Positions 1 through 64,000 of a stretch of DNA of 64,000 bases are shown here, in pieces. The notes under the pieces were generated by a model. The model ran no database searches and was not told the origin of the DNA. It saw only the letters and a list, made by a program, of their open reading frames with translations. This DNA comes from Caldilineaceae bacterium bin34. GTDB lineage: Bacteria; Chloroflexota; Anaerolineae; Caldilineales; Caldilineaceae. Location of the stretch: the NCBI GenBank assembly GCA_002238555.1, contig MPMO01000002.1, forward strand, positions 62,001 to 126,000, read 5' to 3'. The first letter of the stretch is position 1. Each line of letters opens with the position of its first letter. The position numbers and the translations under genes were made by a program.

Positions 1-1473
1 CATGGCCAGGTTCAGGCCGGCTTTCATGTACTCGTCCAGGTGTTCAAAGGACGACTTTATGTCGTGTGCGGCCGGGGAGGCGCCGTAGCGCTGCGAACCG
101 GCCCACGAACTGCGGCAAATCGTGACCACCTCGTGTTCGCCGGCGGTATGCAGGGCGTCGTGGATGTTCCTCTGGTGGGCCACCGGGTAATGGCAGTGGG
201 CCTCCAGGGCCGGCCCCGCGTGGTACCGCACCCGGTCGTAGTCCTGAATCGGATGCAGGTCGTCGCAGGGATCCAGCCAGAACGTCCGGATCCCCAGGTC
301 GAAGTAGTTGCGCTTCCACTTGTCCCACAGGTAGGCGGCCGCTTGGGGGTTTGTGGGATCGACCTGCCGCGTTCGAACCGCCTGGCCATCGTTCGCCTGC
401 CAGGGGATCCAGGTCTCGCTGCCATCAAGGGCGTCGATGAACAGGCCCCGTTCCAGCATCGGTCCGAAGTTCTCGCTCTCCTCCTCCACCAGCACCCACG
501 GCGAAATCATGATTCTCACGCCCATGTCATCCAGTTCCCGCACCATGGCCTCCGGATCGGGCCAGAAGTCGGGATCGAGTTTCCAGTCACCCGTTTTCCG
601 CCAGTGCCGGAAGTCGATGACGATAACAGAGAGCGGGAGGCCGCGCCGCCGGAATTCCCTGGCGGTCGCCAGCAGTTCCTCCTGGGTCCGGTACCGCAGC
701 TTGCACTGCCAGAAACCCGATGCCCAGTACGGCATCTCCGGTGCATGTCCCGTGGCGTCGGCGTAGTTCTCCATGATGGCGTCGTAGGTGTCGCCCACGG
801 TGACGTAGTAGTCGATTTGCCGACAGCCTTCGGACACCCAGCGCGTCCGGTTCCGACCCAGCTCCACCCTTCCCAAGGACGGGTTGTTCCACAACAGACC
901 ATAGCCGGCACTGGACACCAGGAACGGCACCGTGTGCTTCACATGCCGTTGATACAGGTCAATCACACATCCCTTGAGGTTGACGCCGCCGGTGGCATTG
1001 AGGCCCATCCCGTACAGGCGCTCGTCCGGCCGCGGGGCGAAGTGAGCCTCGGTGCGGTACAACCCCTCGTCCGCAAACCCGGGAACGGGCTTGTAGGTGC
1101 GGGTACCCGGATTGTGGGCGCCCACCACATAGTCGTACTCGCCAAGAATGGGTTCTCCCGCCCGAAAGAACTGCAGATGGCCCGCCTGCAGGACATGGCC
1201 GGACCCGGGAACGGGGGAGGGATCCGTCAGGCGGGCGGAGATCAGTCCGTTGGCGATGGAGGCCTGGTTGTCGGCAATCTCAATGATTGTGGTAGACACG
1301 GACTCCCTAAGTGCACCAGCCGCCGTCTCCGTCAGTGCCCAGTTGCGATCATCGACCTCACTGAGGGAGGCGCGCACGCGCAGCCCATCGCGTCCCCACG
1401 GTTCGACCACAAGGGTTTCGTCACCGTTCCTGTGCACCAGTTGGCAGCCGTTTTGAGTCAACTCGCCTTTCAT
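1..1473 (-). CDS. GH31 family glycoside hydrolase (alpha-glucosidase/alpha-xylosidase type), C-terminus cut by window edge
   Basis: A reading frame of 491 codons is open from the ATG at 1473 to the window start. It matches GH31 in order: an N-terminal beta-sandwich region, a segment resembling the family signature YWASGFWQCKLRYRTQEEL, the TIM-barrel stretch SVIVIDFRHWRKTGDWKLD, then VDPTNPQAAAYLWDKW and the nucleophile strand FWLDPCDD. The acid/base region reads SSWAGSQRYGASPAAHD, where most members have an aromatic-Ser-Gly-Asp or similar; the Asp is kept. The Glu usually following the nucleophile Asp is Asp here. Such enzymes release alpha-linked sugars from oligosaccharides. No signal peptide is visible, so it is probably cytoplasmic. 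The ATG follows a GGAAAAG stretch. Exact substrate cannot be told. It is separated from ftsK by about 200 bp without a recognisable gene. Confidence 0.85.
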   Translation of the reverse strand, partial: MKGELTQNGCQLVHRNGDETLVVEPWGRDGLRVRASLSEVDDRNWALTETAAGALRESVSTTIIEIADNQASIANGLISARLTDPSPVPGSGHVLQAGHLQFFRAGEPILGEYDYVVGAHNPGTRTYKPVPGFADEGLYRTEAHFAPRPDERLYGMGLNATGGVNLKGCVIDLYQRHVKHTVPFLVSSAGYGLLWNNPSLGRVELGRNRTRWVSEGCRQIDYYVTVGDTYDAIMENYADATGHAPEMPYWASGFWQCKLRYRTQEELLATAREFRRRGLPLSVIVIDFRHWRKTGDWKLDPDFWPDPEAMVRELDDMGVRIMISPWVLVEEESENFGPMLERGLFIDALDGSETWIPWQANDGQAVRTRQVDPTNPQAAAYLWDKWKRNYFDLGIRTFWLDPCDDLHPIQDYDRVRYHAGPALEAHCHYPVAHQRNIHDALHTAGEHEVVTICRSSWAGSQRYGASPAAHDIKSSFEHLDEYMKAGLNLAM

Positions 1474-1675
1474 GGCCACTTTTCCACGCGATTCCAATAT
1501 TTACCCGTTCACCCAAACTTGCCGTCGCCAACCGCGTGACGCCCACTTTGGGAAGAGCAACCCGTACGCGCTGATTGGACCAAAGGGGAAGACGAAATCA
1601 GGTTTAGGTCTCGGTTCGGGACAGCGTGTCCGCCCCCACTCCCGTGTCACTGTATGCCACGAGCCTGGATATCCG

Positions 1676-4464
1676 CTATGCCTGCCTGCGCACCAACTCC
1701 ACAAACGTCCGGCTGTCAAGGTCGTCTTCATCGATTGCGCCCTCGTCCAGCATCCGCTGCAAAATCTCAAACACCCCGTTGCGACCCAACTGCAGCCGAC
1801 GCTGCAGGACATTGGCGGAAAGAACCTTCAGCCCCTTGGCCTCTTCCAAGGCCCTCAGGTACAAGCCTTCCTTCGACTCGGGTGCAGGCGGTATCGGCGC
1901 AGAATCCGGCTCGTTCCGGTCACTGCCTGTCGCACCGACATCCGTATGCTTGCCGGCGCGTCCCGAGCCTTTCCGACTGGACACAGCCGATGGCACGGAT
2001 TCCGATCGGCGTGCCGGAGGCTCCTGTAGGTCCGTGTTGCCAGGCGACGCTCCCCGGTCCGGACTGTCCGAGCCGGCTTCCCCGGATGCATCACCCTTCA
2101 TACCGGAGTCGTCCTCGGGCAGGCCCGGCTCCGGAGGTTCGGCGGCCGTGGCCTGTCCGGCCGATCCACGTTCCGGGGCATCCCGCCCGGTCGCTACGAT
2201 TTGCCGCAGTCGTTCAACCGCGGCCGATTCAGGTTCCCTCCCTGGTCGCTGTCGGGTCCCAATCTCCCGGCCCGGATCGGGTTCGGGCTCAGGTTTGCCG
2301 GCAGGCGACGGCAGCGGAACACGTTCCGGCGGGTGGGGGTCGGCGGGGGTGGGGACCAATGACTCGTGGGGCTCCACGGTCCGACCGGATTCCGTCCCGG
2401 CAACCGCCGGGAACGCCCCAAGATCCCACAGGTTCGCTTCCGCCTCCCAATGGTCGATAACTCCGGCAATCTCGGGGTCGCTCACCCAGGTGCCCTGCAC
2501 CCGTCCAACCCGTTGTGCGTCCGGAGCGACAAACAGCATGTCGCCGTTGCCCAGGAGCCGTTCGGCTCCCGCTTCGTCGATGATTACCCGGCTGTCGATT
2601 TGGCTCGACACGGCAAAGGCAATGCGCGCCGGGAAGTTGGCCTTGATCAACCCTGTGATGACATCCACCGACGGCCGCTGTGTCGCAATGATTAGATGGA
2701 TGCCCACGGCCCTCGCCATCTGGGCCAGACGACAGACTGCCTGCTCCACCTGCTGGGGTGCCGACATCATCAAGTCCGCCATTTCATCGATGATGGCGAC
2801 GATGAAGGGCATCGGCGGTTCGCCCTCCTCAATCCGCCGCTGGTTGTAGCGGTGAATGTCGCGGACCCGCTCGACATTGAGCAGCTGATAGCGCGCGGTC
2901 ATCTCGGCCACACACCACTCCAGAACGGCCTCGGCCTGTTCCACGTCGGTGACCACCGGCTTGAGCATGTGGGGAATGCGGTTGTAGGCGCTCAACTCGA
3001 CCATCTTGGGGTCGACCATGAGAAACCGGAGGGTCTCCGGGGTGTGGGACAGCAGCAGGGTCGTGATGATGGCGTTGATGCAGACCGACTTGCCGGTACC
3101 GGTGGCGCCGGCAATCAGCAGGTGGGGCATCCGGGCCAGGTCCGCCACAATCGGCTGTCCCTTGACATCCTCGCCCAGGGCCAACGGCAGACTGGCATTC
3201 ATCGAAAGAAAGGCGTCGCTGACAACCAGGTCCCTTAGGTTCACCGAGTTGATGACGGCGTTCGGAATTTCGATTCCAACATAGCTCGTGCCCGGAATGG
3301 GCGCCTCGATGCGCACCGAAGCCGCCGCGGCCGCCAAGGCCAGGTCGTCGCGCAGACTCGTGATTTTGCTGACCTTGACCTTGGTGCGCCTGACGTAGCC
3401 GCGCGTGTCGCTCCGTTCGATAAATCCGGGCTTGATCAGGTACTGCGTAACGGCCGACCCCGTGTAGGCGCCCTCGAAGCTCGCGGGCACCCCGAACAGT
3501 TCCAGCGTGTCCTGGATGAGGGTTCCCATCTTGCGCACGCGGTCGTCGTCCTCCTCAATCCGCTCCCGCGAGGAGAGAAGCCGGTGGATGTCGGGCAGGG
3601 TCCAGGCCTGCCCGGCGCCTTCCTCCGGTGGCCCGGACCTTCCGGCGGGAGGCATCGCCGCGCCTTCACGCACCGCGGGAGGCCGGGCCGGAACCGCCAC
3701 GGCCTCCACCGCCGGCGAACCGTGTTCCAGCGGCGCAATACGGGGAGTCCGCATGCGTTCCAGCCAGTGCACATAGGCAAACCAAACCCGCCCGTACACT
3801 CTCCGCAGCGGCTCGAGATCGACCCGGCGCCGACTCACCCGCTGCCACACGCGATACAGGCGGGGTTTAGGGCAAAGGGCGGGGTTCCCTTCGCCGCGGG
3901 CGACGCCGCCCCCGCGCCGCCCCCCCGCCACCGCCCCCCCAGCCACTCCGGAACCACCATCCAGCCGCCCACCAGGGCCAGGCCAACAAGCACGGTCCAT
4001 GCTCCGGCCAGTCCCAGGGCCCCTGCCAGATGCGTCCCCGACCGGTAGCCGATCCACCCTCCGGCGGATGGCAGGGACGGCGACAATGCCTGCGCCAAGT
4101 CCCCCGCCAGCCGGTCCGGCACCAGGTTCAAGCCCACCACCAGACAGAGATACAACAGTACGACACCGGCCGGCTTGTGCCAGGGCGGCATCGGCTGGTA
4201 CTCCATGGCCCGCACGATGATCCAGAATCCGAGAAACCCGATCACGGCCGGCAAACCCCAGGCCGCCACACCCACCAGCGATTGCAGGCTGCCAATCCAC
4301 ATATCGGTCAGCCTGCCGCGGGTCAGGGACATGAAGCTGAGCTGCGTTAACACGGCAACCATGACCAGCACGGTTCCGGCCAGGCGCGGCGCATACAGCG
4401 AGGCCAACAAGGCCTGCCACGGACTCGCCGCGGATTTCCTCTTGGTCGAGGTTCGTTGGGCCAC
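1676..4464 (-). pseudogene. ftsK: DNA translocase FtsK/SpoIIIE, interrupted by a frameshift
   Basis: FtsK pumps chromosomal DNA through the closing septum. The N-terminal frame starts at GTG 4464, with GGAG 11 bases upstream, and gives four or five hydrophobic segments typical of the FtsK membrane domain before stopping at 3835. The rest lies in another frame, down to a TAG at 1676: a basic linker, the motor with Walker A GATGTGKSVCINAI and Walker B FIVAIIDEMADLMM, an acidic/Pro-rich stretch of about 170 residues, and the C-terminal winged-helix gamma domain (VLQRRLQLGRNGVFEILQRM). The position of the long linker between motor and gamma domain is unusual. The frames must join between about 3890 and 3940, where two runs of seven C occur (3920-3926 and 3934-3940). 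A one-base error or real slippage there would explain the break, so a functional gene is quite possible. Confidence 0.85.
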
Positions 4465-4592
4465 CGACGATCGGCTCCAATCCTGACAACAAAGACAAAC
4501 GGACAGGGTGGACAGGCCTGTCCTTAATGCACAGACCCGCCTCGGCCGGCCCCCGGGCGGGCTGCCGGACGCTCCAATTCAATTCTATCGGA

Positions 4593-6383
4593 TTAAATCG
4601 GGTCCGAAACGCGGTTGTCGGCAGCCAGCTTGACCACTACAAAGGGGTTGCGGCCCAGTTCGTCCCGGCAGATCCGACGCAACACGCGCACCAGATCCCG
4701 TTCGATGTCCGCGGCCTTGGTCCCGGGGTTCCCGGCCATGGATGCGAAGCGCTTGGCCACGGCCTGCCGGGCCAGGTCGTGGAAATCCCGCTGCTCCTCG
4801 CGGTACAGCACCCCGCGGCTTACCAGCACCGGCGCGCCCCGCATCTCCCAGGCGCGGGAACTGTAGTTGACGACGCACACCAGCATCCCACCGTCCCGCA
4901 GCAGCAGCCTTTCGTTAAGAATGCCGTGGTCGTCGCTGACCACGGAGCCGTCCACCACGATGCGTTCCGCCGAAACGGGCTCGCCTTCCCGCACCAGACA
5001 CCGGCTCAACCGGGCATCGCCATCCCCGGGTTCGAAATCGCGGTTCCAGTGGCCGAACTCCAGACAGTCGCCATCCTCCAGGATCAGCACGTCCTGCTCG
5101 GGCATGCCGTGGGCCACGGCGGCCCGGCGGTTCAACTCCAGATGACGGTACTCGCCGTGGACGGGCAGGAAGAAACGCGGCGACAGGAGGTCCAGCATAC
5201 GGGCGTTCTCCCGCAGGCTGCCGTGGCCCGACACGTGGATTTCGGCCAGATCCGCGTAAATGACATTCGCACCCCGGCGGAACAGCCGGTTGATCATGTT
5301 GTAGTAGTTCTTCTCGTTGCCCGGGATCGGGGTGGCGCTGATGATGACGGTATCGTCGCTGCGCACCTGGTGGAACCGATGATTGTCGAGGCTGAGTCGG
5401 TTGAGCGCGCTCAGCTCCTCGCCCTGGGAACCCGTGATGAGAACACAAACTTTGTCCGGCTCCCCCTTGTCGATGTCCTGGTCACTGAGGAGACTGTTCC
5501 AGTCCAAATCCACGTAGCGCAGTTTGACGGCGTTCTCCGTGTACCGGTACATCGAACTGCCCACGAGCCCCACCTTTCGCCCGTTGCGTTCGGCCAGGTT
5601 CAGAACCTGCTGCACGCGGGCGGTGTTGCTGGCAAACGTGGAGAAGAAAATGCGGCCGGCAGCCTCTTCAAACAGTTCCTGCAGCTTGTCCTCGATGGCG
5701 ATTTCGCTGCTTGTGGCCAGATCCTCTTCGGCATTGGTGCTGTCCGCCATCAGAAGGAGAACCCCTTCCCGCCCCCATGCCTCCAGCCGGGCCACGTCGA
5801 TGGGCCGGCCCAAAATCGGATTCTCGTCGAACTTGAAGTCGCCCGTGTGGATCACGCGCCCCAGTGGCGTGTTCAACGAGATGCCCAAGCTGCTGGGAAA
5901 GCTGTGGTTGACCTGGAAGAACTCGGCCTCGAAGGCGCCCAACTGCAGAACGGTTTCGGTGTCCACGGTTCGGAGCTGGCGGACCGCCTCAAACAACTGA
6001 TAGTCGCGGTCCGTCAGCTTGCTCTCGACAATGCCGATGGTCAGGTCCGATCCGTAAATCGGCACCTCGATGCCGAACTCCAGCAGAAAGGGCAGGGCCC
6101 CAATGTGATCCTCGTGTCCGTGGGTGAGCAGAATGGCGCGCAGCCGCTCGCGGTTGTCCAGGACATAGGCCAGGTCCGGAATCATCAGCCGGATGCCCGG
6201 CGTCTCCTCGACGGGGAACATGCTGCCGGCGTCGATCAGGACCATATCCTCGTCGTACTCGACGACCATCATATTCTTGCCGATGTCGCCCAGGCCGCCC
6301 AGCGGCGTCACGCGCAGAAGGTTGTGCGCGCTGTCCCGGATGGCGTCCCCCGCGTCCGCGGGGACCTTGTAATTGACTTCCAT
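4593..6383 (-). CDS. rnj: Ribonuclease J (metallo-beta-lactamase/beta-CASP)
   Basis: RNase J is a 5'-3' exo- and endoribonuclease that matures and degrades RNA in the cytoplasm. The protein carries the zinc-binding signature HGHEDH (about residues 88-93), the N-terminal strand LRVTPLGGLGDIGKN, the HTGDFKFDENP motif, the beta-CASP region with GSQGEELSALNRL, and the HVSGHGSLRE motif near residue 400, followed by the C-terminal domain. I prefer the ATG at 6383, which has AAGG eight bases upstream and gives 596 residues, over the ATG at 6437, which lacks a ribosome site. Length fits the family (about 550-600). It lies between the uracil-DNA glycosylase gene and ftsK on the same strand. Confidence 0.93.
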   Translation of the reverse strand: MEVNYKVPADAGDAIRDSAHNLLRVTPLGGLGDIGKNMMVVEYDEDMVLIDAGSMFPVEETPGIRLMIPDLAYVLDNRERLRAILLTHGHEDHIGALPFLLEFGIEVPIYGSDLTIGIVESKLTDRDYQLFEAVRQLRTVDTETVLQLGAFEAEFFQVNHSFPSSLGISLNTPLGRVIHTGDFKFDENPILGRPIDVARLEAWGREGVLLLMADSTNAEEDLATSSEIAIEDKLQELFEEAAGRIFFSTFASNTARVQQVLNLAERNGRKVGLVGSSMYRYTENAVKLRYVDLDWNSLLSDQDIDKGEPDKVCVLITGSQGEELSALNRLSLDNHRFHQVRSDDTVIISATPIPGNEKNYYNMINRLFRRGANVIYADLAEIHVSGHGSLRENARMLDLLSPRFFLPVHGEYRHLELNRRAAVAHGMPEQDVLILEDGDCLEFGHWNRDFEPGDGDARLSRCLVREGEPVSAERIVVDGSVVSDDHGILNERLLLRDGGMLVCVVNYSSRAWEMRGAPVLVSRGVLYREEQRDFHDLARQAVAKRFASMAGNPGTKAADIERDLVRVLRRICRDELGRNPFVVVKLAADNRVSDPI

Positions 6384-6470
6384 GGTATGCCTTGTTTTGG
6401 TTGCTGTGTTGACTGTATTGGTTTGCGCGGGCGGCATCGGGAGATGCCGGCGCGCTCGTCGTGTCGGGCC

Positions 6471-7097
6471 TCAGAGATCGAACAACGTTCCCTGCGACAG
6501 GTCGTCCTCGGCGGACGCCGGGTCCGGGCGCGGCTCGTTCGCCAACCGGGCCAACCGGGCGAACATGCCGGCGTATTCGGAACGCAGGCCCCAGTTGCGC
6601 AGGACGGCTGCCGGATGCAACAGGGGCATGGCCCGCCGGCCCCCGTCAATGTTCCTGACCTGTCCCTGGATGCGCGTGATGCGGCCACCCGGGAACCAGC
6701 GACTCATGCTGATGCGGCCGAGGGTCACGATGAGACTTGGATTGATGGCCTCAATCTGGCGATCCAGCCAACGGCGACAGGCCTGGATCTCCTCGGGCAG
6801 CGGATCCCTGTTGCCGGGCGGACGGCACTTGACCACATTGGTGATGAACACGTCGGATCTGGGGATCCCGGCTTCGGCCAGCATTTCGGTCAGGAGCTGG
6901 CCGCTCCGGCCGACAAACGGCCTGCCCTGTTCGTCCTCGACGGCGCCGGGCCCTTCGCCGACGAACATGATGGACGCGCGGGGATTGCCTTCGCCCGGCA
7001 CCGCCTGCAGCCGTCCGGCACACAGTTGGCAGGCTTCGCAGGCCCGGATGCCGGCCGCGAGTTCCTGAAGGGTTTCGGTTGGATTGCCATCAGCCAT
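6471..7097 (-). CDS. Uracil-DNA glycosylase, family 4 (Fe-S type)
   Basis: It excises uracil from DNA at the start of base-excision repair. The protein of 208 residues has the Cys pair CEACQLC near the N-terminus, which with later Cys residues holds a 4Fe-4S cluster in family 4 and 5 enzymes. It also has motif A GEGPGAVEDEQGRPFVGRSG and motif B LLHPAAVLRN. The start ATG at 7097 has GGGAAG just upstream; longer upstream extensions have no ribosome site. The first eight bases overlap the end of the acetyltransferase gene, so tsaB, the acetyltransferase and this gene are likely co-transcribed. Confidence 0.92.
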   Translation of the reverse strand: MADGNPTETLQELAAGIRACEACQLCAGRLQAVPGEGNPRASIMFVGEGPGAVEDEQGRPFVGRSGQLLTEMLAEAGIPRSDVFITNVVKCRPPGNRDPLPEEIQACRRWLDRQIEAINPSLIVTLGRISMSRWFPGGRITRIQGQVRNIDGGRRAMPLLHPAAVLRNWGLRSEYAGMFARLARLANEPRPDPASAEDDLSQGTLFDL

Positions 7098-7689
7098 GAT
7101 TCTTCCCGCCTGCGCTAATCGAATTGACAAACCGGGCCCGAGTCCGGTCAAGACGGGCAGCCAGCCGTGCCTGTACGACAGGGGTCTGCAAGTCAAGGAG
7201 GTTGTACAGCAGGGCAGCCTCGCCGTTCTCATAGTAGCGCGGTCGGCACCCTATCCGTTCGAATCCCAGGTTCTCATACATGTGCACGGCCTGCCGATTG
7301 CCCGGCTTCACCTCCAGTTGGACCACCCTCATCAAGTTGATGGTTGCCACCTGCAGATAGTTGAGCATCAGAAGACTGCCCAGCCCCTGCCTGCGCACGG
7401 CCGGCAGGCAGCCGAACCGCACGATCTGTGCCACGTCGGCCGGCATGACGGAGCAAACATATGCCGCCACCTTGCCGGACGGCAGGGATCCCCATCCTTC
7501 CGGTCCCGTGCGCAGCCCGTACCAGACGTACATGGAGGCAGGCTTGAGCATGGACTTGATTTGATCCCGGCTCAGGGGTGGTCGGAAGCAGATGTCCTCC
7601 AATTCCTCCACATCCTGCCAGTCATCGACTTCCAGTGTGCAGAAACCCGGTGCGCGCGAGGTCAAATCGGCCATGCAGGACTCAGGCAC
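7090..7689 (-). CDS. GNAT-family acetyltransferase, RimI-like
   Basis: The protein has the acetyl-CoA binding core of GNAT enzymes: GCLPAVRRQGLGSLLMLNYL followed by LEVKPGNRQAVHMYENLGFERIG (quoted in part), which matches the RimI group that acetylates N-terminal residues. Residues 1-60 hold a short N-terminal extension. Start is the GTG at 7689, placed by a GGAGG eight bases upstream and overlapping the tsaB stop region; the ATG at 7674 has no such site. It sits next to tsaB, a common arrangement (tsaB-rimI), which supports the call. The C-terminal 40 residues after the GNAT core are Arg/Ala-rich and of unknown role. Confidence 0.85.
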   Translation of the reverse strand: MPESCMADLTSRAPGFCTLEVDDWQDVEELEDICFRPPLSRDQIKSMLKPASMYVWYGLRTGPEGWGSLPSGKVAAYVCSVMPADVAQIVRFGCLPAVRRQGLGSLLMLNYLQVATINLMRVVQLEVKPGNRQAVHMYENLGFERIGCRPRYYENGEAALLYNLLDLQTPVVQARLAARLDRTRARFVNSISAGGKNHG

Positions 7690-8401
7690 CCACCGCCTCC
7701 GCCGACGAAGAATAGCTGGGGACGACGGATTCGGGATCGGACCATTCGTTGGCTGCCAACCGGTCCCGCGCCAGGCGGGCCAAGGTCAGGGATGTGCGCA
7801 GGCGCTCCCTGCGACCGGGCCAGCACAGACCGGACAACCCGGCCACCCCTTGTTCAAGATTCGCGTCCCGGTCCGCACACAGCCAAGGCTGCCTACCCAA
7901 GGTCGACTCGCGGTTGGCGGCTTGCACCAGTTGGTCCAGGGATCCGTTCACCAAATCGGGTGTCTCGAGTTCCCGCCACGGTTCATCGGAATTCAGCCAG
8001 CCCCAAATCCAGCGGCTCCGACCGGCCGGCAACGCGGCCAGCAGGCGCGCCGTGCCCGGTTTTCGGGGTGCGGTGGCATGTGCCTTGTGCAATAGGATTG
8101 AGGTTGTGGCCACCCCGCACAAGGGAACGGCGCCGTCCAGGGCGAGCGCGATGCCCTTTGCTACACTGACCCCCGTGCGAACCCCCGTGTAGCTGCCCGG
8201 ACCGCGGGCCACGGCAATCAGGGACAGAGCCTCCAGGTCCGTGTCCGCTTCGGACAACACCTCCCTGATGGTCGGGGCCAACTCCCTTGTATGGCGTCGG
8301 CCGCCTTCCCAAATTCGTTCGCTGCGGGTTTTTTCGGCAGCCAAGTCCACCACCCCCACAACGGCGGGTTCGATGGCCGTGTCTATCGCCAGTGCGAGCA
8401 T
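7682..8401 (-). CDS. tsaB: tRNA threonylcarbamoyladenosine biosynthesis protein TsaB
   Basis: TsaB partners TsaD in making the t6A37 modification of ANN-decoding tRNAs. The protein of 239 residues begins MLALAIDTAIEPAVVGVVD, the ASKHA ATPase-fold start, and contains the family signature ARGPGSYTGVRTGVSVAKG. The ATG at 8401 has GGAGG seven bases upstream. The following region (about 110-239) is the degenerate second half usual for TsaB. It is divergent from the endonuclease IV gene, with only about 30 bases between the starts, and overlaps the acetyltransferase gene downstream. Confidence 0.9.
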   Translation of the reverse strand: MLALAIDTAIEPAVVGVVDLAAEKTRSERIWEGGRRHTRELAPTIREVLSEADTDLEALSLIAVARGPGSYTGVRTGVSVAKGIALALDGAVPLCGVATTSILLHKAHATAPRKPGTARLLAALPAGRSRWIWGWLNSDEPWRELETPDLVNGSLDQLVQAANRESTLGRQPWLCADRDANLEQGVAGLSGLCWPGRRERLRTSLTLARLARDRLAANEWSDPESVVPSYSSSAEAVGA

Positions 8402-8433
8402 CCACAGCCTCCATGCCACCCATCGGAACCAAC

Positions 8434-9502
8434 ATGCCCCACTCCGCAACCACGCCGGCCCTCATGGGCGCCCACGTATCCGCCGCCGGCGGCATGCACA
8501 AGGCAATCGACCGGGCCGTCGACCTCCATATGACCGCGCTGCAGGTGTTCACCAAGAGCAATCGCCAGTGGAAATCCAAGCCGTTGGATCCCGGCGACAT
8601 CCAAAAGTGGCAGGACCGCCGACAGGGACCGGCCCCGTTGCCGACCGTCTCCCACGCCAGCTACCTGATCAACCTGGCCGGGCCCAAACCGGATGTCCAA
8701 GCCAAAAGCAGAGCCGGCTTGGAGGATGAACTGGAACGGGCCACGGCCCTCGGCATCCCGGATGTCGTCCTGCATCCGGGCGCCCACATGGGCGACGGCG
8801 CGGAAGCCGGCATCGCCAGGGCTGCCGCCATCGTCAACGAAGTCTATGCCCGCCGTCCTCATCTGCGAGCCACGCGTCTGCTGTTCGAGGTCATGGCGGG
8901 ACACGGTACGGGCATCCGAAGCGAGCTTTGCCGACTAGGCCGCACGCTGTCGCCCACGCCCCGACCGGCCTGCCTCAATCGTCAACGAAGTCTATGCCCG
9001 CCGTCCTCATCTGCGAGCCACGCGTCTGCTGTTCGAGGTCATGGCGGGCCAGGGTACGGTCATCGGACGCGACCTTGCCGAACTGGCCGAACTGCTGTCC
9101 CTGACGCGCGACGCGGCCCACACCGGCATCTGCCTCGACACCTGCCACCTGTTTGCCGCGGGATACGAAATTCGCACCCGGGACGGATACGACCGCCTGA
9201 TGTCCGAGATTGACGCCACCGTGGGCCTTGACGCGGTGCGGTGCTGGCACTTCAACGACAGCAAGGGCGATCTGGGCAGCCACGTGGACCGGCATGAACA
9301 CATCGGCCAAGGTCGGATCGGGGAATCAGCCTTCGCGTTCATTCTCAACGATGCGACCTGGTCGCACATCCCCAAGCTGCTGGAGACACCCAAAACCGTG
9401 GAACGCACCTCGGACCTGAAGAACATGCAGGCACTCGGCTCCCTCCTGGACAACCCGGAGCAGCTCCCTCCGGGCCTGATGGAGGAACAGGCACCCACCT
9501 GA
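8434..9502 (+). pseudogene. nfo: Deoxyribonuclease IV (apurinic endonuclease), broken by an internal 148-bp duplication
   Basis: The protein cuts DNA at abasic sites. The first part (8434-8900) reads MGAHVSAAGGMHKAIDRAV, VFTKSNRQW and DVVLHPGAHMGDG; the last part (9049-9502) reads GICLDTCHLFAAGYEI, HFNDSKGDLGSHVDRHEHIG and so on, all conserved zinc-site motifs of the family. Between them, 70 bp (8831-8900) are repeated perfectly at 8979-9048, and 78 bp follow the first copy that look like a diverged version of the sequence after the second. The extra 148 bp shift the frame. Deleting them restores a complete enzyme of about 306 residues. The start is uncertain: 8413, 8434 (GGAA eight bases upstream) or 8464, the last being closest to typical family starts. 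Confidence 0.85.
8831..9048. repeat. 70-bp perfect direct repeat inside nfo (8831-8900 and 8979-9048)
   Basis: The two 70-bp copies are identical base for base and lie 148 bp apart. The 78-bp spacer 8901-8978 resembles 9049-9126 with many mismatches and small gaps. It is a tandem duplication whose first tail has drifted, or an assembly chimera of two variants. Confidence 0.9.
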
Positions 9503-9728
9503 CCGGGGAACAGCCCGTCCGGCGGCAGCCATTCCGCAACGTTCCCCTTGGTCGTCGGACCCGCGGCAGGCAAGCTGGCGATGTTGTCGGTCACTCAGCC
9601 ACGCGGCTAACGCGGCGGTGCAACACCCAATCCGCACCTCGAACTGCGGAGACCGCAGGTGAAGCCCCCGCGGCCACGGCGCAGAGCACCCCGTTCGATA
9701 CTCGGTGCGCTCGACCGGCCAGGCCTGA

Positions 9729-10082
9729 TCAATAGCGATCCACTTCCTCGTCGACCAGGACGGACCAGGCGTCAATGCCACCGTCCATCGAACGCACGTT
9801 GGTATAGCCGCGCTCCATCAACCAGGCGGTGACCTTGGCACTACGCACGCCCTTGTGGCAAAACAGGACGCAGTCCACGTCCTTGTCCTGCATGGCCTGC
9901 GGAATGGCGGCTTCGCCGTGATCCCTCAAGTCGCTAAGCGCCACGTGGGTGGCTCCCGCAATGGCCGCCACTTCCAATTCATCGGCTTCGCGAACATCCA
10001 CCAGCAGGAAGCTGTCGCCTCGCTGCCGTCGCATGTCAACTTCGGTCACACCGATCTCGGGTGCGTTGAACTGATTGGGCAT
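9729..10082 (-). CDS. Rhodanese-like sulfurtransferase domain protein
   Basis: This is a single-domain rhodanese of 117 residues. The active-site loop is CHKGVRS with the catalytic Cys at residue 75, preceded by the strand FLLVDVREADE. Such proteins carry sulfane sulfur as a persulfide for Fe-S or thiolation pathways. Same strand and close spacing (37 bp) to the DUF2203 gene, and then an A-type Fe-S carrier, suggest a small sulfur/Fe-S operon. The 226 bp between this gene's end and nfo hold nothing I recognise. Confidence 0.88.
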   Translation of the reverse strand: MPNQFNAPEIGVTEVDMRRQRGDSFLLVDVREADELEVAAIAGATHVALSDLRDHGEAAIPQAMQDKDVDCVLFCHKGVRSAKVTAWLMERGYTNVRSMDGGIDAWSVLVDEEVDRY

Positions 10083-10119
10083 GGATTGTCGTTTGCCTTT
10101 GCCGGTGGCCGGCCGTCAA

Positions 10120-10536
10120 TTATTCAAAGTCGTCAAATTCCGACTCGATCACCGGCTGCCGGCCCGCGAACCCGGCATCAATGTCATGCCAGTAGTCGAT
10201 GGTCTCCTCGCCGTGCTGCCAGCAGAGGTACACGCGCTGGCCGTGTCGCATGGCCAGGAAGTCGAGAATGCCCTTGTCGACATCCTTGACCAGGATGCCC
10301 ATGGCCATGATTTGGCGCACGGCACCGTCCAGGCGCGCAAACTGTTCGGTCAAATCGGTGATGTGGGCGTTGCCGCCGTTGCCGATCCGGCGGCGGAGAA
10401 ACGGCCAAACCTTGGGCCGCAACTCCATGATTTCCCCGCGCGCGGCCTGGACCAACTCCATCAGGGCCGCCACGCGCGGCAGGGCGGCGCGGGCTTCCCG
10501 CACCGTGTAGATTCGGGCGCGCACCGGATCAGACAT
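10120..10536 (-). CDS. DUF2203 family protein
   Basis: A 138-residue protein with the DUF2203 layout: an N-terminal YTVREARAALPRVAALMELV helix, a central helical part, and the C-terminal signature GILVKDVDKGILDF followed by VYLCWQHGEETIDYWHD. The family has no established biochemical role that I can name. The ATG at 10536 is chosen because the motif begins within ten residues of it; the frame stays open upstream but is only a shadow of the Fe-S carrier gene. It lies between the Fe-S carrier and rhodanese genes. Confidence 0.85.
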   Translation of the reverse strand: MSDPVRARIYTVREARAALPRVAALMELVQAARGEIMELRPKVWPFLRRRIGNGGNAHITDLTEQFARLDGAVRQIMAMGILVKDVDKGILDFLAMRHGQRVYLCWQHGEETIDYWHDIDAGFAGRQPVIESEFDDFE

Positions 10537-10574
10537 GACTCTCGGTGCACGCCGCGCGGGCCATGGGACTGGGT

Positions 10575-10949
10575 TCAGCCGTGGCCGCAACCCCCGCCCT
10601 GGTCCGCGCCCGCATGGCTGTCCGTCGTGCGGAAACTGCTGCCACAGCCACAGGAGCTGACGGCATTGGGATTTTCGATGTGGAACCCGCCGCCCATCAG
10701 GGAATCCTGATAGTCGATCGAGGCCCCGTCGATGTAGAAGAGACTGGTCTGATCCACCAGCACGTTCATGCCATGCTGTTCGGTGATGTCGTCCCCGTCC
10801 CGGGTGGTCTTGTCGAAGGTCATGCCGTACTGCATGCCTCCGCAACCACCGCCCTTGACAAACACGCGCAGGCCGTGATGTTCATCCATGCCCTTTTCGG
10901 ACATGACCGATTGCAGCCGTTCCGCGGCCGTTGCCGTCAATGTAATCAC
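10575..10949 (-). CDS. A-type iron-sulfur carrier protein (HesB/IscA/ErpA family)
   Basis: It delivers Fe-S clusters to apoproteins. The start GTG at 10949 has AGGAGA six bases upstream and begins VITLTATAAERLQSVM, the family start. The three conserved Cys are at residue 36 (GGGCGG) and residues 100 and 102 (SSCGCGSSF). After the second Cys motif there is a Gly/His-rich tail of about 20 residues ending GADQGGGCGHG, longer than usual and with one more Cys. Co-directional with the DUF2203 and rhodanese genes. Confidence 0.92.
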   Translation of the reverse strand: MITLTATAAERLQSVMSEKGMDEHHGLRVFVKGGGCGGMQYGMTFDKTTRDGDDITEQHGMNVLVDQTSLFYIDGASIDYQDSLMGGGFHIENPNAVSSCGCGSSFRTTDSHAGADQGGGCGHG

Positions 10950-11152
10950 CTGAACTCTCCTATCCCCTGTATTGCGAATTCGGTCAATCGACTGAGTTCC
11001 TGACACCGATTATACATGAGAGTGAGCGCCGTGAATTGGGGGACAATCGCCCTGGGGACCCTTTTCTGCCGGCACTGCACCGAGGGTTGTGACCCTACAT
11101 GTCCAACTCCACGAGGGCCGGAGGCCGGGGTGAGAAGAACCCGGCCCGAAGG

Positions 11153-14100
11153 TCACTCGCCGGAACCCTCGGCCACCATGACCAGCGCCGGCAAAATGAA
11201 GAGAATGAACAGGCTCGACAGGATCAGGCCTCCCATCATGCTGACGATGAACGGCACGACGAAGATCAGGTCATCCCCGCGTTCATAGAGCAGCGGCGAC
11301 AAGCCAACCAAAGTGGTGAGGCTTGTGAGGAAAACCGCCCGGAAGCGGTGGCGCGTGGCGGCCGAGACCGCGGCGAGGGCCGGCAGCAGCGGGTTCTCGC
11401 GCCGGATCGTGTTGTAGCGGTCCAGCAGCACCAGTGAATCGTTGACCACCACGCCGAAGACCGCGATCACGCCGAAGACCGACATGGCTTGGAAATCCCA
11501 GCCCAGGATCCAGTGGCCGAGGACCGCGCCGGTGAACGAAATCGGGAAGCCGGCCACGGCCACCAGGGGTTTCCAGTAGCTCCGCAGGGAGGCCGCCATC
11601 AGCGCATACATGGCAATGAGCACGATCGGCAGCAACAACGTCAGGGTCCGGAACATGGCCTGCTCGTCGCGGGCGCCGGCCGCCGGCTCAATACGCAGGT
11701 CGGGATACTGTTCCCGCAGCGTTGGCAGGAAGTCCCGTTCAATGGTACTGCGTGCCTGATTCGGTGTCGTCACGGTCGTATCGGCGTAGGCATTCACCAG
11801 AGCCGCCCGGGAGCCGTCAATGCGCGTGCGGGTCGCCGGCTCGCGGCTCTCGTGCACTTGCGCCACGGCGGACAGCGGCATCTCCGCGCCGCCGAGGAGG
11901 CGAATGCGCTCCCGCTCCAGTTCCCGCAGACTCGTCCGGCGCTCGGGGGGGTATCGCACCATGACCTTGACTTCCTCATGGCCCCGTTGAATGCGCTGGA
12001 CTTCCACGCCGTGGAAGTTGGCGCGCAACTGGCTGCCGACATCCGCCGTCGTGAGCCCCGCGGCTTCGCCGACCGGCGTGAGTTCGATCTGGAGGTGCCG
12101 CTTGCCCGGGATGAGGCTGTCGGAGATTTGGATGACGCCCGGGGTACCCGTCATAAAGGACTGCATCTCCGCCGCAGCCTGTTGCAGCACCTCCTCGTCC
12201 TCGTGCAACAGCACATACGCAATGGTGGGACTTTCGCGAATACTGCTGTTCCAGAACTGGATCTTCTCCAGACGCGCGTTCGAACCCAGGTTCTGCCGCC
12301 AGACCCGTGTGACATCCCAAGGCATCGAGCGGCGCAGGGGACGATCATTGAGTTCCAAGCGCACCCCCGCCAAGTGGCTGCCGGTCGGGATCTCCGTGCC
12401 TATCCAAGGCCACTCGGCCATCTGGCCGGCAATGTAGGTGACGGAGCGTATGGGCACCCCCGGCAACTGTTCGTTGACCGCTTGGGCCGCCGCCACCACC
12501 TCCACTGCGGCAGCCTCCGTCACGGCGAGGGGCGTACCCTCGGGCATTTGCAGGTCGGCCTGGACATAATCCGAAGCCACGCCGGAGAGGGCAACGAACC
12601 GCACCAGCTCGAAGCGGAACAGCAGCACGGACGAAGCCACCACCACAACTCCGATGACTAGGGTTGCCCAGACGTTCCGCACGGACCACGACACGGCCGG
12701 CACCACCGTCCGGTCCCGAAGTTCCTCAATCCACTCGCAGACCCGCGCCTAGATGGCGCTCAGGGGCCACAGGCTCCACCGACGGGCGTGGCCCAGATGC
12801 GCTGGCAGGATGAAGACCGCCTCGATCAGGGACACCACCAGCACGAAGAACGCCACCAGGGGAAAGACCTTGACGACCTGGAACATGGGGTGGAGCAGGA
12901 AGTAGAAGGGCACGAAGGCCAGAACCGTGGTCGTCGCGGCGACTGTAATCGGGCTCACCACGGACCTGGCCCCCGCCACGGCCGCTGCCAGCGGTCCCAG
13001 ACCGCGCTCCCGTTCCGCCGCGATGCCCTCGCCCACCACCAGTGCATCGTCCACCACCAGGCCGATCATCAGGAACAACGCCGTCAGGGTACCCAGGTTC
13101 ATGGACAGGTTCGCCGGACCGAAGAAGAGCAGGGAGCCGGCGATGGAGAACGGGATGCCGAGCGTAATCCATACGGCGGCGCGCAGGTCAAAGACCAGCA
13201 GCAGCAGCAGGAAGACAAGAATCACGCCGATGATGCCGGTTTGGGCCAGCCGCGCCAGCCGATCATGGTTTGGCTCCGCCCTGTCCTCCCAGACGAAGAC
13301 ATCCACGTCCTGCGGCACCTCGTAGTCGGCCAGCAAGTTCCGTATGTCCCGGGCGCTTTCAATGAGGGACTGACCGCGCGTGTGGGCCACCCGCACGAAC
13401 ACCGCAGGCACCCCGTCCACTTTGGCAATGACTTCCCCGTCCACAAACGCATCGCGGATGTCCGCCACGTCCCCGAGGGTCACGATGGTGCCGTCCAGAC
13501 GCGTGATCAGGGGAATTCCCGCGAATTCCCGGCCCACCGTACGCTTGGAGATCGTGTGCAGCACCACCCCGCCGGTCTCCGTCTGCAGTTCGCCGAACGT
13601 CAGGTTGAGGGAGGCCCGGCGCACGATGTTGGCGACCTCCCGGAGCGAAAGGCCGTGGCGCCGCAGTTCCACTTCATTCAGTTCGATGGCAATCTCGCGG
13701 TCCCGCGTGCCGAACATGTTCACGCGCGAGGTGCCGGGCAACTGCAGCAGTTCGCGGCGCACCTTCTCGGCGGCACGCCGCAGGGCGTCCTCGTTCAGCA
13801 CGTCCGACACCACGGCCAGCGTCATCACCTGGTCGTTCACCTCCGTCAACTCCACGTGCGGCCGCTCGGCGTTCAGGGGCGGAAAGTTTTCGATGCCGTC
13901 CACTGCCTGCTTGATGTCGTCCAGGACCTTGTCGGCATTCGCGAACGTGGTCAACTCGATGTTGATCGTGCCCATCCCCTCCGTCGCCGTGGCCACGACC
14001 CGCTCGACCCCCTGGAAGCCGATGACACTTTCCTCGACCCGGCGGACGATGTCCTCCTCCACCTCCCGCGGCGACGATCCGGGCGAGCGCACCGTGACCG

Positions 14101-14287
14101 TGACGGTGCGCAGATCGATTTCGGGGTTTGCCTCCACCGCGATCCGGGCTCCCGACACGACGCCGGCAACCAGCAAAAACAGCATGAGGAGATTGGCGGC
14201 GACCGGATTGCCCACGAAGTAGGCAATCCACCCGGCGATCGGGCCGGATGGCGGCTGGTCGCGGCTTTCGTCTGTGGTTGCGTTCAT
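11153..14287 (-). pseudogene. RND-family efflux transporter (AcrB/MdtC-like), split by one in-frame TAG
   Basis: An inner-membrane proton-driven exporter. The N-terminal half (14287 to 12749) has the first membrane helix, two periplasmic porter subdomains and TM2-6, including the TM4 proton-relay pair in FLMIGLVVDDALVVGE. It ends in a TAG at 12749-12751. The very next codons continue in the same frame (ARVCEWIEELRDR, then the TM7 segment VWATLVIGVVVVASSVLLF) to 11153, giving the second half with TM8-12 and the TM10 motif FGVVVNDSLVLLD. Together they make 1,044 codons, the normal family length. A CAG to TAG change at the inter-half linker would explain the stop. Start ATG 14287 has GGA five bases upstream and lies 13 bp after the adaptor gene, so the two form one operon. 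Confidence 0.88.
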
Positions 14288-14300
14288 GTTCCAAATCCCG

Positions 14301-15509
14301 TCAACGGGCCTCCAGGACTTGTGGCGAGACTGCAAGCCCTTCAAAGGGCTCCGACAACGTGTCGGCCACGATTCCCTCGCCTGCATCAAAGACTTTCACG
14401 ACCCACCCGTCGGCTGTCCTCCCGTAGGCTTCCGGTTTGAAGAGTTGCAATCTGCCATCCCTGACGATCCAGATGCTGCCGTCTTCCCGGGGAACGGTAT
14501 TCGGCAGGACATACACGTCGGAGAAGACCGGACCTTCAATGTTGATTTCAACGAATGTCCCTGGAAGTGGCAGGGCTTCCACGTGCTCGTCCTCCGCGAA
14601 TTTGATGAACACCGAAGCCAGGCCCGAAGTGGCGTCGACAATGGATGAGACACTGGCAATTTCCCCTTCCCACGACCCTGTCCGCCCGGTTATCTGTGCC
14701 TTGCGCCCCACGGCCGGCTCCAGGTAGGCGAGTTCGCGGGGCTCAATGGGTGTTATCACCCGCAGCATGTGGGGGCGGTAGACGAGACCCAGCAGACCCG
14801 AAGGGGTGTAGACGACACTTACCAGAGCGGAGGGCATGGGAGGGTCTTCCGGGCGTGCCAGTTCGCCGACGGCCGCATCCGACCCCATCACCCGAACGTC
14901 GTAAGGGAGGGAAATCTCTGTTCGTGCCAGTTGCAATTCCGCCCTTCTGAGCGCGACCTGAGCCTTCTTGAGTTCCGCCTGCGCCAGTGCAATGTGGGGC
15001 AGTCTGCGGACCCACTCGGACGGCTCGGCATCGGGATTCTCAAGTTCGAACACCCGCTCGTTTTCCGCACCCAACGCCTCTTCGAGCCGCACCCGGGCCT
15101 CGGCTTCCTCGACGGTGGCCTGCACCTCTTCCACGTCAAGTTCATATTGGGCAGGGTCAATTCGGACGATCGTTTCTCCGGCAGCGATAAATCCGCCGGC
15201 GGTCAAGTCCGGTGACACCCAGGCCACCCGTCCTTCCACCTCGGTCATGAGGGTGGTCTTTTCCCGCGCGGAAACCGTGCCGGTCAAATCAATGGTCAGG
15301 GCCTGTTCGGTGGCCAAGGGAACAACGACCGCGACAACCGGCGGGGCACTCGTCTGCGGTGCGGCGTCACCCGTGGGTGCCCTGAAGCTGGGTGCCCTTG
15401 CGAAATAGAGAGCCACCGCCAGTACGAGAACGACCAACGCGAGCTGCGCGTAGCCGCGCCAATTGCGCCGATCCGACATGACTACAGAAACGTTTCCATC
15501 CTCCTGCAT
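14301..15509 (-). CDS. RND efflux membrane-fusion (adaptor) protein
   Basis: A 402-residue protein with one N-terminal membrane anchor (about residues 20-38), a biotinyl-lipoyl-like half motif (LTGTVSAREKTTLMTEVEGR), a Glu/Ala-rich coiled-coil hairpin (about 120-200) and a beta-barrel plus membrane-proximal region. This is the HlyD/AcrA layout, and it links the inner-membrane pump to an outer channel. No outer-membrane channel gene is seen nearby. The ATG at 15509 follows a G-rich stretch nine bases upstream; the ATG at 15479 is a possible second start. First gene of the pump operon. Confidence 0.88.
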   Translation of the reverse strand: MQEDGNVSVVMSDRRNWRGYAQLALVVLVLAVALYFARAPSFRAPTGDAAPQTSAPPVVAVVVPLATEQALTIDLTGTVSAREKTTLMTEVEGRVAWVSPDLTAGGFIAAGETIVRIDPAQYELDVEEVQATVEEAEARVRLEEALGAENERVFELENPDAEPSEWVRRLPHIALAQAELKKAQVALRRAELQLARTEISLPYDVRVMGSDAAVGELARPEDPPMPSALVSVVYTPSGLLGLVYRPHMLRVITPIEPRELAYLEPAVGRKAQITGRTGSWEGEIASVSSIVDATSGLASVFIKFAEDEHVEALPLPGTFVEINIEGPVFSDVYVLPNTVPREDGSIWIVRDGRLQLFKPEAYGRTADGWVVKVFDAGEGIVADTLSEPFEGLAVSPQVLEAR

Positions 15510-16372
15510 TGTTCGTCCCCCCGTTTACAGGAATTAGTTGCCGGAAGTTGGCTGAATAAACATCAAAAATTCATAATTAAGTTGATATTTTCCCGGTATG
15601 CAGTAGTACAACCGTCGTGGTAACAGATATGCCTCGTTGACAGCAGCGGAGAGCCCTCCACGTCCAGTTGCCTTTGCCAGGGCGGGCGCGAAGCGGCCAC
15701 ACCGAACCTGCCGGTATTCGACCCAGCGATCGATCCCGAGTCCTCCGGTCCGTCCTGCAAGGGGGCGGTCCCAGCGGTTCTCGTGAAGCTGCCGGCACAA
15801 CGCCCTTTCTGCATCGTGGACCAGGGCCTGCGGACATGAGCAGCGAAGGGAGTTTGGCAGCCCATGGCGAACGGCGGCGCACATTACGAACTGAGGTGGC
15901 TGAAGGCGATCTTCTCGTAGCGCATGGCAAGGCGGCGGCATTGCCTGGTGCTGTCAATGTCCCGCTCCATGATGTAACTGTTAAGGTTCCGGGCTGCCTG
16001 AAGGTCGGAGGTGCGGTGGTTTGCCGGTGGCCGGTTGGGTCGGCACGGGATTCGGCTGCGGCAGGCAGAAAGATAACAGTACGAAGCAAGTAGGAGGTGC
16101 CATCTCGAAACTCTCAGATAGCAATCGCGATGGAAGACAGGAATTAACCAACAATTCTATATCATTTTAGTAATTGAAAAAACACAGAAATACTGGCTCC
16201 GGTGGCATTCCATCATGAATCCGTACGCGGCCGCGCACGGCCCGGGCCGCCGGCCTGCGGCCCCTCCTCTGCCGGTGGCTGACAGCCGCCATGGCCTGCG
16301 GCCGGCAAGGGGGCCTTTTCACGCCAAGGGAGGCTGAGGCCGACCTCGGACCAACTCAACAAAAGTGAAACC
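15510..16372. other. Gene-poor 860-bp stretch between the pump operon and tnpB
   Basis: No intact gene is seen. It holds an IS5-type transposase remnant (listed separately), an AT-rich patch around 16110-16200 and a very GC-rich patch at about 16220-16320 with short inverted repeats, which may belong to the left end of the IS200/IS605 element. Confidence 0.5.
15884..16000 (-). pseudogene. Remnant of an IS5-type transposase C-terminus
   Basis: In one minus-strand frame about 38 codons read MERDIDSTRQCRRLAMRYEK followed by IAFSHL and a stop. This resembles the C-terminal Arg-rich and RYEK motif of IS5-superfamily DDE transposases (compare the common form CRRLATRYEKLA). Nothing else of the element is recognisable on either side. 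The match rests on a short stretch, so the family assignment is tentative. Confidence 0.45.
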
Positions 16373-17715
16373 GTGCCGGATTTCCTATATCCAGGCCGGG
16401 GCCGGGCACTCCTGCACTTGGTCAGCGTGTGGGCGGACCGGTCGCGCTTGGTGCCGGGACAGCGCCAGGCAAATGGCCAGTCCAAAAAGATCACAGCCAT
16501 GCCGGAGCAACTGGCGGGCGCCTGCCGGTTCGCCTGGAACCACGTGCTGGCCGGGCACGAGACGGGCTACCGCATGTGGAAGGCGTTCGGCAAGCCGGGG
16601 AAGGGTCCCGGCAGTCCGACCTTCTTCACGCTGGGCACGCGGTTCACGCAGTTGCGGAACGCACCCGGCAACGCGTGGCTGCAGGACTACAGCTACGCAA
16701 TCGTCCGGTACGCTTGCAAGTACATGGGGGACGCCTACGCCGCGTTCTTCGACCCGGACCGTCCGGACCACGGACGTCCGCAGTACAAGGCCAAGCACTA
16801 CACACAGCCCGCCTCCGCCATCCCGGTCAAAGTCCGGATCCAGGACGGGCGTCTGTACATCCCCAAGATGGGCTGGACGCGTCTCGGTCCCATCCACCGG
16901 TATGCCGACGGCCAGCCGCTGACCGTGCGCGTACGGCAGGAGTCCGAAAGCAAGCAGCCGCAGTGGTACGCCTACATCGTGTTCGACGTGCCGGTCGACC
17001 ATCCGGACGTATGCCCGTCCGCGGAGTCCGGAGCGGTCGGTGTCGACCGCAACGCGGGGCAGGCCACGGACCGCACCGGAGCCGTACACGCAATCCCCGA
17101 CACGACTGTTGAGGACGCGAAGATCAAGCGGTACCAGCGCAGGATGGCCCGGCAGCAGAAGGGCTCCCACCGACGCCGCGGCACGGCCGGGCAACTGCGC
17201 AAACTCCACCGCAAGCGCTCCCGCCGCCGGGACAACGCCACTCACCAAATCAGTCGCAAGGTTGCGGACACCGCCCACACCGTCGTGCTCGAGGACCTGA
17301 ACACGAAGGCCATGACGAAGAGTGCGCAGGGCACGGTCGAGAACCCCGGCCGGAACGTGAAGCAGAAAGCAGGGCTCAACCGATCCATCCTGGCATGCGG
17401 CTAGGGGCCGTTGGAGCGCAAGCTCGAGTACAAGGCCGGCCGGGTGGTGTTCGTGGATCCTGCCTACACTTCGCAAGCCTGCAGCCAGTGTGGACACACA
17501 GCCAAGTCAATCCGACCGTCGCAGGCGGTGTTCGCGTGCGGAACCTGCGGATTCCGGGCGAACGCCGATCACAACGCGGCGCTCAACATCCTGGTGCGGG
17601 CGGGACTTCCGTCCGTACCCGTTCCGGCCCGCGGGACTGGGGCAGCTGCACGGCGAGGAGCGCTCCCTCCCTGGTCGGCCTTGCGGCCGACCACAGGGAC
17701 TCCCGCGACCCGTGA
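16373..17715 (+). pseudogene. tnpB: IS200/IS605-family TnpB nuclease, interrupted by an in-frame TAG
   Basis: TnpB is the RNA-guided nuclease of IS605-type elements. The frame runs from about 16373, is stopped by a TAG at 17402-17404, and continues in the same frame. The catalytic set is still readable: the RuvC Asp in GVDRNAGQATDRTG, the Glu in VLEDLNTKAM, the zinc finger CSQCGHT...CGTCGFRANADHNAALNIL (elided) and the final Asp in NADHN. In most TnpB proteins the stop position is Trp (GWG or similar before LERKLEYKA), so a TGG to TAG change is likely. The first 45 codons do not look like a normal TnpB start, so the N-terminus may also be damaged. No tnpA is present. Confidence 0.85.
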
Positions 17716-17720
17716 ACCGG
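17640..17720 (+). ncRNA. Probable right end of the tnpB element, overlapping the omega-RNA scaffold
   Basis: Just after tnpB lies a perfect 8-bp stem with a 4-base loop (GGTCGGCC TTGC GGCCGACC, 17673-17692), followed by CAGGGACTCCCGCGACCCGT. This arrangement is usual for IS605-type right ends, whose transcript forms the guide scaffold. A very similar 3' stretch without tnpB occurs at 29964-30010. The exact element end is not determined. Confidence 0.5.
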
Positions 17721-17754
17721 ATATGCGTGGTGTCAACCATCGTATATATGCCCC

Positions 17755-17905
17755 ATTGAGAATTCCCTGCACTGGGTCCTGGACATGGCCTTCCGGGAGG
17801 ACGCAAGCCACATCCGCACCGGCCGCAACCTGGTGATGACCCTCGACCAGTTGGGCCGGGAAACCAATCATCAAGCGCAAGCAGGCCAACTGGAACGATG
17901 AGTAC
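17755..17905 (+). pseudogene. Remnant of an ISAs1-family transposase C-terminus
   Basis: The frame from about 17756 reads IENSLHWVLDMAFREDASHI, a close match to the conserved C-terminal motif of ISAs1-type DDE transposases. After a frameshift near 17865 a second piece reads IIKRKQANWNDEYRL, which fits the family's last basic motif. The IS605 element seems to have landed just upstream of, or in, this older element. The rest of the transposase is missing. Confidence 0.65.
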
Positions 17906-17971
17906 CGACTCGGGATCCCGTCAAATTGGAATGCGGTTGCCTTGGGGACAATCGACGCATGGGCACCCCCC

Positions 17972-19375
17972 TTAGACGCCACCTTTCGACGACGGCAAGG
18001 CTGCCGTTGGCAGCAGAACGGACACCCGCAGGCCGGTAGGCTCCACATTGGCCGCGGAGACTTCGCCGCCATGGGCTTCAATCAGCGATCGCACAATGGC
18101 GAGCCCAATGCCCGAACCCTCGACATTCCGCTGCGTGCGCGCCTTGTCCGCCCGGTAGAACCGCTCAAAGATTCGGGGCAGGTCCTCCTCCTGCACACCG
18201 GGTCCGCTGTCCGTCACGGACAGTTCAACCCCACCACCCGCACCGGTCCGGGCCCGAATCTCGATGTCGCTGTCCGCCGGGGCATAGGCCAAGGCATTCA
18301 CCATGATGTTGCCGAACGCCTGGATCAGGCGTTCTTCGTCCCCATCGAGCACCGGCAGAACCGGATCGATGCGTGCAACCAGGGAGATGCCCGCACTCTG
18401 CGCCTGCCCCGCGTACATGCGCATCAAGCGATTCACCAGGTCCTCCGGTGCCAGGGGTCCCCTGGACAGGTGCAGGCGTCCCGAGTCCAACTGCTCCAGG
18501 ATGTGCAGGCCCCGCACCAGCCCTTCCATGCGGCCGGCCTCCTGAAAGATCGTGTCCAGGTTCTCGTCCGTGACCGGGATGGCTCCGTCGCGCATGGCTT
18601 CGGCCAACCCGCGGATGACCACGATTGGCTGTGCCAGGTCGTGCACCACGTCCTGGGTCATCTGCCGCTTCAGTTGCTCCGATTCGGCCAGCTTCCCACT
18701 CATGGAGTTGAACGACTCCGCCAGCGTGCCCAGTTCATCCTGCGACCGCACGGGAACCCGATGCTCCAGCTCGCCGGAGGCCACCGCCCGCGTGGCCTCC
18801 GTCAGTTCGTGCAGTGGCCTGACGATTCGCCGACTGACGAACACGCCGGACACCCCGGCTGCCAGCAGAATGGCGCCGAAACCCCAGAAAGGTATCGGCC
18901 AACGATCCCGCCGATGGCGTCCCAAGTCTTCGAACCCGTCCTCAAGGAAGGCGGAATCATCCTGGAAAAAGGTGACTTCGGCACCCCCGCCCAACGCCTT
19001 GGGCCGGCGCATCACCTTCAGGAATCCGATCACTTCGCCGTCCAGAACAATGGCCTGGGCGGGAACACCGTACCCGCGCCAGGGACCAAGCAGCTTCTGC
19101 GCCGGCCCGCGGCCACCGTTTCCCAGCCACTTTTGGTCCTTGTCAAACAGCAGCACATATCCCGGCAAGGGCAGTTCGCCGGCCCCCTCCCAGGATTCGT
19201 CGTGGGCCTGGTAATGGGTCAACACCTCGTCCAGGAGGAACGGCAGGGCCTGCGCCTCGAAGTCCTTGCGATCTTGGAACTCGACCGTGTTCCAAATGCC
19301 AAGGGCGCCGGCCACGAGAATGCCAAGGGCGGCAATGGCGACAAAGGCAATGCTCAGTTTGCTGCCGAGCGACAT
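17972..19375 (-). CDS. Sensor histidine kinase (HAMP, HisKA, HATPase)
   Basis: A membrane sensor kinase of 467 residues: TM1 about 8-28, an extracytoplasmic sensor region about 29-160, TM2 about 162-180, HAMP about 182-235, the phosphorylated His at residue 245 in DVVHDLAQPIVVIRG, the N box NIMVNALAYAP and the G box DSGPGVQEEDLPRIFERFYR. The phospho-acceptor box has Ala in place of the usual Arg/Lys after Leu. It follows the response-regulator gene by two bases, so the two are certainly co-transcribed. The sensor region has no motif that identifies the signal. Confidence 0.93.
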   Translation of the reverse strand: MSLGSKLSIAFVAIAALGILVAGALGIWNTVEFQDRKDFEAQALPFLLDEVLTHYQAHDESWEGAGELPLPGYVLLFDKDQKWLGNGGRGPAQKLLGPWRGYGVPAQAIVLDGEVIGFLKVMRRPKALGGGAEVTFFQDDSAFLEDGFEDLGRHRRDRWPIPFWGFGAILLAAGVSGVFVSRRIVRPLHELTEATRAVASGELEHRVPVRSQDELGTLAESFNSMSGKLAESEQLKRQMTQDVVHDLAQPIVVIRGLAEAMRDGAIPVTDENLDTIFQEAGRMEGLVRGLHILEQLDSGRLHLSRGPLAPEDLVNRLMRMYAGQAQSAGISLVARIDPVLPVLDGDEERLIQAFGNIMVNALAYAPADSDIEIRARTGAGGGVELSVTDSGPGVQEEDLPRIFERFYRADKARTQRNVEGSGIGLAIVRSLIEAHGGEVSAANVEPTGLRVSVLLPTAALPSSKGGV

Positions 19376-19377
19376 CG

Positions 19378-20079
19378 CTACAACCCTCCACCCTCCCGGA
19401 GGCGGTAGCCGACACCGTACACCGTCTCGACGAAAACCTGACCGTCGGCCTCGCGGGCCAGCTTGGCCCTCAGATTCTTGACGTGGGCATCCACCGTGCG
19501 CTCAAAGCCGTCGGCCTCGCCGGGCACATCGCCGAACATGTGCTCCAGCAGCTGGGGACGGGAAAGCACCCGCCCCCTGGCATCCACCAGAGCCTCCAAC
19601 AGCGAGAACTCCGTACGGGTCAGGTTCACCGGCCGGGATTTGACCCGTACCTCATAGCGGGCGCGATCCACTTCAATGTCGCCGCTGCGTACCACCTCGT
19701 TCCGGTCCCGGACATCCTGTGTCCGGCGGAGTACCGCGCGCACCCGTGCAGCCAACTCACTCATGCTGAACGGCTTGGTCAGGTAGTCGTCGGCTCCGTA
19801 GCCGAACCCGGTCAGCAGGTCGACTTCGTCCAGCCGCGCGGTCAGGAAAATGACCGGCACGGCATGCTGTCGGCGCAACTCCTGCATGAACTCGAAGCCA
19901 TCCATGCGGGGCATCATCACATCCAGCAGGATCAAGTCCGGCAGCCGGTCCGCGATCCGCTCCAAGGCTTCCACGCCGTCCCCGGCCACGTCGACAGCGT
20001 ATCCCTGCGCCTGCAAATACTGGTGGAGCAAGTTGGTGATTTGATCGTTGTCATCGACGACGAGTAGGTGTTGGGCCAT
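19378..20079 (-). CDS. OmpR/PhoB-family response regulator
   Basis: 233 residues. The receiver domain has the acidic pair DD near residues 9-10, the phosphorylated Asp at 53 (LLDVMMP) and the Lys in LTKPF. A winged-helix DNA-binding domain follows, with the LTRTEFSLLEALVDARGRVLS and ERTVDAHVKNLRAKL motifs of the OmpR class. It lies between the secreted Met/His-rich protein gene (88 bp upstream) and its kinase. A pair of 11-bp-spaced repeats ahead of the operon (21731-21750) is a good candidate for its own binding site. Confidence 0.94.
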   Translation of the reverse strand: MAQHLLVVDDNDQITNLLHQYLQAQGYAVDVAGDGVEALERIADRLPDLILLDVMMPRMDGFEFMQELRRQHAVPVIFLTARLDEVDLLTGFGYGADDYLTKPFSMSELAARVRAVLRRTQDVRDRNEVVRSGDIEVDRARYEVRVKSRPVNLTRTEFSLLEALVDARGRVLSRPQLLEHMFGDVPGEADGFERTVDAHVKNLRAKLAREADGQVFVETVYGVGYRLREGGGL

Positions 20080-20107
20080 GGTGGATCCACCTGTTAATCA
20101 AGGCACA

Positions 20108-20136
20108 ACCCGGCCGCCATCTCCCGGCGGCCGGGT
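20108..20136 (-). terminator. Strong GC stem-loop between the secreted-protein gene and the response regulator
   Basis: An 11-bp perfect stem (ACCCGGCCGCC/GGCGGCCGGGT) with a 7-base loop occupies the 88-bp gap. On the minus transcript it is followed by only a weak T-rich stretch (TTGTGCCTTGATT), so it may stop part of the transcription and leave the regulator expressed at a lower level than the secreted protein. Confidence 0.55.
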
Positions 20137-20167
20137 CTTGGATGCTTCCGATGAAGCACCCAACTGT

Positions 20168-21622
20168 CTACTGCTCCATGGCGTCCGCCGCGGTCAGCAA
20201 CATCAGCATGTCGAAGGCATCTTCCTGTGTAATCAGACCTTCGTCGATGGCTGCATCCAGTCCCTCCAAGAGGGCCTGCACAACCATGGCCTCCATCTCC
20301 GCCTCCGGTATGCCGGTCGTTTCGGCCAGTGACTCCACGATGGCGGATCCGACCACGTCCAGCACAACCGGAACCATGGCCGCCACGTTGTGTTCCAAGC
20401 CCATCATATCGGGCTCGAAACCACCCACCAAAGGCTCGATGGACACGTCCATGCCGTCCTCGTCCATGAGGGCTGGCTGGCCGCCGCGCATTCGTTCCAT
20501 CCGCATACGGTCCGGAGACTCGATATCGCGCCGGGCGGCCTCGGGAGCGAATTCGCGCTTGTCGAACCGACTCCAAGCCTCCGACTGGTCGGCTTCGCCG
20601 TACTTGCGGCCGAACCGGTCGTTGTTGGACCGGGCACCCTCAGGCATGAAGCCATTCTTGTCGAACTCCTTCCCGTGCTCAACACCATCGCGCTCGGCAT
20701 GGACGCCGTCCGCTTCCTGGCTCCGGTACCGACGGGCCATGGCAGCCCCAACGTCGCCATGCCGGCTCCAGGCCTCGGGACCCCTGGGTTTGCCATACAT
20801 GTTGTCCTTGTGGCCGGGTCCATCCCCGCTCTTGGCGACAGCCTTGTCCTGGGCCGAATGGCGCCATGCAGATGCCTGTTCGGCCTTCCAAGCCGATACC
20901 TTCGGGTTCATGCGGTGCTGCTGCGCGGCGGTCCGCATATTCATGTCCTGACCGTCATGCGTCTTACCGTACTGATGTCCAGCATCCTGCATGTGGAATT
21001 CCGCATGCATTTGCTGGAACCGGTATCGCATTGCGCCGGCGCGGGCCGTCCCCGACCGTTCCGGGCCGGGACCATAGGCAGGTCCGCGTGCTGATCGCAT
21101 TTCCTCCGTCCCGCGCGGTCCGTACTGCCATGTCTCGCCTTCCAACTGCCACCGGCTGCGCGGACCGATCGGACCGCTCCCGGCAAGATCGGCGGACCGA
21201 GGTCCGAATGTGGGGCGTGCGCTGCGGAGGGGAACCAGGCCATGGTCCTGGCCGATGGCCATGAGTTTGGTGCGGTACAGCTGCAGGAAGCCGAAGAGCT
21301 CCCGCGGTTCAAGGCCGTAGGTCGCGGACAGGTCCGCCATCATCCGTCGCGTGTTGGCTCCCGGTTCGATGTCCGAAGCAGTAAAGAGGAGCATGTCGAC
21401 GAGCGATGCCGCCTCATCGGCACTCAGCCCGAACTCGGCACCGAGTTCGGCGGCGGCGGCATGGGCTGCGGCCAGGAATTCATCCTTGACGGACGTCTTC
21501 TGTTCCGCATCGGGCCGCGCCTGCGCCAGGGCCGCGCCCGACATCAAGAGGGTGAAGACAAGGAACGAGGCGAAGGCCAGCCCCAAACAGCGGCCGGCTT
21601 GGGGATTCAACTTGGTAACCAT
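20168..21622 (-). CDS. Secreted Met/His-rich protein of unknown function
   Basis: About 484 residues. A signal peptide is clear: basic N-terminus, hydrophobic stretch LGLAFASFLVFTLLMSGAALA with cleavage probably after ALA. Residues about 45-110 form a helical domain. The middle (about 160-390) is low-complexity and charged, rich in Met, His, Arg, Asp and Tyr with no Cys (for example FQQMHAEFHMQDAGHQYGK). The C-terminal part (about 395-480) is Met-rich and acidic with an EF-like helical look. I know no family. Met/His enrichment suggests periplasmic or surface metal (copper or silver) binding, but this is inference from composition only. The ATG at 21622 has AGGATG eight bases upstream and is preferred to 21631. 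It is the first gene of an operon with a two-component system. Confidence 0.75.
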   Translation of the reverse strand: MVTKLNPQAGRCLGLAFASFLVFTLLMSGAALAQARPDAEQKTSVKDEFLAAAHAAAAELGAEFGLSADEAASLVDMLLFTASDIEPGANTRRMMADLSATYGLEPRELFGFLQLYRTKLMAIGQDHGLVPLRSARPTFGPRSADLAGSGPIGPRSRWQLEGETWQYGPRGTEEMRSARGPAYGPGPERSGTARAGAMRYRFQQMHAEFHMQDAGHQYGKTHDGQDMNMRTAAQQHRMNPKVSAWKAEQASAWRHSAQDKAVAKSGDGPGHKDNMYGKPRGPEAWSRHGDVGAAMARRYRSQEADGVHAERDGVEHGKEFDKNGFMPEGARSNNDRFGRKYGEADQSEAWSRFDKREFAPEAARRDIESPDRMRMERMRGGQPALMDEDGMDVSIEPLVGGFEPDMMGLEHNVAAMVPVVLDVVGSAIVESLAETTGIPEAEMEAMVVQALLEGLDAAIDEGLITQEDAFDMLMLLTAADAMEQ

Positions 21623-21730
21623 AAATTGCATCCTGTTGCGATGGGATCGGATGGACGGGTCCGCAGCGCTCCGGAATGTGCTCCGGAGGCAGCCGTGGTG
21701 TCCAATTCATGACGGCCAGTCTAGAAACCA

Positions 21731-21750
21731 AATGTGAACGCAATGTGAAC
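21731..21750 (-). promoter_or_regulatory. 11-bp-spaced direct repeat, candidate OmpR/PhoB-type regulator site
   Basis: Read on the minus strand, GTTCACATT occurs twice, with starts exactly 11 bases apart (GTTCACATTGC GTTCACATT), about 110-130 bases upstream of the secreted-protein start. Two tandem 11-bp half sites are the known geometry of OmpR/PhoB regulators. It also lies about 130 bases ahead of the divergent mannonate dehydratase gene. Confidence 0.55.
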
Positions 21751-21876
21751 TTCTTCTGCAGGGATCTTGTCGGCGGACACAGGACTTCGCGCCGGTCGCA
21801 GACCTCGATCGCTACAATTCCCGTCTTGCCTGCGGCGCCTCCCGCCGAACACAGATCTTAAGGTGGCCATTCCGCG

Positions 21877-22944
21877 ATGAAACTGGGCCTTGGTCTTTAC
21901 CGACACATGCTGCACACGGACAATTTCCGTTTTGTCCGACAAGCAGGCGCCACCCACATTGTGGCCCATCTGACCGACTATTTCAGCGATGGCCCGCGCA
22001 TTCCCACCCAGGAGGACGACGGCTGGGGCTGGGCCAATCCGGATCTCGAACCCTGGTCCGCCGAGTCCCTTTCCGGCCTGCGACGGAGCATTCAGGCCGA
22101 GGGCCTGGAACTGGCGGCATTGGAGAACTTCAGTCCCGCCCACTGGTACGACATCCTTTTGGACGGTCCCAGACGGGACGAACAGATCGCAACGATTCAG
22201 GCCATCGTCCGCAATCTCGGGGAAGCCGGCATCCCGGTCATGGGCTACAACTTCAGCATCGCCGGTGTTTGGGGCCATGTGGAAGGCCCCTGGGCCCGCG
22301 GCGGTGCCGAGTCGGTCGGCTTCCTGGGTCCGGACGGCCCGCGGGAGACGCCCATCGCCAACGGCACCATCTGGAACATGACCTACGACCCGGAGGCTCC
22401 CACCGGCACGGTTTCGGCGGTTGGCCGCAAGGAATTGTGGTCGCGCCTGGACCGGTTTCTGGGGGAAGTCCTGCCGGTGGCGGAAGAAGCCGGCGTGGCC
22501 CTGGCCCTGCATCCCGACGACCCCCCAATGCCCACGCTGCGCGGAACCGCACGCCTCGTGTACCAGCCCCGGATGTATCAGGATGTGCTGGACCTGCACG
22601 CCAGCCCCAGCAACAAGCTGGAATACTGCGTGGGTTCGTTGGCGGAGATGACCGAGGGCGACATTTATGCGTTCACCGAACAGTACAGCCAACAGGATGC
22701 AATCGGCTACGTGCACTTCCGCAACGTCTTGGGCAAGGTACCCCGGTACCGCGAAGTGTTCGTGGACGAGGGTGATGTGGACATGGAGCGCATCGTGGCC
22801 ATCCTGGCCACCAACGATTTTGATGGTGTCCTGATTCCGGACCATACCCCGCAGATGACCTGCGAAGCCCCCTGGCACGCGGGCATGGCCTACGCCTTGG
22901 GCTACATGCGCGGGATCATGCGGGCCCAGGGGATCAGTCTCTGA
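21877..22944 (+). CDS. uxuA: Mannonate dehydratase (UxuA family)
   Basis: It converts D-mannonate to 2-keto-3-deoxygluconate in glucuronate breakdown. The 355-residue protein has the UxuA TIM-barrel features: MGYNFSIAGVWGHVEGP, the His-Pro-Asp-Asp-Pro-Pro motif in ALHPDDPPMPTLRGTARLV, EYCVGSLAEM, YVHFRNVLG and VLIPDHTPQM near the end. These include the metal-binding His, Cys and Asp positions of the family. The canonical length is about 350-400. The next gene overlaps its stop codon (TGATG), so the two are translationally coupled. Confidence 0.93.
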   Translation: MKLGLGLYRHMLHTDNFRFVRQAGATHIVAHLTDYFSDGPRIPTQEDDGWGWANPDLEPWSAESLSGLRRSIQAEGLELAALENFSPAHWYDILLDGPRRDEQIATIQAIVRNLGEAGIPVMGYNFSIAGVWGHVEGPWARGGAESVGFLGPDGPRETPIANGTIWNMTYDPEAPTGTVSAVGRKELWSRLDRFLGEVLPVAEEAGVALALHPDDPPMPTLRGTARLVYQPRMYQDVLDLHASPSNKLEYCVGSLAEMTEGDIYAFTEQYSQQDAIGYVHFRNVLGKVPRYREVFVDEGDVDMERIVAILATNDFDGVLIPDHTPQMTCEAPWHAGMAYALGYMRGIMRAQGISL

Positions 22945-23687
22945 TGGCTGCCCCCAAGGCGGGCTACAGGGACACAACCCTGCCATGCAGTGATGGCCGG
23001 GGCTGGGAGAACCTCTGTCGTGCCCTGGCGGACAAGCGGTCCCGCCAGGAAGAGGAGCTGGACTGGCACCTGCCGGCCGATGCGCCATTGCCGTACCGAT
23101 ATCGCTGGGAACACGTCAAGGATGTGGTCGAGAATGCGAGGCTGCTGGCCCGGCGGCTGGGTGCGGACGAAGATGCCTGCGTGGCTGCGGCCTGGCTGCA
23201 CGACATCCGCAAGTTGGAGGACCAGCACGGTCGCCGCGGTGCCGACGAAGCCGTACAGGTTCTGAAGGCAACGGACTTCCCGCAGTACAAGATCCGGACC
23301 GTGGCGATCGCCATTCGTCTGCACGAAGGGTTCTCGTCGGGACGCAGAACCAAACCGCTGGAACCCCTTGAGGCGGCGATCCTGTGGGACGCGGACAAGC
23401 TCACCAAGCTTGGTGTTCCGCAACTGGCCCACATTCTGGGTACGGCGCGGGCCATGCACATCACCCAAGAGGAACGCCTGGCGCTAGCCGAGTCCTATGC
23501 GCTCGAATTCGTCGCCCATACGGCCGAGAGCATGAATACCGAACCAGCCCTCCGCATCGCCCGCATCCGGTACCGCGAGATGGTGGAATTCGTGCAGGTC
23601 TGGCGGCGCCAGATCGACGACCCGTTTGGTGAGCCCGCGGATGACCAGCCACGGATCCCGGCCTCATCCCGGATACCGGAGGCCTGA
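22944..23687 (+). CDS. HD-domain phosphohydrolase
   Basis: A 247-residue protein. The HD metal-binding motifs are visible: His57 in RWEHVKDVV, His86-Asp87 in AAAWLHDIRK, and an Asp in ILWDADKLTKLG near residue 148. The family hydrolyses phosphate esters or nucleotides; this substrate is unknown. The start overlaps the uxuA stop by one base, which suggests a linked role in uronate metabolism or simple co-expression. The C-terminal 25 residues are Pro/Arg-rich and not part of the domain. Confidence 0.85.
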   Translation: MAAPKAGYRDTTLPCSDGRGWENLCRALADKRSRQEEELDWHLPADAPLPYRYRWEHVKDVVENARLLARRLGADEDACVAAAWLHDIRKLEDQHGRRGADEAVQVLKATDFPQYKIRTVAIAIRLHEGFSSGRRTKPLEPLEAAILWDADKLTKLGVPQLAHILGTARAMHITQEERLALAESYALEFVAHTAESMNTEPALRIARIRYREMVEFVQVWRRQIDDPFGEPADDQPRIPASSRIPEA

Positions 23688-23723
23688 CGTGTGCCCCATC
23701 CGCCGACCAGGGGTGTCGCGCCG

Positions 23724-24260
23724 TCAGGGCTCCAAGTCCACCGGGGCGTGCATGCGGTACCTGAAGTCGCAATGGGTGGCACCTTCCATGATGGTCCGGG
23801 TTCGGATCAGATCCACCGATGCGTTGTACCCCTCGATCAGAGCGTAGTCGCGCGCACACGACAGAATTGATCCAAGTTCCTCCATGCCAATCTCGCGGTA
23901 CATCTCCGCATAGCGGCACCGGGTCACATTGAAGTCGAACGAATCCCCGGAGCTGGCCAGGACATCGGTTTCCAGGGCTCCGCCGCGCTTCCAGGCCTCC
24001 ATGGTCCCGGCAAAGTCGTCCAAGTCGTTGCCTTCGCCGGACAGGCGCATGGCGCGGCCTTGGCTGCGCGCAATCTCCACAATCGTAGAGCGGACGATCT
24101 CCAGAACTCTGTCCCGTCCAAAGGCCTCTGCGAACGCATCAATCATAGGGCCCAAAATGCGGGCTTCAATCTCCCGCCGAACCAGGACTCCCACCTGCTC
24201 GTTGAGGGTGTCGGGCCTGGGTACCGCCTTCGTTTCGTCCTGCATGTCCGCCTGTTCCAT
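23724..24260 (-). CDS. L-2-amino-thiazoline-4-carboxylic acid hydrolase-like protein
   Basis: About 178 residues. The C-terminal part has the family pattern FNVTRCRYAEMYREIGMEEL, a Cys-containing helix SILSCARDYALIEGY, and a final RTRTIMEGATHCDFRYR. The named member opens the thiazoline ring in conversion to L-cysteine, but most homologues are uncharacterised, so the substrate here is open. The ATG at 24260 has GGA eight bases upstream; longer starts have no support. It converges on the HD gene with 36 bp between the stops. Confidence 0.75.
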   Translation of the reverse strand: MEQADMQDETKAVPRPDTLNEQVGVLVRREIEARILGPMIDAFAEAFGRDRVLEIVRSTIVEIARSQGRAMRLSGEGNDLDDFAGTMEAWKRGGALETDVLASSGDSFDFNVTRCRYAEMYREIGMEELGSILSCARDYALIEGYNASVDLIRTRTIMEGATHCDFRYRMHAPVDLEP

Positions 24261-24375
24261 TTGTCTTGTCCGTTCCCGGTATATGGCAATTCGCGCTCGG
24301 TTGATGGACGCGGGTCCTGGTGCTTTCCACAACTCGAGGCTGGACTGGGCAGTTTCGGGCGATTGCCTGGTCCTA

Positions 24376-24412
24376 CCCCGTCGCATCGCCTTGACTTGAC
24401 GATGCGACGGGG
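24376..24412. other. Perfect 13-bp inverted repeat
   Basis: CCCCGTCGCATCG and its exact complement are separated by 11 bases. It lies between the brnA remnant and the ATC-hydrolase-like gene and could end brnT transcription, although no T run follows on either strand. The rest of the 24261-24521 interval has nothing I recognise. Confidence 0.6.
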
Positions 24413-24521
24413 ATTTGCCTGGACCGCTTACCGAAAGCCCTGCACGTGGGAACCGGAGGCAGCGCGTCCCCGCGCTTGCCCCCGGCTCCTGGCTACGGCA
24501 ATACCTCGCTGCGAGGTCGGC

Positions 24522-24578
24522 TCATGCCGTGTCGTGCTGCTGCTTGATCCAGTCTTGCAGGGCCTGATCGAGGTGCCG
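24522..24578 (-). pseudogene. C-terminal remnant of a BrnA-type antitoxin
   Basis: Directly downstream of brnT a minus-strand frame reads RHLDQALQDWIKQQHDTA and stops. This matches the C-terminal helix of BrnA (typically an INAALREWLK-like stretch). The ribbon-helix-helix DNA-binding and toxin-binding part is gone. The match is short but its position, just after brnT, is exactly where brnA should be. Confidence 0.55.
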
Positions 24579-24586
24579 TGTCGGGG

Positions 24587-24856
24587 TCAAAACCTCGATC
24601 CATAGAGCTTTCGTTCTCGGTCATTGGTTTTCCTCATGCTGATGATTCTGCACGCGTTGTCGCGAGGCGTCCAGACAGGAACCACCATTGCATCGTCCAG
24701 AAAGCCCAGGGTGATCAAGCGAATCTCACCATGGCCTCGCCGATCGTCCTCGACGGTCAACGTCGCGCCCCCCAGGACATCCGCCGCCCGTGCCATGTCC
24801 AATCCTCGGACCTCGATCGTCTTCGCGCGTTTCTCCTCGTCGAACTCGATCCGCAT
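24587..24856 (-). CDS. brnT: BrnT-family toxin (DUF497), apparently without its antitoxin
   Basis: An 89-residue protein with the BrnT signature order: EFDEEKRAKTIEVRGLD at the start, a central EDDRRGHGEIRLITLGFLD and the terminal RIISMRKTNDRERKLY. BrnT is a ribonuclease toxin with a RelE-like fold. Catalytic Arg and Glu positions appear kept. The partner brnA is reduced to about 18 codons, so the toxin may be inactive, silent or countered by an antitoxin elsewhere. No clear ribosome site precedes the ATG at 24856, which would fit low expression. Confidence 0.85.
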   Translation of the reverse strand: MRIEFDEEKRAKTIEVRGLDMARAADVLGGATLTVEDDRRGHGEIRLITLGFLDDAMVVPVWTPRDNACRIISMRKTNDRERKLYGSRF

Positions 24857-25023
24857 GGATTAATGTTGCTGTAGAAATCGGAGGAACAAGAAGGGGCTTA
24901 TATATCTGACTACGCAGTCGGTGCGACAGGCATAACCCTGTATATTTGTGCTATAATGGTGTCCTGCAAACAAGAGAGCCCGACGGCAATCGGACTCCCC
25001 ACCGGACAAGAAGTAGCAGTTCC

Positions 25024-25509
25024 GTGCCCGACACCCACCATCCTGCAACAGAGGCCCCGGAGACCGTGCACCGCACGGTGCGCCTGCGCCTGTATCCGGG
25101 CGACGCCGCGACGGGCATCCTGCTGACGGCCGTCGCCGGGGCCTGCCGCCATGTCTGGAACCACATGCTGGCCGACCAGGAGCGCCGGTACCGCCTGTGG
25201 CAGGCCTACAGGATTGGCCCCAAGCCCGTTCCGACCTTCTTCACCCTGGGCCGGCGGTTCACGGTCCTGCGCAACGACCCGGACCACGCCTGGCTGAAGG
25301 ACTACCCGTTTGCCTGTGTGCGCTACAGCCTGAAGTGCCTGGCCGACGCCTACCAGCGGTACCGCAAGGATCCCCAAACCGAAGGCAAGCCCCGCTTCAA
25401 GGCCCGGCACTTCACCGTGCCGGCCTTCACCATTCCCGAGGCCGTCAAGCTGGACGGGGACCGCCTGCGCGTGCCCAAGGTCGGCTGTCCGGACGAACCT
25501 CGCCGGTAA
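25024..25509 (+). pseudogene. N-terminal fragment of a second tnpB
   Basis: About 160 codons match the N-terminal part of TnpB: HRTVRLRLYPGD, GACRHVWNHMLADQERRYR, FFTLGRRFTVLRND and KPRFKARHFTVPAF, ending at LRVPKVG near 25484. The RuvC and zinc-finger halves are absent. It parallels the tnpB at 16373 in sequence but is a separate copy. A TATAAT-like box lies just upstream at about 24952, possibly the element's own promoter. Confidence 0.8.
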
Positions 25510-25532
25510 GCGGATGCGTGCTTCGCTAATAT

Positions 25533-25576
25533 GTAGATCGACCCGATCACCTCCGTAGATCGACCCGATCACCTCC
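25533..25576. repeat. 22-bp perfect tandem duplication
   Basis: GTAGATCGACCCGATCACCT plus CC occurs twice in a row, immediately after the broken tnpB end. It may be a scar of the deletion that removed the rest of the element. The 25577-25779 stretch up to the next gene shows nothing recognisable. Confidence 0.9.
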
Positions 25577-25779
25577 GCGCGGCCTTCCCGCACCATGCAG
25601 CATGCCAACCTGTCCAATCCGACGCGGGCCGGCCAATGTTTGTGCACAACCAGCAGCCGGAACATCCCGCGTTTCCCAATGACGCCATCCGTGACCGGAG
25701 CACCTTGCGCCGGAAGTCCACCCCTGTGCTGAATCTCCCGGTTTCCCCCTTCTCCGCCCAAACCGCGGACAGACCACCG

Positions 25780-27189
25780 ATGAAGGCTCAATGGGCACCG
25801 GTAGTCTCTTCGGCAGTCGTCGGTACAGCGGCCCTGCTCGCAACCGGCTTGACAGTCGCCGGCCATGCCACGACCGTGGTTGTGCTGGTTGTGGTCGGTG
25901 CCGTGCTGGCGGCATCCCTGTGCTGGCCCGACTGCGGGTTGTCGGGCGTGGTACTCACTGCCGTCCTTCTGCCCTTCGCCGTGCTGCCGGTGGACTTCGG
26001 CCTCAAACCGTCGCTCCTCAATGTTGCCCTGGGCCTGGTGCTGGTGCGCTGGGCGGTGGCCGGCATCCGGGGAGAACTGGAGCCCGTCCACCTGTTCAGT
26101 GTGGCCCCGGCCCTGTTGTTCGCGCTCCTGTACACGGCTGCCGTATTCTGGGGCTTCAACTTCGAGACGCCGTCCGCCTTTGAACTCCGCAAGACCACCG
26201 AGTACCTGATGGGCCTGATGCTGTTTCCAGTGGCGCTGACGACCCTGACCACCGTCCGCCGCATCCGCATCGTGGTGACCGCGCTGGCTGTCGGCGGCAC
26301 CGTCGCCGCCCTGGCTGCGCTCTTCCTTTACTTTGTGCCCCGCACGGCTGCCGCGAACATCCTGGGCAGCCTGGCCGTATTCGACTACCCGGAGGGGCAT
26401 GCCGCCCTGCGCTACCTCAACGACAATCCCTTGGAGGCCATGCGGGCCATCGGCCTGTCCACGGACCCCAACCTCTTGGGTGCAGTGTGCGTGCTGACCG
26501 CCGCAGTCCTGCTGCCCTTTCTCTTCCGGTGGCAGTCGCCCACGGTGCAAATCGCGGCCGGCCTGGCCTTGGCCGTGGTGGCGGCCGCCACCTACCTTAC
26601 CTACAGTCGCAACGCCCTCCTGGCCATCGGAACCATCGGGCTGTTCCTGGCAGTGTTCCGCCATCGCATCCTGCTGCCCGCGGGCGGAGGGCTGGCCCTG
26701 CTGCTGGTCCTGCTGCCCCAGACACAGGGTTATGTCCGGCGTCTGGCGGAGGGCTTCATGGGTCGGGACCTGGCCACGCGCATGCGCCTGACCGAGTACG
26801 CCAACGCCCTGGAAATCGTGCGGGAGTGGCCCTGGACCGGCCTTGGTTTCTTTGGCTCGCCGGCCGTGGACCTGGAAATGGGCGTGTCCATGATCTATCT
26901 GGCCGTAGCCTCGACGATGGGGGTTCCGGCCCTGCTGCTGTTCTGCGGAATCCTGCTGGCGCCGCTGCTTCAATTCCTGGGAACCCCGTGGCGCAGACAT
27001 CCGCTGGAACCCTGGGTGCTGGGATTGGCAGGCGCAGTCATCGGCCTGGTCATGACCGGCATATTCGACCACTTCTACGTCAATCTGCTGTATCCTCACA
27101 TGTCCGCCCTGTACTGGCTGTTGCTGGGTGCCTGCACGGCGGCCCTGCGCCTGGTGCGCTCCGACCGCGGCCTTGTCAAAACCGCATGA
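25780..27189 (+). CDS. O-antigen ligase/polymerase-like (Wzy_C) membrane protein
   Basis: About 469 residues with ten or more hydrophobic segments and a large non-hydrophobic loop near residues 330-380, the pattern of O-antigen ligases and Wzy polymerases. The region around [20 protein letters not shown] corresponds to the Wzy_C domain, with the conserved Ser-Arg. It would act on lipid-linked glycans at the cytoplasmic membrane. The ATG at 25780 is chosen because it precedes the first membrane segment; the upstream 48 codons look non-coding. Its stop overlaps the lipA start (ATGA), so the two are coupled, though they share no obvious pathway. Confidence 0.75.
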
Positions 27190-28145
27190 CCCTGTCCACC
27201 AAGCCTCCCACCGGCCAGACCATCGCCCTTGAGGCAAGACCTGCCGCCGCAGGCAACCTGACGCGCGGGCGCCGGCCTTCCTGGCTGAGGGTGCGTCCCG
27301 CCGACAGCCCGCAGGTGCGGGAACTGCGCAACCTGTTTCGCGGCCAGTCGCTGCACACCGTGTGCGAGGAGGCCCTTTGCCCCAACCTCGCCGAATGCTG
27401 GGCGCGGGGCACGGCCACTTTCCTGCTGATGGGCGACACCTGCACGCGCAGCTGCGGGTTCTGCAAGATCAAGACCGGTCGGGGCATCGAGTTGGACCCG
27501 GACGAACCGCGGCGCGTGGCCGAAAGCGTGCAGGCCATGGGGCTGAACCACGCCGTCCTGACCAGCGTCAACCGGGACGAACAGCCGGACGGCGGCGCCT
27601 GGGTGTTCGCCGAAAGCATCCACTGGATCCGCAGCCTGGTCCCGGGCTGCACCGTCGAGGTGCTGATCCCGGACTTCCAGGGCAGCCGCGAGGCCCTGGC
27701 CAAGGTGCTGGCCGCCCAGCCGGAGATTCTCAACCACAACATCGAGACGGTTCCGCGCCTGTATCGGACGGTGCGTCCCCAGGCCCGGTACCACCAAAGC
27801 CTGGAACTGCTGCGCCGGGCCAAAGGGCTGGAAGGGCGCGCGGTGACCAAGTCCGGCCTGATGCTGGGTCTGGGGGAGACCCGTCGGGAAGTGCTGGACG
27901 TCATGGACGACCTGCGCGCCCACGATGTTGAAATCCTGACATTGGGCCAGTACCTGCAGCCGAGTCGTTTCCATCTGCCGGTGGATCGGTATGTGCATCC
28001 GGACGAATTCGACGACCTGCGGACGGAAGGGGAGCACCGCGGCTTTCGCTGGGTCGAAAGCGGTCCGCTGGTCCGCAGCAGCTACCATGCGGACGGCCAG
28101 GCCCACCTGACTGATCGCCCCCTCCCCGCGACCACCTCGCACTGA
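27186..28145 (+). CDS. lipA: Lipoyl synthase
   Basis: A radical-SAM enzyme that inserts two sulfurs into octanoyl chains on lipoyl domains. The auxiliary cluster Cys set [12 protein letters not shown] (CX4CX5C) and the radical-SAM set CTRSCGFC (CX3CX2C) are both complete, and the C-terminal [14 protein letters not shown] supplies the RSSY serine ligand. 319 residues is normal for the family. Its ATG overlaps the stop of the O-antigen-ligase-like gene. No lipB is visible nearby. Confidence 0.95.
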
Positions 28146-28240
28146 CGGCCTCGCGGCCGGATCCGGGCAGGTCGTGCAGGCGCGCATGAGGGTTTCGCCG
28201 GACCCGATTCCAGTCAGTCCCGAGAAGCAGACCTTGCTCC

Positions 28241-28369
28241 ATGTCTTTTGCCCCCGCCTCCCATCGCTACGACGGCATGGTCTACCGCCGCCGTGGCCGC
28301 AGCCTGGAGTTCACCCCGGACGAACTGGAGGCAATCGGCCGCGTGCTTGCAAGCCCCCGCCTAACGAAG
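28241..28369 (+). pseudogene. Aldo/keto reductase remnant: N-terminus joined to C-terminus
   Basis: The frame begins MSFAPASHRYDGMVYRRRGR, which matches the first 20 residues of L-glyceraldehyde-3-phosphate-reductase-type aldo/keto reductases. It goes straight on to LEFTPDELEAIGRVLAS, which matches their last helix. The 280 or so residues between, with the catalytic Tyr, are missing. This points to one internal deletion. The remaining frame runs on into the upp 3' end and is not meaningful there. Confidence 0.55.
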
Positions 28370-28398
28370 TGTGACCGGCCGCGGCCGGAGGACAGCCC

Positions 28399-29043
28399 CT
28401 ACCCTGTCCGGAACTGGCGGTCGCCGGCATCGCCCAGCCCTGGCCAGATATAGCCGTTGGGCAGTTCGTCGGCATCCCCCGTCAGTCGTTCGTCCAAGGC
28501 ACCGATGTGGAGATCCGTGTCGGGATGGCTCCGCTCCACGGCCGCGATGCCTTCGGGCGCGGCCACAAGGCCCAAATAGCGCAGGTTCCGCACCCCCTCC
28601 TCCTTCAGCGTCGCCAGAGCCGCGCACAGGGATCCGCCGGTCGCCAGCATCGGATCCAGGACCAGGCACAGGTCGGTCGTTTCGGGGGACGTGATCTTCC
28701 TGTAGTACGCACGGGGCTCCAGGGACTCCTCGTCCCGTTCCAGGCCAAGCAGCCAGGTGTTGGCATCGGGCAGGAGGGCCAAGGCTCCGGGCAGCATGCC
28801 CAGCCCTGCGCGCAGAATGGGTACCAGCGAGATTTGTGTCGCACACACCGGCGCATCGGACATCGTGGTCAGCGGCGTGGCCACTGCCATCGATGTGAGC
28901 GGCAGATCGCGGGTCGCATCGACCGCCAGCATCATTGCGATTTCCTGCACCAGCTGACGGAACACCGGCGGCGGTGTGCCAACGTCCCGCAGGCGGGTCA
29001 ACTTGTGCTGGACCAGCGGGTGGTCGGAAAAACGGACCGCCAT
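28399..29043 (-). CDS. upp: Uracil phosphoribosyltransferase
   Basis: It makes UMP from uracil and PRPP (pyrimidine salvage). The 214-residue protein begins VRFSDHPLVQHKLTRLRD after Met-Ala, contains VPILRAGLGMLPG, the PRPP loop LCLVLDPMLATGGSLCAA and the uracil-binding ERLTGDADELPNGYIWPGLGDAGDR (quoted in parts: DELPNGYIWPGLGDAGDR). Start ATG 29043 is fixed by this standard N-terminus. It converges with lipA and the reductase remnant. Confidence 0.95.
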   Translation of the reverse strand: MAVRFSDHPLVQHKLTRLRDVGTPPPVFRQLVQEIAMMLAVDATRDLPLTSMAVATPLTTMSDAPVCATQISLVPILRAGLGMLPGALALLPDANTWLLGLERDEESLEPRAYYRKITSPETTDLCLVLDPMLATGGSLCAALATLKEEGVRNLRYLGLVAAPEGIAAVERSHPDTDLHIGALDERLTGDADELPNGYIWPGLGDAGDRQFRTG

Positions 29044-29084
29044 GTGCCTGCGTTGAATTATCGTTCCGGCAACCCGGGAAAGGT

Positions 29085-29741
29085 TCAGAACAGACGGGCG
29101 GGGGATCGTTCCACCAGTTCCTGGCAGCGGATGCAGTACTTGGCATCCGGAATGGCCTGGAGGCGCTCCGGGTTGATGTCCTCCCGACACCGCTTGCACT
29201 TGCCGTATTCGCCGGACTCCACTGATTGCAGCGCATCCAGGAACTGGCGCTCACGGGTTTCGAGCATCTGAATCAACGAGATGTTCTTGGTGCGCTCGGC
29301 CACCTCGACGTCGCCTTCCTCGGGATCGATGTCCACTTCGCCGTCGAAGGTGGAGCGCAGGTCGGCGAGTTCGGCCTGAACCCGTTCCAACTCCGCCCGC
29401 AAGGTCTTGCGGTTCTGCGCCTTGGTACGCTTGCGCACGACCGGTTGCCCAGGGGCGACGGAGACGGATTTCCTGGCCGGAACCTTGGCCTGGGCCGACT
29501 TCACCCTGGTTTTGGCGCCGGACGCTCTCTTTTGGGCCCCGTCCTTGGCCTTGCCCCTGGTTGCGGATGACTTCGTGGACGATGCCTTGGCCTTGGCTTT
29601 AGTCCCGGTACCCTTGGCGGCGCGGCGCGTGCGGGACCCCGCGGTCCGTTTCCGGGCTGCCTTCGGTTTGGCCTTGGGGGTGGCTGTGTCGACTGCGGGC
29701 TCGGTATCCGGGCGCGCGGCGGTGTTGTCGGTGTCGGCCAT
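29085..29741 (-). CDS. DksA/TraR zinc-finger protein with a histone-H1-like N-terminal tail
   Basis: Residues 1 to about 105 are Lys/Ala/Arg/Thr-rich low-complexity sequence like bacterial H1-like tails (AKPKAARKRTAG and similar). A coiled coil follows (about 110-170, ELERVQAELADLRSTF), and then a C4 zinc finger CKRCREDI...CIRC near the C-terminus. The last two parts are the DksA/TraR layout of proteins that enter the RNA polymerase secondary channel. The basic tail should bind nucleic acid. It lacks the Asp-Ala pair at the coiled-coil tip typical of true DksA as far as I can see, so ppGpp-linked function is uncertain. It lies just upstream of upp. Confidence 0.8.
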   Translation of the reverse strand: MADTDNTAARPDTEPAVDTATPKAKPKAARKRTAGSRTRRAAKGTGTKAKAKASSTKSSATRGKAKDGAQKRASGAKTRVKSAQAKVPARKSVSVAPGQPVVRKRTKAQNRKTLRAELERVQAELADLRSTFDGEVDIDPEEGDVEVAERTKNISLIQMLETRERQFLDALQSVESGEYGKCKRCREDINPERLQAIPDAKYCIRCQELVERSPARLF

Positions 29742-30163
29742 TTTTGCTGTCTGTTGGGGAGCGTGCGGGACGGCCCCTTACGGATGCAAGGGGGTTCCGC
29801 AAAAATTGGAGTGCGGAATATACCAGTATCGTGGCCAACGGTCAATTCAACGCTCCGGCCAGATCCAACTTCGCCGTGCGCAGGCAGCGCACCAGATGGC
29901 CGTCCCCGTGTCCATCAAGTCCCGTTCTTCGGGCCGGCCAACCCGTGGGGCAGGGGTATCCGTACAGCGAGGGGTGTTCCCGCCAGGGACCCCGACGACC
30001 CGTGAACCAGGCCGGCCGGGGAGCCCCGTGCCTGCAAGGGTAGGGCCCTCCGGCTCCGGCCCCGTACCAAGTGTCAATTTCTCGGTTTCAGCCCGAAAGT
30101 CATCTGGAACGGGTCCCGCACCCGACGCGGTTCCCGGTTGTCCATGGCCGGTCCCCTGCCGAC
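29742..30163. other. 422-bp stretch without an intact gene, holding an IS605-type right-end remnant
   Basis: Apart from the right-end-like sequence at about 29940-30015 (next entry), I see only GC-rich non-coding sequence. The promoter of the DksA-like gene should lie near 29742-29850. Confidence 0.5.
29940..30015 (+). mobile_element. Solo right end of an IS200/IS605-type element
   Basis: CAGGGACCCCGACGACCCGT followed by GAACC (29982-30006) matches the tnpB right end at 17694-17718 in about 22 of 25 positions, and the preceding GCGAGGGGTGTTCCC resembles the same flank. No tnpB coding sequence is left upstream. It is either the scar of a lost element or a solo omega-RNA-like locus. Confidence 0.5.
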
Positions 30164-32179
30164 TCAACTCTTGAAGAAGAACTGTTCCGGGTTGACCGGG
30201 ACTGCGCGAATGACGCTGAAGCCCCAGACACCGTCGTCGGGGAAGTTGGTGAAGTTCTGCTTCATCACGACCGGCTTGGGAATGCCAACCGTGCCGAAAC
30301 CGGGCAGGTAGTCGTAGAACCAGTCCCACAGCTCACGGGCGATGGCCACATGCTCCTCGTCGGTCAGGGCGTTGATCATGTCCTGCCAACGGGCATCCAC
30401 ATACTTGACCTCTTCGGGCGGTTCCTCGGCGAGTTCGTTGTCCGTGTCGCCGTTGAACCACAGCTGCCAGGCCCGGCCCCAGCGCACGTTGCCGTGGCTG
30501 GGATGGTTCAGGCGCGAGGTCCAGACCCAGGTGATGTCCGAAATGTCGCCTTCCCAGCCGGACATCTCGACATCGTTGGCGGCCACGAGCTCGTTGAGCA
30601 GGGAGCGGTTGATCGGCTCGAGGATGGCTTCCAGGCCGACATTTCGCCACTGTTCGGCAGCCAGCGCGAAGACACTCACCACATCCGCCTGCTCGGTGTC
30701 CAGCTGGCAAAGCCAGGAAACCCGGGAACCATCCGGATGGAGACGGTAGCCGTCGCTGTCCCGCTGGTCGTAGCCGGCCGCGTCCAGCAACTGGTTGGCC
30801 ATGTCCGGATCGTGCTGCGCCCAATGGCCCTCGTCCCCCACCCGATAGTACTTGGAGCTGGACCAGACCGCCCACTGGCGCGGTTCGCCCAGGCCGAAGT
30901 AGACGGTGTTGTTGATGTCGCTCCGGTCCAGGGCCACGGACAGGGCGTGGCGCACGTCCTTGTTCCGGAAGAAGGCCCGGAGGTTGGCGTCCTTGGCCGT
31001 GTGGTTGGGCACGATCACGATCTTGCCGGGGAAGGTGGAATTCCACATCTTGATCTTGATGCCGGCCGAGTCGATGTTCTGCCCGTACAGCTCCATGTCC
31101 TTGAGCTGGGCCTGCCGGCCGGAGAAGGTCAGTTCGCCGGCAATCAGCCTGGCCAACGCGACCTCGCGGTCGCTGATAATGTGGATCAGCGTGGAATCGA
31201 TGTACGGAAGCTGGTTGCCTTCCGTGTCCACCTTCCAGTAATACGGATTCCGTTCGTAGGTGTGGTGGTCGGGTGCATCGTCGACGCGGATGAACGCGGT
31301 CATGCCCGGCAGATCGATCTGGGCCGGAATCGTGGAGGCGACGCGGCAGCGGTCGCGCAGCAGCTGCTCCCAGGTCTCAAAGCCGGCGTCCTCAATCATT
31401 TGGGCCAGATCGTTCCCGTCGGCGTACTTCGGGTGGAACTGCTTGGCGTAGTTGGAGGGCTGCCACAGCCCGCCCTGCGCTCCGGCATAGAACGTCTGGT
31501 GCAGGATGATGAGCGGATAGGGCCGATCAAAGGTCAGGCGGATCGTGTATTGGTCCACCTTTTCCATGGTCAGGTGCTTGCGCCCGACACCGGAACCGGT
31601 GCTCCACGTGCCGGGCGGACCGCCGGGGGCGAATTCCTCGTTGTTCCAAAGATCCTCCCAGGCGAAGATGAAATCATCCGCAGTGAAGGGATCGCCGTTC
31701 GACCACTTGAGGCCCTGGCGCAGGTGCAGCACCTGGGTCTTGCCGCCGTCGCTGAACTCCCAGCTTTCGGCCAGACCGCCGCGGATGCTGCTGAAGTCCT
31801 CGTCGATACGCAGGATGAGCTCGGTCCCCATCACGGCCTGGGGATCGCCGAAGAGATGGTTGGCGTTGCCAATGGCCACCACGGACTGACCGCCATATTC
31901 GCCAACCGCGTCCCTGGGCACAATCACCTCCGGATTGGGTGGCAGGCGTTCCTCGACCGGGGGCAGTTCGCCAGCCGCGACCCTCTCCGCCAGCATCGGC
32001 GCTTCGCCGAACCGGCTGCCCATGCCGACGGCGGGGGCAGCTTCCATGGACATGGCATCCGGCGCATCCGCTTCGGCTCTCGATCGAGCTCTGGAACAGG
32101 CGGTGATGGCCAACGCCGCCGAAGCCATGGCGGTGCCCTTGAGAAAGGCACGCCGCTCCATTCTTGTCCAATCCGCCAT
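30164..32179 (-). CDS. ABC-transporter solute-binding lipoprotein, peptide/nickel family 5, Tat-type signal
   Basis: About 671 residues. The N-terminus carries a twin-arginine motif (MERRAFLKG), a hydrophobic stretch and the lipobox ITAC, so it is exported folded and lipid-anchored. The SBP_bac_5 fold is seen in LAESWEFSDGGKTQVLHLRQ, GLKWSNGDPFTADDFIFAWE and VRHALSVALDRSDINN. Family members bind peptides, oligosaccharides or nickel. Its ATG at 32179 has GGAG seven bases upstream. No permease or ATPase gene adjoins it; the nearest permeases are 10 kb away with their own binding protein. Confidence 0.9.
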   Translation of the reverse strand: MADWTRMERRAFLKGTAMASAALAITACSRARSRAEADAPDAMSMEAAPAVGMGSRFGEAPMLAERVAAGELPPVEERLPPNPEVIVPRDAVGEYGGQSVVAIGNANHLFGDPQAVMGTELILRIDEDFSSIRGGLAESWEFSDGGKTQVLHLRQGLKWSNGDPFTADDFIFAWEDLWNNEEFAPGGPPGTWSTGSGVGRKHLTMEKVDQYTIRLTFDRPYPLIILHQTFYAGAQGGLWQPSNYAKQFHPKYADGNDLAQMIEDAGFETWEQLLRDRCRVASTIPAQIDLPGMTAFIRVDDAPDHHTYERNPYYWKVDTEGNQLPYIDSTLIHIISDREVALARLIAGELTFSGRQAQLKDMELYGQNIDSAGIKIKMWNSTFPGKIVIVPNHTAKDANLRAFFRNKDVRHALSVALDRSDINNTVYFGLGEPRQWAVWSSSKYYRVGDEGHWAQHDPDMANQLLDAAGYDQRDSDGYRLHPDGSRVSWLCQLDTEQADVVSVFALAAEQWRNVGLEAILEPINRSLLNELVAANDVEMSGWEGDISDITWVWTSRLNHPSHGNVRWGRAWQLWFNGDTDNELAEEPPEEVKYVDARWQDMINALTDEEHVAIARELWDWFYDYLPGFGTVGIPKPVVMKQNFTNFPDDGVWGFSVIRAVPVNPEQFFFKS

Positions 32180-32236
32180 CACAGACTCCAAAATCGCATC
32201 GACACCCAAAACCAGCTTGAGTAACCTCCCAGCCGG

Positions 32237-32791
32237 CTACACAATCGTCTCTCCGTCCGCTGCGGTCTGGTCGACAAACCAGTCGGGCATCGAGAAATTG
32301 ACTGCGGCCACAGTCAGCATCACAAACTCGAACATGCCCTTCCAGTACTCGAACTGCGTATGGGACGAGCCCTGGAAGGTTACGGTGTAGAAGTCCTGGC
32401 CGCAGATGAACATGCGGGCCTGCCGCTCACACAGGGAATCGTCCAGACGCAGCCGGCACAGGTACTCGACGCCCCAGTCCCCGATTTCATCGTCCTCCAG
32501 CTGACGCCAAGTCAGCACCTGACAGTCGTCGAGCGACACCAAGCCTTCGCGGATGCCGTCCAGCAGAACCTGCTCCTCGCCGTCGGCCAGCGGCTGCAGC
32601 AAATCCCGCACCTCCACCTTGATCATGGTCAGGGGATCGTCCGGGCGGGGCCACAGAGTAACCGCGGGCGCCGGTCCCGAGTCCTCCTCCAGGTGCCACT
32701 CGGTCGGTCGCCAGAAGGAGAGCTTGCCCAGATCGTCGTTGTAGAGGGAAACGCTCCGGAATCTGGGACGCGGGCAGTCGTCCGGCAACAT
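32237..32791 (-). CDS. Hypothetical protein, possibly DcrB/PsbP-like fold
   Basis: 184 residues from the ATG at 32791, which has GGGAG nine bases upstream. The frame extends further into tRNA-Lys, which rules out the longest start. The pattern LYNDDLGKLSFWRPTEWHLE followed by strands and a late FICGQDFYTVTFQGSSHTQF resembles proteins with the DcrB/DUF1795 fold (an amphipathic stress-type domain), but I cannot name a family with confidence. No signal peptide is visible. It ends 57 bp upstream of the solute-binding protein start and may be transcribed with it. Confidence 0.6.
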   Translation of the reverse strand: MLPDDCPRPRFRSVSLYNDDLGKLSFWRPTEWHLEEDSGPAPAVTLWPRPDDPLTMIKVEVRDLLQPLADGEEQVLLDGIREGLVSLDDCQVLTWRQLEDDEIGDWGVEYLCRLRLDDSLCERQARMFICGQDFYTVTFQGSSHTQFEYWKGMFEFVMLTVAAVNFSMPDWFVDQTAADGETIV

Positions 32792-32906
32792 CAGCCGAAG
32801 CTCCCTGTCGCCCGCTCGGCGCGCAACATTGCCATGGTCATATTCGATTGTCCACCTGGAAGATTCCCCTGCGGGCGCGTAGACATCCGGAGGAGGTAAG
32901 GGAAGA

Positions 32907-32980
32907 TGACCCACCAGGGACTCGAACCCCGAACCCAGTGATTAAGAGTCACTTGCTCTGCCAAATTGAGCTAGTGGGCC
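32907..32980 (-). tRNA. tRNA-Lys (anticodon CTT)
   Basis: A 74-base gene folds into a full cloverleaf: acceptor GGCCCAC/GTGGGTC with one G-T pair, D arm AGCTC...GAGCA, anticodon stem AGTGA/TCACT with loop CTCTTAA (anticodon CTT), and T arm with GGTTCGAGTCC. The CCA end is not encoded. It is the only RNA gene of this class seen here. Confidence 0.95.
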
Positions 32981-33132
32981 ATACTAAGTGATTCAGCCTA
33001 ACACCGCCCTGGATTCCGAGTCAATTCCAGCCCATTTTAGGTCATGATCCGTTGGCCCTTGGCAAGCCACGGCAAGTGCGTTGGCCCTCAGCAACAGGTA
33101 TCCATTCCACCACGCTTGGGAGCTTGTGTTCG

Positions 33133-34128
33133 ATGAATCCCGGCCGACGGCCGCCAGCCGGCAATCCCTGGACGGAGATCCTGGAAGGACGCAGATTCCT
33201 GGTCCTGGACGGCGGTCTGGCGAGCGAAATCGAGCGGCGGGGTGTCACGATCACCGGCGACCCGTTGTGGTCCGCGCGCCTGCTGCTGGACAATCCGGCC
33301 TTGCTGGAGGACATTCACCTGGCCTATGCGCAGGCCGGCGCCGACATCCTGACCACGGCCACGTATCAGGCCTCGCTCCCCGGACTGGCCGCGGCGGGGC
33401 TGGCCGCCGTCGAGAGTCGGGGCGTCCTGGCCAAGGCCGTGCATCTGGCGCAACGGGCCGGCGCACGGCGGGCACAGTCCTGCGGAGTCAAAACGCCCTT
33501 GGTGGCTGCCTCCATGGGACCGTACGGGGCCTACCTGGCCGACGGGTCCGAGGACACGGGAGCCCACCCCCCGGACAAAGCGGGCCTGAGGGCCTTCCCC
33601 CAGGACAAAGCGGCCCTGAGGGCCTTCCACGAGCAGCGGATGGCCGCATTGGTGGACGCCGGCGCCGACATTCTGGCCTGCGAGTCCATTCCCAGCCTGG
33701 CGGAAGGCGAAGTTCTGCTTGACCTGCTGGACGCGTATCCGCACCTGCCGTGCTGGCTCTCGTTCACGTGCCGCGACGCCTTGCACGTATCCCACGGCGA
33801 ACCGGTGGCTGCCTGCCTGTCCATGGCCGCGGACTTCCCGCATGTGCTGGTAGGAGTCAACTGCCTCCATCCGCACTTAGTCGGACACCTGATGGCGTCC
33901 GTCCTGGCCTCCGGCGGCGCGCCGGTCCAGGTTGTATACGCCAACCGGGGCGATACATGGATCACAGCGACCCGCGACTGGGACACGAGCACAGGCCTGG
34001 ACGACGCGGCCTATGCCGCATACGCTACGGACTGGGTTCAACTGGGAGCACTTTTGATTGGCAGCTGCTGCCGGACCACCCCGGCCACGACATCCAAGTT
34101 GGCTTCACTGTCTACTGCCGACGGGTAG
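33133..34128 (+). CDS. Homocysteine S-methyltransferase family protein
   Basis: 331 residues with the zinc-binding Cys set of the family: GVNC in the middle (VLVGVNCLHPH) and the C-terminal pair in IGSCCRTTPATT. The N-terminal FLVLDGGLASEIERRG and TTATYQAS motifs also match. Members move a methyl group from S-methylmethionine or a similar donor to homocysteine. The ATG at 33133 precedes the domain directly. Residues about 150-165 contain an imperfect tandem nine-residue repeat (DKAGLRAFP/DKAALRAFH) not usual in the family. Confidence 0.88.
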   Translation: MNPGRRPPAGNPWTEILEGRRFLVLDGGLASEIERRGVTITGDPLWSARLLLDNPALLEDIHLAYAQAGADILTTATYQASLPGLAAAGLAAVESRGVLAKAVHLAQRAGARRAQSCGVKTPLVAASMGPYGAYLADGSEDTGAHPPDKAGLRAFPQDKAALRAFHEQRMAALVDAGADILACESIPSLAEGEVLLDLLDAYPHLPCWLSFTCRDALHVSHGEPVAACLSMAADFPHVLVGVNCLHPHLVGHLMASVLASGGAPVQVVYANRGDTWITATRDWDTSTGLDDAAYAAYATDWVQLGALLIGSCCRTTPATTSKLASLSTADG

Positions 34129-34251
34129 GACCCACCGCACAGCAACCCTGAACCGGCCTGTGGCCTGACCCTGCGACGACATATCTGATGACCTATTTCG
34201 CCCTCACGGGTACAGCTTGGAGGCGCGGCGAACGATTGAGCCTTGAGTTGG

Positions 34252-34931
34252 TCAGATTACAGGCAGCGAAACAAGGCGGTTGGAGGGCCCTGTGGATCTC
34301 TGCCGATTGCCGTCCGCGTTGCAGATCAAGACACTAAAATAGTGCTGGGCTTGGGAGAGATTACCCCCGGGCCAGGGAATCTCGGCGAACGATACCGATA
34401 GTTCCGGCTCTCCCCCTCCAGGTCCATCATCCACATGCCGGCGTTGGCCGGCGCGAGAACGTCGAAGTTCGGATCCGATGAGCCGTAGTACCCATAGCCC
34501 GGCCGCATGTCCTCCAACCTGTGAAAACCAATGTTTAGGGTCCTGGTTCCGTCCGGATGAAGGGTAAACACCGGCGCCGGCAGTTCTCGGGTGTCGCCCG
34601 TGTCCGGGCTCAGCACGCGGCTGATGAACCTCCCATCCCGAATGTCGTTCCAGATTCAAATCTCCGGTTCGTCGGAACCAGGCACCCACTGGAGCATGCA
34701 GCCGGCCTGCCAGTGCCAGGCCTGCGTACTGCCCAGACGTCGCCAGGAGGTTTCTGCACGCGTCAGGTCGATGAGGCCGATTTCGATTTCATCGCCGGCC
34801 TTCGGCATGCGCAGATCAAAGGTGCTGCGCTGCCCAAGAATGCGCGTGCCTGAGCGGTCGCACTGCCACTTGCCGTAGTAGCCGAACCAATGGCTGCCCG
34901 ATGTCTTGGTCAACGGCACGGCTTCAATCAT
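34252..34931 (-). pseudogene. Oligogalacturonate-lyase-like beta-propeller protein, decayed
   Basis: Reading from the ATG at 34931, the start IEAVPLTKTSGSHWFGYYGK and the later MLQWVPGSDEPEI match propeller proteins of the oligogalacturonate lyase/TolB-like group. A TGA at 34656 stops the frame, after which the same frame continues (IWNDIRDGRFISRVLSP, GFHRLEDMRPGYGYYGSSD). A further frameshift near 34390 moves the sequence to another frame (SFAEIPWPGGNLSQAQHYFS), and the end is not recognisable. At least two disabling changes make it a pseudogene. Its closest intact relative in function is the gene at 39681. Confidence 0.75.
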
Positions 34932-35057
34932 GTTCCACCCCTGTCCGGCCTGCATCGCGCGTGTCTCCGCTTTCCCCGGCTGTCCACTCGGCAGCAATTC
35001 GCGCGGGATCGAGTTTCCGGCTGACCGACACACCCGGCCGGCCCCTCCCACTGCCTG

Positions 35058-36395
35058 ATGGCCAGACGCAACCTGTACGTGCGGTTCAGCCTGTTTTTGG
35101 CACCGCTGATCATCACGATCTTCGTGCAGGAGGTTTCGATCCAGTGGATCGCGGGCGGCCTGGCCCGACTCCCGTTCTCAGTGCAGTCCCTGGCTTCCTT
35201 CGGACTGGCCTGGGCCATCAGTTCATTCCTGACCGGCCCCCTGGCCCAAACCAAACAGCTGAGCCTAGTGCTGGTGGAACGCCGACAGTCGTTTTGGGTG
35301 GTGGTATCGGCAACCCTGATGCTGGCCGGCCTGATTGTCGCCGTTCAGGCTGCCACCGCCCTGACGACATCCGGACGCGAACTGCTGCGCCTGCACCGCG
35401 TCAGTCCCGCGGTAATCGACGACACTCAGCACATCCTGGCACTTCTGCTCTTCCACCCCATGCTGAAAGGGCTCGCCCACTGTCTGGTCGGTCCATTAAT
35501 CAGGAACCACCACACCCGCTATTCCAGCCATTCGGCCGTACTGGGCTTTGCGGTGGCGGCCCTGGCCGTGCTCCTCGCGCTGCGGATGCCTGCGGTTCAG
35601 GCACGGCCCATTCTGTTGCCTGTCATGGCCCTCTATGCGTCCGCGGTGACGGAAGTACTGGTGACCGGTATCGGTGTTTGGCGGCATCGGGCCGACATCT
35701 GGCGCACGCGCCTGCATGTCCGATCCGAGACCCGGCCGCTGACCTACGGGCGCCTGATTCGCTTCTTCTGGCCGCTTGCCACCATGGTCCTGATGCAGGA
35801 GTTCACCCGCCCCCTGATCAACCTGGTCATCGCCCGGCAAGCCGACGGGGAACTGTGGCTGGCGGTCCTGGCTGTGGTCTACGCCTTGGGCCAATGGCCA
35901 TATCGCTGGCTCAACGAAACCCGGACCTTGGCCTCTGCGTTTCAGCACCTGGATCCACAAGGCAGGATCATCCGCAACTTCAATGCCCTCGCGGGCCTGG
36001 TCTCCCTGCTCATCTCAATGACCCTGTTTTGGACACCGCTGCGCAACATAATCCTCCTGGATTTGGTCGGCCTGGAGCCGGAACTGGCATCGCGCTGTGT
36101 GGTCCCGTTGATGATTTTCGCCACCTTTTCCCCCATCGTCGCCGTCCGTTCCTGGATGCAGGGCCTGACCCTGGTCGAACGGCGCACCTTGGCCGTCACC
36201 CCCAGTGTGGCAGCGCGCATGTCTGCGATTGTCGTGTCCGTTCTGGTGCTGCCTTCATTTGGCTTTGCGGGCGCGGTGCTGGGCATCACCACGTTATTGA
36301 CCGGATTTACGGCGGAAGCCGTGACCCTCGTTGCCATCCTGCGCGGACCGCAACTGCTGAATGCAATCCGCCCAGGCAGCCTGCGGGAAGAATGA
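35058..36395 (+). CDS. ANKH-like multi-pass transporter (MOP superfamily)
   Basis: 445 residues with about ten to twelve membrane segments. Several stretches line up with the animal ANKH protein family as I remember it: SLASFGLAWAISSFLTGPL with TKQLSLVLV, and FFWPLATMVLMQEFTRPLIN followed by VYALGQWPYRWLNETRTL. ANKH moves pyrophosphate, citrate or ATP out of cells; bacterial members are uncharacterised. A more general flippase (MATE/MurJ type) cannot be excluded. The ATG at 35058 begins MARRNLYVRFSLFLAP. It converges with crcB. Confidence 0.65.
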   Translation: MARRNLYVRFSLFLAPLIITIFVQEVSIQWIAGGLARLPFSVQSLASFGLAWAISSFLTGPLAQTKQLSLVLVERRQSFWVVVSATLMLAGLIVAVQAATALTTSGRELLRLHRVSPAVIDDTQHILALLLFHPMLKGLAHCLVGPLIRNHHTRYSSHSAVLGFAVAALAVLLALRMPAVQARPILLPVMALYASAVTEVLVTGIGVWRHRADIWRTRLHVRSETRPLTYGRLIRFFWPLATMVLMQEFTRPLINLVIARQADGELWLAVLAVVYALGQWPYRWLNETRTLASAFQHLDPQGRIIRNFNALAGLVSLLISMTLFWTPLRNIILLDLVGLEPELASRCVVPLMIFATFSPIVAVRSWMQGLTLVERRTLAVTPSVAARMSAIVVSVLVLPSFGFAGAVLGITTLLTGFTAEAVTLVAILRGPQLLNAIRPGSLREE

Positions 36396-36417
36396 AGGGA
36401 AAGGATAGGGAGCAGAG

Positions 36418-36798
36418 TCAACCCCAGCGCACCATGGCAGCCCAGGCCGCCGCCAGTGCCAGGCCACCCAGGACCAAGTGCAGGGCCATCAGGCCCAGAG
36501 CCGACAGCCAGCCGTACTCCTGCTGCAGTTGGCCGGCTTCAAGCACCAAGGCCGAAAAGGTCGTGTAGGCACCACAGAAACCCACCAGCAGCACCAGGCG
36601 CACATCGTCGTTGGCTACCTCCTGGTTCTGCAGCCAACCAAAAACCATCCCTGCCAGCAGACACCCGAGGACGTTGGTGACTGCCGTACCGACGGACCAG
36701 TGGAGGGGCCACAGACGCTGCGCCAGGGCCACCGTGCCAAACCGGGCGAGCGTGCCGGCACCTCCGGCCAACATAAGCCAGCAAAACTTCAGGAACAT
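36418..36798 (-). CDS. crcB: Fluoride-specific ion channel CrcB/Fluc
   Basis: A 126-residue protein with four membrane helices. Family motifs are all present: GGAGTLARF at the start, GTAVTNVLGCLLAG and GFCGAYTTFSA. Fluc exports fluoride as a dual-topology dimer. The first ten bases overlap the end of the amidohydrolase gene, so it is translated from the same transcript. No fluoride riboswitch is seen directly ahead of it. Confidence 0.94.
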   Translation of the reverse strand: MFLKFCWLMLAGGAGTLARFGTVALAQRLWPLHWSVGTAVTNVLGCLLAGMVFGWLQNQEVANDDVRLVLLVGFCGAYTTFSALVLEAGQLQQEYGWLSALGLMALHLVLGGLALAAAWAAMVRWG

Positions 36799-37817
36799 TC
36801 CGGATTGCCGTCCGGGAGGGAGGTCCTGGCCTTGGGCATCTCGAGGCCGAACAGGGAAGCGGCATTGCCGCCGCGGATCGCGGCCATTTGATCCTCCGGC
36901 AGTTCAAGGCCTTCACGCATGTAGTCCTGGATGACCTCAATCGACACCCAGGGATGGTCGCTGCCGAACATGAGCCGCGCGGGTCCGGCGAACTCGAGGG
37001 CATAGCGCATGGCCTGGGCGGACGGGGTGACCAGGTCAAGCCAAACCCGTTCGTAGTAGCTGGCGGGCGGTTGCGAGATTTGGTCCCGGCCGCGGCGCTT
37101 GACCTCCGTCTGTTCCTGAACCCGGCCCATCAGATAGGGCAGTACCCCGCCCACGTGCGGATGCACCACCTGCAGCGCGGGGTGCCTTTCCATGACGCCG
37201 CCCAGGATCAGGCGCAGCATGGCAAAGGATGTATCCACCATGAACGCGGCCATCGGGATCATCGAATGGTCCTTGACGTGACCGCCCCAGGTGGGGACGG
37301 TCGGATGGAGGACCAACGGCACCTGCAGATCGGCCACCGCGGCATAGAACGGTTCAAGGCCGGGATCGTCCAGGTTCACCCCGTCCAGGTGCGAACACAG
37401 GAACACACCCCGCAAACCCAGGTGGTGCACGGCCCGGCGAAGTTCCGCCACGGACGCGTCCACGTCGGGCAGCGGCAGCGAGGCAATGGCCGCAAACCGG
37501 CCTCCGCTCGTCCCGACCAGGTCCGCCAGGTACTCGTTGCAGATCCGGGCTCCGGCGAGGCGTTGTTCGGGAGGCAGTCGCGAAGGGGACGGAATGTTCA
37601 CGCTCAGCACCGAGATGTCGATGCCGGCCGCGTCCATCGCCTCCAATTTGCGTTCCGGTGCGTAATCCTCGAGGTCCAGCATGAACACCTGGGTGTCGCC
37701 GTACCGCAACCGGTACCGGGAGGGACCGGCACGCTCGGTCGTTACGGACCCGGGCGCATCGACCAACAATTCGGCGTACGCCTGCGGAAACACGTGGCTT
37801 TGCACGTCAACGTTCAT
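36789..37817 (-). CDS. Amidohydrolase family 2 protein (ACMSD-like metal-dependent hydrolase)
   Basis: 342 residues. The TIM-barrel metal ligands are VDVQSHVFP at the start (His in place of HxH, with the first His missing), LVLHPT in the middle, and LMFGSDHPW near the end, together with NEYLADLVGTSGGRFAAIAS. The first metal motif reads V-Q-S-H rather than H-x-H. Members are decarboxylases or hydrolases of aromatic or sugar-acid intermediates; the substrate here is unknown. Start ATG 37817. It shares an operon with crcB. Confidence 0.88.
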   Translation of the reverse strand: MNVDVQSHVFPQAYAELLVDAPGSVTTERAGPSRYRLRYGDTQVFMLDLEDYAPERKLEAMDAAGIDISVLSVNIPSPSRLPPEQRLAGARICNEYLADLVGTSGGRFAAIASLPLPDVDASVAELRRAVHHLGLRGVFLCSHLDGVNLDDPGLEPFYAAVADLQVPLVLHPTVPTWGGHVKDHSMIPMAAFMVDTSFAMLRLILGGVMERHPALQVVHPHVGGVLPYLMGRVQEQTEVKRRGRDQISQPPASYYERVWLDLVTPSAQAMRYALEFAGPARLMFGSDHPWVSIEVIQDYMREGLELPEDQMAAIRGGNAASLFGLEMPKARTSLPDGNPECS

Positions 37818-37964
37818 CTTGGGATTCCTTGCAGTTGCCGGCAGTCGGCCCCGATTGCGCCGCCCATACAGGGACCGAGGCGGCCACAGGCCGGTCGCGT
37901 CGGTTTGGAAACGGTAGCGAAAATAGTTGGAAACAAGACCTGTTGAGGGATTGCACCACCCCCG

Positions 37965-38261
37965 CTAAAACAGCGCGACGAGTGGAAAGAAAATCATTGA
38001 CGACAGGACCGCACCGGCATACCCGCCGGCCAGCATCCACGGCATCGACAACCGTGCGGCGAAGCCCTGCACAAGTCGGGACACGCCCCAGGCCGCCACA
38101 AGCCCGAACAGGCCCGCGGCCAGGTGCAGGCGCCACAGGCGCATGTCGGCTGCCAGAGCCAGCATTGGAACCAGCCCGGCAAGCCGCAACACCAGCCAAA
38201 CCACCGGTGTCAACAGGACGGCGGCGAGGCCGGCAATAGCCGCCAAACCCAGGTTCAACAT
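37965..38261 (-). CDS. Small hydrophobic membrane protein, unknown
   Basis: 98 residues, nearly all hydrophobic, with three probable membrane spans (about 5-30, 45-65 and 75-97). It resembles no family that I recognise. Composition and codon pattern look coding rather than shadow, but there is no clear ribosome site before the ATG at 38261. It lies 105 bp beyond the Gfo/Idh/MocA gene on the same strand. Confidence 0.4.
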   Translation of the reverse strand: MLNLGLAAIAGLAAVLLTPVVWLVLRLAGLVPMLALAADMRLWRLHLAAGLFGLVAAWGVSRLVQGFAARLSMPWMLAGGYAGAVLSSMIFFPLVALF

Positions 38262-38366
38262 GCTGTCGACCGGTTCGAGGGCAGACGGCGCAGTCCAGTC
38301 CCCATGAAATCCCGTCCGGTATTCGTCCGTGGCCGGTCAGGCCGTGGGTCAAGGGCCATCGGATGT

Positions 38367-39593
38367 TCAGGGACGGGCCACCATGATGCCCATCATTGCC
38401 TCCGCGTCGTGGGGATCCACCCCGTGCTTGGCCTGCAGTTCGTCCCGCACCCGGCGTTCGGCTTCGATGTCCAGGTCCGCCAGGGGCAGCGGCAACTCCT
38501 CGCCGTTGCGCAGCATCGATTCCCGACACCCCACCTCCATCTCCATCGACATGACGGCATCCGCCGGGGTGAACTCGCAATGGTCCGAGCCGCGCACCTC
38601 GTTGGCGAAGTCCGTCACATGGGACGCGACCGAAGACAGGTAATAGGCCCTGGGATGGGAGACGGCCAGGAGATTGGGATTGCGGAACTCCACCAGGCCG
38701 CCGGGCAATTCGACCCGGTCGCAGATCCACTGGTCGTCCTCCACCACGTGCTCAATCGGGAACACATGATCGTGCCGTGCTCCGTTTCTGAGCGCATCGT
38801 CGGAACACCAGCGAACCTCGCCCGCGCCGTGCCAGTGCTCCGTGGCCGCCCGCACAATCGCACCGCGGGCACCCGCCAGCTCCGTGTAGCCGGGACGCGG
38901 ATAGCGGCCCAGCATGCCCTTGATGTTTCCGGCCAGGTCCGTCACCAGCCGGTTGCCGGGAAAGCGGAAGAAGTGGCAGCGGAAGCCTTCATCCTCGTGG
39001 TACCGATGCGGGGCTTCCCAATGCGGTTGCACCGGCATGCGATGGCTGACTGCCTGGGCCGTCTCGGGGTGGGCGCCGTAGAACGCCAGCCACCGGGAGT
39101 TGTTGTGGTACCCCGGATGGTCGTGCAGGCAAAGGATACGGCCGACAGGCCCGATAAACCCGGTTTGGTCAATCGCCTTGGCGATGCGATCGAAGTGGAA
39201 GCGAATAAAGTTCTCGCCCACCCGGAACTTCACTCCGTGCTCGTCCGCCTCCTGCACCATGTTGCGGGCCTGCCACAGCGTGCTGGCCATGCTGGTTTCG
39301 ACCAGATGGTGGACGCCGGCCCGGGACAGGGTCACGGAGATGGCGTGGTGCACATCGATCGGCGCCACCACCAGGGCCGCCTCCACCAAGTCGGCCCCAA
39401 TCAGTTCGTCCAGGGCATAGAACGCGTGTGCGTCGACCGCATCCGCGTAGCGGTCCGCATGCTCCTTGATCGGATCACAGACGGCCACCACGTTCACCCA
39501 GGGGCGCAGGCTTTGGAACAGGCCCTGATAGATGGTCGAGGAGCGGTTGCCCGCTCCAATCACGGCGATGTCAACAGGTCTGTCGGGTGCCAT
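38367..39593 (-). CDS. Gfo/Idh/MocA-family NAD(P)-dependent oxidoreductase
   Basis: About 408 residues. The N-terminal Rossmann motif DIAVIGAGNRSSTIYQGLF and the following VVAVCDP are clear. The usual EKP motif reads VETSMAST, so the catalytic Lys position is altered. The C-terminal substrate domain is present in full length. The ATG at 39593 has GGGAGG eight bases upstream. As the last gene of the transport operon it probably oxidises the imported sugar or sugar acid, but the changed EKP motif makes activity uncertain. Confidence 0.82.
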   Translation of the reverse strand: MAPDRPVDIAVIGAGNRSSTIYQGLFQSLRPWVNVVAVCDPIKEHADRYADAVDAHAFYALDELIGADLVEAALVVAPIDVHHAISVTLSRAGVHHLVETSMASTLWQARNMVQEADEHGVKFRVGENFIRFHFDRIAKAIDQTGFIGPVGRILCLHDHPGYHNNSRWLAFYGAHPETAQAVSHRMPVQPHWEAPHRYHEDEGFRCHFFRFPGNRLVTDLAGNIKGMLGRYPRPGYTELAGARGAIVRAATEHWHGAGEVRWCSDDALRNGARHDHVFPIEHVVEDDQWICDRVELPGGLVEFRNPNLLAVSHPRAYYLSSVASHVTDFANEVRGSDHCEFTPADAVMSMEMEVGCRESMLRNGEELPLPLADLDIEAERRVRDELQAKHGVDPHDAEAMMGIMVARP

Positions 39594-39680
39594 CACGGCA
39601 AGCCTCCCTGGCCGGCGTGGATTGGGCTGGGTCCGCTGTTCAGGCAACCGCCGGACCGGGTTGCCGGATGGGACGGGTGA

Positions 39681-40769
39681 TCAGGCCGGCAGGGCCACCT
39701 CGTACACCTGTGCATGGCCCGACGCATCGCTGGTGTAAATCACGTGCCGCCCATCCGGCGAGAAGGACGGATGGGGATGGGTGTGCTGCGGTGCGTACAC
39801 GGCAATGGGACCGTCCTCGTAGGGAAACGGACCGTTCCAGTGGTCGCCCAGGCTGCTGGCCTGCGGCCGGCACAGGAGGCAGGGCTCGCCCGTGCCGTCG
39901 AGCGGATTGAACACTTGGATGCCGATATCCGGGAAATTGGTGTCGGCGACCATGCGCCGTCCATCGGGCGACGCGATCGCGTGCCAGGCATTGAAGGAGG
40001 TGACGGATCGCACTGCGCCCGTGTCCACGTGCACGGCCTGCATGCCCTTGGGCCAGTCCACAAACCCCACCTCCCGCGTGCCCGGGATCCAGGCCTCGTG
40101 GGTGATCCACTGGCCCGGCGAACGTTCGTACAGACGGCGATTGTCGGTTCCGTCGCGCCGAATCAGCCACACGCGATCCTTGAGCGGTCCCGCATAGAAG
40201 AGCAGGTCCGGATCATCGGGGCAGAACTGCATGTGGGACACGTCGTCCCGCCGCAGGATTACCTCGTGGGTTCCGGCTTCAACATCGACAACCGCGATGC
40301 AGGCATCGTCCCCGTCCTTGAAACGCACGGCCCAATAGCGGTCGCAGCGGCTGAGGGCGGTCGTGCCCATGGCGGCTGCCACCATGCCCTCATCCCGCAT
40401 CAACAGGCCAGCGAAGTCGATCAGCTGCTCCTCGGCAAACGTCTCCGTGTGGACGCGCCAGCCGCCGCTGCCGGTGGTGAAATAAATCCAGTTCCCGTCG
40501 TGGGACGGATGGATGGAAAAATCGGCCACGTCGTTGCGGTCCGTGAGCTGCACCAGATCGCCGGCGGCGCGATCCTCCACAAATATCTGCGGCGCACCCC
40601 CGCGTTCCGAGGTGAACAGGGTCCAGCGCATGGCATCGTCATAGGCAGGCACCAGGAAGAACGGCTGGTGGTGGATCGACGGATGCGACGTGATCTGCCT
40701 AATTTCCACCTGCGTGGCCTCGTCCCGGAATGTTCGGGACTCGGCAGGCAGCCGGCCGCCCTTGGTCAT
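39681..40769 (-). CDS. Oligogalacturonate lyase-like (PL22-type) beta-propeller protein
   Basis: 362 residues of propeller repeats: MRWTLFTSERGGAPQIFVED, FSIHPSHDGNWIYFTTGSGG, HMQFCPDDPDLLFYAGP, HEAWIPGTREVGFVDW and a late HPHPSFSPDGRHVIYTSDAS. This order matches the oligogalacturonate lyase family, which cleaves short pectin fragments in the cytoplasm; His and Gln residues of the metal site are present but I cannot place each one. The ATG at 40769 has GGGAG upstream. Its place between DapA-like and Gfo/Idh/MocA genes fits uronate breakdown. Confidence 0.78.
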   Translation of the reverse strand: MTKGGRLPAESRTFRDEATQVEIRQITSHPSIHHQPFFLVPAYDDAMRWTLFTSERGGAPQIFVEDRAAGDLVQLTDRNDVADFSIHPSHDGNWIYFTTGSGGWRVHTETFAEEQLIDFAGLLMRDEGMVAAAMGTTALSRCDRYWAVRFKDGDDACIAVVDVEAGTHEVILRRDDVSHMQFCPDDPDLLFYAGPLKDRVWLIRRDGTDNRRLYERSPGQWITHEAWIPGTREVGFVDWPKGMQAVHVDTGAVRSVTSFNAWHAIASPDGRRMVADTNFPDIGIQVFNPLDGTGEPCLLCRPQASSLGDHWNGPFPYEDGPIAVYAPQHTHPHPSFSPDGRHVIYTSDASGHAQVYEVALPA

Positions 40770-40791
40770 AATGCTCCCTTCCCCGACCCGA

Positions 40792-41778
40792 TTAGCCTAC
40801 GGCCAGCACCGAAGCCTCAACTTCCTGGAGCAGCCCGCGGGCACCGTACCACGCGTCGAAGCCGGACTCCGCCAGGTCGTCCCGGATGCGCTGGATGTCG
40901 GCCTCGTCCAGCGGCCGCAGCGGAGGCCTGACCGTGGTCGAGGGAAAGCGGCCCTGCAGGTGCATCGCCATCTTCATGCGCTGATGAGCGTCCGAAGAGG
41001 GTTCGCCGAACCGGTAGACCGCCTTGTTCAGCCGGTACACCACCTCCTGGGTGGCATAGGCGCGTTCGTAGTCGCCGGACAGGGCCGCGTGGACCAGATC
41101 GACGATGAGTTCCGGAACGAAACCGGCAAACCCCACCAGCGCGCCGTCCGCGCCCGCCAGGAGCGATGCCAACAGGTATTCATCGTGGCAGGACAGCAGC
41201 GGCACGTCCGGGGCGTGCTCCTTGAGCACCCGATGCTCGTGTCCCAGGCGCGCCATGTCGCGGGTCCCCATCTTGATGGCCACGACCTCGTCGATATCGG
41301 TCAGCGCCAGCATTTCCTCAAGGGTGTAGGTGGCCTTGGTCCATTGGGGGTATTGATGGACGATGATGGGCACACCGGTCGCCACAGCCACATCCTCGAA
41401 GTAGCCCACGGCGGTGGTCGACGTGCGCCCGAAGCGCAGCCAATGGTGCGCCGGCATCAAGAGAATGGCATCGGCCCCCGCTTCCCTGGCCGCCTCCGTA
41501 TGGTCAATGGCCTCGAAGCTGCCTTCACAGCAAATGCCCGAGATCACCTTGCAGTCGCCGGCGACCTCCTTCATGAGCCGCACAACCTCCGCCCGTTCCT
41601 CCGGCCTCAGCCCCATGACCTCGCCGGTGTGTCCGTTGCAGACCAGTCCCTTCAGGTTGGGCACCGAAGCCAGGTAGCGGGTATAGGCCTGCAAGGCCTC
41701 GGCATCGATGTCGTAGAAGTGCGGTTCGAAGGGACAGAGTGTGGCGGCGAAGACGCCGCTCCAGGGGTGTTCAAACAC
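40792..41778 (-). CDS. Dihydrodipicolinate synthase/N-acetylneuraminate lyase family aldolase
   Basis: 328 residues from a GTG at 41778 that has AGGAG seven bases upstream; longer starts lack one. The Schiff-base Lys lies in DEVVAIKMGTRD and the partner Tyr in VHQYPQW. The phosphate/carboxylate-binding region reads CNGHTGEVMGLRPEERAEVV, as in sugar-acid dehydratases or aldolases of this family. Neighbouring genes point to keto-deoxy sugar acid metabolism rather than lysine synthesis. 22 bp separate it from the propeller gene. Confidence 0.9.
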   Translation of the reverse strand: MFEHPWSGVFAATLCPFEPHFYDIDAEALQAYTRYLASVPNLKGLVCNGHTGEVMGLRPEERAEVVRLMKEVAGDCKVISGICCEGSFEAIDHTEAAREAGADAILLMPAHHWLRFGRTSTTAVGYFEDVAVATGVPIIVHQYPQWTKATYTLEEMLALTDIDEVVAIKMGTRDMARLGHEHRVLKEHAPDVPLLSCHDEYLLASLLAGADGALVGFAGFVPELIVDLVHAALSGDYERAYATQEVVYRLNKAVYRFGEPSSDAHQRMKMAMHLQGRFPSTTVRPPLRPLDEADIQRIRDDLAESGFDAWYGARGLLQEVEASVLAVG

Positions 41779-41826
41779 GGAATTGCTCCTTGGTCTTGGG
41801 TCGGATGGCGGCCGACCCGGCACGGG

Positions 41827-42807
41827 TCACTTCTTGATTACCTGCCGCGGGTTGAGGGCATCGTTGAGCCCATCACCGAGGAAGGTGAACGCGAATACGA
41901 TAACCCCAATCGTGGCTGCCGGAATGATCATCAGGTGGGGGAAGGAAATCCAGAGGCTGAAGCTGTCGCTCAGCATGGAGCCCCAGCTGGCGTTGGGCGG
42001 CTGCACACCGATGCCCAGGAAGCTCAAGCCGGATTCCAGCGTGATGGCCCCGCCCACGCCGGCGGTCACGATCACGATGATGGGACCGATGGCGTTGGGA
42101 ATGATGTAGTGGGTCAGGATGCGGCGTTCGTCGACGCCAATGGCCCGCGCCGCCTCGACATAGAGGGTCTCGCGCACCGACAGCACCTGGCCGCGCAGCA
42201 GCCTGGCGAACCCGGGCCAGCTGATGAAGGCCAGCGCCCCGAACACCAGCACGAAGTCCAGCCACAGGGTGTCGAGGTAGAAGGGATTCTTGGTCTGTAT
42301 GTACATGTCGTCAAACCAGGCCGCAATCGGCCGCTTCAGCGCCGTGTTCATGAGCATGGCCAGCAGCAGGCCCGGCACGGACATGGTCACGTCCGTCAGC
42401 CACATCAGGAATTCGTCCGCCAAACCCCGTACGTAACCGGCGATTCCGCCCAGTACGATGCCGATGAGAAGGGAGATGGCGGTGGTGAAAAAGCCCACGA
42501 ACGCAGCCGTGCGCGCTCCGTGCAGCAGACGCGACAGAATATCCCGGCCCAGGGCATCCGTCCCCAGCCAATGCTGGGCAGTCGGCTTGGCCAGGGCGTT
42601 GTCGATTTCCTGCTCCAGAAAGTCGTAGGGGGTTATGTAGGGTCCCACCAACCCCGCCAGGATGAACAGGACCACCACGATCAGGCCCAGGGTCGCCAGG
42701 CGGTTCAGGAACAGCCGGTGCAGGGCCTCCTTCCAGAGGTTCCGCCGCGCCACCTCCTCGGGCCGGGACAGGGACGTCAGGCGTTCGCTGGGGGCCGTGG
42801 CAGCCAT
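41827..42807 (-). CDS. ABC-transporter permease, DppC/OppC type
   Basis: 326 residues with the DppC N-terminal extension, about six membrane spans and the EAA loop EAARAIGVDERRILTHYIIP that contacts the ATPase. The long loop with a non-hydrophobic insert (about residues 165-190, FDDMYIQTKNPFYLDTLW) is a feature of the OppC group. It pairs with the DppB-like gene 12 bp upstream. Confidence 0.93.
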   Translation of the reverse strand: MAATAPSERLTSLSRPEEVARRNLWKEALHRLFLNRLATLGLIVVVLFILAGLVGPYITPYDFLEQEIDNALAKPTAQHWLGTDALGRDILSRLLHGARTAAFVGFFTTAISLLIGIVLGGIAGYVRGLADEFLMWLTDVTMSVPGLLLAMLMNTALKRPIAAWFDDMYIQTKNPFYLDTLWLDFVLVFGALAFISWPGFARLLRGQVLSVRETLYVEAARAIGVDERRILTHYIIPNAIGPIIVIVTAGVGGAITLESGLSFLGIGVQPPNASWGSMLSDSFSLWISFPHLMIIPAATIGVIVFAFTFLGDGLNDALNPRQVIKK

Positions 42808-42819
42808 GGGTCCGGTCGC

Positions 42820-43764
42820 CTAGCGGGTGATGCGCGGATCCAGCAGGGGGTAGGCCAGGTCCACCAGCATGTTGCCCACCATCACGATCAGGGCGCCGAT
42901 GAACACGGTGGCCATGATCACCGGGTAGTCGACGGTGCGCAGGGCCGTGATGGCGATGTGGCCAAAGCCGGGGATGTTGAAGATGAGTTCGATGAACAGG
43001 GCGCCGTTGACCAGGCCGATCATGATCAGGCCCACGGAGGTCAGGACCGGGATGAGGACGGGCCGCAGCATATGCCGAAAGATCACCAGGCGGCTGGTCA
43101 GGCCCTTGGCCCGTGCCGTGCGGATGTAGTCCTGGGACAGGGTATCCAGCATCGCGGCGCGGGTCTGCCGAATGACGGTCGGCATGGCACCGAAACTCAG
43201 CACGATTATGGGCAGGACCACCTGGCCATGGAACAGGCCCTTCCAGCCGTAGGGTACGTCCATGATACCGACGACCACGACCAGGAACCAGAGCAGGAGC
43301 GGGGTTATGACAAAGATGGGCACCGCGTTGATGAACACGATGAACCCGACGATGAACTGATCCACCACGCTGTTGTGGCGCAGGGCCGCCCACACCCCCA
43401 GCGGAATGCCCACGATCACCATGAACAGGACGGCGGCAACACCAATTTGCATCGAAATGGGCAGGCGGACCTGCACCATGCGGTTGACCGGTCGCTTTTC
43501 CCGGATGGAAAAGCCCAGATCGCCGACGGCCAGTTTGGCGAGGTAGCGCCGGAACTGCTCCGGAAAGGGCTGGTCGATGCCGTACTTCTTGCGCAACGCC
43601 TCCAGCACGTCCTCCTCGAGCACGAGGCTGCCCTGCTCCTGATCGAGGAACATGCGCTTGATGGGATCCCCCGCGCCATAGAACATCATGGCGTAGGAGA
43701 CAAAGAGGATGAGCAGCAGGCCGCTGCCCCAGCGCACCACGCGCGTGAGCAGATATACGGTCAT
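42820..43764 (-). CDS. ABC-transporter permease, DppB/OppB type
   Basis: 314 residues with an N-terminal helix, the periplasmic domain, and five further spans. The EAA loop YIRTARAKGLTSRLVIFRHM is conserved. Together with the downstream DppC-like protein it forms the import pore. No ATPase gene (DppD/DppF) is present in the window, so the pair must rely on ATPases encoded elsewhere. Confidence 0.93.
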   Translation of the reverse strand: MTVYLLTRVVRWGSGLLLILFVSYAMMFYGAGDPIKRMFLDQEQGSLVLEEDVLEALRKKYGIDQPFPEQFRRYLAKLAVGDLGFSIREKRPVNRMVQVRLPISMQIGVAAVLFMVIVGIPLGVWAALRHNSVVDQFIVGFIVFINAVPIFVITPLLLWFLVVVVGIMDVPYGWKGLFHGQVVLPIIVLSFGAMPTVIRQTRAAMLDTLSQDYIRTARAKGLTSRLVIFRHMLRPVLIPVLTSVGLIMIGLVNGALFIELIFNIPGFGHIAITALRTVDYPVIMATVFIGALIVMVGNMLVDLAYPLLDPRITR

Positions 43765-43816
43765 GCGATGCGGCCCAGAATCAAATCAATACCGAGCAAT
43801 CCACACAATTCGCTGG

Positions 43817-43855
43817 GCCAATCCCGGACACGGTTGAACCGTGTCCGGGATTGGC
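43817..43855. promoter_or_regulatory. 17-bp perfect stem-loop between solute-binding and permease genes
   Basis: GCCAATCCCGGACACGG and its complement are joined by the loop TTGAA. In binding-protein-dependent systems a stem-loop here usually protects the upstream binding-protein mRNA, so the binding protein is made in excess over the permeases. No T run follows on the minus transcript, so full termination is unlikely. Confidence 0.7.
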
Positions 43856-43870
43856 GACAAGTGGGGAAGT

Positions 43871-45541
43871 CTACTGCTCCCGCATGTAGATGCGCCAGGG
43901 GGCGATCAGGCCCACATCGGGACCGCGCTCGAAGTTGGCCACTTCCTCACCCACGTTGCCGTAGCCTTCGGGAATGCCGAAGAACATGCCGACATGGTCC
44001 GCCATGAAGAGTTCCTGGGCGGCGCGGGTGTTCTCGCACCGGCCCGGATCGTCGGGCGACAGGGCCTGGGCGGCCTCAATCAGGGCGTCCACCTCAGGGT
44101 TGTTGTAACCCTTGAGCATCGAACCGCGGGCGATGGGACCCCCGCTGTGCATGCCCACCCAGGCGTAGGTCGCGCCGTCGGGGAAGCGGATGACCACGTC
44201 GTCGCGGGACAGGTTGACCAGTTCGGCATCCTCGCCGAACTCGTCCGGACGCGTCTTGAACTCAATGTTCGTGATGCCCAGGTTCTGGCGCCACATTTCC
44301 ATGACGGCCTCCAGGGCCCGGTTCAGGGTCGGCGCGGAGGCCCGGGGGGTGACCCGCAGCTTGGGCAGGTTCTCGGCGCTGCCGTAGCTGGACTCCGCCA
44401 AGGCCGCCCTGGCCGCCTCGGGATCGTAGTCGTCGCTCCAGTTGTTGTCGGGATCCCAGCAGCTCACGTTGGGGTCGAGGAGCTGGGTCGGCAGAACCGC
44501 GTTGCCTTCGGGGAAGGCGGCCTTGTGGACCGCGGCCATGTCGACCGCCAGGAACAGGGCTTCCCGGACCTTGGGATCGCTGGTCGGCTCAACCTGATCC
44601 GTGATCCAGAAGGAATTGAAGCCAATGGACTTTGTCGTCCGGAAGTAGTCGGGATGGGCGGCCCGCAGTGCCGGCGGCAGTCCGGTCATGACGGAATTGA
44701 CCTGGTCGTTCTGCACCATCGTGGCCGCGGTGTTCTGGTCCGTTACGAACATGAACTCGATGCGGTCCAGGTACGGCCCTTCGTCCATCCACCAGTTGGG
44801 GTTGGGCTCCATCGTGGCCACGCCCAGATCCGGGTCGTACTCGGTGAGCATGTAGGGACCGCTGACGGCGGGTTCGTTCTCGGGCAGCCAGAAGGTGCTC
44901 AGGTTCTCGTCCGTCACGTCGTCGATCTTGATCGGATTCGTGTGCGTGGTGGCAATACGCCAGTGGAAAATGGAATCGGCCACCTCAAGGGTTGCCTGCA
45001 CGGTGCTGTCGTCGAGCGCCGCCAGACCTGAGATGGTGTCAGCCTCGTCGGCGCGGGCTGCGGCGAAGCCTTGCACATTGCCGATGTACTGCGGAATGCG
45101 GCCATGCTCCGTGAGGGGATCGGCCATGCGGTTCCAGGTTCCAATTACCTGCTGGGCCGTAATGGGAGTGCCGTCGGACCATTGGGCCCGGGGGTCTACG
45201 GTGAAGGTCCAGACCGTGTCGCCTTCACTGGCCACCGCGCTGTTGAACACGCCGTAGCTCAGGTTGCCGTCCACATCGAAGAAGAGCGGGGGCACGTACA
45301 GGAGGGGCATCCAACTCTGGTGGTCGCCACCGCCAGACATCGGATAGAAGGTAAAGCTATTCGCCCCGGTCGACCCGGTGGCGATGCGCAGCACCTGTTC
45401 GTCGGCGGCATCATCCGGAAGCATCGATGCTTCCTCCGCCATCATGTCGTCGTCCATGTCGGCCGGCGCGGCGGCAGGGGCACACGCCGCCAGCACGACC
45501 ATCAGGATGGCCAACAGGCCAAGGATCTTCAACAACCTCAT
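43871..45541 (-). CDS. ABC-transporter solute-binding lipoprotein, family 5
   Basis: About 556 residues. The lipoprotein signal has the lipobox LAAC followed by an Ala/Pro/Asp/Met linker typical of Chloroflexota binding proteins. Family 5 features: a TFTVDPRAQWSDGTPITAQQ-like stretch and PKVREALFLAVDMAAVHKAA (cut). The ATG at 45541 has AGGAG eight bases upstream; the in-frame GTG at 45550 is too close to it. It is the first gene of a six-gene operon: binding protein, two permeases, DapA-like, PL22-like, Gfo/Idh/MocA. The ligand is probably an oligosaccharide or sugar acid rather than a peptide, judging from these neighbours. Confidence 0.9.
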   Translation of the reverse strand: MRLLKILGLLAILMVVLAACAPAAAPADMDDDMMAEEASMLPDDAADEQVLRIATGSTGANSFTFYPMSGGGDHQSWMPLLYVPPLFFDVDGNLSYGVFNSAVASEGDTVWTFTVDPRAQWSDGTPITAQQVIGTWNRMADPLTEHGRIPQYIGNVQGFAAARADEADTISGLAALDDSTVQATLEVADSIFHWRIATTHTNPIKIDDVTDENLSTFWLPENEPAVSGPYMLTEYDPDLGVATMEPNPNWWMDEGPYLDRIEFMFVTDQNTAATMVQNDQVNSVMTGLPPALRAAHPDYFRTTKSIGFNSFWITDQVEPTSDPKVREALFLAVDMAAVHKAAFPEGNAVLPTQLLDPNVSCWDPDNNWSDDYDPEAARAALAESSYGSAENLPKLRVTPRASAPTLNRALEAVMEMWRQNLGITNIEFKTRPDEFGEDAELVNLSRDDVVIRFPDGATYAWVGMHSGGPIARGSMLKGYNNPEVDALIEAAQALSPDDPGRCENTRAAQELFMADHVGMFFGIPEGYGNVGEEVANFERGPDVGLIAPWRIYMREQ

Positions 45542-45794
45542 AGGTGTCACTCCTGTGAATATGCAGTTGGGTACCGATTGGTGGATTCAGCGTAGCACAA
45601 GCGCGAAATCAAAATCCAAACGGACTTGACGCTGCGGGATTGGCACTCGGCGGCGCGGGCCGGCCGGTACAGTTGGACGCGGCATTTCGGCGCGGGACTG
45701 GACCGCGTGCGACCGCCACAGGTCACCGGGTTGATGCTGGTCGCAACTTCCCCGACCGAGCCCAACACCCGACGAAATCCCCGAGGAGAGAATT
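45542..45794. promoter_or_regulatory. Divergent promoter region between the transport operon and the GH32/43-like gene
   Basis: This 253-bp gap separates two genes read in opposite directions and so must hold both promoters. I see no clear -10/-35 pair or operator. No coding sequence of its own is evident. Confidence 0.4.
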
Positions 45795-47378
45795 ATGGTT
45801 ACAGAACTACCCAACGGAATCAGACTTCCCAACCCTTGGCCACCCCGAACCATAGGCCCGGGATCCGATCCCCTGCCGGTCCCCTATCTTGCCAATCCGC
45901 CGGAGGTGTTGCCCATCGACACCGGCAGGCAACTGTTCGTCGACGACTTCCTCATCGAGCACACCACGCTGCGCCGTACGTACCATGCGGCCCGCATGCA
46001 TCCGGCTTCACCGGTGTTGTGGCCCCAAACCGCCCTGGAACTCAACCACGGCCACTGTCCGGTGGCGGCCCCCTTCAACGACGGCGCGTGGTACGACCCC
46101 GAGGATGGCCTGTTCAAGCTGTGGTACCAAGCAGGCTGGTTTGACGGAACAGCCCTGGCCGTCAGCGAGGACGGGTTGGACTGGCACCGACCCGACTTCG
46201 ACGTGGTTCCCGGAACCAACGCCGTCATCCGCAACCCGAAGGCCCATCGGCGGGACGGGGCACTGGTCTGGCTGGATGCAAATGCCGAATCAGCCTCCCG
46301 CTACAAAATGTTTATCTACTGGCGCTGGCCGGGAGGGCAGGCCGGCCACGTCTATCGGTCTCCGGACGGTATCCACTGGCAGGACTTGGGCGCCACCTCG
46401 CAGTGCGGGGACAATTCCAGCTTCTTCCACAACCCCTTCCGCGACCGGTGGGTGTTCAGCATCAGGGAAAGCTGGAACTGGCGGGCGCGCTCCTATCACG
46501 AACACGAAGACTTTGTGGCGGCATCCCGCTGGCAGGACGGGGAACAGGTCCGTTGGACACGGACGGATCGGTTGGATCAACCCGATCGCTTCCTGGGTTT
46601 GAGGACCCAGCTCTACGACATCAACGCAGTGGCCTACGAAAGCATTCTGCTGGGGGCCCTGGCCATCTTCCACGGCCCGGAGAACCCGGATGCGGCGCGT
46701 CTGGGCAGGCCCAAGATCAACGATATCCAGCTGGCCTACAGCAGGGACGGATTCCACTGGCACCGCCCACACCGGGAAGCCTTCATCGCGTCCAGCCGGC
46801 ACTGGGGCGACTGGAACTACGGCTACATCCACGCGGCAGGCGGCCTCTGCCTGGTAATGGACGACGAGCTCTGGTTCTACTTCGGGGCCTTCTCAGGTCA
46901 AGGATCGGTCCTGGAGCCCGGTGAAACCGGCGCATTCGAGCAGGAAAACGCGATGTATGCCGGCGGCTCCACCGGATTGGCCACACTGCGCCGGGACGGA
47001 TTTGCATCCATGGATGCCGGAACGGAGCAAGGGGTGCTGTCCACCCGACCCGTTCGCTTCTCGGGCAACCGCCTCTTTGTCAATGTCGATTGCCCGGAAG
47101 GTGAACTGAGAGTGGAGGTCGTTGACGAGCAAGGAGACGCCATTCAGCCGTTCACGGCCAGTCTGTGCCGTCCTGTCATCGGGAACAGTACCAAGGCCGA
47201 AGTGGTTTGGAGAGATGGTGGGGACCTGTCGGCCATAATCGGCCGGCCGGTGCAGTTCCGGTTCCTGCTGCGCCAGGGCAGCCTCTACTCATTCTGGGTT
47301 AGCGAAAGTTCCGACGGTCGCAGCAACGGTTATCTGGCTGCCTGTGGACCCAATCATGTCGGCCAACAGGACTGTTGA
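45795..47378 (+). CDS. Glycosyl hydrolase family 32/43-like propeller protein
   Basis: 527 residues. Repeated blades carry SPDGIHWQDLGATS, SEDGLDWHRPD and YSRDGFHWHRPHREAF, the five-bladed propeller pattern of GH32/GH43/GH130-like proteins annotated as glycosyl hydrolases. The start region has LFVDDFLIEHTTLRRTYH, common in this group. No signal peptide is visible. A ribosome site GAGGAGAG lies just before the ATG at 45795. Catalytic residues cannot be assigned from sequence alone, so it may be a sugar-binding or uronate-processing protein. Confidence 0.7.
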   Translation: MVTELPNGIRLPNPWPPRTIGPGSDPLPVPYLANPPEVLPIDTGRQLFVDDFLIEHTTLRRTYHAARMHPASPVLWPQTALELNHGHCPVAAPFNDGAWYDPEDGLFKLWYQAGWFDGTALAVSEDGLDWHRPDFDVVPGTNAVIRNPKAHRRDGALVWLDANAESASRYKMFIYWRWPGGQAGHVYRSPDGIHWQDLGATSQCGDNSSFFHNPFRDRWVFSIRESWNWRARSYHEHEDFVAASRWQDGEQVRWTRTDRLDQPDRFLGLRTQLYDINAVAYESILLGALAIFHGPENPDAARLGRPKINDIQLAYSRDGFHWHRPHREAFIASSRHWGDWNYGYIHAAGGLCLVMDDELWFYFGAFSGQGSVLEPGETGAFEQENAMYAGGSTGLATLRRDGFASMDAGTEQGVLSTRPVRFSGNRLFVNVDCPEGELRVEVVDEQGDAIQPFTASLCRPVIGNSTKAEVVWRDGGDLSAIIGRPVQFRFLLRQGSLYSFWVSESSDGRSNGYLAACGPNHVGQQDC

Positions 47379-47668
47379 AGTCCCAGATCCCACCTGTTCC
47401 GACTTTGGGTTGATGAGAATAACCCTCACGACAGGCGATTGGAATGGTTCGGCTGTCCTCCCTCTCCGGCAGGCGTCCGGACATGAGCTGATCCCAAGTT
47501 CCGTGCCCGACCAAGGGTTGCGACCATCCAACAATCTGGTTGGTCGGGCGCCCTTGATGCCGACTAGCCATGGTCATGGTCAACAACATGGTCACTTTGT
47601 GTACACTGTGCCTGAATTGGGATTAACATCTACCGGTTTCGCGATCCCCTAATTTGTTGGTGTCCAAC

Positions 47669-47938
47669 ATGGCAACACATGAAACCCGAACGATCAAAGC
47701 TTCCGAGTTCAAGGCAAAGTGTCTGAAGCTCATGGATGAAGTCGCCGCCACTGGTGAAGGCATCACCGTCACCAAACGCGGCAAGCCCATCGGAAAGTTT
47801 GTACCCATGGAGACCCCACAGCGTCCACCATGGGGCAAGTACTCGTCCCAGCTCAAATTTGCCGGTGACGTCATGAGTCCAATCGATGTGGAGTGGGAAG
47901 CGGATTCAAACCCGGATCGAGTTCTCCATCCGTGTTGA
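47669..47938 (+). CDS. Phd/VapB-type antitoxin
   Basis: 89 residues starting at the ATG at 47669. The N-terminal Phd/YefM motif reads TIKASEFKAKCLKLMDEVAA, followed by ITVTKRGKPIGKFVPM, the DNA-binding fold of Phd-type antitoxins. The C-terminal half should wrap the toxin. Its last seven bases overlap the toxin start (GTG 47932), the classic coupled arrangement. The 290 bp upstream hold nothing recognisable beyond a likely promoter. Confidence 0.88.
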   Translation: MATHETRTIKASEFKAKCLKLMDEVAATGEGITVTKRGKPIGKFVPMETPQRPPWGKYSSQLKFAGDVMSPIDVEWEADSNPDRVLHPC

Positions 47939-48336
47939 TTTTGGACACCCACATCCTTCTGGACACCATCTTTGAACAGACACCCGTTGGTATCGGGCCT
48001 GCCGCACGTGCAGACCTGGAAACTTTCTGGTTGCAGGGAGAAGCAGCAGTTTCAGCGATTAGCTTCTGGGAAATCGAGATGCTGGTGGACAAGAACAGAC
48101 TTGAGCTGGAACTCCCCACAGACGATCTGCGCAGAAACGTGTTGAAGGACGGACTCAAGGAAATAGCGGTAAACGGCAGCATCGGCATCCGTGCTGCATC
48201 CTTGCTGGATTTCCACCGCGATCCGGCAGATCGCATCATTGTCGCCACCGCATTGCAGGGGCACACGTTGCTTACGCGAGACGCTCAGATTCTGGCTTGG
48301 TCAGGTCCTCTTGAGCGACAGGACGCACGGAAGTAG
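47932..48336 (+). CDS. VapC-type PIN-domain toxin
   Basis: 134 residues from a GTG at 47932. PIN-domain acidic residues are seen in LILDTHILLDT (first Asp), ISFWEIEML (Glu), and DFHRDPADRIIVATAL (Asp pair). These form the metal-dependent RNase site. VapC toxins cut tRNA or rRNA. It overlaps the antitoxin by seven bases, so the two are made together. The system looks intact. Confidence 0.9.
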   Translation: MLILDTHILLDTIFEQTPVGIGPAARADLETFWLQGEAAVSAISFWEIEMLVDKNRLELELPTDDLRRNVLKDGLKEIAVNGSIGIRAASLLDFHRDPADRIIVATALQGHTLLTRDAQILAWSGPLERQDARK

Positions 48337-48380
48337 CCATCAAATGGTGGGTACCGTGTATTTGTCATGGGTCCACCGAC

Positions 48381-48686
48381 CTACCGGTGCACGTAGAACT
48401 CAATTCCAACGGTCCTGATGTGGTCTGCCAACACCCGGTTGCTGATCGAACTCCAAAGCACCAAGTCCACTATCTGAGGTACAGTCGTAGCCTCCATGGC
48501 TGCTCCAATAGCGCCGAGAGCGCTGTGGGTCAAGCTGTCTCCCACGAGAGCCAAGTCCACATCGGAACCCGGCCTGTAGGTTCCCGTAGCTCGCGATCCA
48601 AACAGCACGGCCCGTTCGACTCCCGGATGGGAAGCCAGTACCTGTCTGATCCTGGCCCTGTATCGCTCCTTCAGGCCGTCGTTCAT
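48381..48686 (-). CDS. MNT-type nucleotidyltransferase (antitoxin of an MNT/HEPN pair)
   Basis: 101 residues from the ATG at 48686. The nucleotidyltransferase signature is complete: VLFGSRATGTYRPGSDVDLA (GS followed by two Asp). MNT antitoxins modify or block the HEPN RNase partner. The start overlaps the HEPN stop (ATGA), as is normal for such pairs, although the HEPN gene here carries a frameshift. Confidence 0.88.
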   Translation of the reverse strand: MNDGLKERYRARIRQVLASHPGVERAVLFGSRATGTYRPGSDVDLALVGDSLTHSALGAIGAAMEATTVPQIVDLVLWSSISNRVLADHIRTVGIEFYVHR

Positions 48687-49095
48687 TGGTGAAGCCTTGC
48701 CTCCAGCGATGATGCGAGTCCTTCCAATGCCGGAAAGTACCGCCTTTTTGTTAGATCCTTGGCCAACAACGCCGATTCCTCGCTGCATATGTGCATCAAC
48801 AGATTGCGCTTGTCCAGCGCATCCAGCAGGTCTTCACAATCGTCGTCCGTCAGATACTCTTGTTGCAGGCTCTGCCTAAGCGTACCTCTGGGATTGTGCT
48901 CCGTCAGTCCATCCGCAAACAGCAGGTCCTTCAGCGTCTTCGAGGCTAATTCGAAGGTGACAGCGAATGTCTGCACCCAACCTGCGCGCTCCAGTTCCGA
49001 ATAGGAGACTTGAGGTCACAAGCCTGGCGAAGCTGTTCCAGGGCATTGGCGAAATTCCTGTAACGTAGAATCCAGCGCTCTGTTCCAGAGTCCAT
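48683..49095 (-). pseudogene. HEPN-domain protein (HI0074-like) with a frameshift
   Basis: The N-terminal frame from ATG 49095 reads TERWILRYRNFANALEQLRQ and CDLKS; the remainder, YSELERAGWVQTFAVTFELA and so on to a TGA at 48683, is in the next frame. A one-base loss near 49005 explains the break. The intact protein would be about 137 residues, as for the HI0074 family, which pairs with minimal nucleotidyltransferases. The usual HEPN RX4-6H motif is seen only as an altered form (RNLLMH). Confidence 0.8.
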
Positions 49096-49331
49096 CGTGC
49101 AAAGGTCCACTCCAGACCGATACATTGGCAACTGATGCCAAGTGTAGGGCAAGCCCCATCGGTCCGGCGACCAAGCTATCTCGCTCAGTACCCGTTCTGG
49201 CATCCCAGAACAGGTCCGAATGCGCCAGGGTTTGGCGCCGGTGTTGCCTTGCCGATGGCAGTGCCGTGAACACCGGCAATGGACTGGGACCTGCTTCGGC
49301 CGGCTACAACTTATCCGTGAGGGATTCCTCC

Positions 49332-50813
49332 ATGGCCCATCGCATTGCAGTCGGCGGACTGCTGCACGAAACCCATACGTTCGCACCCACCCCCACGACC
49401 CTGGACGATTTCCGGGCCACGTGGCATGCCGGCCCGAACCTGCTCACCAACCTGAGGGGAACCCAAACCGGGGTCGGCGGCATGATCGACGGATTGGAGG
49501 GCAGGGGCTGGGAGCCGCTCCCCACTTTTTACGCGGCGGCCTTGCCGGCCGGAACCGTTACGGAGTCCGCCTACAAGGTTCTGAAGGCCGAGATGTGCGC
49601 ACGCACGCAGGCCGCCATGCCCCTGGATGGTGTCCTGCTCCACCTGCACGGAGCCATGGTGTCCGAAACAACCCTGGACGCGGAGACGGACATCACAGAG
49701 GCAATCCGAACAATTGTGGGACCGGACGTGCCCATCGTTGTGGAGCTGGACATGCACGGCAACATCAGTCCTGTCCTGGCGGAACAGGCCGACATCCTAC
49801 TGGGCTACGACACCACTCCGCACATGGATCTCCGCGCCAAGGGCATGGAGGCCGTGGCAGTCCTGGAGGGCCTGCTGACCGGTCGGCTGCGACCTACGAC
49901 AGCCGTCCGCAACATCCCCTGCCTATTGGCGCCACAGGTGACCGACACCTCGGACCTGCCTCTGCGCGCGGTGTTTGACAAGGTTCGCGTCATGAAGGCT
50001 GACAGCCGGGTCGTCGCCGTCAGCGTCTTCGGCGGATTTGCCTATGCAGATACCCCCTGGACAGGTGCATCGGTGTTTGTGCACACCAACGACGCACCGG
50101 ACCTCGCCCGGAAACTGGCGGCCGAACTCGAGGAAACCCTCATGGACCATAGATCGGCGGCCGTGTTCCAGGCCCTTCCGCCGGGCGAAGCGGTGCGGGA
50201 AGCACTGGGAACACCCGATGGTCCCGTGATCCTGGTCGACTCGGCCGACAATATCGGAGGCGGAACACCGGGGGACGGCACCGACGCCCTGAAGGCCATG
50301 CTGGCCGCCGATGTGCAGGAAGGCACGGTGGTGATCGCCGATCCGGAGGCGGTGCGAGCCTGCCGGCAAACCGGCGTGGGTTCCAGCGTCACCACATCCA
50401 TTGGAGGCAAGACCGACGAATTTCACGGTTCCCCGCTCACGGTGACCGGCACCGTCAGGGCACTCTCCGACGGACTGATCCCATGTGAGCAGAAGCAGAA
50501 CCACTTCGCCGCGTTCTACGGCGATACGTTGGACATGGGCAACTCCGCCTGGCTCAGGTCCGGCGGGGTGAACATCATCCTCAACAGCCGCAAGACTCCT
50601 CCATTCGATTTGGCCCAAATACGCGGCATGGGTGTCGTACCCGAGAAACAGAAGATGATTGCCGTCAAGGCGGCAGTAGCCTACCGGGCCGCATACCTGC
50701 CCATCGCCGCCCGGATCGTCGAGATGGATACGGCCGGCCTGTGCACGGCCAACCTGCATCGGTTCGACTATCGGAACATCCCACGGCCCATCTTCCCACT
50801 GGATACGCAATGA
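49332..50813 (+). CDS. M81-family metallopeptidase (microcystinase MlrC-like)
   Basis: 493 residues from the ATG at 49332. The family signature begins RIAVGGLLHETHTFAPTPTT, followed by GVLLHLHGAMVSE and VELDMHGNIS with the metal-binding His and Asp residues, and DSADNIGGGTPGDGT in the second domain. Known MlrC opens linear microcystin fragments, but most relatives act on unknown small amides. The frame extends upstream to 49125 but with no family match. It is the first gene of the plus-strand catabolic cluster. Confidence 0.9.
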   Translation: MAHRIAVGGLLHETHTFAPTPTTLDDFRATWHAGPNLLTNLRGTQTGVGGMIDGLEGRGWEPLPTFYAAALPAGTVTESAYKVLKAEMCARTQAAMPLDGVLLHLHGAMVSETTLDAETDITEAIRTIVGPDVPIVVELDMHGNISPVLAEQADILLGYDTTPHMDLRAKGMEAVAVLEGLLTGRLRPTTAVRNIPCLLAPQVTDTSDLPLRAVFDKVRVMKADSRVVAVSVFGGFAYADTPWTGASVFVHTNDAPDLARKLAAELEETLMDHRSAAVFQALPPGEAVREALGTPDGPVILVDSADNIGGGTPGDGTDALKAMLAADVQEGTVVIADPEAVRACRQTGVGSSVTTSIGGKTDEFHGSPLTVTGTVRALSDGLIPCEQKQNHFAAFYGDTLDMGNSAWLRSGGVNIILNSRKTPPFDLAQIRGMGVVPEKQKMIAVKAAVAYRAAYLPIAARIVEMDTAGLCTANLHRFDYRNIPRPIFPLDTQ

Positions 50814-50918
50814 CGTTGCCAGCCGAAACCCATTCGTCCTTGGCTGGACCGGACCAGGAACCACACTGCGACCAAACAAACGCAGGCGATACCTGACGCA
50901 CGGGCTGCGGTCCCACAT

Positions 50919-50936
50919 CCGGGTTTGGCAACCCGG
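50919..50936. terminator. Short hairpin after the M81 gene
   Basis: CCGGGTT TGGC AACCCGG forms a perfect 7-bp stem in the 196-bp gap before the next gene. No T run follows, so it is a weak candidate for a terminator. Confidence 0.35.
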
Positions 50937-51009
50937 TTCCAATTGGTAAGGTTAGGCCAGACCCTTGGGTCGACTGCGAATACCCGGCAAAAAAGGATTG
51001 AATTGACCT

Positions 51010-52023
51010 ATGGATGCGCCCATCAGGGTTGGCGTGATTGGAGTTGGCACCATGGGCAGCCACCACGCCGGCAACCTCGGCGGCAGCCAAGTGTCAGGCG
51101 CGGTCCTGAAAGCCGTGATGGACCTTGACGGCGATCTGCGAGCCGCGGTGGCCCACCGGCACGGGGTCGACCTGCAGTTCGACCAAACCCGGGCCATCAT
51201 CGGCAACCCCGACGTGGACGCCCTGCTCGTCGCGGCTCCAGACGGACTCCATGCCGAGCTGGCCATCGAATGCCTGGAGGCCGGCAAGCCCGTGTTCCTC
51301 GAAAAGCCGCTGGCCACCACCGTGCCGGATGCCGAACGTGTCGTTGAACTGGAAACCGGGATCGGACACCGCATGATCCAGGTGGGCTTCATGCGGGAAT
51401 ACGACCGCGCCCACGTGGAAGTCAAGACGGAGGTGGACACCGGGGGACATGGCCGACGACTGCTCTTCCGCAACGTCCATCGCAATGCCCACTTTCCCAA
51501 TGCCCGCACCATCGAGGACATCGTCACCAACTCCATGGTGCATGACATCCATTCTGCGCGCTGGATGATGGAGGACGAGATTGTCGAGGTGTACGGCCAG
51601 GCCGTTCCGGATGCGTGCCCGGATCCGGGCACGGCGCGCCTGTGCGTGATTCAGGTACGGTTCCGCAACGGGGCGCTCGGCCTGCTCGAGTTCAATACCA
51701 AGGCCGGCTACGGCTATGAAGTCGATGTCGAGATCAGTTGCCAGGACGGCGTGGTCGCCAGCCACACCGTGGGCACTCCCGTCGTCCGTAGCCGGGAAAC
51801 CCTCGGACAGGCGATTGCCCCGGAGTACACCGGTCGGTTCGGCGCGGCCTACCGGGACGAATTGGTTGCCTGGGCGGCGAGCCTGGAAGCGGAGAAACCG
51901 ACGGGGCCATCCGCCTGGGACGGGTACATGGCGATGGTAGTGGTCGAAGCCTGCATTGAATCGGTCAGAACCGGCCAGCCGGTTTCGATCCCCGAGTACG
52001 AGAAACCGTCTCTCTACTGCTAA
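51010..52023 (+). CDS. Gfo/Idh/MocA oxidoreductase, inositol 2-dehydrogenase-like
   Basis: 337 residues. The Rossmann motif VGVIGVGTMGSHHAGNL, the catalytic EKPLATTV with intact Lys, and the IVHD-like MVHDIHSARWMM are all present. This set is common in myo-inositol and other polyol dehydrogenases. The next gene (an MDR dehydrogenase) begins 45 bp downstream. A degraded copy of its last 60 bases is repeated at about 55842. Confidence 0.9.
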   Translation: MDAPIRVGVIGVGTMGSHHAGNLGGSQVSGAVLKAVMDLDGDLRAAVAHRHGVDLQFDQTRAIIGNPDVDALLVAAPDGLHAELAIECLEAGKPVFLEKPLATTVPDAERVVELETGIGHRMIQVGFMREYDRAHVEVKTEVDTGGHGRRLLFRNVHRNAHFPNARTIEDIVTNSMVHDIHSARWMMEDEIVEVYGQAVPDACPDPGTARLCVIQVRFRNGALGLLEFNTKAGYGYEVDVEISCQDGVVASHTVGTPVVRSRETLGQAIAPEYTGRFGAAYRDELVAWAASLEAEKPTGPSAWDGYMAMVVVEACIESVRTGQPVSIPEYEKPSLYC

Positions 52024-52068
52024 CCGGCAGGGAAGGGAGCACGCCGTGACAACGGCGGGAGGCCCACA

Positions 52069-53076
52069 ATGAGAGCCAAAGCCGTCGTCTTCCCCGAGGC
52101 CAACACCGTGGAGGTTCGGGAGGTGGACTGCCCCGAGCCCGGCCCCCGCGACGTGGTGGTCGACGTGACCCACTCCTGGATCAGCAATGGCACCGAAGGC
52201 TCCTACCTGAGAGGCGAACGCATCGCCGGGGACACGGCCTGGCGGCCCGGCTCACCGAGCCCCTTCCCCGTGGTGGCCGGCTACCAGAAAGTTGGTGTCG
52301 TGCGGAAGTTTGGCAGCCATGTGACAGACTTGGCACCAGGCGAAACCGTCTTTGCCGCCAGTGGCAAGGTCCATGGAATGTTCCATCCCTCCGGAGGACA
52401 GTTGTCCCCGTCGGTCACCCCCCGGGAAGGTGTCTGGAAGCTTCCTCCGCAACCGGAGCCGCTGGCCTATGCAGGCATGGTCCTGACCCAGGTCGGCTAC
52501 AACTGCGGGAGCCGCGCCCCGGTCGCGCCCGGCGAGGCGGCCGTGGTTCTGGGCGACGGCATGGTCGGACTGTGGGCCGCACAGACGCTGGCCCTGCGCG
52601 GGGCGCGCATCCTGTTGCTGGGCCGTCATGCAGATCGCCTGCGGCAGTTTCCGGACACCGGCGTGCACCGCAGTTGCAACGAGAGGGACGGCGACTGGCA
52701 AGAGGTCCTGACCGGCTTTCTGCCCGACGGCGTAGATGTGCTGATCGACACCGTGGGTTCAATCAAACACATTCAGAAGATTGTGCCCCGCATGAACCGC
52801 GGCGGCCGGATCGTCTCCGCCGGCTTCCACGGCACGGACGACCTCCTTTCGCTTCAGGACCTCCGGAACCAGGAACTGTCCCTGCACTCCGTCTCCGGAT
52901 GGACCCGACCGCGCATGGACCGGACACGGCACCTGATTGCCACGGGCCAGTTGCAAACCCTGCCGCTTATCACCCATCACTTCCCCGTAGACCGGGCCGC
53001 GGAGGCCTGGCACCTTATTCAGACCAAAACCGAACCGGTACTCGGCGTCATCTTAGACTGGACCGGACCCGGTTGA
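52069..53076 (+). CDS. MDR-family (zinc-type alcohol dehydrogenase-like) oxidoreductase
   Basis: 335 residues. The cofactor-binding motif is VLGDGMVGLWAAQTLALRGA, and the protein has the GroES-like N-terminal fold (PGPRDVVVDVTHSWISNGTE). Catalytic zinc ligands of classical alcohol dehydrogenases are not obvious; it belongs to the sugar/polyol group with a modified site. It follows the Gfo/Idh/MocA gene and precedes a fragment of the enolase-superfamily gene. This suggests an original order Gfo, MDR, enolase, for oxidation and dehydration of one sugar acid. Confidence 0.87.
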   Translation: MRAKAVVFPEANTVEVREVDCPEPGPRDVVVDVTHSWISNGTEGSYLRGERIAGDTAWRPGSPSPFPVVAGYQKVGVVRKFGSHVTDLAPGETVFAASGKVHGMFHPSGGQLSPSVTPREGVWKLPPQPEPLAYAGMVLTQVGYNCGSRAPVAPGEAAVVLGDGMVGLWAAQTLALRGARILLLGRHADRLRQFPDTGVHRSCNERDGDWQEVLTGFLPDGVDVLIDTVGSIKHIQKIVPRMNRGGRIVSAGFHGTDDLLSLQDLRNQELSLHSVSGWTRPRMDRTRHLIATGQLQTLPLITHHFPVDRAAEAWHLIQTKTEPVLGVILDWTGPG

Positions 53077-53519
53077 GGACAGGCTGGCAACCCAGAGCCA
53101 TTGCCACAGAACGCGAGAGCATGAGAAATGTACCGACCATCACGGCAGGCCAGCTGTCCAGCAAAAGGATTGGAAGTCAAGCTTCACAGGACCTGGTCGT
53201 AGGTTTCGGCTGCCACGGGACTTGGGCCACAGAACCCGGGATTGACAGCTTGGCCTGAGACGGAGCCAGTGGTGCAGCCGGTTCCGATATGCCTGAACTG
53301 AATCCCGTGGGGAACAGTTCTTCCAAGAGTTGCACCGGGCAGAAGGGCGAGTCTATCCTCACGTCTAAGCCAAGTAGGGCACGCTGAAACCGAATTTGCA
53401 GGCGTGGCAAGTCGATCCGGCACAGGTGCGCCGCCTGTGCGACTGGAACTGGATCCGGGAAGCCCTGACGGCCCTGCGGACACTCAAGCAGACAGGATTG
53501 ATATTGGGAGAGCGGAACC
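53077..53519. other. 443-bp junction with gene fragments
   Basis: It starts with the 5' fragment of the enolase-superfamily gene (listed separately), then about 200 bp with no match. Last comes a frame from 53396 reading QAWQVDPAQVRRLCDWNWIR, which I cannot assign, up to the DUF262 ribosome site. Confidence 0.5.
53121..53176 (+). pseudogene. 5' fragment of an enolase-superfamily gene
   Basis: The frame from the ATG at 53121 reads MRNVPTITAGQLSSKRI and then loses similarity. It matches the first 15 residues of the intact gene at 59264 (MRDAPTITAVQLSRYRI), and the preceding GCCATTGCCACAGAA also resembles that gene's upstream region. So the original enolase start still marks the place where the DUF262 block was inserted. 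Confidence 0.75.
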
Positions 53520-55268
53520 ATGGCATTTCAAACACCGATCACGATCAAAGAGGCGATCGACCACATTCACAACAACCGTTACCTGCTCCCAGCCATTCAA
53601 CGAGAGTTCGTGTGGCGACCGCATCAGATCGAGCGGCTCTTCGACAGCCTCATGCGCGGCTATCCAATCGGATCCTTCCTGTTCTGGCGAGTTGATCCCG
53701 AAACTGCCAAGAATTACAGCTTCTACCAGTTCATCACGAACTACGATCAACGGAAGCCCCACAATCCCGTCCACGGGGCGCCTTCCACCGTGCCTGGCTT
53801 GAAGGCGGTACTGGACGGACAACAACGCCTCACGGCACTGAATGTCGGGCTTCACGGCAGTGGCAGATGGAAACGTCCCCGCCTGTGGTGGAACAATCCA
53901 AGTGCCTTCCCGGAACGACGGCTCTATCTCAATCTCCTCGCGCCCCGGATGGAGAACGAAGAGGAACTCTCGTACAAGTTCAGCTTTCTCCCGGAGAAGG
54001 AGGCCCAAGACCGGAACCGCCGGAACGCCCACGAACACTGGTACCGCGCGGGAGACATCCTCAATGTTGAGGATGCTGCGGACCTGATCGACGTTGTCCA
54101 TGACCTACAACTCGCCGCTATCCGCGAACCTCAGAAGATGCTCAACCGGCTTCACCAAGTCGTGCACAACGACGGCATCGTCTCGGCTTACGAAGAGCCG
54201 AACCAGGATCCGGAACGGGTGCTCAACATCTTCGTTCGTACCAACAGCGGTGGTACGCCGCTCTCCTACTCGGACATGCTCCTCAGCATGGCGGTGGCCC
54301 AATGGGATAAGGTCGACGCGCGGAAGGAGATCCACTCTCTCGTTGACGAGATCAACAACATTAGCAGAGGCTTCTCGTTCAACCACGACTTTGTGCTCAA
54401 GGCCTGCCTGATGCTCGGCGATAGCAACAGCGTCCAATTCAAGGTCGAGAACTTCAGAAAATCGAAGATTGGATCCCTGCAGGATCAATGGGATCGCATC
54501 AGAAGCACGATCACGGAAACGGTGGAACTCGCGTCCTCGTTCGGATACTCTGGACAGAGCCTGACATCGGCAAACGCCCTGTTGCCAATCGCCTACTTTC
54601 TCTACCACTGTCAGCCGGCGTTGGATACCAAGGACCGTAAGGCTATTCGTGACTGGTTGATTCGCTCGCTGCTGAAGCGCGGGATCTGGAGTAGCAGCGT
54701 CGATAACCTACTGGTGGCGATCCGCAGAGCGATCCGGGAGAGTTCCTGCCACGACGGCTTCCCGGCTCGCGCGATCGAGAAAGCGATGCCGTCCGGCAAA
54801 AGCCTGACCTTCGATGACGAGGAGCTCCAGGACTTGGCCGACGCCGAGTACGGTGGAAGGGCCTACGGCCTCCTGTTCCTTCTGTACGATTTCGTCGACG
54901 TAACCACGAACCACTTCCACATCGATCATGTCTTTCCGCGCGCGCTGATGACCCCAGCGCGCTTGAAGCGGGATGGCATCAGCGAGGAAAAGATCCCCGA
55001 ATATCTCGCTCGGGTGAACCGCCTAGCCAACCTCCAGCTCCTCGAGGGCTCGACAAATACAAGCAAGGGTGCCAAGCTACCTGCCGACTGGCTAAGCGCA
55101 CGGTACCCCGACGACGAAGAACGACGGCATCATTGCCACCTACATGATCTGGGTGAGGTTCCGACCGAAATCGAGGGGTTCTTGGACTTCTACGAGGCGC
55201 GCCGAAACCGCATCCTGGAGAAGTTGCGCCACCTACTCGCGTCCGACAGCACGGGAACCCCGGACTAG
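53520..55268 (+). CDS. DUF262 plus HNH (GmrSD-like) protein, copy A
   Basis: 582 residues. The DUF262 part has YLLPAIQREFVWRPHQIERL, the nucleotide-handling motif DGQQRLTAL at about 99-107 and IFVRTNSGGTPLSYSDMLLS. The C-terminal HNH (DUF1524-like) nuclease has HFHIDHVFPRAL near residue 465 and NRLANLQLLEGSTNTSKGAK. GmrSD-type proteins are type IV restriction enzymes that cut modified phage DNA, and DUF262 also occurs in other defence enzymes. The start has GGGAGAGCGG just upstream. Its codon choice and GC are close to its neighbours. A small unknown gene follows within 72 bp and may belong to the same system. Confidence 0.87.
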   Translation: MAFQTPITIKEAIDHIHNNRYLLPAIQREFVWRPHQIERLFDSLMRGYPIGSFLFWRVDPETAKNYSFYQFITNYDQRKPHNPVHGAPSTVPGLKAVLDGQQRLTALNVGLHGSGRWKRPRLWWNNPSAFPERRLYLNLLAPRMENEEELSYKFSFLPEKEAQDRNRRNAHEHWYRAGDILNVEDAADLIDVVHDLQLAAIREPQKMLNRLHQVVHNDGIVSAYEEPNQDPERVLNIFVRTNSGGTPLSYSDMLLSMAVAQWDKVDARKEIHSLVDEINNISRGFSFNHDFVLKACLMLGDSNSVQFKVENFRKSKIGSLQDQWDRIRSTITETVELASSFGYSGQSLTSANALLPIAYFLYHCQPALDTKDRKAIRDWLIRSLLKRGIWSSSVDNLLVAIRRAIRESSCHDGFPARAIEKAMPSGKSLTFDDEELQDLADAEYGGRAYGLLFLLYDFVDVTTNHFHIDHVFPRALMTPARLKRDGISEEKIPEYLARVNRLANLQLLEGSTNTSKGAKLPADWLSARYPDDEERRHHCHLHDLGEVPTEIEGFLDFYEARRNRILEKLRHLLASDSTGTPD

Positions 55269-55340
55269 CACAGCGCGTCGCCGGAAGAGCAATCCCGGCA
55301 CAGCAAGGCTGGCGTGGCTCGTTTTCTCAGCGGAAGAACT

Positions 55341-55745
55341 ATGAGTATTTTCGAAAACCTGAAGATCACCGAGTTGATCGGGTGCGCGCCGTGGCGAGAA
55401 GCCGTCACCTATCGGAAAACGTGGCCCCACGAGTACGTCCTTAGCCGCAAGGACGGTCAAAGGGAGTTGATCGAACTGGTCTGTGCGCGCTTCCGTGCCG
55501 GAGAGGGCGTCGCTGGCACCTTCTTTGACATGTCGAACACCTACCTGTTCATTGGTGACCACAAGTACTGGCTCATGACCCACTGGACGGAGGTCGACCT
55601 CGACGACGGACAGGACTATGTGCTGAACCGAGCGCGACTCTATCGTGACCGGCGCGACTTCGTCATTCAGGGTGGGGATACAGGGAAGCGCGAGGACTAC
55701 CCCGCCAAACCGGCAAGGTCAATGCAACGCGCCGACCAATGCTGA
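55341..55745 (+). CDS. Small unknown protein downstream of DUF262 copy A
   Basis: 134 residues from the ATG at 55341, preceded by GGAAG. It starts MSIFENLKITELIGCAPWRE and has a compact, aromatic-rich middle (NTYLFIGDHKYWLMTHWTEV). I recognise no family. It contains one Asp/Arg-rich stretch near the end and no membrane segment. Its position, 72 bp after DUF262 copy A, and its absence from the second copy, suggest a partner gene unique to that copy, but this is inference. Confidence 0.6.
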   Translation: MSIFENLKITELIGCAPWREAVTYRKTWPHEYVLSRKDGQRELIELVCARFRAGEGVAGTFFDMSNTYLFIGDHKYWLMTHWTEVDLDDGQDYVLNRARLYRDRRDFVIQGGDTGKREDYPAKPARSMQRADQC

Positions 55746-55949
55746 GAGCAGCACGGCAATCGTGGCTCACAGTAGCCGGAACCGCAGAGAATCAGGGGTG
55801 CCAACGTCGTTCGAAGTCCTGAAACGCCAACGATGTGACAATTGGTCGGAACCGGTCAGCCAGGCGCGATACCCGAGTTGGAGAGACCATCCCTCTGCCG
55901 CTAGCCGACAGGAAACAGAGTACGTCGTGACCACGGCAGGAGGCCAGCG

Positions 55950-56941
55950 ATGAAAGCTACAGCCGTTGTCTTTCCCGCGGCCAATACCGTGGAAGTTCGG
56001 GAAGGGGACTGTCCCGAGCCCGGACCCCGCGATGTGGTGGTCGACGTGATCCACTCCGAGATCAGCAATGGTACCGAGGGCTCCTACCTGAGGGGCAAGC
56101 GCATCGCGGAGGACACAGCCTAGCGGCCCGGCTCACCGAACCACTTCCCCATGGTGGCCGGCTACCAGAAAGTGGGGATCGTGCGGGAGGTTGGCAGCCC
56201 TGTGGCGGACTTGGCATCGGATGAAACGGTCTTTGCAGCCAACGGCAAGGTCCACGGAATGTTCCATCCCTCCCGAGGACAGTTGTCTCCGGCAGTTATC
56301 CCCCGGGAAGGTGTCTGGAAGCTTCCACCGCAACCGGAACCGCTGGCCTTTGCTGGTATGGTTCTGCCCCAGGTTGGCTACAACTGCGAGAGCCGCGTCG
56401 CGGTCGCGCCCGGAGAGACAGCCGTGGTGCTGAGCGACGGTATGGTCGGACTGTGGGCCGCACAAATGCTGGCCCTGCGCGGGGCGCGCGTCCTGTTGCT
56501 GGGCCATCATGCAGATCGCCTGCGGCGGTTTCCGGACACCGGCGTGCACCGCCGTTGCAACGAGAGGGGCGGCAACTGGTAGGAGACCCTGGCCGGATTT
56601 CTGCCCGACGGCGTGGATATGCTGATCGACGGTGTGGGTTCGATCAAACATATGCAGGCGATTGTGTCCCGCATGAACCGCGGCAGCCGGATCGCCTCCG
56701 CCGGCTTCCACGGCACGGACGACCTCCTCTCACTTCAGGACCTCCGGAACCGGGAACTGTCCCTGCACTCCGTCTCCGGATGGACCGGACACGGCACCTG
56801 ATTGCCACAGGCTAGCTGCAAACCCTGCCGCTAATCACCCACCACTTCCCCGTGGCCCGGTCCACGGAGGCCTGGAACCTGATTCAGACCAAGTCCGAAC
56901 TGGTACTCGGCGTCATCCTGGACTGGACCGCATCGGATTGA
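55950..56941 (+). pseudogene. MDR dehydrogenase, dead copy of 52069-53076
   Basis: The reading frame from ATG 55950 follows the intact paralogue closely but has in-frame TAG stops at 56121 (Trp in the paralogue) and 56580 (Gln there), and a deletion of about 16 bases near 56783 that shifts the frame. Most other differences are substitutions. The copy is clearly not coding. It sits between the small unknown gene and the HU-like fragment. Confidence 0.93.
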
Positions 56942-57493
56942 GGACAGATCGGGGGTCAGGATGACACCCACCACTTGAACGTCGTTCATTGCAACAGTCC
57001 CAAGCATTCGAGACGACAGCGACTGCATCGAGCTCCGAGGGAGTCGGCACCTTCAAGGTGCAATACCATCAAGCCCGCACGGACCGCAACCCCAGGACCG
57101 GAGAACCAGCCAAGGTTCCTCCCTACGATGCACTGGGCGTCAAACCCTCGGGACACCTCCGCAGCCAAGTGAACCGAGGCTACGGCATGTCTGGAGGGAA
57201 CCATTGGAAGCCATAGCCTGCCTGTCGGGATCACCGACCGGGAACGCCGCCGTGTCTAGGACGCCACCGCCAGCGTACTGCCGGTGCTGCTGCGCCAAGC
57301 CATGTGGCACGCACGCGGATATGGACTACCCCGGCGGCCACTGCAATCGCCAATGCCCATTAGGCTCTTGGCTATCGCGTAGGTTTCACAAGCGGTTGTA
57401 AACCCTTGTTGGACCTTCCTTACGACACCGAGTGGAACCATGCCGATAATGTTGATGTACGACTTGCCTCTCAGCCTTTAGGAGAGCGGAACC
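56942..57493. other. 552-bp interval between the dead MDR gene and DUF262 copy B
   Basis: It holds an HU-like gene fragment (listed separately) and about 270 bp with no recognised gene; a T-rich, lower-GC stretch at 57360-57480 precedes the DUF262 ribosome site and may carry its promoter. Confidence 0.5.
57010..57216 (+). pseudogene. HU/IHF-like DNA-binding protein, C-terminal fragment
   Basis: In frame with 56989, codons from about 57034 read GVGTFKVQYHQARTDRNPRT followed by GEPAKVPP and a K-P-S-G-H-L stretch. This is the DNA-binding arm region of HU-family proteins (GxGxF, then RNPxTGE). The first half of HU, the dimerisation helices, is not visible. It looks like a fragment brought in with the DUF262 block or left from an older insertion. 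Confidence 0.65.
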
Positions 57494-60448
57494 ATGGCAT
57501 TTCAGACGCCGATCACAATCAAGGAGGCGATCGACCACATTCACAACAACCGTTTCCTGCTCCCAGCTTTTCGACGGGAGTTCATATGGCGACCGCATCA
57601 GATCGAGCGGCTCTTCGACAGCCTCATGCGCGGCTATCCGCTCGGATCCTTTCTGTTCTGGCGCGTCGATCCCGAAACTGCCAAGAATCACAGCTTCTGC
57701 CAGTTCATCACCAACTACAATCAACGGAAGCCCCACAATCCCATCCACGGGACACCTTCCACCGTACCCGGCTTGAAGGCGGTATTGGACGGTCAACAGC
57801 GTCTGACTGCTCTCAACATCGGGCTCAGAGGGAGGGGCCTGGCTCGCAAGTTGCCCCACCGGTGGTGGAACAACCCAAGAGTCTTCCCAGAACCACGGCT
57901 CTACCTCAATCTCCTCGCGCCCCGGATGGAGAACGAAGAGGGCCTCTCGTACAAGTTCAGCTTTCTCTCGGAGAAGGAGGCCCAAAATCGGAACTGCCGG
58001 AACGACCAGGAACACTGGTACCGCGTGGGAGACATCCTCGACATTGAGGTGGCTGAGGACCTGATCGACTTTGTCCATGACCTACAGCTCGCGGGTACAA
58101 AGGGGCCTCAGAAGATACTCTACCGGCTTCACCGCGTCGTGCATAACGACGGCATCATCTTGGCCTATGAAGAGGCGAACCAGGATCCGGAACGGGTGCT
58201 CAACATCTTCGTTCGTACCAACAGCGGTGGCACGCCGCTCTCCTACTCGGACATGCTCCTCAGCACGGCAGTAGTCCAATGGGACAAGGTCGACGCGCGG
58301 AAGGAGATCCACTCTCTGGTTGACGAGATCAACAACATTGGCAGAGGCTTCTCGTTCAACCGCGACTTCGTGCTCAAGGCCTGCCTGATGCTCGGCGACA
58401 GCAACAGCGTCCGATTCAAGGTCGAGAACTTCGGAAAGCCGCAGATCGGTACCCTGCAGGATCAATGGGATCGCATCAGAAGCACGATCACGGAAACAGT
58501 GGAACTCGCCTCCTCGTTTGGCTACTTCGGACAGAGCCTGGCATCGGCAGACGCTCTGTTGCCGATCGCCTACTTTCTCCACCACTGTCAGCCGGCGTTG
58601 GATACCAAGGACCGTAAGGCTATTCGTGACTGGTTGATTCGCTCGCTGCTGAAGCGCGGGATCTGGAGTAGCGGCGTCGATAACCTACTGGTGGTAATCC
58701 GCAGAGCGATCCGGGAGAGTTCCTGCCACGAAGGCTTCCCGGCTGGCGCGCTCGAGAAAGCGATGCCGTCCGGCAAAAGCCTGACCTTCGACGACGAGGA
58801 GCTCCAGGATTTGGCCGACGCCGAGTACGGTGGAAGGGCCTACAGCCTCCTGTTCCTTCTGTACGATTTCGTCGACGTAACCACGAACCACTTCCACATC
58901 GACCATGTCTTTCCGCGCGCGCTGATGACCCCGGCGCGCTTGAAGCAGGCTGGCATCAGCGAGGAACAGATCCCCGAATACCTCGCTCGGGTGAACCGCC
59001 TAGCCAACCTCCAGCTCCTCGAGGGATCGACAAACACGAGTAAGGGTGCCAAGCTACCTGCCGACTGGCTAAGCGCACGGTACCCCGACGAAGAAGAAAG
59101 GCGGCATCATTGCCACCTACACGATCTGGGTGAGGTTCCGACTGAAATCGAGGGATTCTTGGACTTCTACGAGGCGCGCCGAAGCCGTATCCTGGAGAAG
59201 TTGCGCCACCTACTCGCGTCCGACAGCCCGGGGACCCGAGGCCACCGCCACAGGAAGCAAGACATGCGAGATGCACCAACCATTACCGCAGTTCAACTGT
59301 CCAGATACCGTATCCCGTTCCCCAACGTCGGCCGGGATCACGGATTCGCCATGGGGCACTTCTACGAACCGGGCAGCACCGGCCACCGGATGGTGCTGGG
59401 AGTGCGCATCCATACCGACATCGGCGTCACCGGCGAGTACATGAGCATTGCGCCGGCCACGTTCGAGCAGGCCCTGATGTTTGTGGAGTACCTGATCGGC
59501 AAGCCGGCCCTGCAGCGCGAGCGGTTCTACGGCCAAGCCAAGTCGCTGTTGCGCAAGAACGACCGCATGGGCATGGGACCAATCGACATTGCCCTGTGGG
59601 ATCTGGCGGGCAAGTTCCACGACGCCCCCGTCTACCAGTTGTTGGGCGGCTACCGGGAAAGGCTGCCCTGCTACGCCAGCACCTACCATGCCGATCGCCA
59701 ACCCGACGGCCTGAGCAGCCCGGAGGCCTTTGCCGACTTCGCCGAGCAGTGCCTCGAACTGGGCTACAAGGGCTTCAAGATCCACCCCTGGGGTGATCCC
59801 GACATCGACCGCGAAATCGCAACGGTCAAGGCCGTGGGGCGTCGCGTGGGCGGCCGCATGGCTTTGATGCTGGATCCCTGCTGCGTCTACGACACGTTCG
59901 CCGATACACTCGCCGTGGGGCGGGCCTGCGACGAGGAAGGGTTCTACTGGTACGAGGATCCGATGCGGGACGGCGGGGTGTCCCTGCACGCCCACCGGAA
60001 GCTGCGGACCATGATCAAGACACCCCTGTTGCAGGGCGAACACATCCATCTGGTGGAGGCCCACGCCGACATGGCGGCCGCCGACGCCACGGACTTCTGG
60101 CGGGCCGACCCGGAATACGACGGCGGCATCACCGGAGTCATGAAGATCGCCCACGCTGCGGAAGGCTACGGCATGGACGTGGAACTGCACATTGCGGGAC
60201 CGGCACAGCGGCACTGCATGGCGGCCATGCGCAACTCCAACTTCTACGAAATGGGGTTGGTGCACCCCAAGCTGACCAACATTGCCTGTCCGCCGGTCTA
60301 TGCCTGCAACTACGAGGACGAACTCGAGACCATCGATGCCGACGGCTGCGTCCCGGTGCCGCAGGGACCGGGACTCGGTGTGACCTACGATTGGACCGGG
60401 GTCCAGCAGTGGCTGGTGCACGAGGAACTGATCGACACCGCAGCCTGA
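57494..60448 (+). CDS. DUF262-HNH protein, copy B, without its own stop and in frame with the enolase-superfamily gene
   Basis: 984 codons without a stop. Codons 1 to about 580 are the paralogue of the gene at 53520, with DGQQRLTAL and HFHIDHVFPRAL intact, but the family motif PAIQREFVW is changed to PAFRREFIW. In copy A a TAG follows the last shared codons; here the block is joined at about 59232 to the upstream region of the enolase gene (residues LASDSPGTRGHRHRKQD), in frame. Ribosomes finishing DUF262 would run on into the enolase and make a fused protein of about 108 kDa. A separate start for the enolase at 59264 also exists (next entry). Confidence 0.8.
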   Translation: MAFQTPITIKEAIDHIHNNRFLLPAFRREFIWRPHQIERLFDSLMRGYPLGSFLFWRVDPETAKNHSFCQFITNYNQRKPHNPIHGTPSTVPGLKAVLDGQQRLTALNIGLRGRGLARKLPHRWWNNPRVFPEPRLYLNLLAPRMENEEGLSYKFSFLSEKEAQNRNCRNDQEHWYRVGDILDIEVAEDLIDFVHDLQLAGTKGPQKILYRLHRVVHNDGIILAYEEANQDPERVLNIFVRTNSGGTPLSYSDMLLSTAVVQWDKVDARKEIHSLVDEINNIGRGFSFNRDFVLKACLMLGDSNSVRFKVENFGKPQIGTLQDQWDRIRSTITETVELASSFGYFGQSLASADALLPIAYFLHHCQPALDTKDRKAIRDWLIRSLLKRGIWSSGVDNLLVVIRRAIRESSCHEGFPAGALEKAMPSGKSLTFDDEELQDLADAEYGGRAYSLLFLLYDFVDVTTNHFHIDHVFPRALMTPARLKQAGISEEQIPEYLARVNRLANLQLLEGSTNTSKGAKLPADWLSARYPDEEERRHHCHLHDLGEVPTEIEGFLDFYEARRSRILEKLRHLLASDSPGTRGHRHRKQDMRDAPTITAVQLSRYRIPFPNVGRDHGFAMGHFYEPGSTGHRMVLGVRIHTDIGVTGEYMSIAPATFEQALMFVEYLIGKPALQRERFYGQAKSLLRKNDRMGMGPIDIALWDLAGKFHDAPVYQLLGGYRERLPCYASTYHADRQPDGLSSPEAFADFAEQCLELGYKGFKIHPWGDPDIDREIATVKAVGRRVGGRMALMLDPCCVYDTFADTLAVGRACDEEGFYWYEDPMRDGGVSLHAHRKLRTMIKTPLLQGEHIHLVEAHADMAAADATDFWRADPEYDGGITGVMKIAHAAEGYGMDVELHIAGPAQRHCMAAMRNSNFYEMGLVHPKLTNIACPPVYACNYEDELETIDADGCVPVPQGPGLGVTYDWTGVQQWLVHEELIDTAA
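59264..60448 (+). CDS. Enolase-superfamily (mandelate racemase/muconate lactonizing-type) sugar-acid dehydratase
   Basis: 394 residues from the ATG at 59264, which has AGGAAG seven bases upstream. Barrel motifs: GYKGFKIHPWGDPDID with a KxH-type acid/base pair, metal ligands in MLDPCCVYD (Asp), YWYEDPMRD (Glu) and LLQGEH (Glu), and a late VELHIAGPAQRHCM with the His. The capping domain is at the N-terminus. This resembles sugar-acid dehydratases, such as those acting on galactonate or related acids, but the substrate is not fixed by these residues. It was probably co-transcribed with the Gfo and MDR genes before the insertion. Confidence 0.88.
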   Translation: MRDAPTITAVQLSRYRIPFPNVGRDHGFAMGHFYEPGSTGHRMVLGVRIHTDIGVTGEYMSIAPATFEQALMFVEYLIGKPALQRERFYGQAKSLLRKNDRMGMGPIDIALWDLAGKFHDAPVYQLLGGYRERLPCYASTYHADRQPDGLSSPEAFADFAEQCLELGYKGFKIHPWGDPDIDREIATVKAVGRRVGGRMALMLDPCCVYDTFADTLAVGRACDEEGFYWYEDPMRDGGVSLHAHRKLRTMIKTPLLQGEHIHLVEAHADMAAADATDFWRADPEYDGGITGVMKIAHAAEGYGMDVELHIAGPAQRHCMAAMRNSNFYEMGLVHPKLTNIACPPVYACNYEDELETIDADGCVPVPQGPGLGVTYDWTGVQQWLVHEELIDTAA

Positions 60449-60823
60449 GTCCAATCGTTCCGCGATGGGACAGCCAGGACGAACCGCCTAGTAGTGCAAC
60501 GAAGCTTTGGAATGTTAGAAGCACAGTGTTGGGATGCCCTCATCATACACTTCGCTATGCCCTTCGCCGCCTACCATCGGTACTGTGAGCAGCTGTTCCA
60601 ACGCTATGAAGGTTCGTTGCACTACTGGCGGTGTATGCGGGGGCTCAGGGAATGACAGCGGGACAGGCCATAGTGCAGGTTTCGGTGACAAAAAGGGAGT
60701 CGGGACAACCTACGCCAACGAGATCGGCATAGTGCCCACCGGATAAGCGAAGCACCTCACGTAGAGCTTGATCGAGTAACATGATCGTTTGAGAAAGGAC
60801 TAGACCGACGAGGAACCGGAGTG
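60449..60823. other. 375-bp interval with the left MITE-like element
   Basis: It contains the left of two small inverted-repeat elements (60489-60626). The remainder, up to the DUF262 ribosome site, shows no gene. Confidence 0.5.
60489..60626 (+). mobile_element. Left copy of a ~135-bp inverted-repeat (MITE-like) element
   Basis: The ends TAGTGCAACGAA and TTCGTTGCACTA are exact inverted repeats of 12 bases. The interior has no reading frame. The element matches 62900-63030 in the same orientation over its whole length, apart from a gap of about ten bases. No transposase with matching ends is in the window. Confidence 0.85.
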
Positions 60824-62677
60824 ATGTACGACGGACAACCACCATTCACGACCAACCCCATTTTGCTGAAAAACCTCTTGGCACAAGTGGAACAAGGAGC
60901 ACTCCAGCTCCCAGACTTCCAGCGCGGTTGGGTATGGGATGATGTCCGGATCAAGGGGTTGATCGCGAGCATCTCGCAAGGCTTCCCCGTCGGTGCCGTG
61001 ATGACATTAGCCGCCAACGGACACGTGGCGTTTAGCCCGCGACCGATTGAGGGAGCAGAGGAGACGGCGAATGGGAAGGCACCGACAGAATATCTGTTGG
61101 ACGGGCAGCAACGGTTGACATCGTTGTACCAAGCACTGCTGCACCCGGGACCGGTGGCAACACAAACCGTCCATGGACGGTCGATCCAACAACGCTACTA
61201 CATTGACATGCGGCTAGCTCTGCGACCAGACGTAGAGCGTGAGGACGCGATCATCAGCGTGCCGAAGGACGGAAAGTTACGTGGTGCATTCGGGCGCGGA
61301 ATCCTGCTGGATCTCAGCACATCAGAGCGCGAACGAGAGCAGCACATGATGCCGACGGAGCGGCTGTGCAGCGAAGACATGTGGATCATCGAGTACATCC
61401 AGCATTGGGAGGGGCGCAACGACCATCCGGACGGGAGCGCGGCGGACCTCGTGATGCGGTTCAAGAAAGAAATCATGGGGCAATTCGCTGAGTACCAGCT
61501 CCCGGTGATCGGACTCGCCGCGGGAACTCCCCCTGAGGCCGTCTGTACAGTGTTCGAGAAGGTGAACACAGGTGGCGTGACCCTTACAACGTTTGAGTTG
61601 GTCACAGCAATGTTTGCCGGACACGGGTTCAAACTCCGTGAGGACTGGGAACCACGGCGCCGACAACTGCGCCAGCAATACGATGTGCTGCGGTGGGTCG
61701 GAGGAGTACACTTCTTGCAGACAGTGACGCTACTCGCGACTCAGGATGTGAAACGCAAGGCCTTGGCAGCAGGTGTCTCACCAGACCAGGTTCCAGGTGT
61801 CAAGTGCAAAAAACACGATGTGCTTCACCTCTCCGTCGACGAATATGAACAATGGGCAGACCTTGTCCAGATTGGCTACGAAGAGGCGGCTAAGTTCCTT
61901 CATCGGCAATTCATCTTCACTCGCAGCAACGTACCGTACAACACGCAGCTTGTACCACTCGCAGCGCTCTTTGTTGAGCTAAGCGATCGGGACTTGCATA
62001 GCGCGACCGCCAGAGCGCGATTGGAGCAGTGGTACTGGTGCGGTGTACTCGGCGAGGGTTATAGCACCAGTACAGAGACACAATATGCGCTGGATCTGGA
62101 GGAGGTTGCCAAATTTGTACGGACGGGAGAGGTACCGAGAATCGTCCGTGAAGCAACTTTCAATCCGAGGCGTCTAATCAGCATGACCACACGCAACAGC
62201 GCTGCATACAAAGGCATGTATGCCCTCCAAATGAAGCGCGGAGGCCGGGACTGGATGACCGGGGAAACGCTGACGCAGATGACTTTGGAAAACGAAAACG
62301 TAGACATCCACCATGTGTTTCCTATTAACTACTGCGAAAAGAGAGATCCTCCCATCCCGCCCCGGCTGTACCAATCCGTTGTCAACAAGGCTCCCATTGA
62401 TGCCAAGACAAATCGAAGCATCGGGGGGCGGGCACCAGCAAGCTACCTGCAGAACCTTCAAGAGCAAAGCGGGGTGCATTTGGAAGACATCCTAGCAAGC
62501 TACGGGATCAACATGGTAGCGCTGAAAGAAAATCAGTTTGGCGAGTTCTTTGTCCAAAGGGGACAGCAAATGTTGGCATGGATCGGGGAAGCCATGGGCA
62601 AGGAAGTGGACCTCAATGCCAAACCGCTGAGAGACGCTGTGAAAGGGTTGAAAGACCCCATCGGAGAGAGTTCCTGA
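60824..62677 (+). CDS. DUF262 plus HNH (GmrSD-like) protein, copy C (distant type)
   Basis: 617 residues. Motifs: LPDFQRGWVWDDVRIKGLIA, LLDGQQRLTSLYQALL at about 93, VFEKVNTGGVTLTTFELVTA, and the HNH DIHHVFPINYC near residue 495. It shares only these motifs with copies A and B. The start ATG 60824 has GAGGAACC upstream. Its base composition looks lower in GC than its neighbours, with codons ending in A or T more frequent, which suggests recent arrival. It lies between two copies of a MITE-like element (60489 and 62900), which may have carried it. Confidence 0.87.
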   Translation: MYDGQPPFTTNPILLKNLLAQVEQGALQLPDFQRGWVWDDVRIKGLIASISQGFPVGAVMTLAANGHVAFSPRPIEGAEETANGKAPTEYLLDGQQRLTSLYQALLHPGPVATQTVHGRSIQQRYYIDMRLALRPDVEREDAIISVPKDGKLRGAFGRGILLDLSTSEREREQHMMPTERLCSEDMWIIEYIQHWEGRNDHPDGSAADLVMRFKKEIMGQFAEYQLPVIGLAAGTPPEAVCTVFEKVNTGGVTLTTFELVTAMFAGHGFKLREDWEPRRRQLRQQYDVLRWVGGVHFLQTVTLLATQDVKRKALAAGVSPDQVPGVKCKKHDVLHLSVDEYEQWADLVQIGYEEAAKFLHRQFIFTRSNVPYNTQLVPLAALFVELSDRDLHSATARARLEQWYWCGVLGEGYSTSTETQYALDLEEVAKFVRTGEVPRIVREATFNPRRLISMTTRNSAAYKGMYALQMKRGGRDWMTGETLTQMTLENENVDIHHVFPINYCEKRDPPIPPRLYQSVVNKAPIDAKTNRSIGGRAPASYLQNLQEQSGVHLEDILASYGINMVALKENQFGEFFVQRGQQMLAWIGEAMGKEVDLNAKPLRDAVKGLKDPIGESS

Positions 62678-63065
62678 GTACCGGGGCAAGGTACTTGTCA
62701 GCGCGTCCGCTATGCTGGCACAGTCAAATATATACTAATCCAGTGTGATATTAACACTTTACACCGTCATCTGTCCGATGAGAGTCTCCTGTAATCCGCA
62801 GGACGGCGGTTGCCTTGGCGACCAACACTGGATCTAGCTGCCTCTGGAGCCATGGCCCGATGATTAACCAATGGTATCTCAGGCATACTGGATTGGTATT
62901 AGTCGTGTAACGAAGCTTTGAGCAGTGGGAATACAGTGTTGGGATTCCCTCATCGTACACTTTGCCATGTTCCTCGCCGCTGATACTGTGAGCGGCTATT
63001 CCAACGATATGAAGGTTCGTTGCACCACTAGGCAGACGGCATCAGCCGCCCGAAGGAGAATCCCC
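62678..63065. other. 388-bp interval with an AT-rich patch and the right MITE-like element
   Basis: An AT-rich stretch lies at about 62725-62765. The right MITE-like element is at 62900-63030. No gene is visible. Confidence 0.5.
62900..63030 (+). mobile_element. Right copy of the ~135-bp MITE-like element
   Basis: Same orientation as the left copy. The outer ends are slightly diverged (TAGTCGTGTAACGAA and TTCGTTGCACCACTA), and the middle ACAGTGTTGGGATTCCCTCA is almost identical to the left copy. No reading frame. Confidence 0.85.
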
Positions 63066-64000
63066 ATGACCAACACAATGCAGGCCATCCAAATCACGGG
63101 ACCCGGCGAAGCGGCCCTCATTGAGACGCTGATGCCCACCCCGGAGGCGGGAGAAGTCCTGGTCAGGGTGGAGGCAGTCAACACCTGTCCGCAGTGGGAC
63201 CTGCACATCCTGGGCAACGAACCGATGTTTCCCGGCAGCACCATCGAGTACCCGTATCCGATCGGCCAGCCCGGCCATGAAATGGCCGGCGTGGTCGCGG
63301 CCACCGGTCTTGGTGTCGAGGGGTTCGAAGTCGGCCGCAAGGTGGCCGCGTGGCGTGATCCGGGCAAGGTTCGCCAAGGGTGCTATGCCCAGTACGTGCC
63401 GTTCGAAGCAACCAACCTGATTGCACTCCCGGACGAACTCGAACCGCACGAGTGCGCATCCCTGGAACTGGCAATGTGCGTCCAGGCTTCGTTCGACCAA
63501 CTGAATGGGTTTGGCGCGGTAGAGGATTGCCGCGTAATCATCTGCGGCCTGGGACCGGCGGGCCTGATTGCCGTCCAGTTGGCCCAAGTGCACGGTGCCT
63601 CCGATGTCATGGCACTCGATCCGTTGCCGGCCCGCCGCGAATTGGCTGCGCACCTGGGTATATCAAAGGTGTTTGCCCCGGATGATCCAGAAGTACTGGG
63701 CATGCTCAACCAGGGAGACTTCTGGACCACCGGCATCGATTGCACAGGCCTCGCACCGGCCCTGCAGCATCTGATGGCGCTGTGCTCGAGGTATGTCCAC
63801 GTGTTCGGGGTCCTGCGGGATCCCGTCCAGTTCGGCCTGCCCGAATACCGCAAGGGACTGGCCCTGATCGGCTACGACCGGCACACCAGGGAGGCAGCGG
63901 AAACTGCCTTGTCATTCGTGGCGGACGGCCGACTGGACCTGAAGCCGCTGGCAACCCACCAATTGCCTTTGGAGGACTACCTGGAAGGGATTGACCTGTT
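63066..64000 (+). CDS. MDR-family zinc-type alcohol dehydrogenase, C-terminus cut by window edge
   Basis: An open frame of 311 codons from the ATG at 63066 to the right edge. It has the GroES-like start MQAIQITGPGEAALIETLMP, the zinc region with VNTCPQWDLHIL (Cys) and GHEMAGVV (His-Glu), and the NAD-binding VIICGLGPAGLIAVQLAQV. It is a complete-looking member of the alcohol dehydrogenase family and differs from the MDR gene at 52069. Its substrate is likely a polyol or sugar alcohol, inferred from neighbouring catabolic genes. Confidence 0.87.
   Translation, partial: MTNTMQAIQITGPGEAALIETLMPTPEAGEVLVRVEAVNTCPQWDLHILGNEPMFPGSTIEYPYPIGQPGHEMAGVVAATGLGVEGFEVGRKVAAWRDPGKVRQGCYAQYVPFEATNLIALPDELEPHECASLELAMCVQASFDQLNGFGAVEDCRVIICGLGPAGLIAVQLAQVHGASDVMALDPLPARRELAAHLGISKVFAPDDPEVLGMLNQGDFWTTGIDCTGLAPALQHLMALCSRYVHVFGVLRDPVQFGLPEYRKGLALIGYDRHTREAAETALSFVADGRLDLKPLATHQLPLEDYLEGIDL

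What the first reader, a model, noticed from the sequence alone, without database searches (positions are those of the whole stretch)
60489..63030. DUF262 defence-type gene bracketed by two direct copies of a MITE-like element
Two copies of a 131-138-bp element with 12-base terminal inverted repeats flank one complete low-GC DUF262-HNH gene and nothing else. This looks like a compact unit in which small non-autonomous elements move or capture a defence gene, with no transposase of its own in the window.
Basis: partly seen in the sequence, partly recalled or inferred. Interest (0 to 1): 0.7.

Follow-up and report, generated by a model that had tools for sequence, protein, structure and literature searches.

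The report
MITE-bounded mobile unit carrying restriction gene
Two tiny transposon remnants bracket a probable anti-phage restriction gene in an uncultured bacterium, and comparison with three relatives suggests that the whole 2.5-kb package went in together at one 4-base site, so remnants without their own enzyme seem to have carried a defence gene into a new place.

Summary
Two direct repeats (A 60492-60624, B 62903-63027; 78% identical) flank an intact GmrSD/DUF262-type gene (60821-62677). They are internally deleted derivatives of an IS701-family insertion sequence; a 1.4-kb relative with CTAG on both sides lies in a congener. The elements match 4 of 61 genomes searched, all one genus. In three of three congeners the flanking genes are adjacent, without elements or gene. 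The best empty site aligns gap-free to the window's flanks joined through one CTAG, so 2,536 bp sit in one 4-bp target. Just inside A lies an IS630-family fragment that stops at A's border and is not continued outside A, as expected if the block was built elsewhere and then moved. The unit is not 'one gene and nothing else': it also holds that fragment and a second MITE (62732-62899). It works like a TIME-COMP, a composite bounded by two MITEs and mobilised in trans, but with IS701-type ends and a restriction-type cargo. One locus only; transposition is inferred. New variant of a known kind.

The parts
60488..60491 (.). left outer CTAG, target-site copy
60492..60624 (+). MITE A, internally deleted IS701-family element, 133 bp
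60625..60628 (.). inner CTGG next to A, read as a decayed relic of A's own target copy (inference)
60629..60718 (-). fragment of the start of an IS630-family transposase gene; stops at A's inner border and is not continued outside A
60821..62677 (+). intact GmrSD/DUF262-type gene, 618 aa, DGQQR at residues 94-98, HNH-like region from residue 495
62732..62899 (.). second MITE with IS630-type ends (ATACCAATCCAGTATG-like), multicopy in this genome
62899..62902 (.). inner TTAG next to B (its first base overlaps the end of the second MITE's match)
62903..63027 (+). MITE B, internally deleted IS701-family element, 125 bp
63028..63031 (.). right outer CTAG, target-site copy

Best explanation
A non-autonomous composite transposon. 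Two IS701-derived MITEs landed on either side of a GmrSD-type restriction gene somewhere else (A inside an IS630 copy, B at the edge of a second MITE). An IS701-family transposase acting in trans then used the outer end of A (left-type) and the outer end of B (right-type), which in direct orientation form the same left/right pair as one IS, and moved the 2,536-bp block into a CTAG-like target between an enolase-superfamily gene and a zinc alcohol dehydrogenase gene, duplicating 4 bp. Shown: relation to the IS, the outer CTAG pair, the gap-free empty site, absence of the block from this place in three congeners, IS630 sequence inside A but not outside it. Inferred: that it was one transposition event, that the transposase came in trans, that the gene product restricts foreign DNA.
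For: IS701 partner: L022 (G003) carries both element ends about 1.4 kb apart with CTAG on both sides and a transposase that matches NF033540 with 312 bits against cut-off 150; A and B match its left end to about the start codon and its right end. The published IS701 family is given as 1,400-1,550 bp with 4-bp duplications (PMC2266710, passages). Empty site: in 3 of 3 congeners the two flanking genes follow each other directly; window flanks joined through one CTAG match G003 without gaps at 80 of 102 positions (right flank 39 of 51; best of 16 shifted registers 21 of 51). Nested evidence: IS630 homology runs up to A's inner border, and two near full-length IS630 copies find no continuation on A's outer side.
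Against: One locus only; no second copy of the unit and no donor site found. G003 reads CCAA where the target should be (2 of 4 bases of CTAG), so the ancestral target is not directly seen. CTAG borders most of the better-conserved ends in the genus, so a CTAG pair would also be seen around independent insertions. G001 and G002 have a shorter spacer and do not resolve the junction. Attempts to see clean empty sites for two other MITE copies failed. No intact IS701 partner with exactly these ends was found in the window's own genome: its C31 copy is broken, and at least four other ends lie about 110-130 bases from a contig end.
Confidence: 0.75

Rival explanations
1. Stepwise build-up: one MITE inserted at the CTAG in the spacer, and the gene with the second MITE came in later by homologous recombination between MITEs or by further insertion.
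For: The end product would look the same. A and B belong to different sub-lineages (B is closest to L014, A to L008/L009). Nested repeats show the block was built in several steps somewhere.
Against: Recombination would have to act on arms of about 130 bp that are only 78% identical between A and B. Insertion of B into A's own target copy would leave A directly next to B, not IS630 sequence and a second MITE between them.
Confidence: 0.13
2. Old resident block, lost precisely in the relatives.
For: No outgroup spacer was compared, so polarity rests on parsimony. In the regions compared the three relatives are 90-91% identical to each other, while the window is 82-92% identical to them; if they form a clade, one loss would be enough.
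Against: Needs a precise removal leaving one target copy; G003 shows no footprint. The IS630 fragment that stops at A's border would still be unexplained.
Confidence: 0.07
3. Two unrelated MITE insertions that happen to flank an older gene.
For: The family has 6-8 matches per genome, and a chance pair this close is not very rare (2-19% in simulation).
Against: The gene is absent from this place in 3 of 3 congeners, and the spacer is gap-free in G003.
Confidence: 0.03

Closest known systems
TIME-COMP (composite bounded by two Tn3-derived miniature elements)
   Same: Two MITEs in direct or inverted orientation bound unrelated genes, no transposase inside, target duplication at the outermost ends, mobilised in trans (PMC4133298 passages; PMC13367494 abstract, Introduction and overview section).
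   Different: There the ends are Tn3-type with 5-6 bp duplications, mostly on plasmids, with resistance or other genes; here IS701-type ends, 4 bp, a 164-kb contig with metabolic genes, a restriction-type cargo. Mobility was shown there, not here.
MITE-flanked class 1 integrons in Acinetobacter
   Same: Two MITE copies around cargo, likened to a composite transposon (PMC6382973 passages).
   Different: Other MITE family, identical copies, resistance cargo; here the copies are only 78% identical.
IS701 family insertion sequences
   Same: Source of the ends and of the likely transposase; 4-bp duplication as published for the family (PMC2266710 passages; two members with 4-9 bp in PMC8024623 passages).
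   Different: A and B lack the transposase gene.
BrxU, GmrSD-family type IV restriction enzyme
   Same: Best structural match of the cargo model in the PDB (E 1.3e-12).
   Different: 15% identity, TM-score only about 0.4 with a large rmsd; by sequence alone E 0.66.

Membership tests
MITE of the IS701 family | ends match those of an IS701-family element | tested here: met
   1-3 mismatches in 14 to the L022 end at the four MITE ends; L022 transposase matches NF033540 above its cut-off
MITE of the IS701 family | no transposase gene, short, internal deletion of the parent | tested here: met
   133 and 125 bp, parent left and right ends joined
MITE of the IS701 family | 4-bp target duplication | tested here: inconclusive
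   outer pair CTAG/CTAG; single elements CTAG/CTGG and TTAG/CTAG; the one usable empty site reads CCAA
composite bounded by two MITEs (TIME-COMP-like) | whole block absent from the matching site in relatives, outer target duplication | tested here: met
   3 of 3 congeners lack it there; outer CTAG on both sides
composite bounded by two MITEs (TIME-COMP-like) | moves as a unit when the transposase is given in trans | not testable with these tools
   needs a mating-out or trap-plasmid assay
TIME-COMP in the strict sense | Tn3-type inverted repeats | tested here: not met
   ends belong to an IS701-family element
GmrSD-type (type IV) restriction enzyme | GmrSD_N domain with DGQQR motif | tested here: met
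   PF03235 93.8 bits, cut-off 33.2; motif invariant in 4 of 4 aligned proteins
GmrSD-type (type IV) restriction enzyme | C-terminal HNH nuclease domain | tested here: inconclusive
   no Pfam hit over cut-off, weak HNH_4 13.4 bits against 22; D495, H497, H498, N522, N531 invariant in 4 of 4; fold match to BrxU, weak to a Cas9 HNH domain (E 0.11)
GmrSD-type (type IV) restriction enzyme | cuts modified DNA, protects against phage | not testable with these tools
   wet assay needed

The most novel reading that the evidence does not exclude
IS701-derived MITE pairs are a vehicle for defence genes in this genus: the elements carry no genes themselves, yet in trans they pick up and relocate single-gene restriction systems acquired from other phyla, which then collect beside one metabolic locus. 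The window would hold one example, and a 258-aa gene between two IS701 derivatives in a congener a second unit of the same build.
Probability: 0.2. Interest if true: 0.65.

Novelty: new variant of a known kind. Interest (0 to 1): 0.45.

Why it matters
Defence genes are known to be gained and lost quickly (recalled), but how single genes travel without a phage, plasmid or large island is often unclear. Here the vehicle is two pieces of about 130 bp; MITEs tend to be overlooked by annotation pipelines (PMC13367494, Introduction). If such composites are common outside resistance plasmids, many 'lone' defence genes may be their cargo, and a search for paired MITEs with clean empty sites would test this directly.

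Tried and rejected
Second unit: G003:C13 (L082) has a 258-aa gene (no Pfam family at E 0.001) between a left-end IS701 piece and an internally deleted IS701 element, but no empty site was found; the match to G001 and G002 ends before the element. Kept as a lead only. Donor site: the sequences just inside A and B occur elsewhere in the four genomes of the genus only as repeats, with no second copy of the gene block. Control empty sites for two other MITE copies: one flank found nothing, the other ran into further repeats. Pattern census of ends with up to 2 mismatches: 78 matches in 4 genomes against 34 for the pattern read backwards (in G001 12 against 12), so many two-mismatch matches are probably noise. 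Promoter scan: 2 found, 1.6 expected; terminator scan: 0 found, 2.3 expected.

Full report
What was claimed and what is there. The two repeats are real: A 60492-60624 and B 62903-63027, direct orientation, 78.3% identical over 138 aligned bases. Between them lies a complete 618-aa gene, 60821-62677, with a GmrSD_N (DUF262) domain. DGQQR and the residues D495, H497, H498, N522 and N531 are invariant in 4 of 4 aligned proteins. An AlphaFold2 model from these four sequences (best of five models mean pLDDT 76, the others 53-65) has BrxU, a GmrSD-family type IV restriction enzyme, as best match in the PDB: three chains with E from 1.3e-12 to 1.8e-9, but TM-scores of only 0.37-0.46 and rmsd of about 15-17. 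PADLOC models of candidate defence proteins match mainly the N-terminal part (best PDC-M55C, E 6.5e-28). NCBIfam gave no family. 'Defence-type' is therefore reasonable, function untested.

What the repeats are. The 138-base query matches 4 of 61 genomes searched: the window's own and the three others of its genus, 7, 6, 7 and 8 matches; 0 of the 57 others at E 0.001. Many matches cover one end only. One locus, L022 in G003, has the left part of the repeat from 152 and the right part up to 1549, with CTAG outside both ends and a transposase gene between; it has a short masked stretch. That protein is IS701 family (NF033540, 312 bits, cut-off 150; Pfam DDE_5). A and B keep the left end up to about the transposase start codon and the right end with the last codons: they are internal deletions of this kind of IS. 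The IS701 family is described with 1,400-1,550 bp and 4-bp duplications (PMC2266710, passages read); L022 is about 1,393 bp between its CTAGs (read). Another study reports 4-9 bp for two members (PMC8024623, passages).

Empty site. The enolase-superfamily gene upstream and the zinc alcohol dehydrogenase downstream have close counterparts in G001, G002 and G003 (90-92% and 87% identity), and in all three the two matches lie 2 to 9 bases apart. None has either MITE or the gene there. G003 keeps the full spacer. Joining the window's flanks through one CTAG gives a sequence that aligns to G003 without a gap: 39 of 47 left, 2 of 4 at the target (G003 reads CCAA), 39 of 51 right; sliding the right flank by 1-8 bases either way gives at most 21 of 51. 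So 2,536 bp plus one extra CTAG sit in the spacer with no base lost. G001 and G002 have a shorter spacer and agree only in lacking the block. No outgroup spacer was compared.

Nested evidence. The 90 bases just inside A (60629-60718) match the start of an IS630-family transposase gene found in G003 and G001 (74-77%); the family rests on NF033545, where one of three pieces tested passes the cut-off (103.6 against 100; the others 98.9 and 51). In those copies the gene goes on; in the window the similarity stops at A's inner tetranucleotide, and two near full-length copies find nothing on the outer side of A. That is expected if A inserted into an IS630 copy in another place and the block from A to B then left with one half. 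On the other side, directly next to B, lies a 168-bp repeat (62732-62899). In this genome it has 7 further matches, 4 over its whole length and 3 partial; the three congeners gave none at E 0.001, although IS630 copies in G001 and G003 share its right end. The interior is thus a small mosaic.

Origin of the cargo. Within the genus the best is 53% in G003; G002 has only weaker partial matches, G001 none. Nucleotide similarity to the two alphaproteobacterial loci covers the gene only. This fits horizontal gain, but direction and route are open.

Mechanism. Most likely a composite moved in trans (0.75): outer A-left and B-right ends have 1 and 2 mismatches in 14 to the IS end, the inner ones 1 and 3. 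Weak points: one locus, no donor, target reads CCAA in G003, CTAG borders most well-conserved ends anyway, gain against loss rests on parsimony, no intact matching transposase found in the own genome although several ends lie close to contig ends.

Against the literature. Composites bounded by MITEs and moved in trans are known as TIME-COMPs (PMC4133298, passages; PMC13367494, abstract, Introduction, overview section) and from Acinetobacter integrons (PMC6382973, passages). The 2026 paper states that, to its authors' knowledge, no such structures bounded by non-Tn3 MITEs had been reported in Enterobacteriaceae. In the held open-licence library, 'IS701 family' with 'miniature inverted-repeat transposable' gave 0 papers, and 'defense system' with 'insertion sequence', 'composite transposon' and 'MITE' gave 7, of which I saw titles and abstract starts, none on this subject. 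Subscription papers are not covered. So: new variant of a known kind, new ends and new kind of cargo as far as these searches reach, mechanism familiar.

Noticed in passing
window 51959-59240: An alcohol dehydrogenase gene plus a HEC-05-type DUF262 gene are tandemly duplicated (86% and 91% nucleotide identity); in G001-G003 the dehydrogenase match is followed within 13-23 bases by the enolase gene, without a DUF262 gene between. With the unit described here, three DUF262 genes sit in one metabolic locus, two of them apparently by duplication.
   Followed up: partly
window 57494-60448: The second HEC-05-type DUF262 gene reads in frame into the enolase-superfamily gene as one 984-aa open frame.
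   Followed up: partly
window 53207-53488: IS630 transposase remnant (C-terminal part) shortly before the first HEC-05-type gene, after what looks like a copy of the enolase gene start.
   Followed up: no
L022 1541-1551: The stop codon TAG of the IS701-family transposase is supplied by the CTAG target copy outside the element.
   Followed up: no
L082 2571-4156: In congener G003 a 258-aa gene without Pfam family lies between two IS701-derived elements in direct orientation; possible second unit, no empty site found.
   Followed up: partly
window 60557-60655: MITE A keeps a short open frame that resembles the transposase's first and last codons fused and would run out of the element.
   Followed up: no
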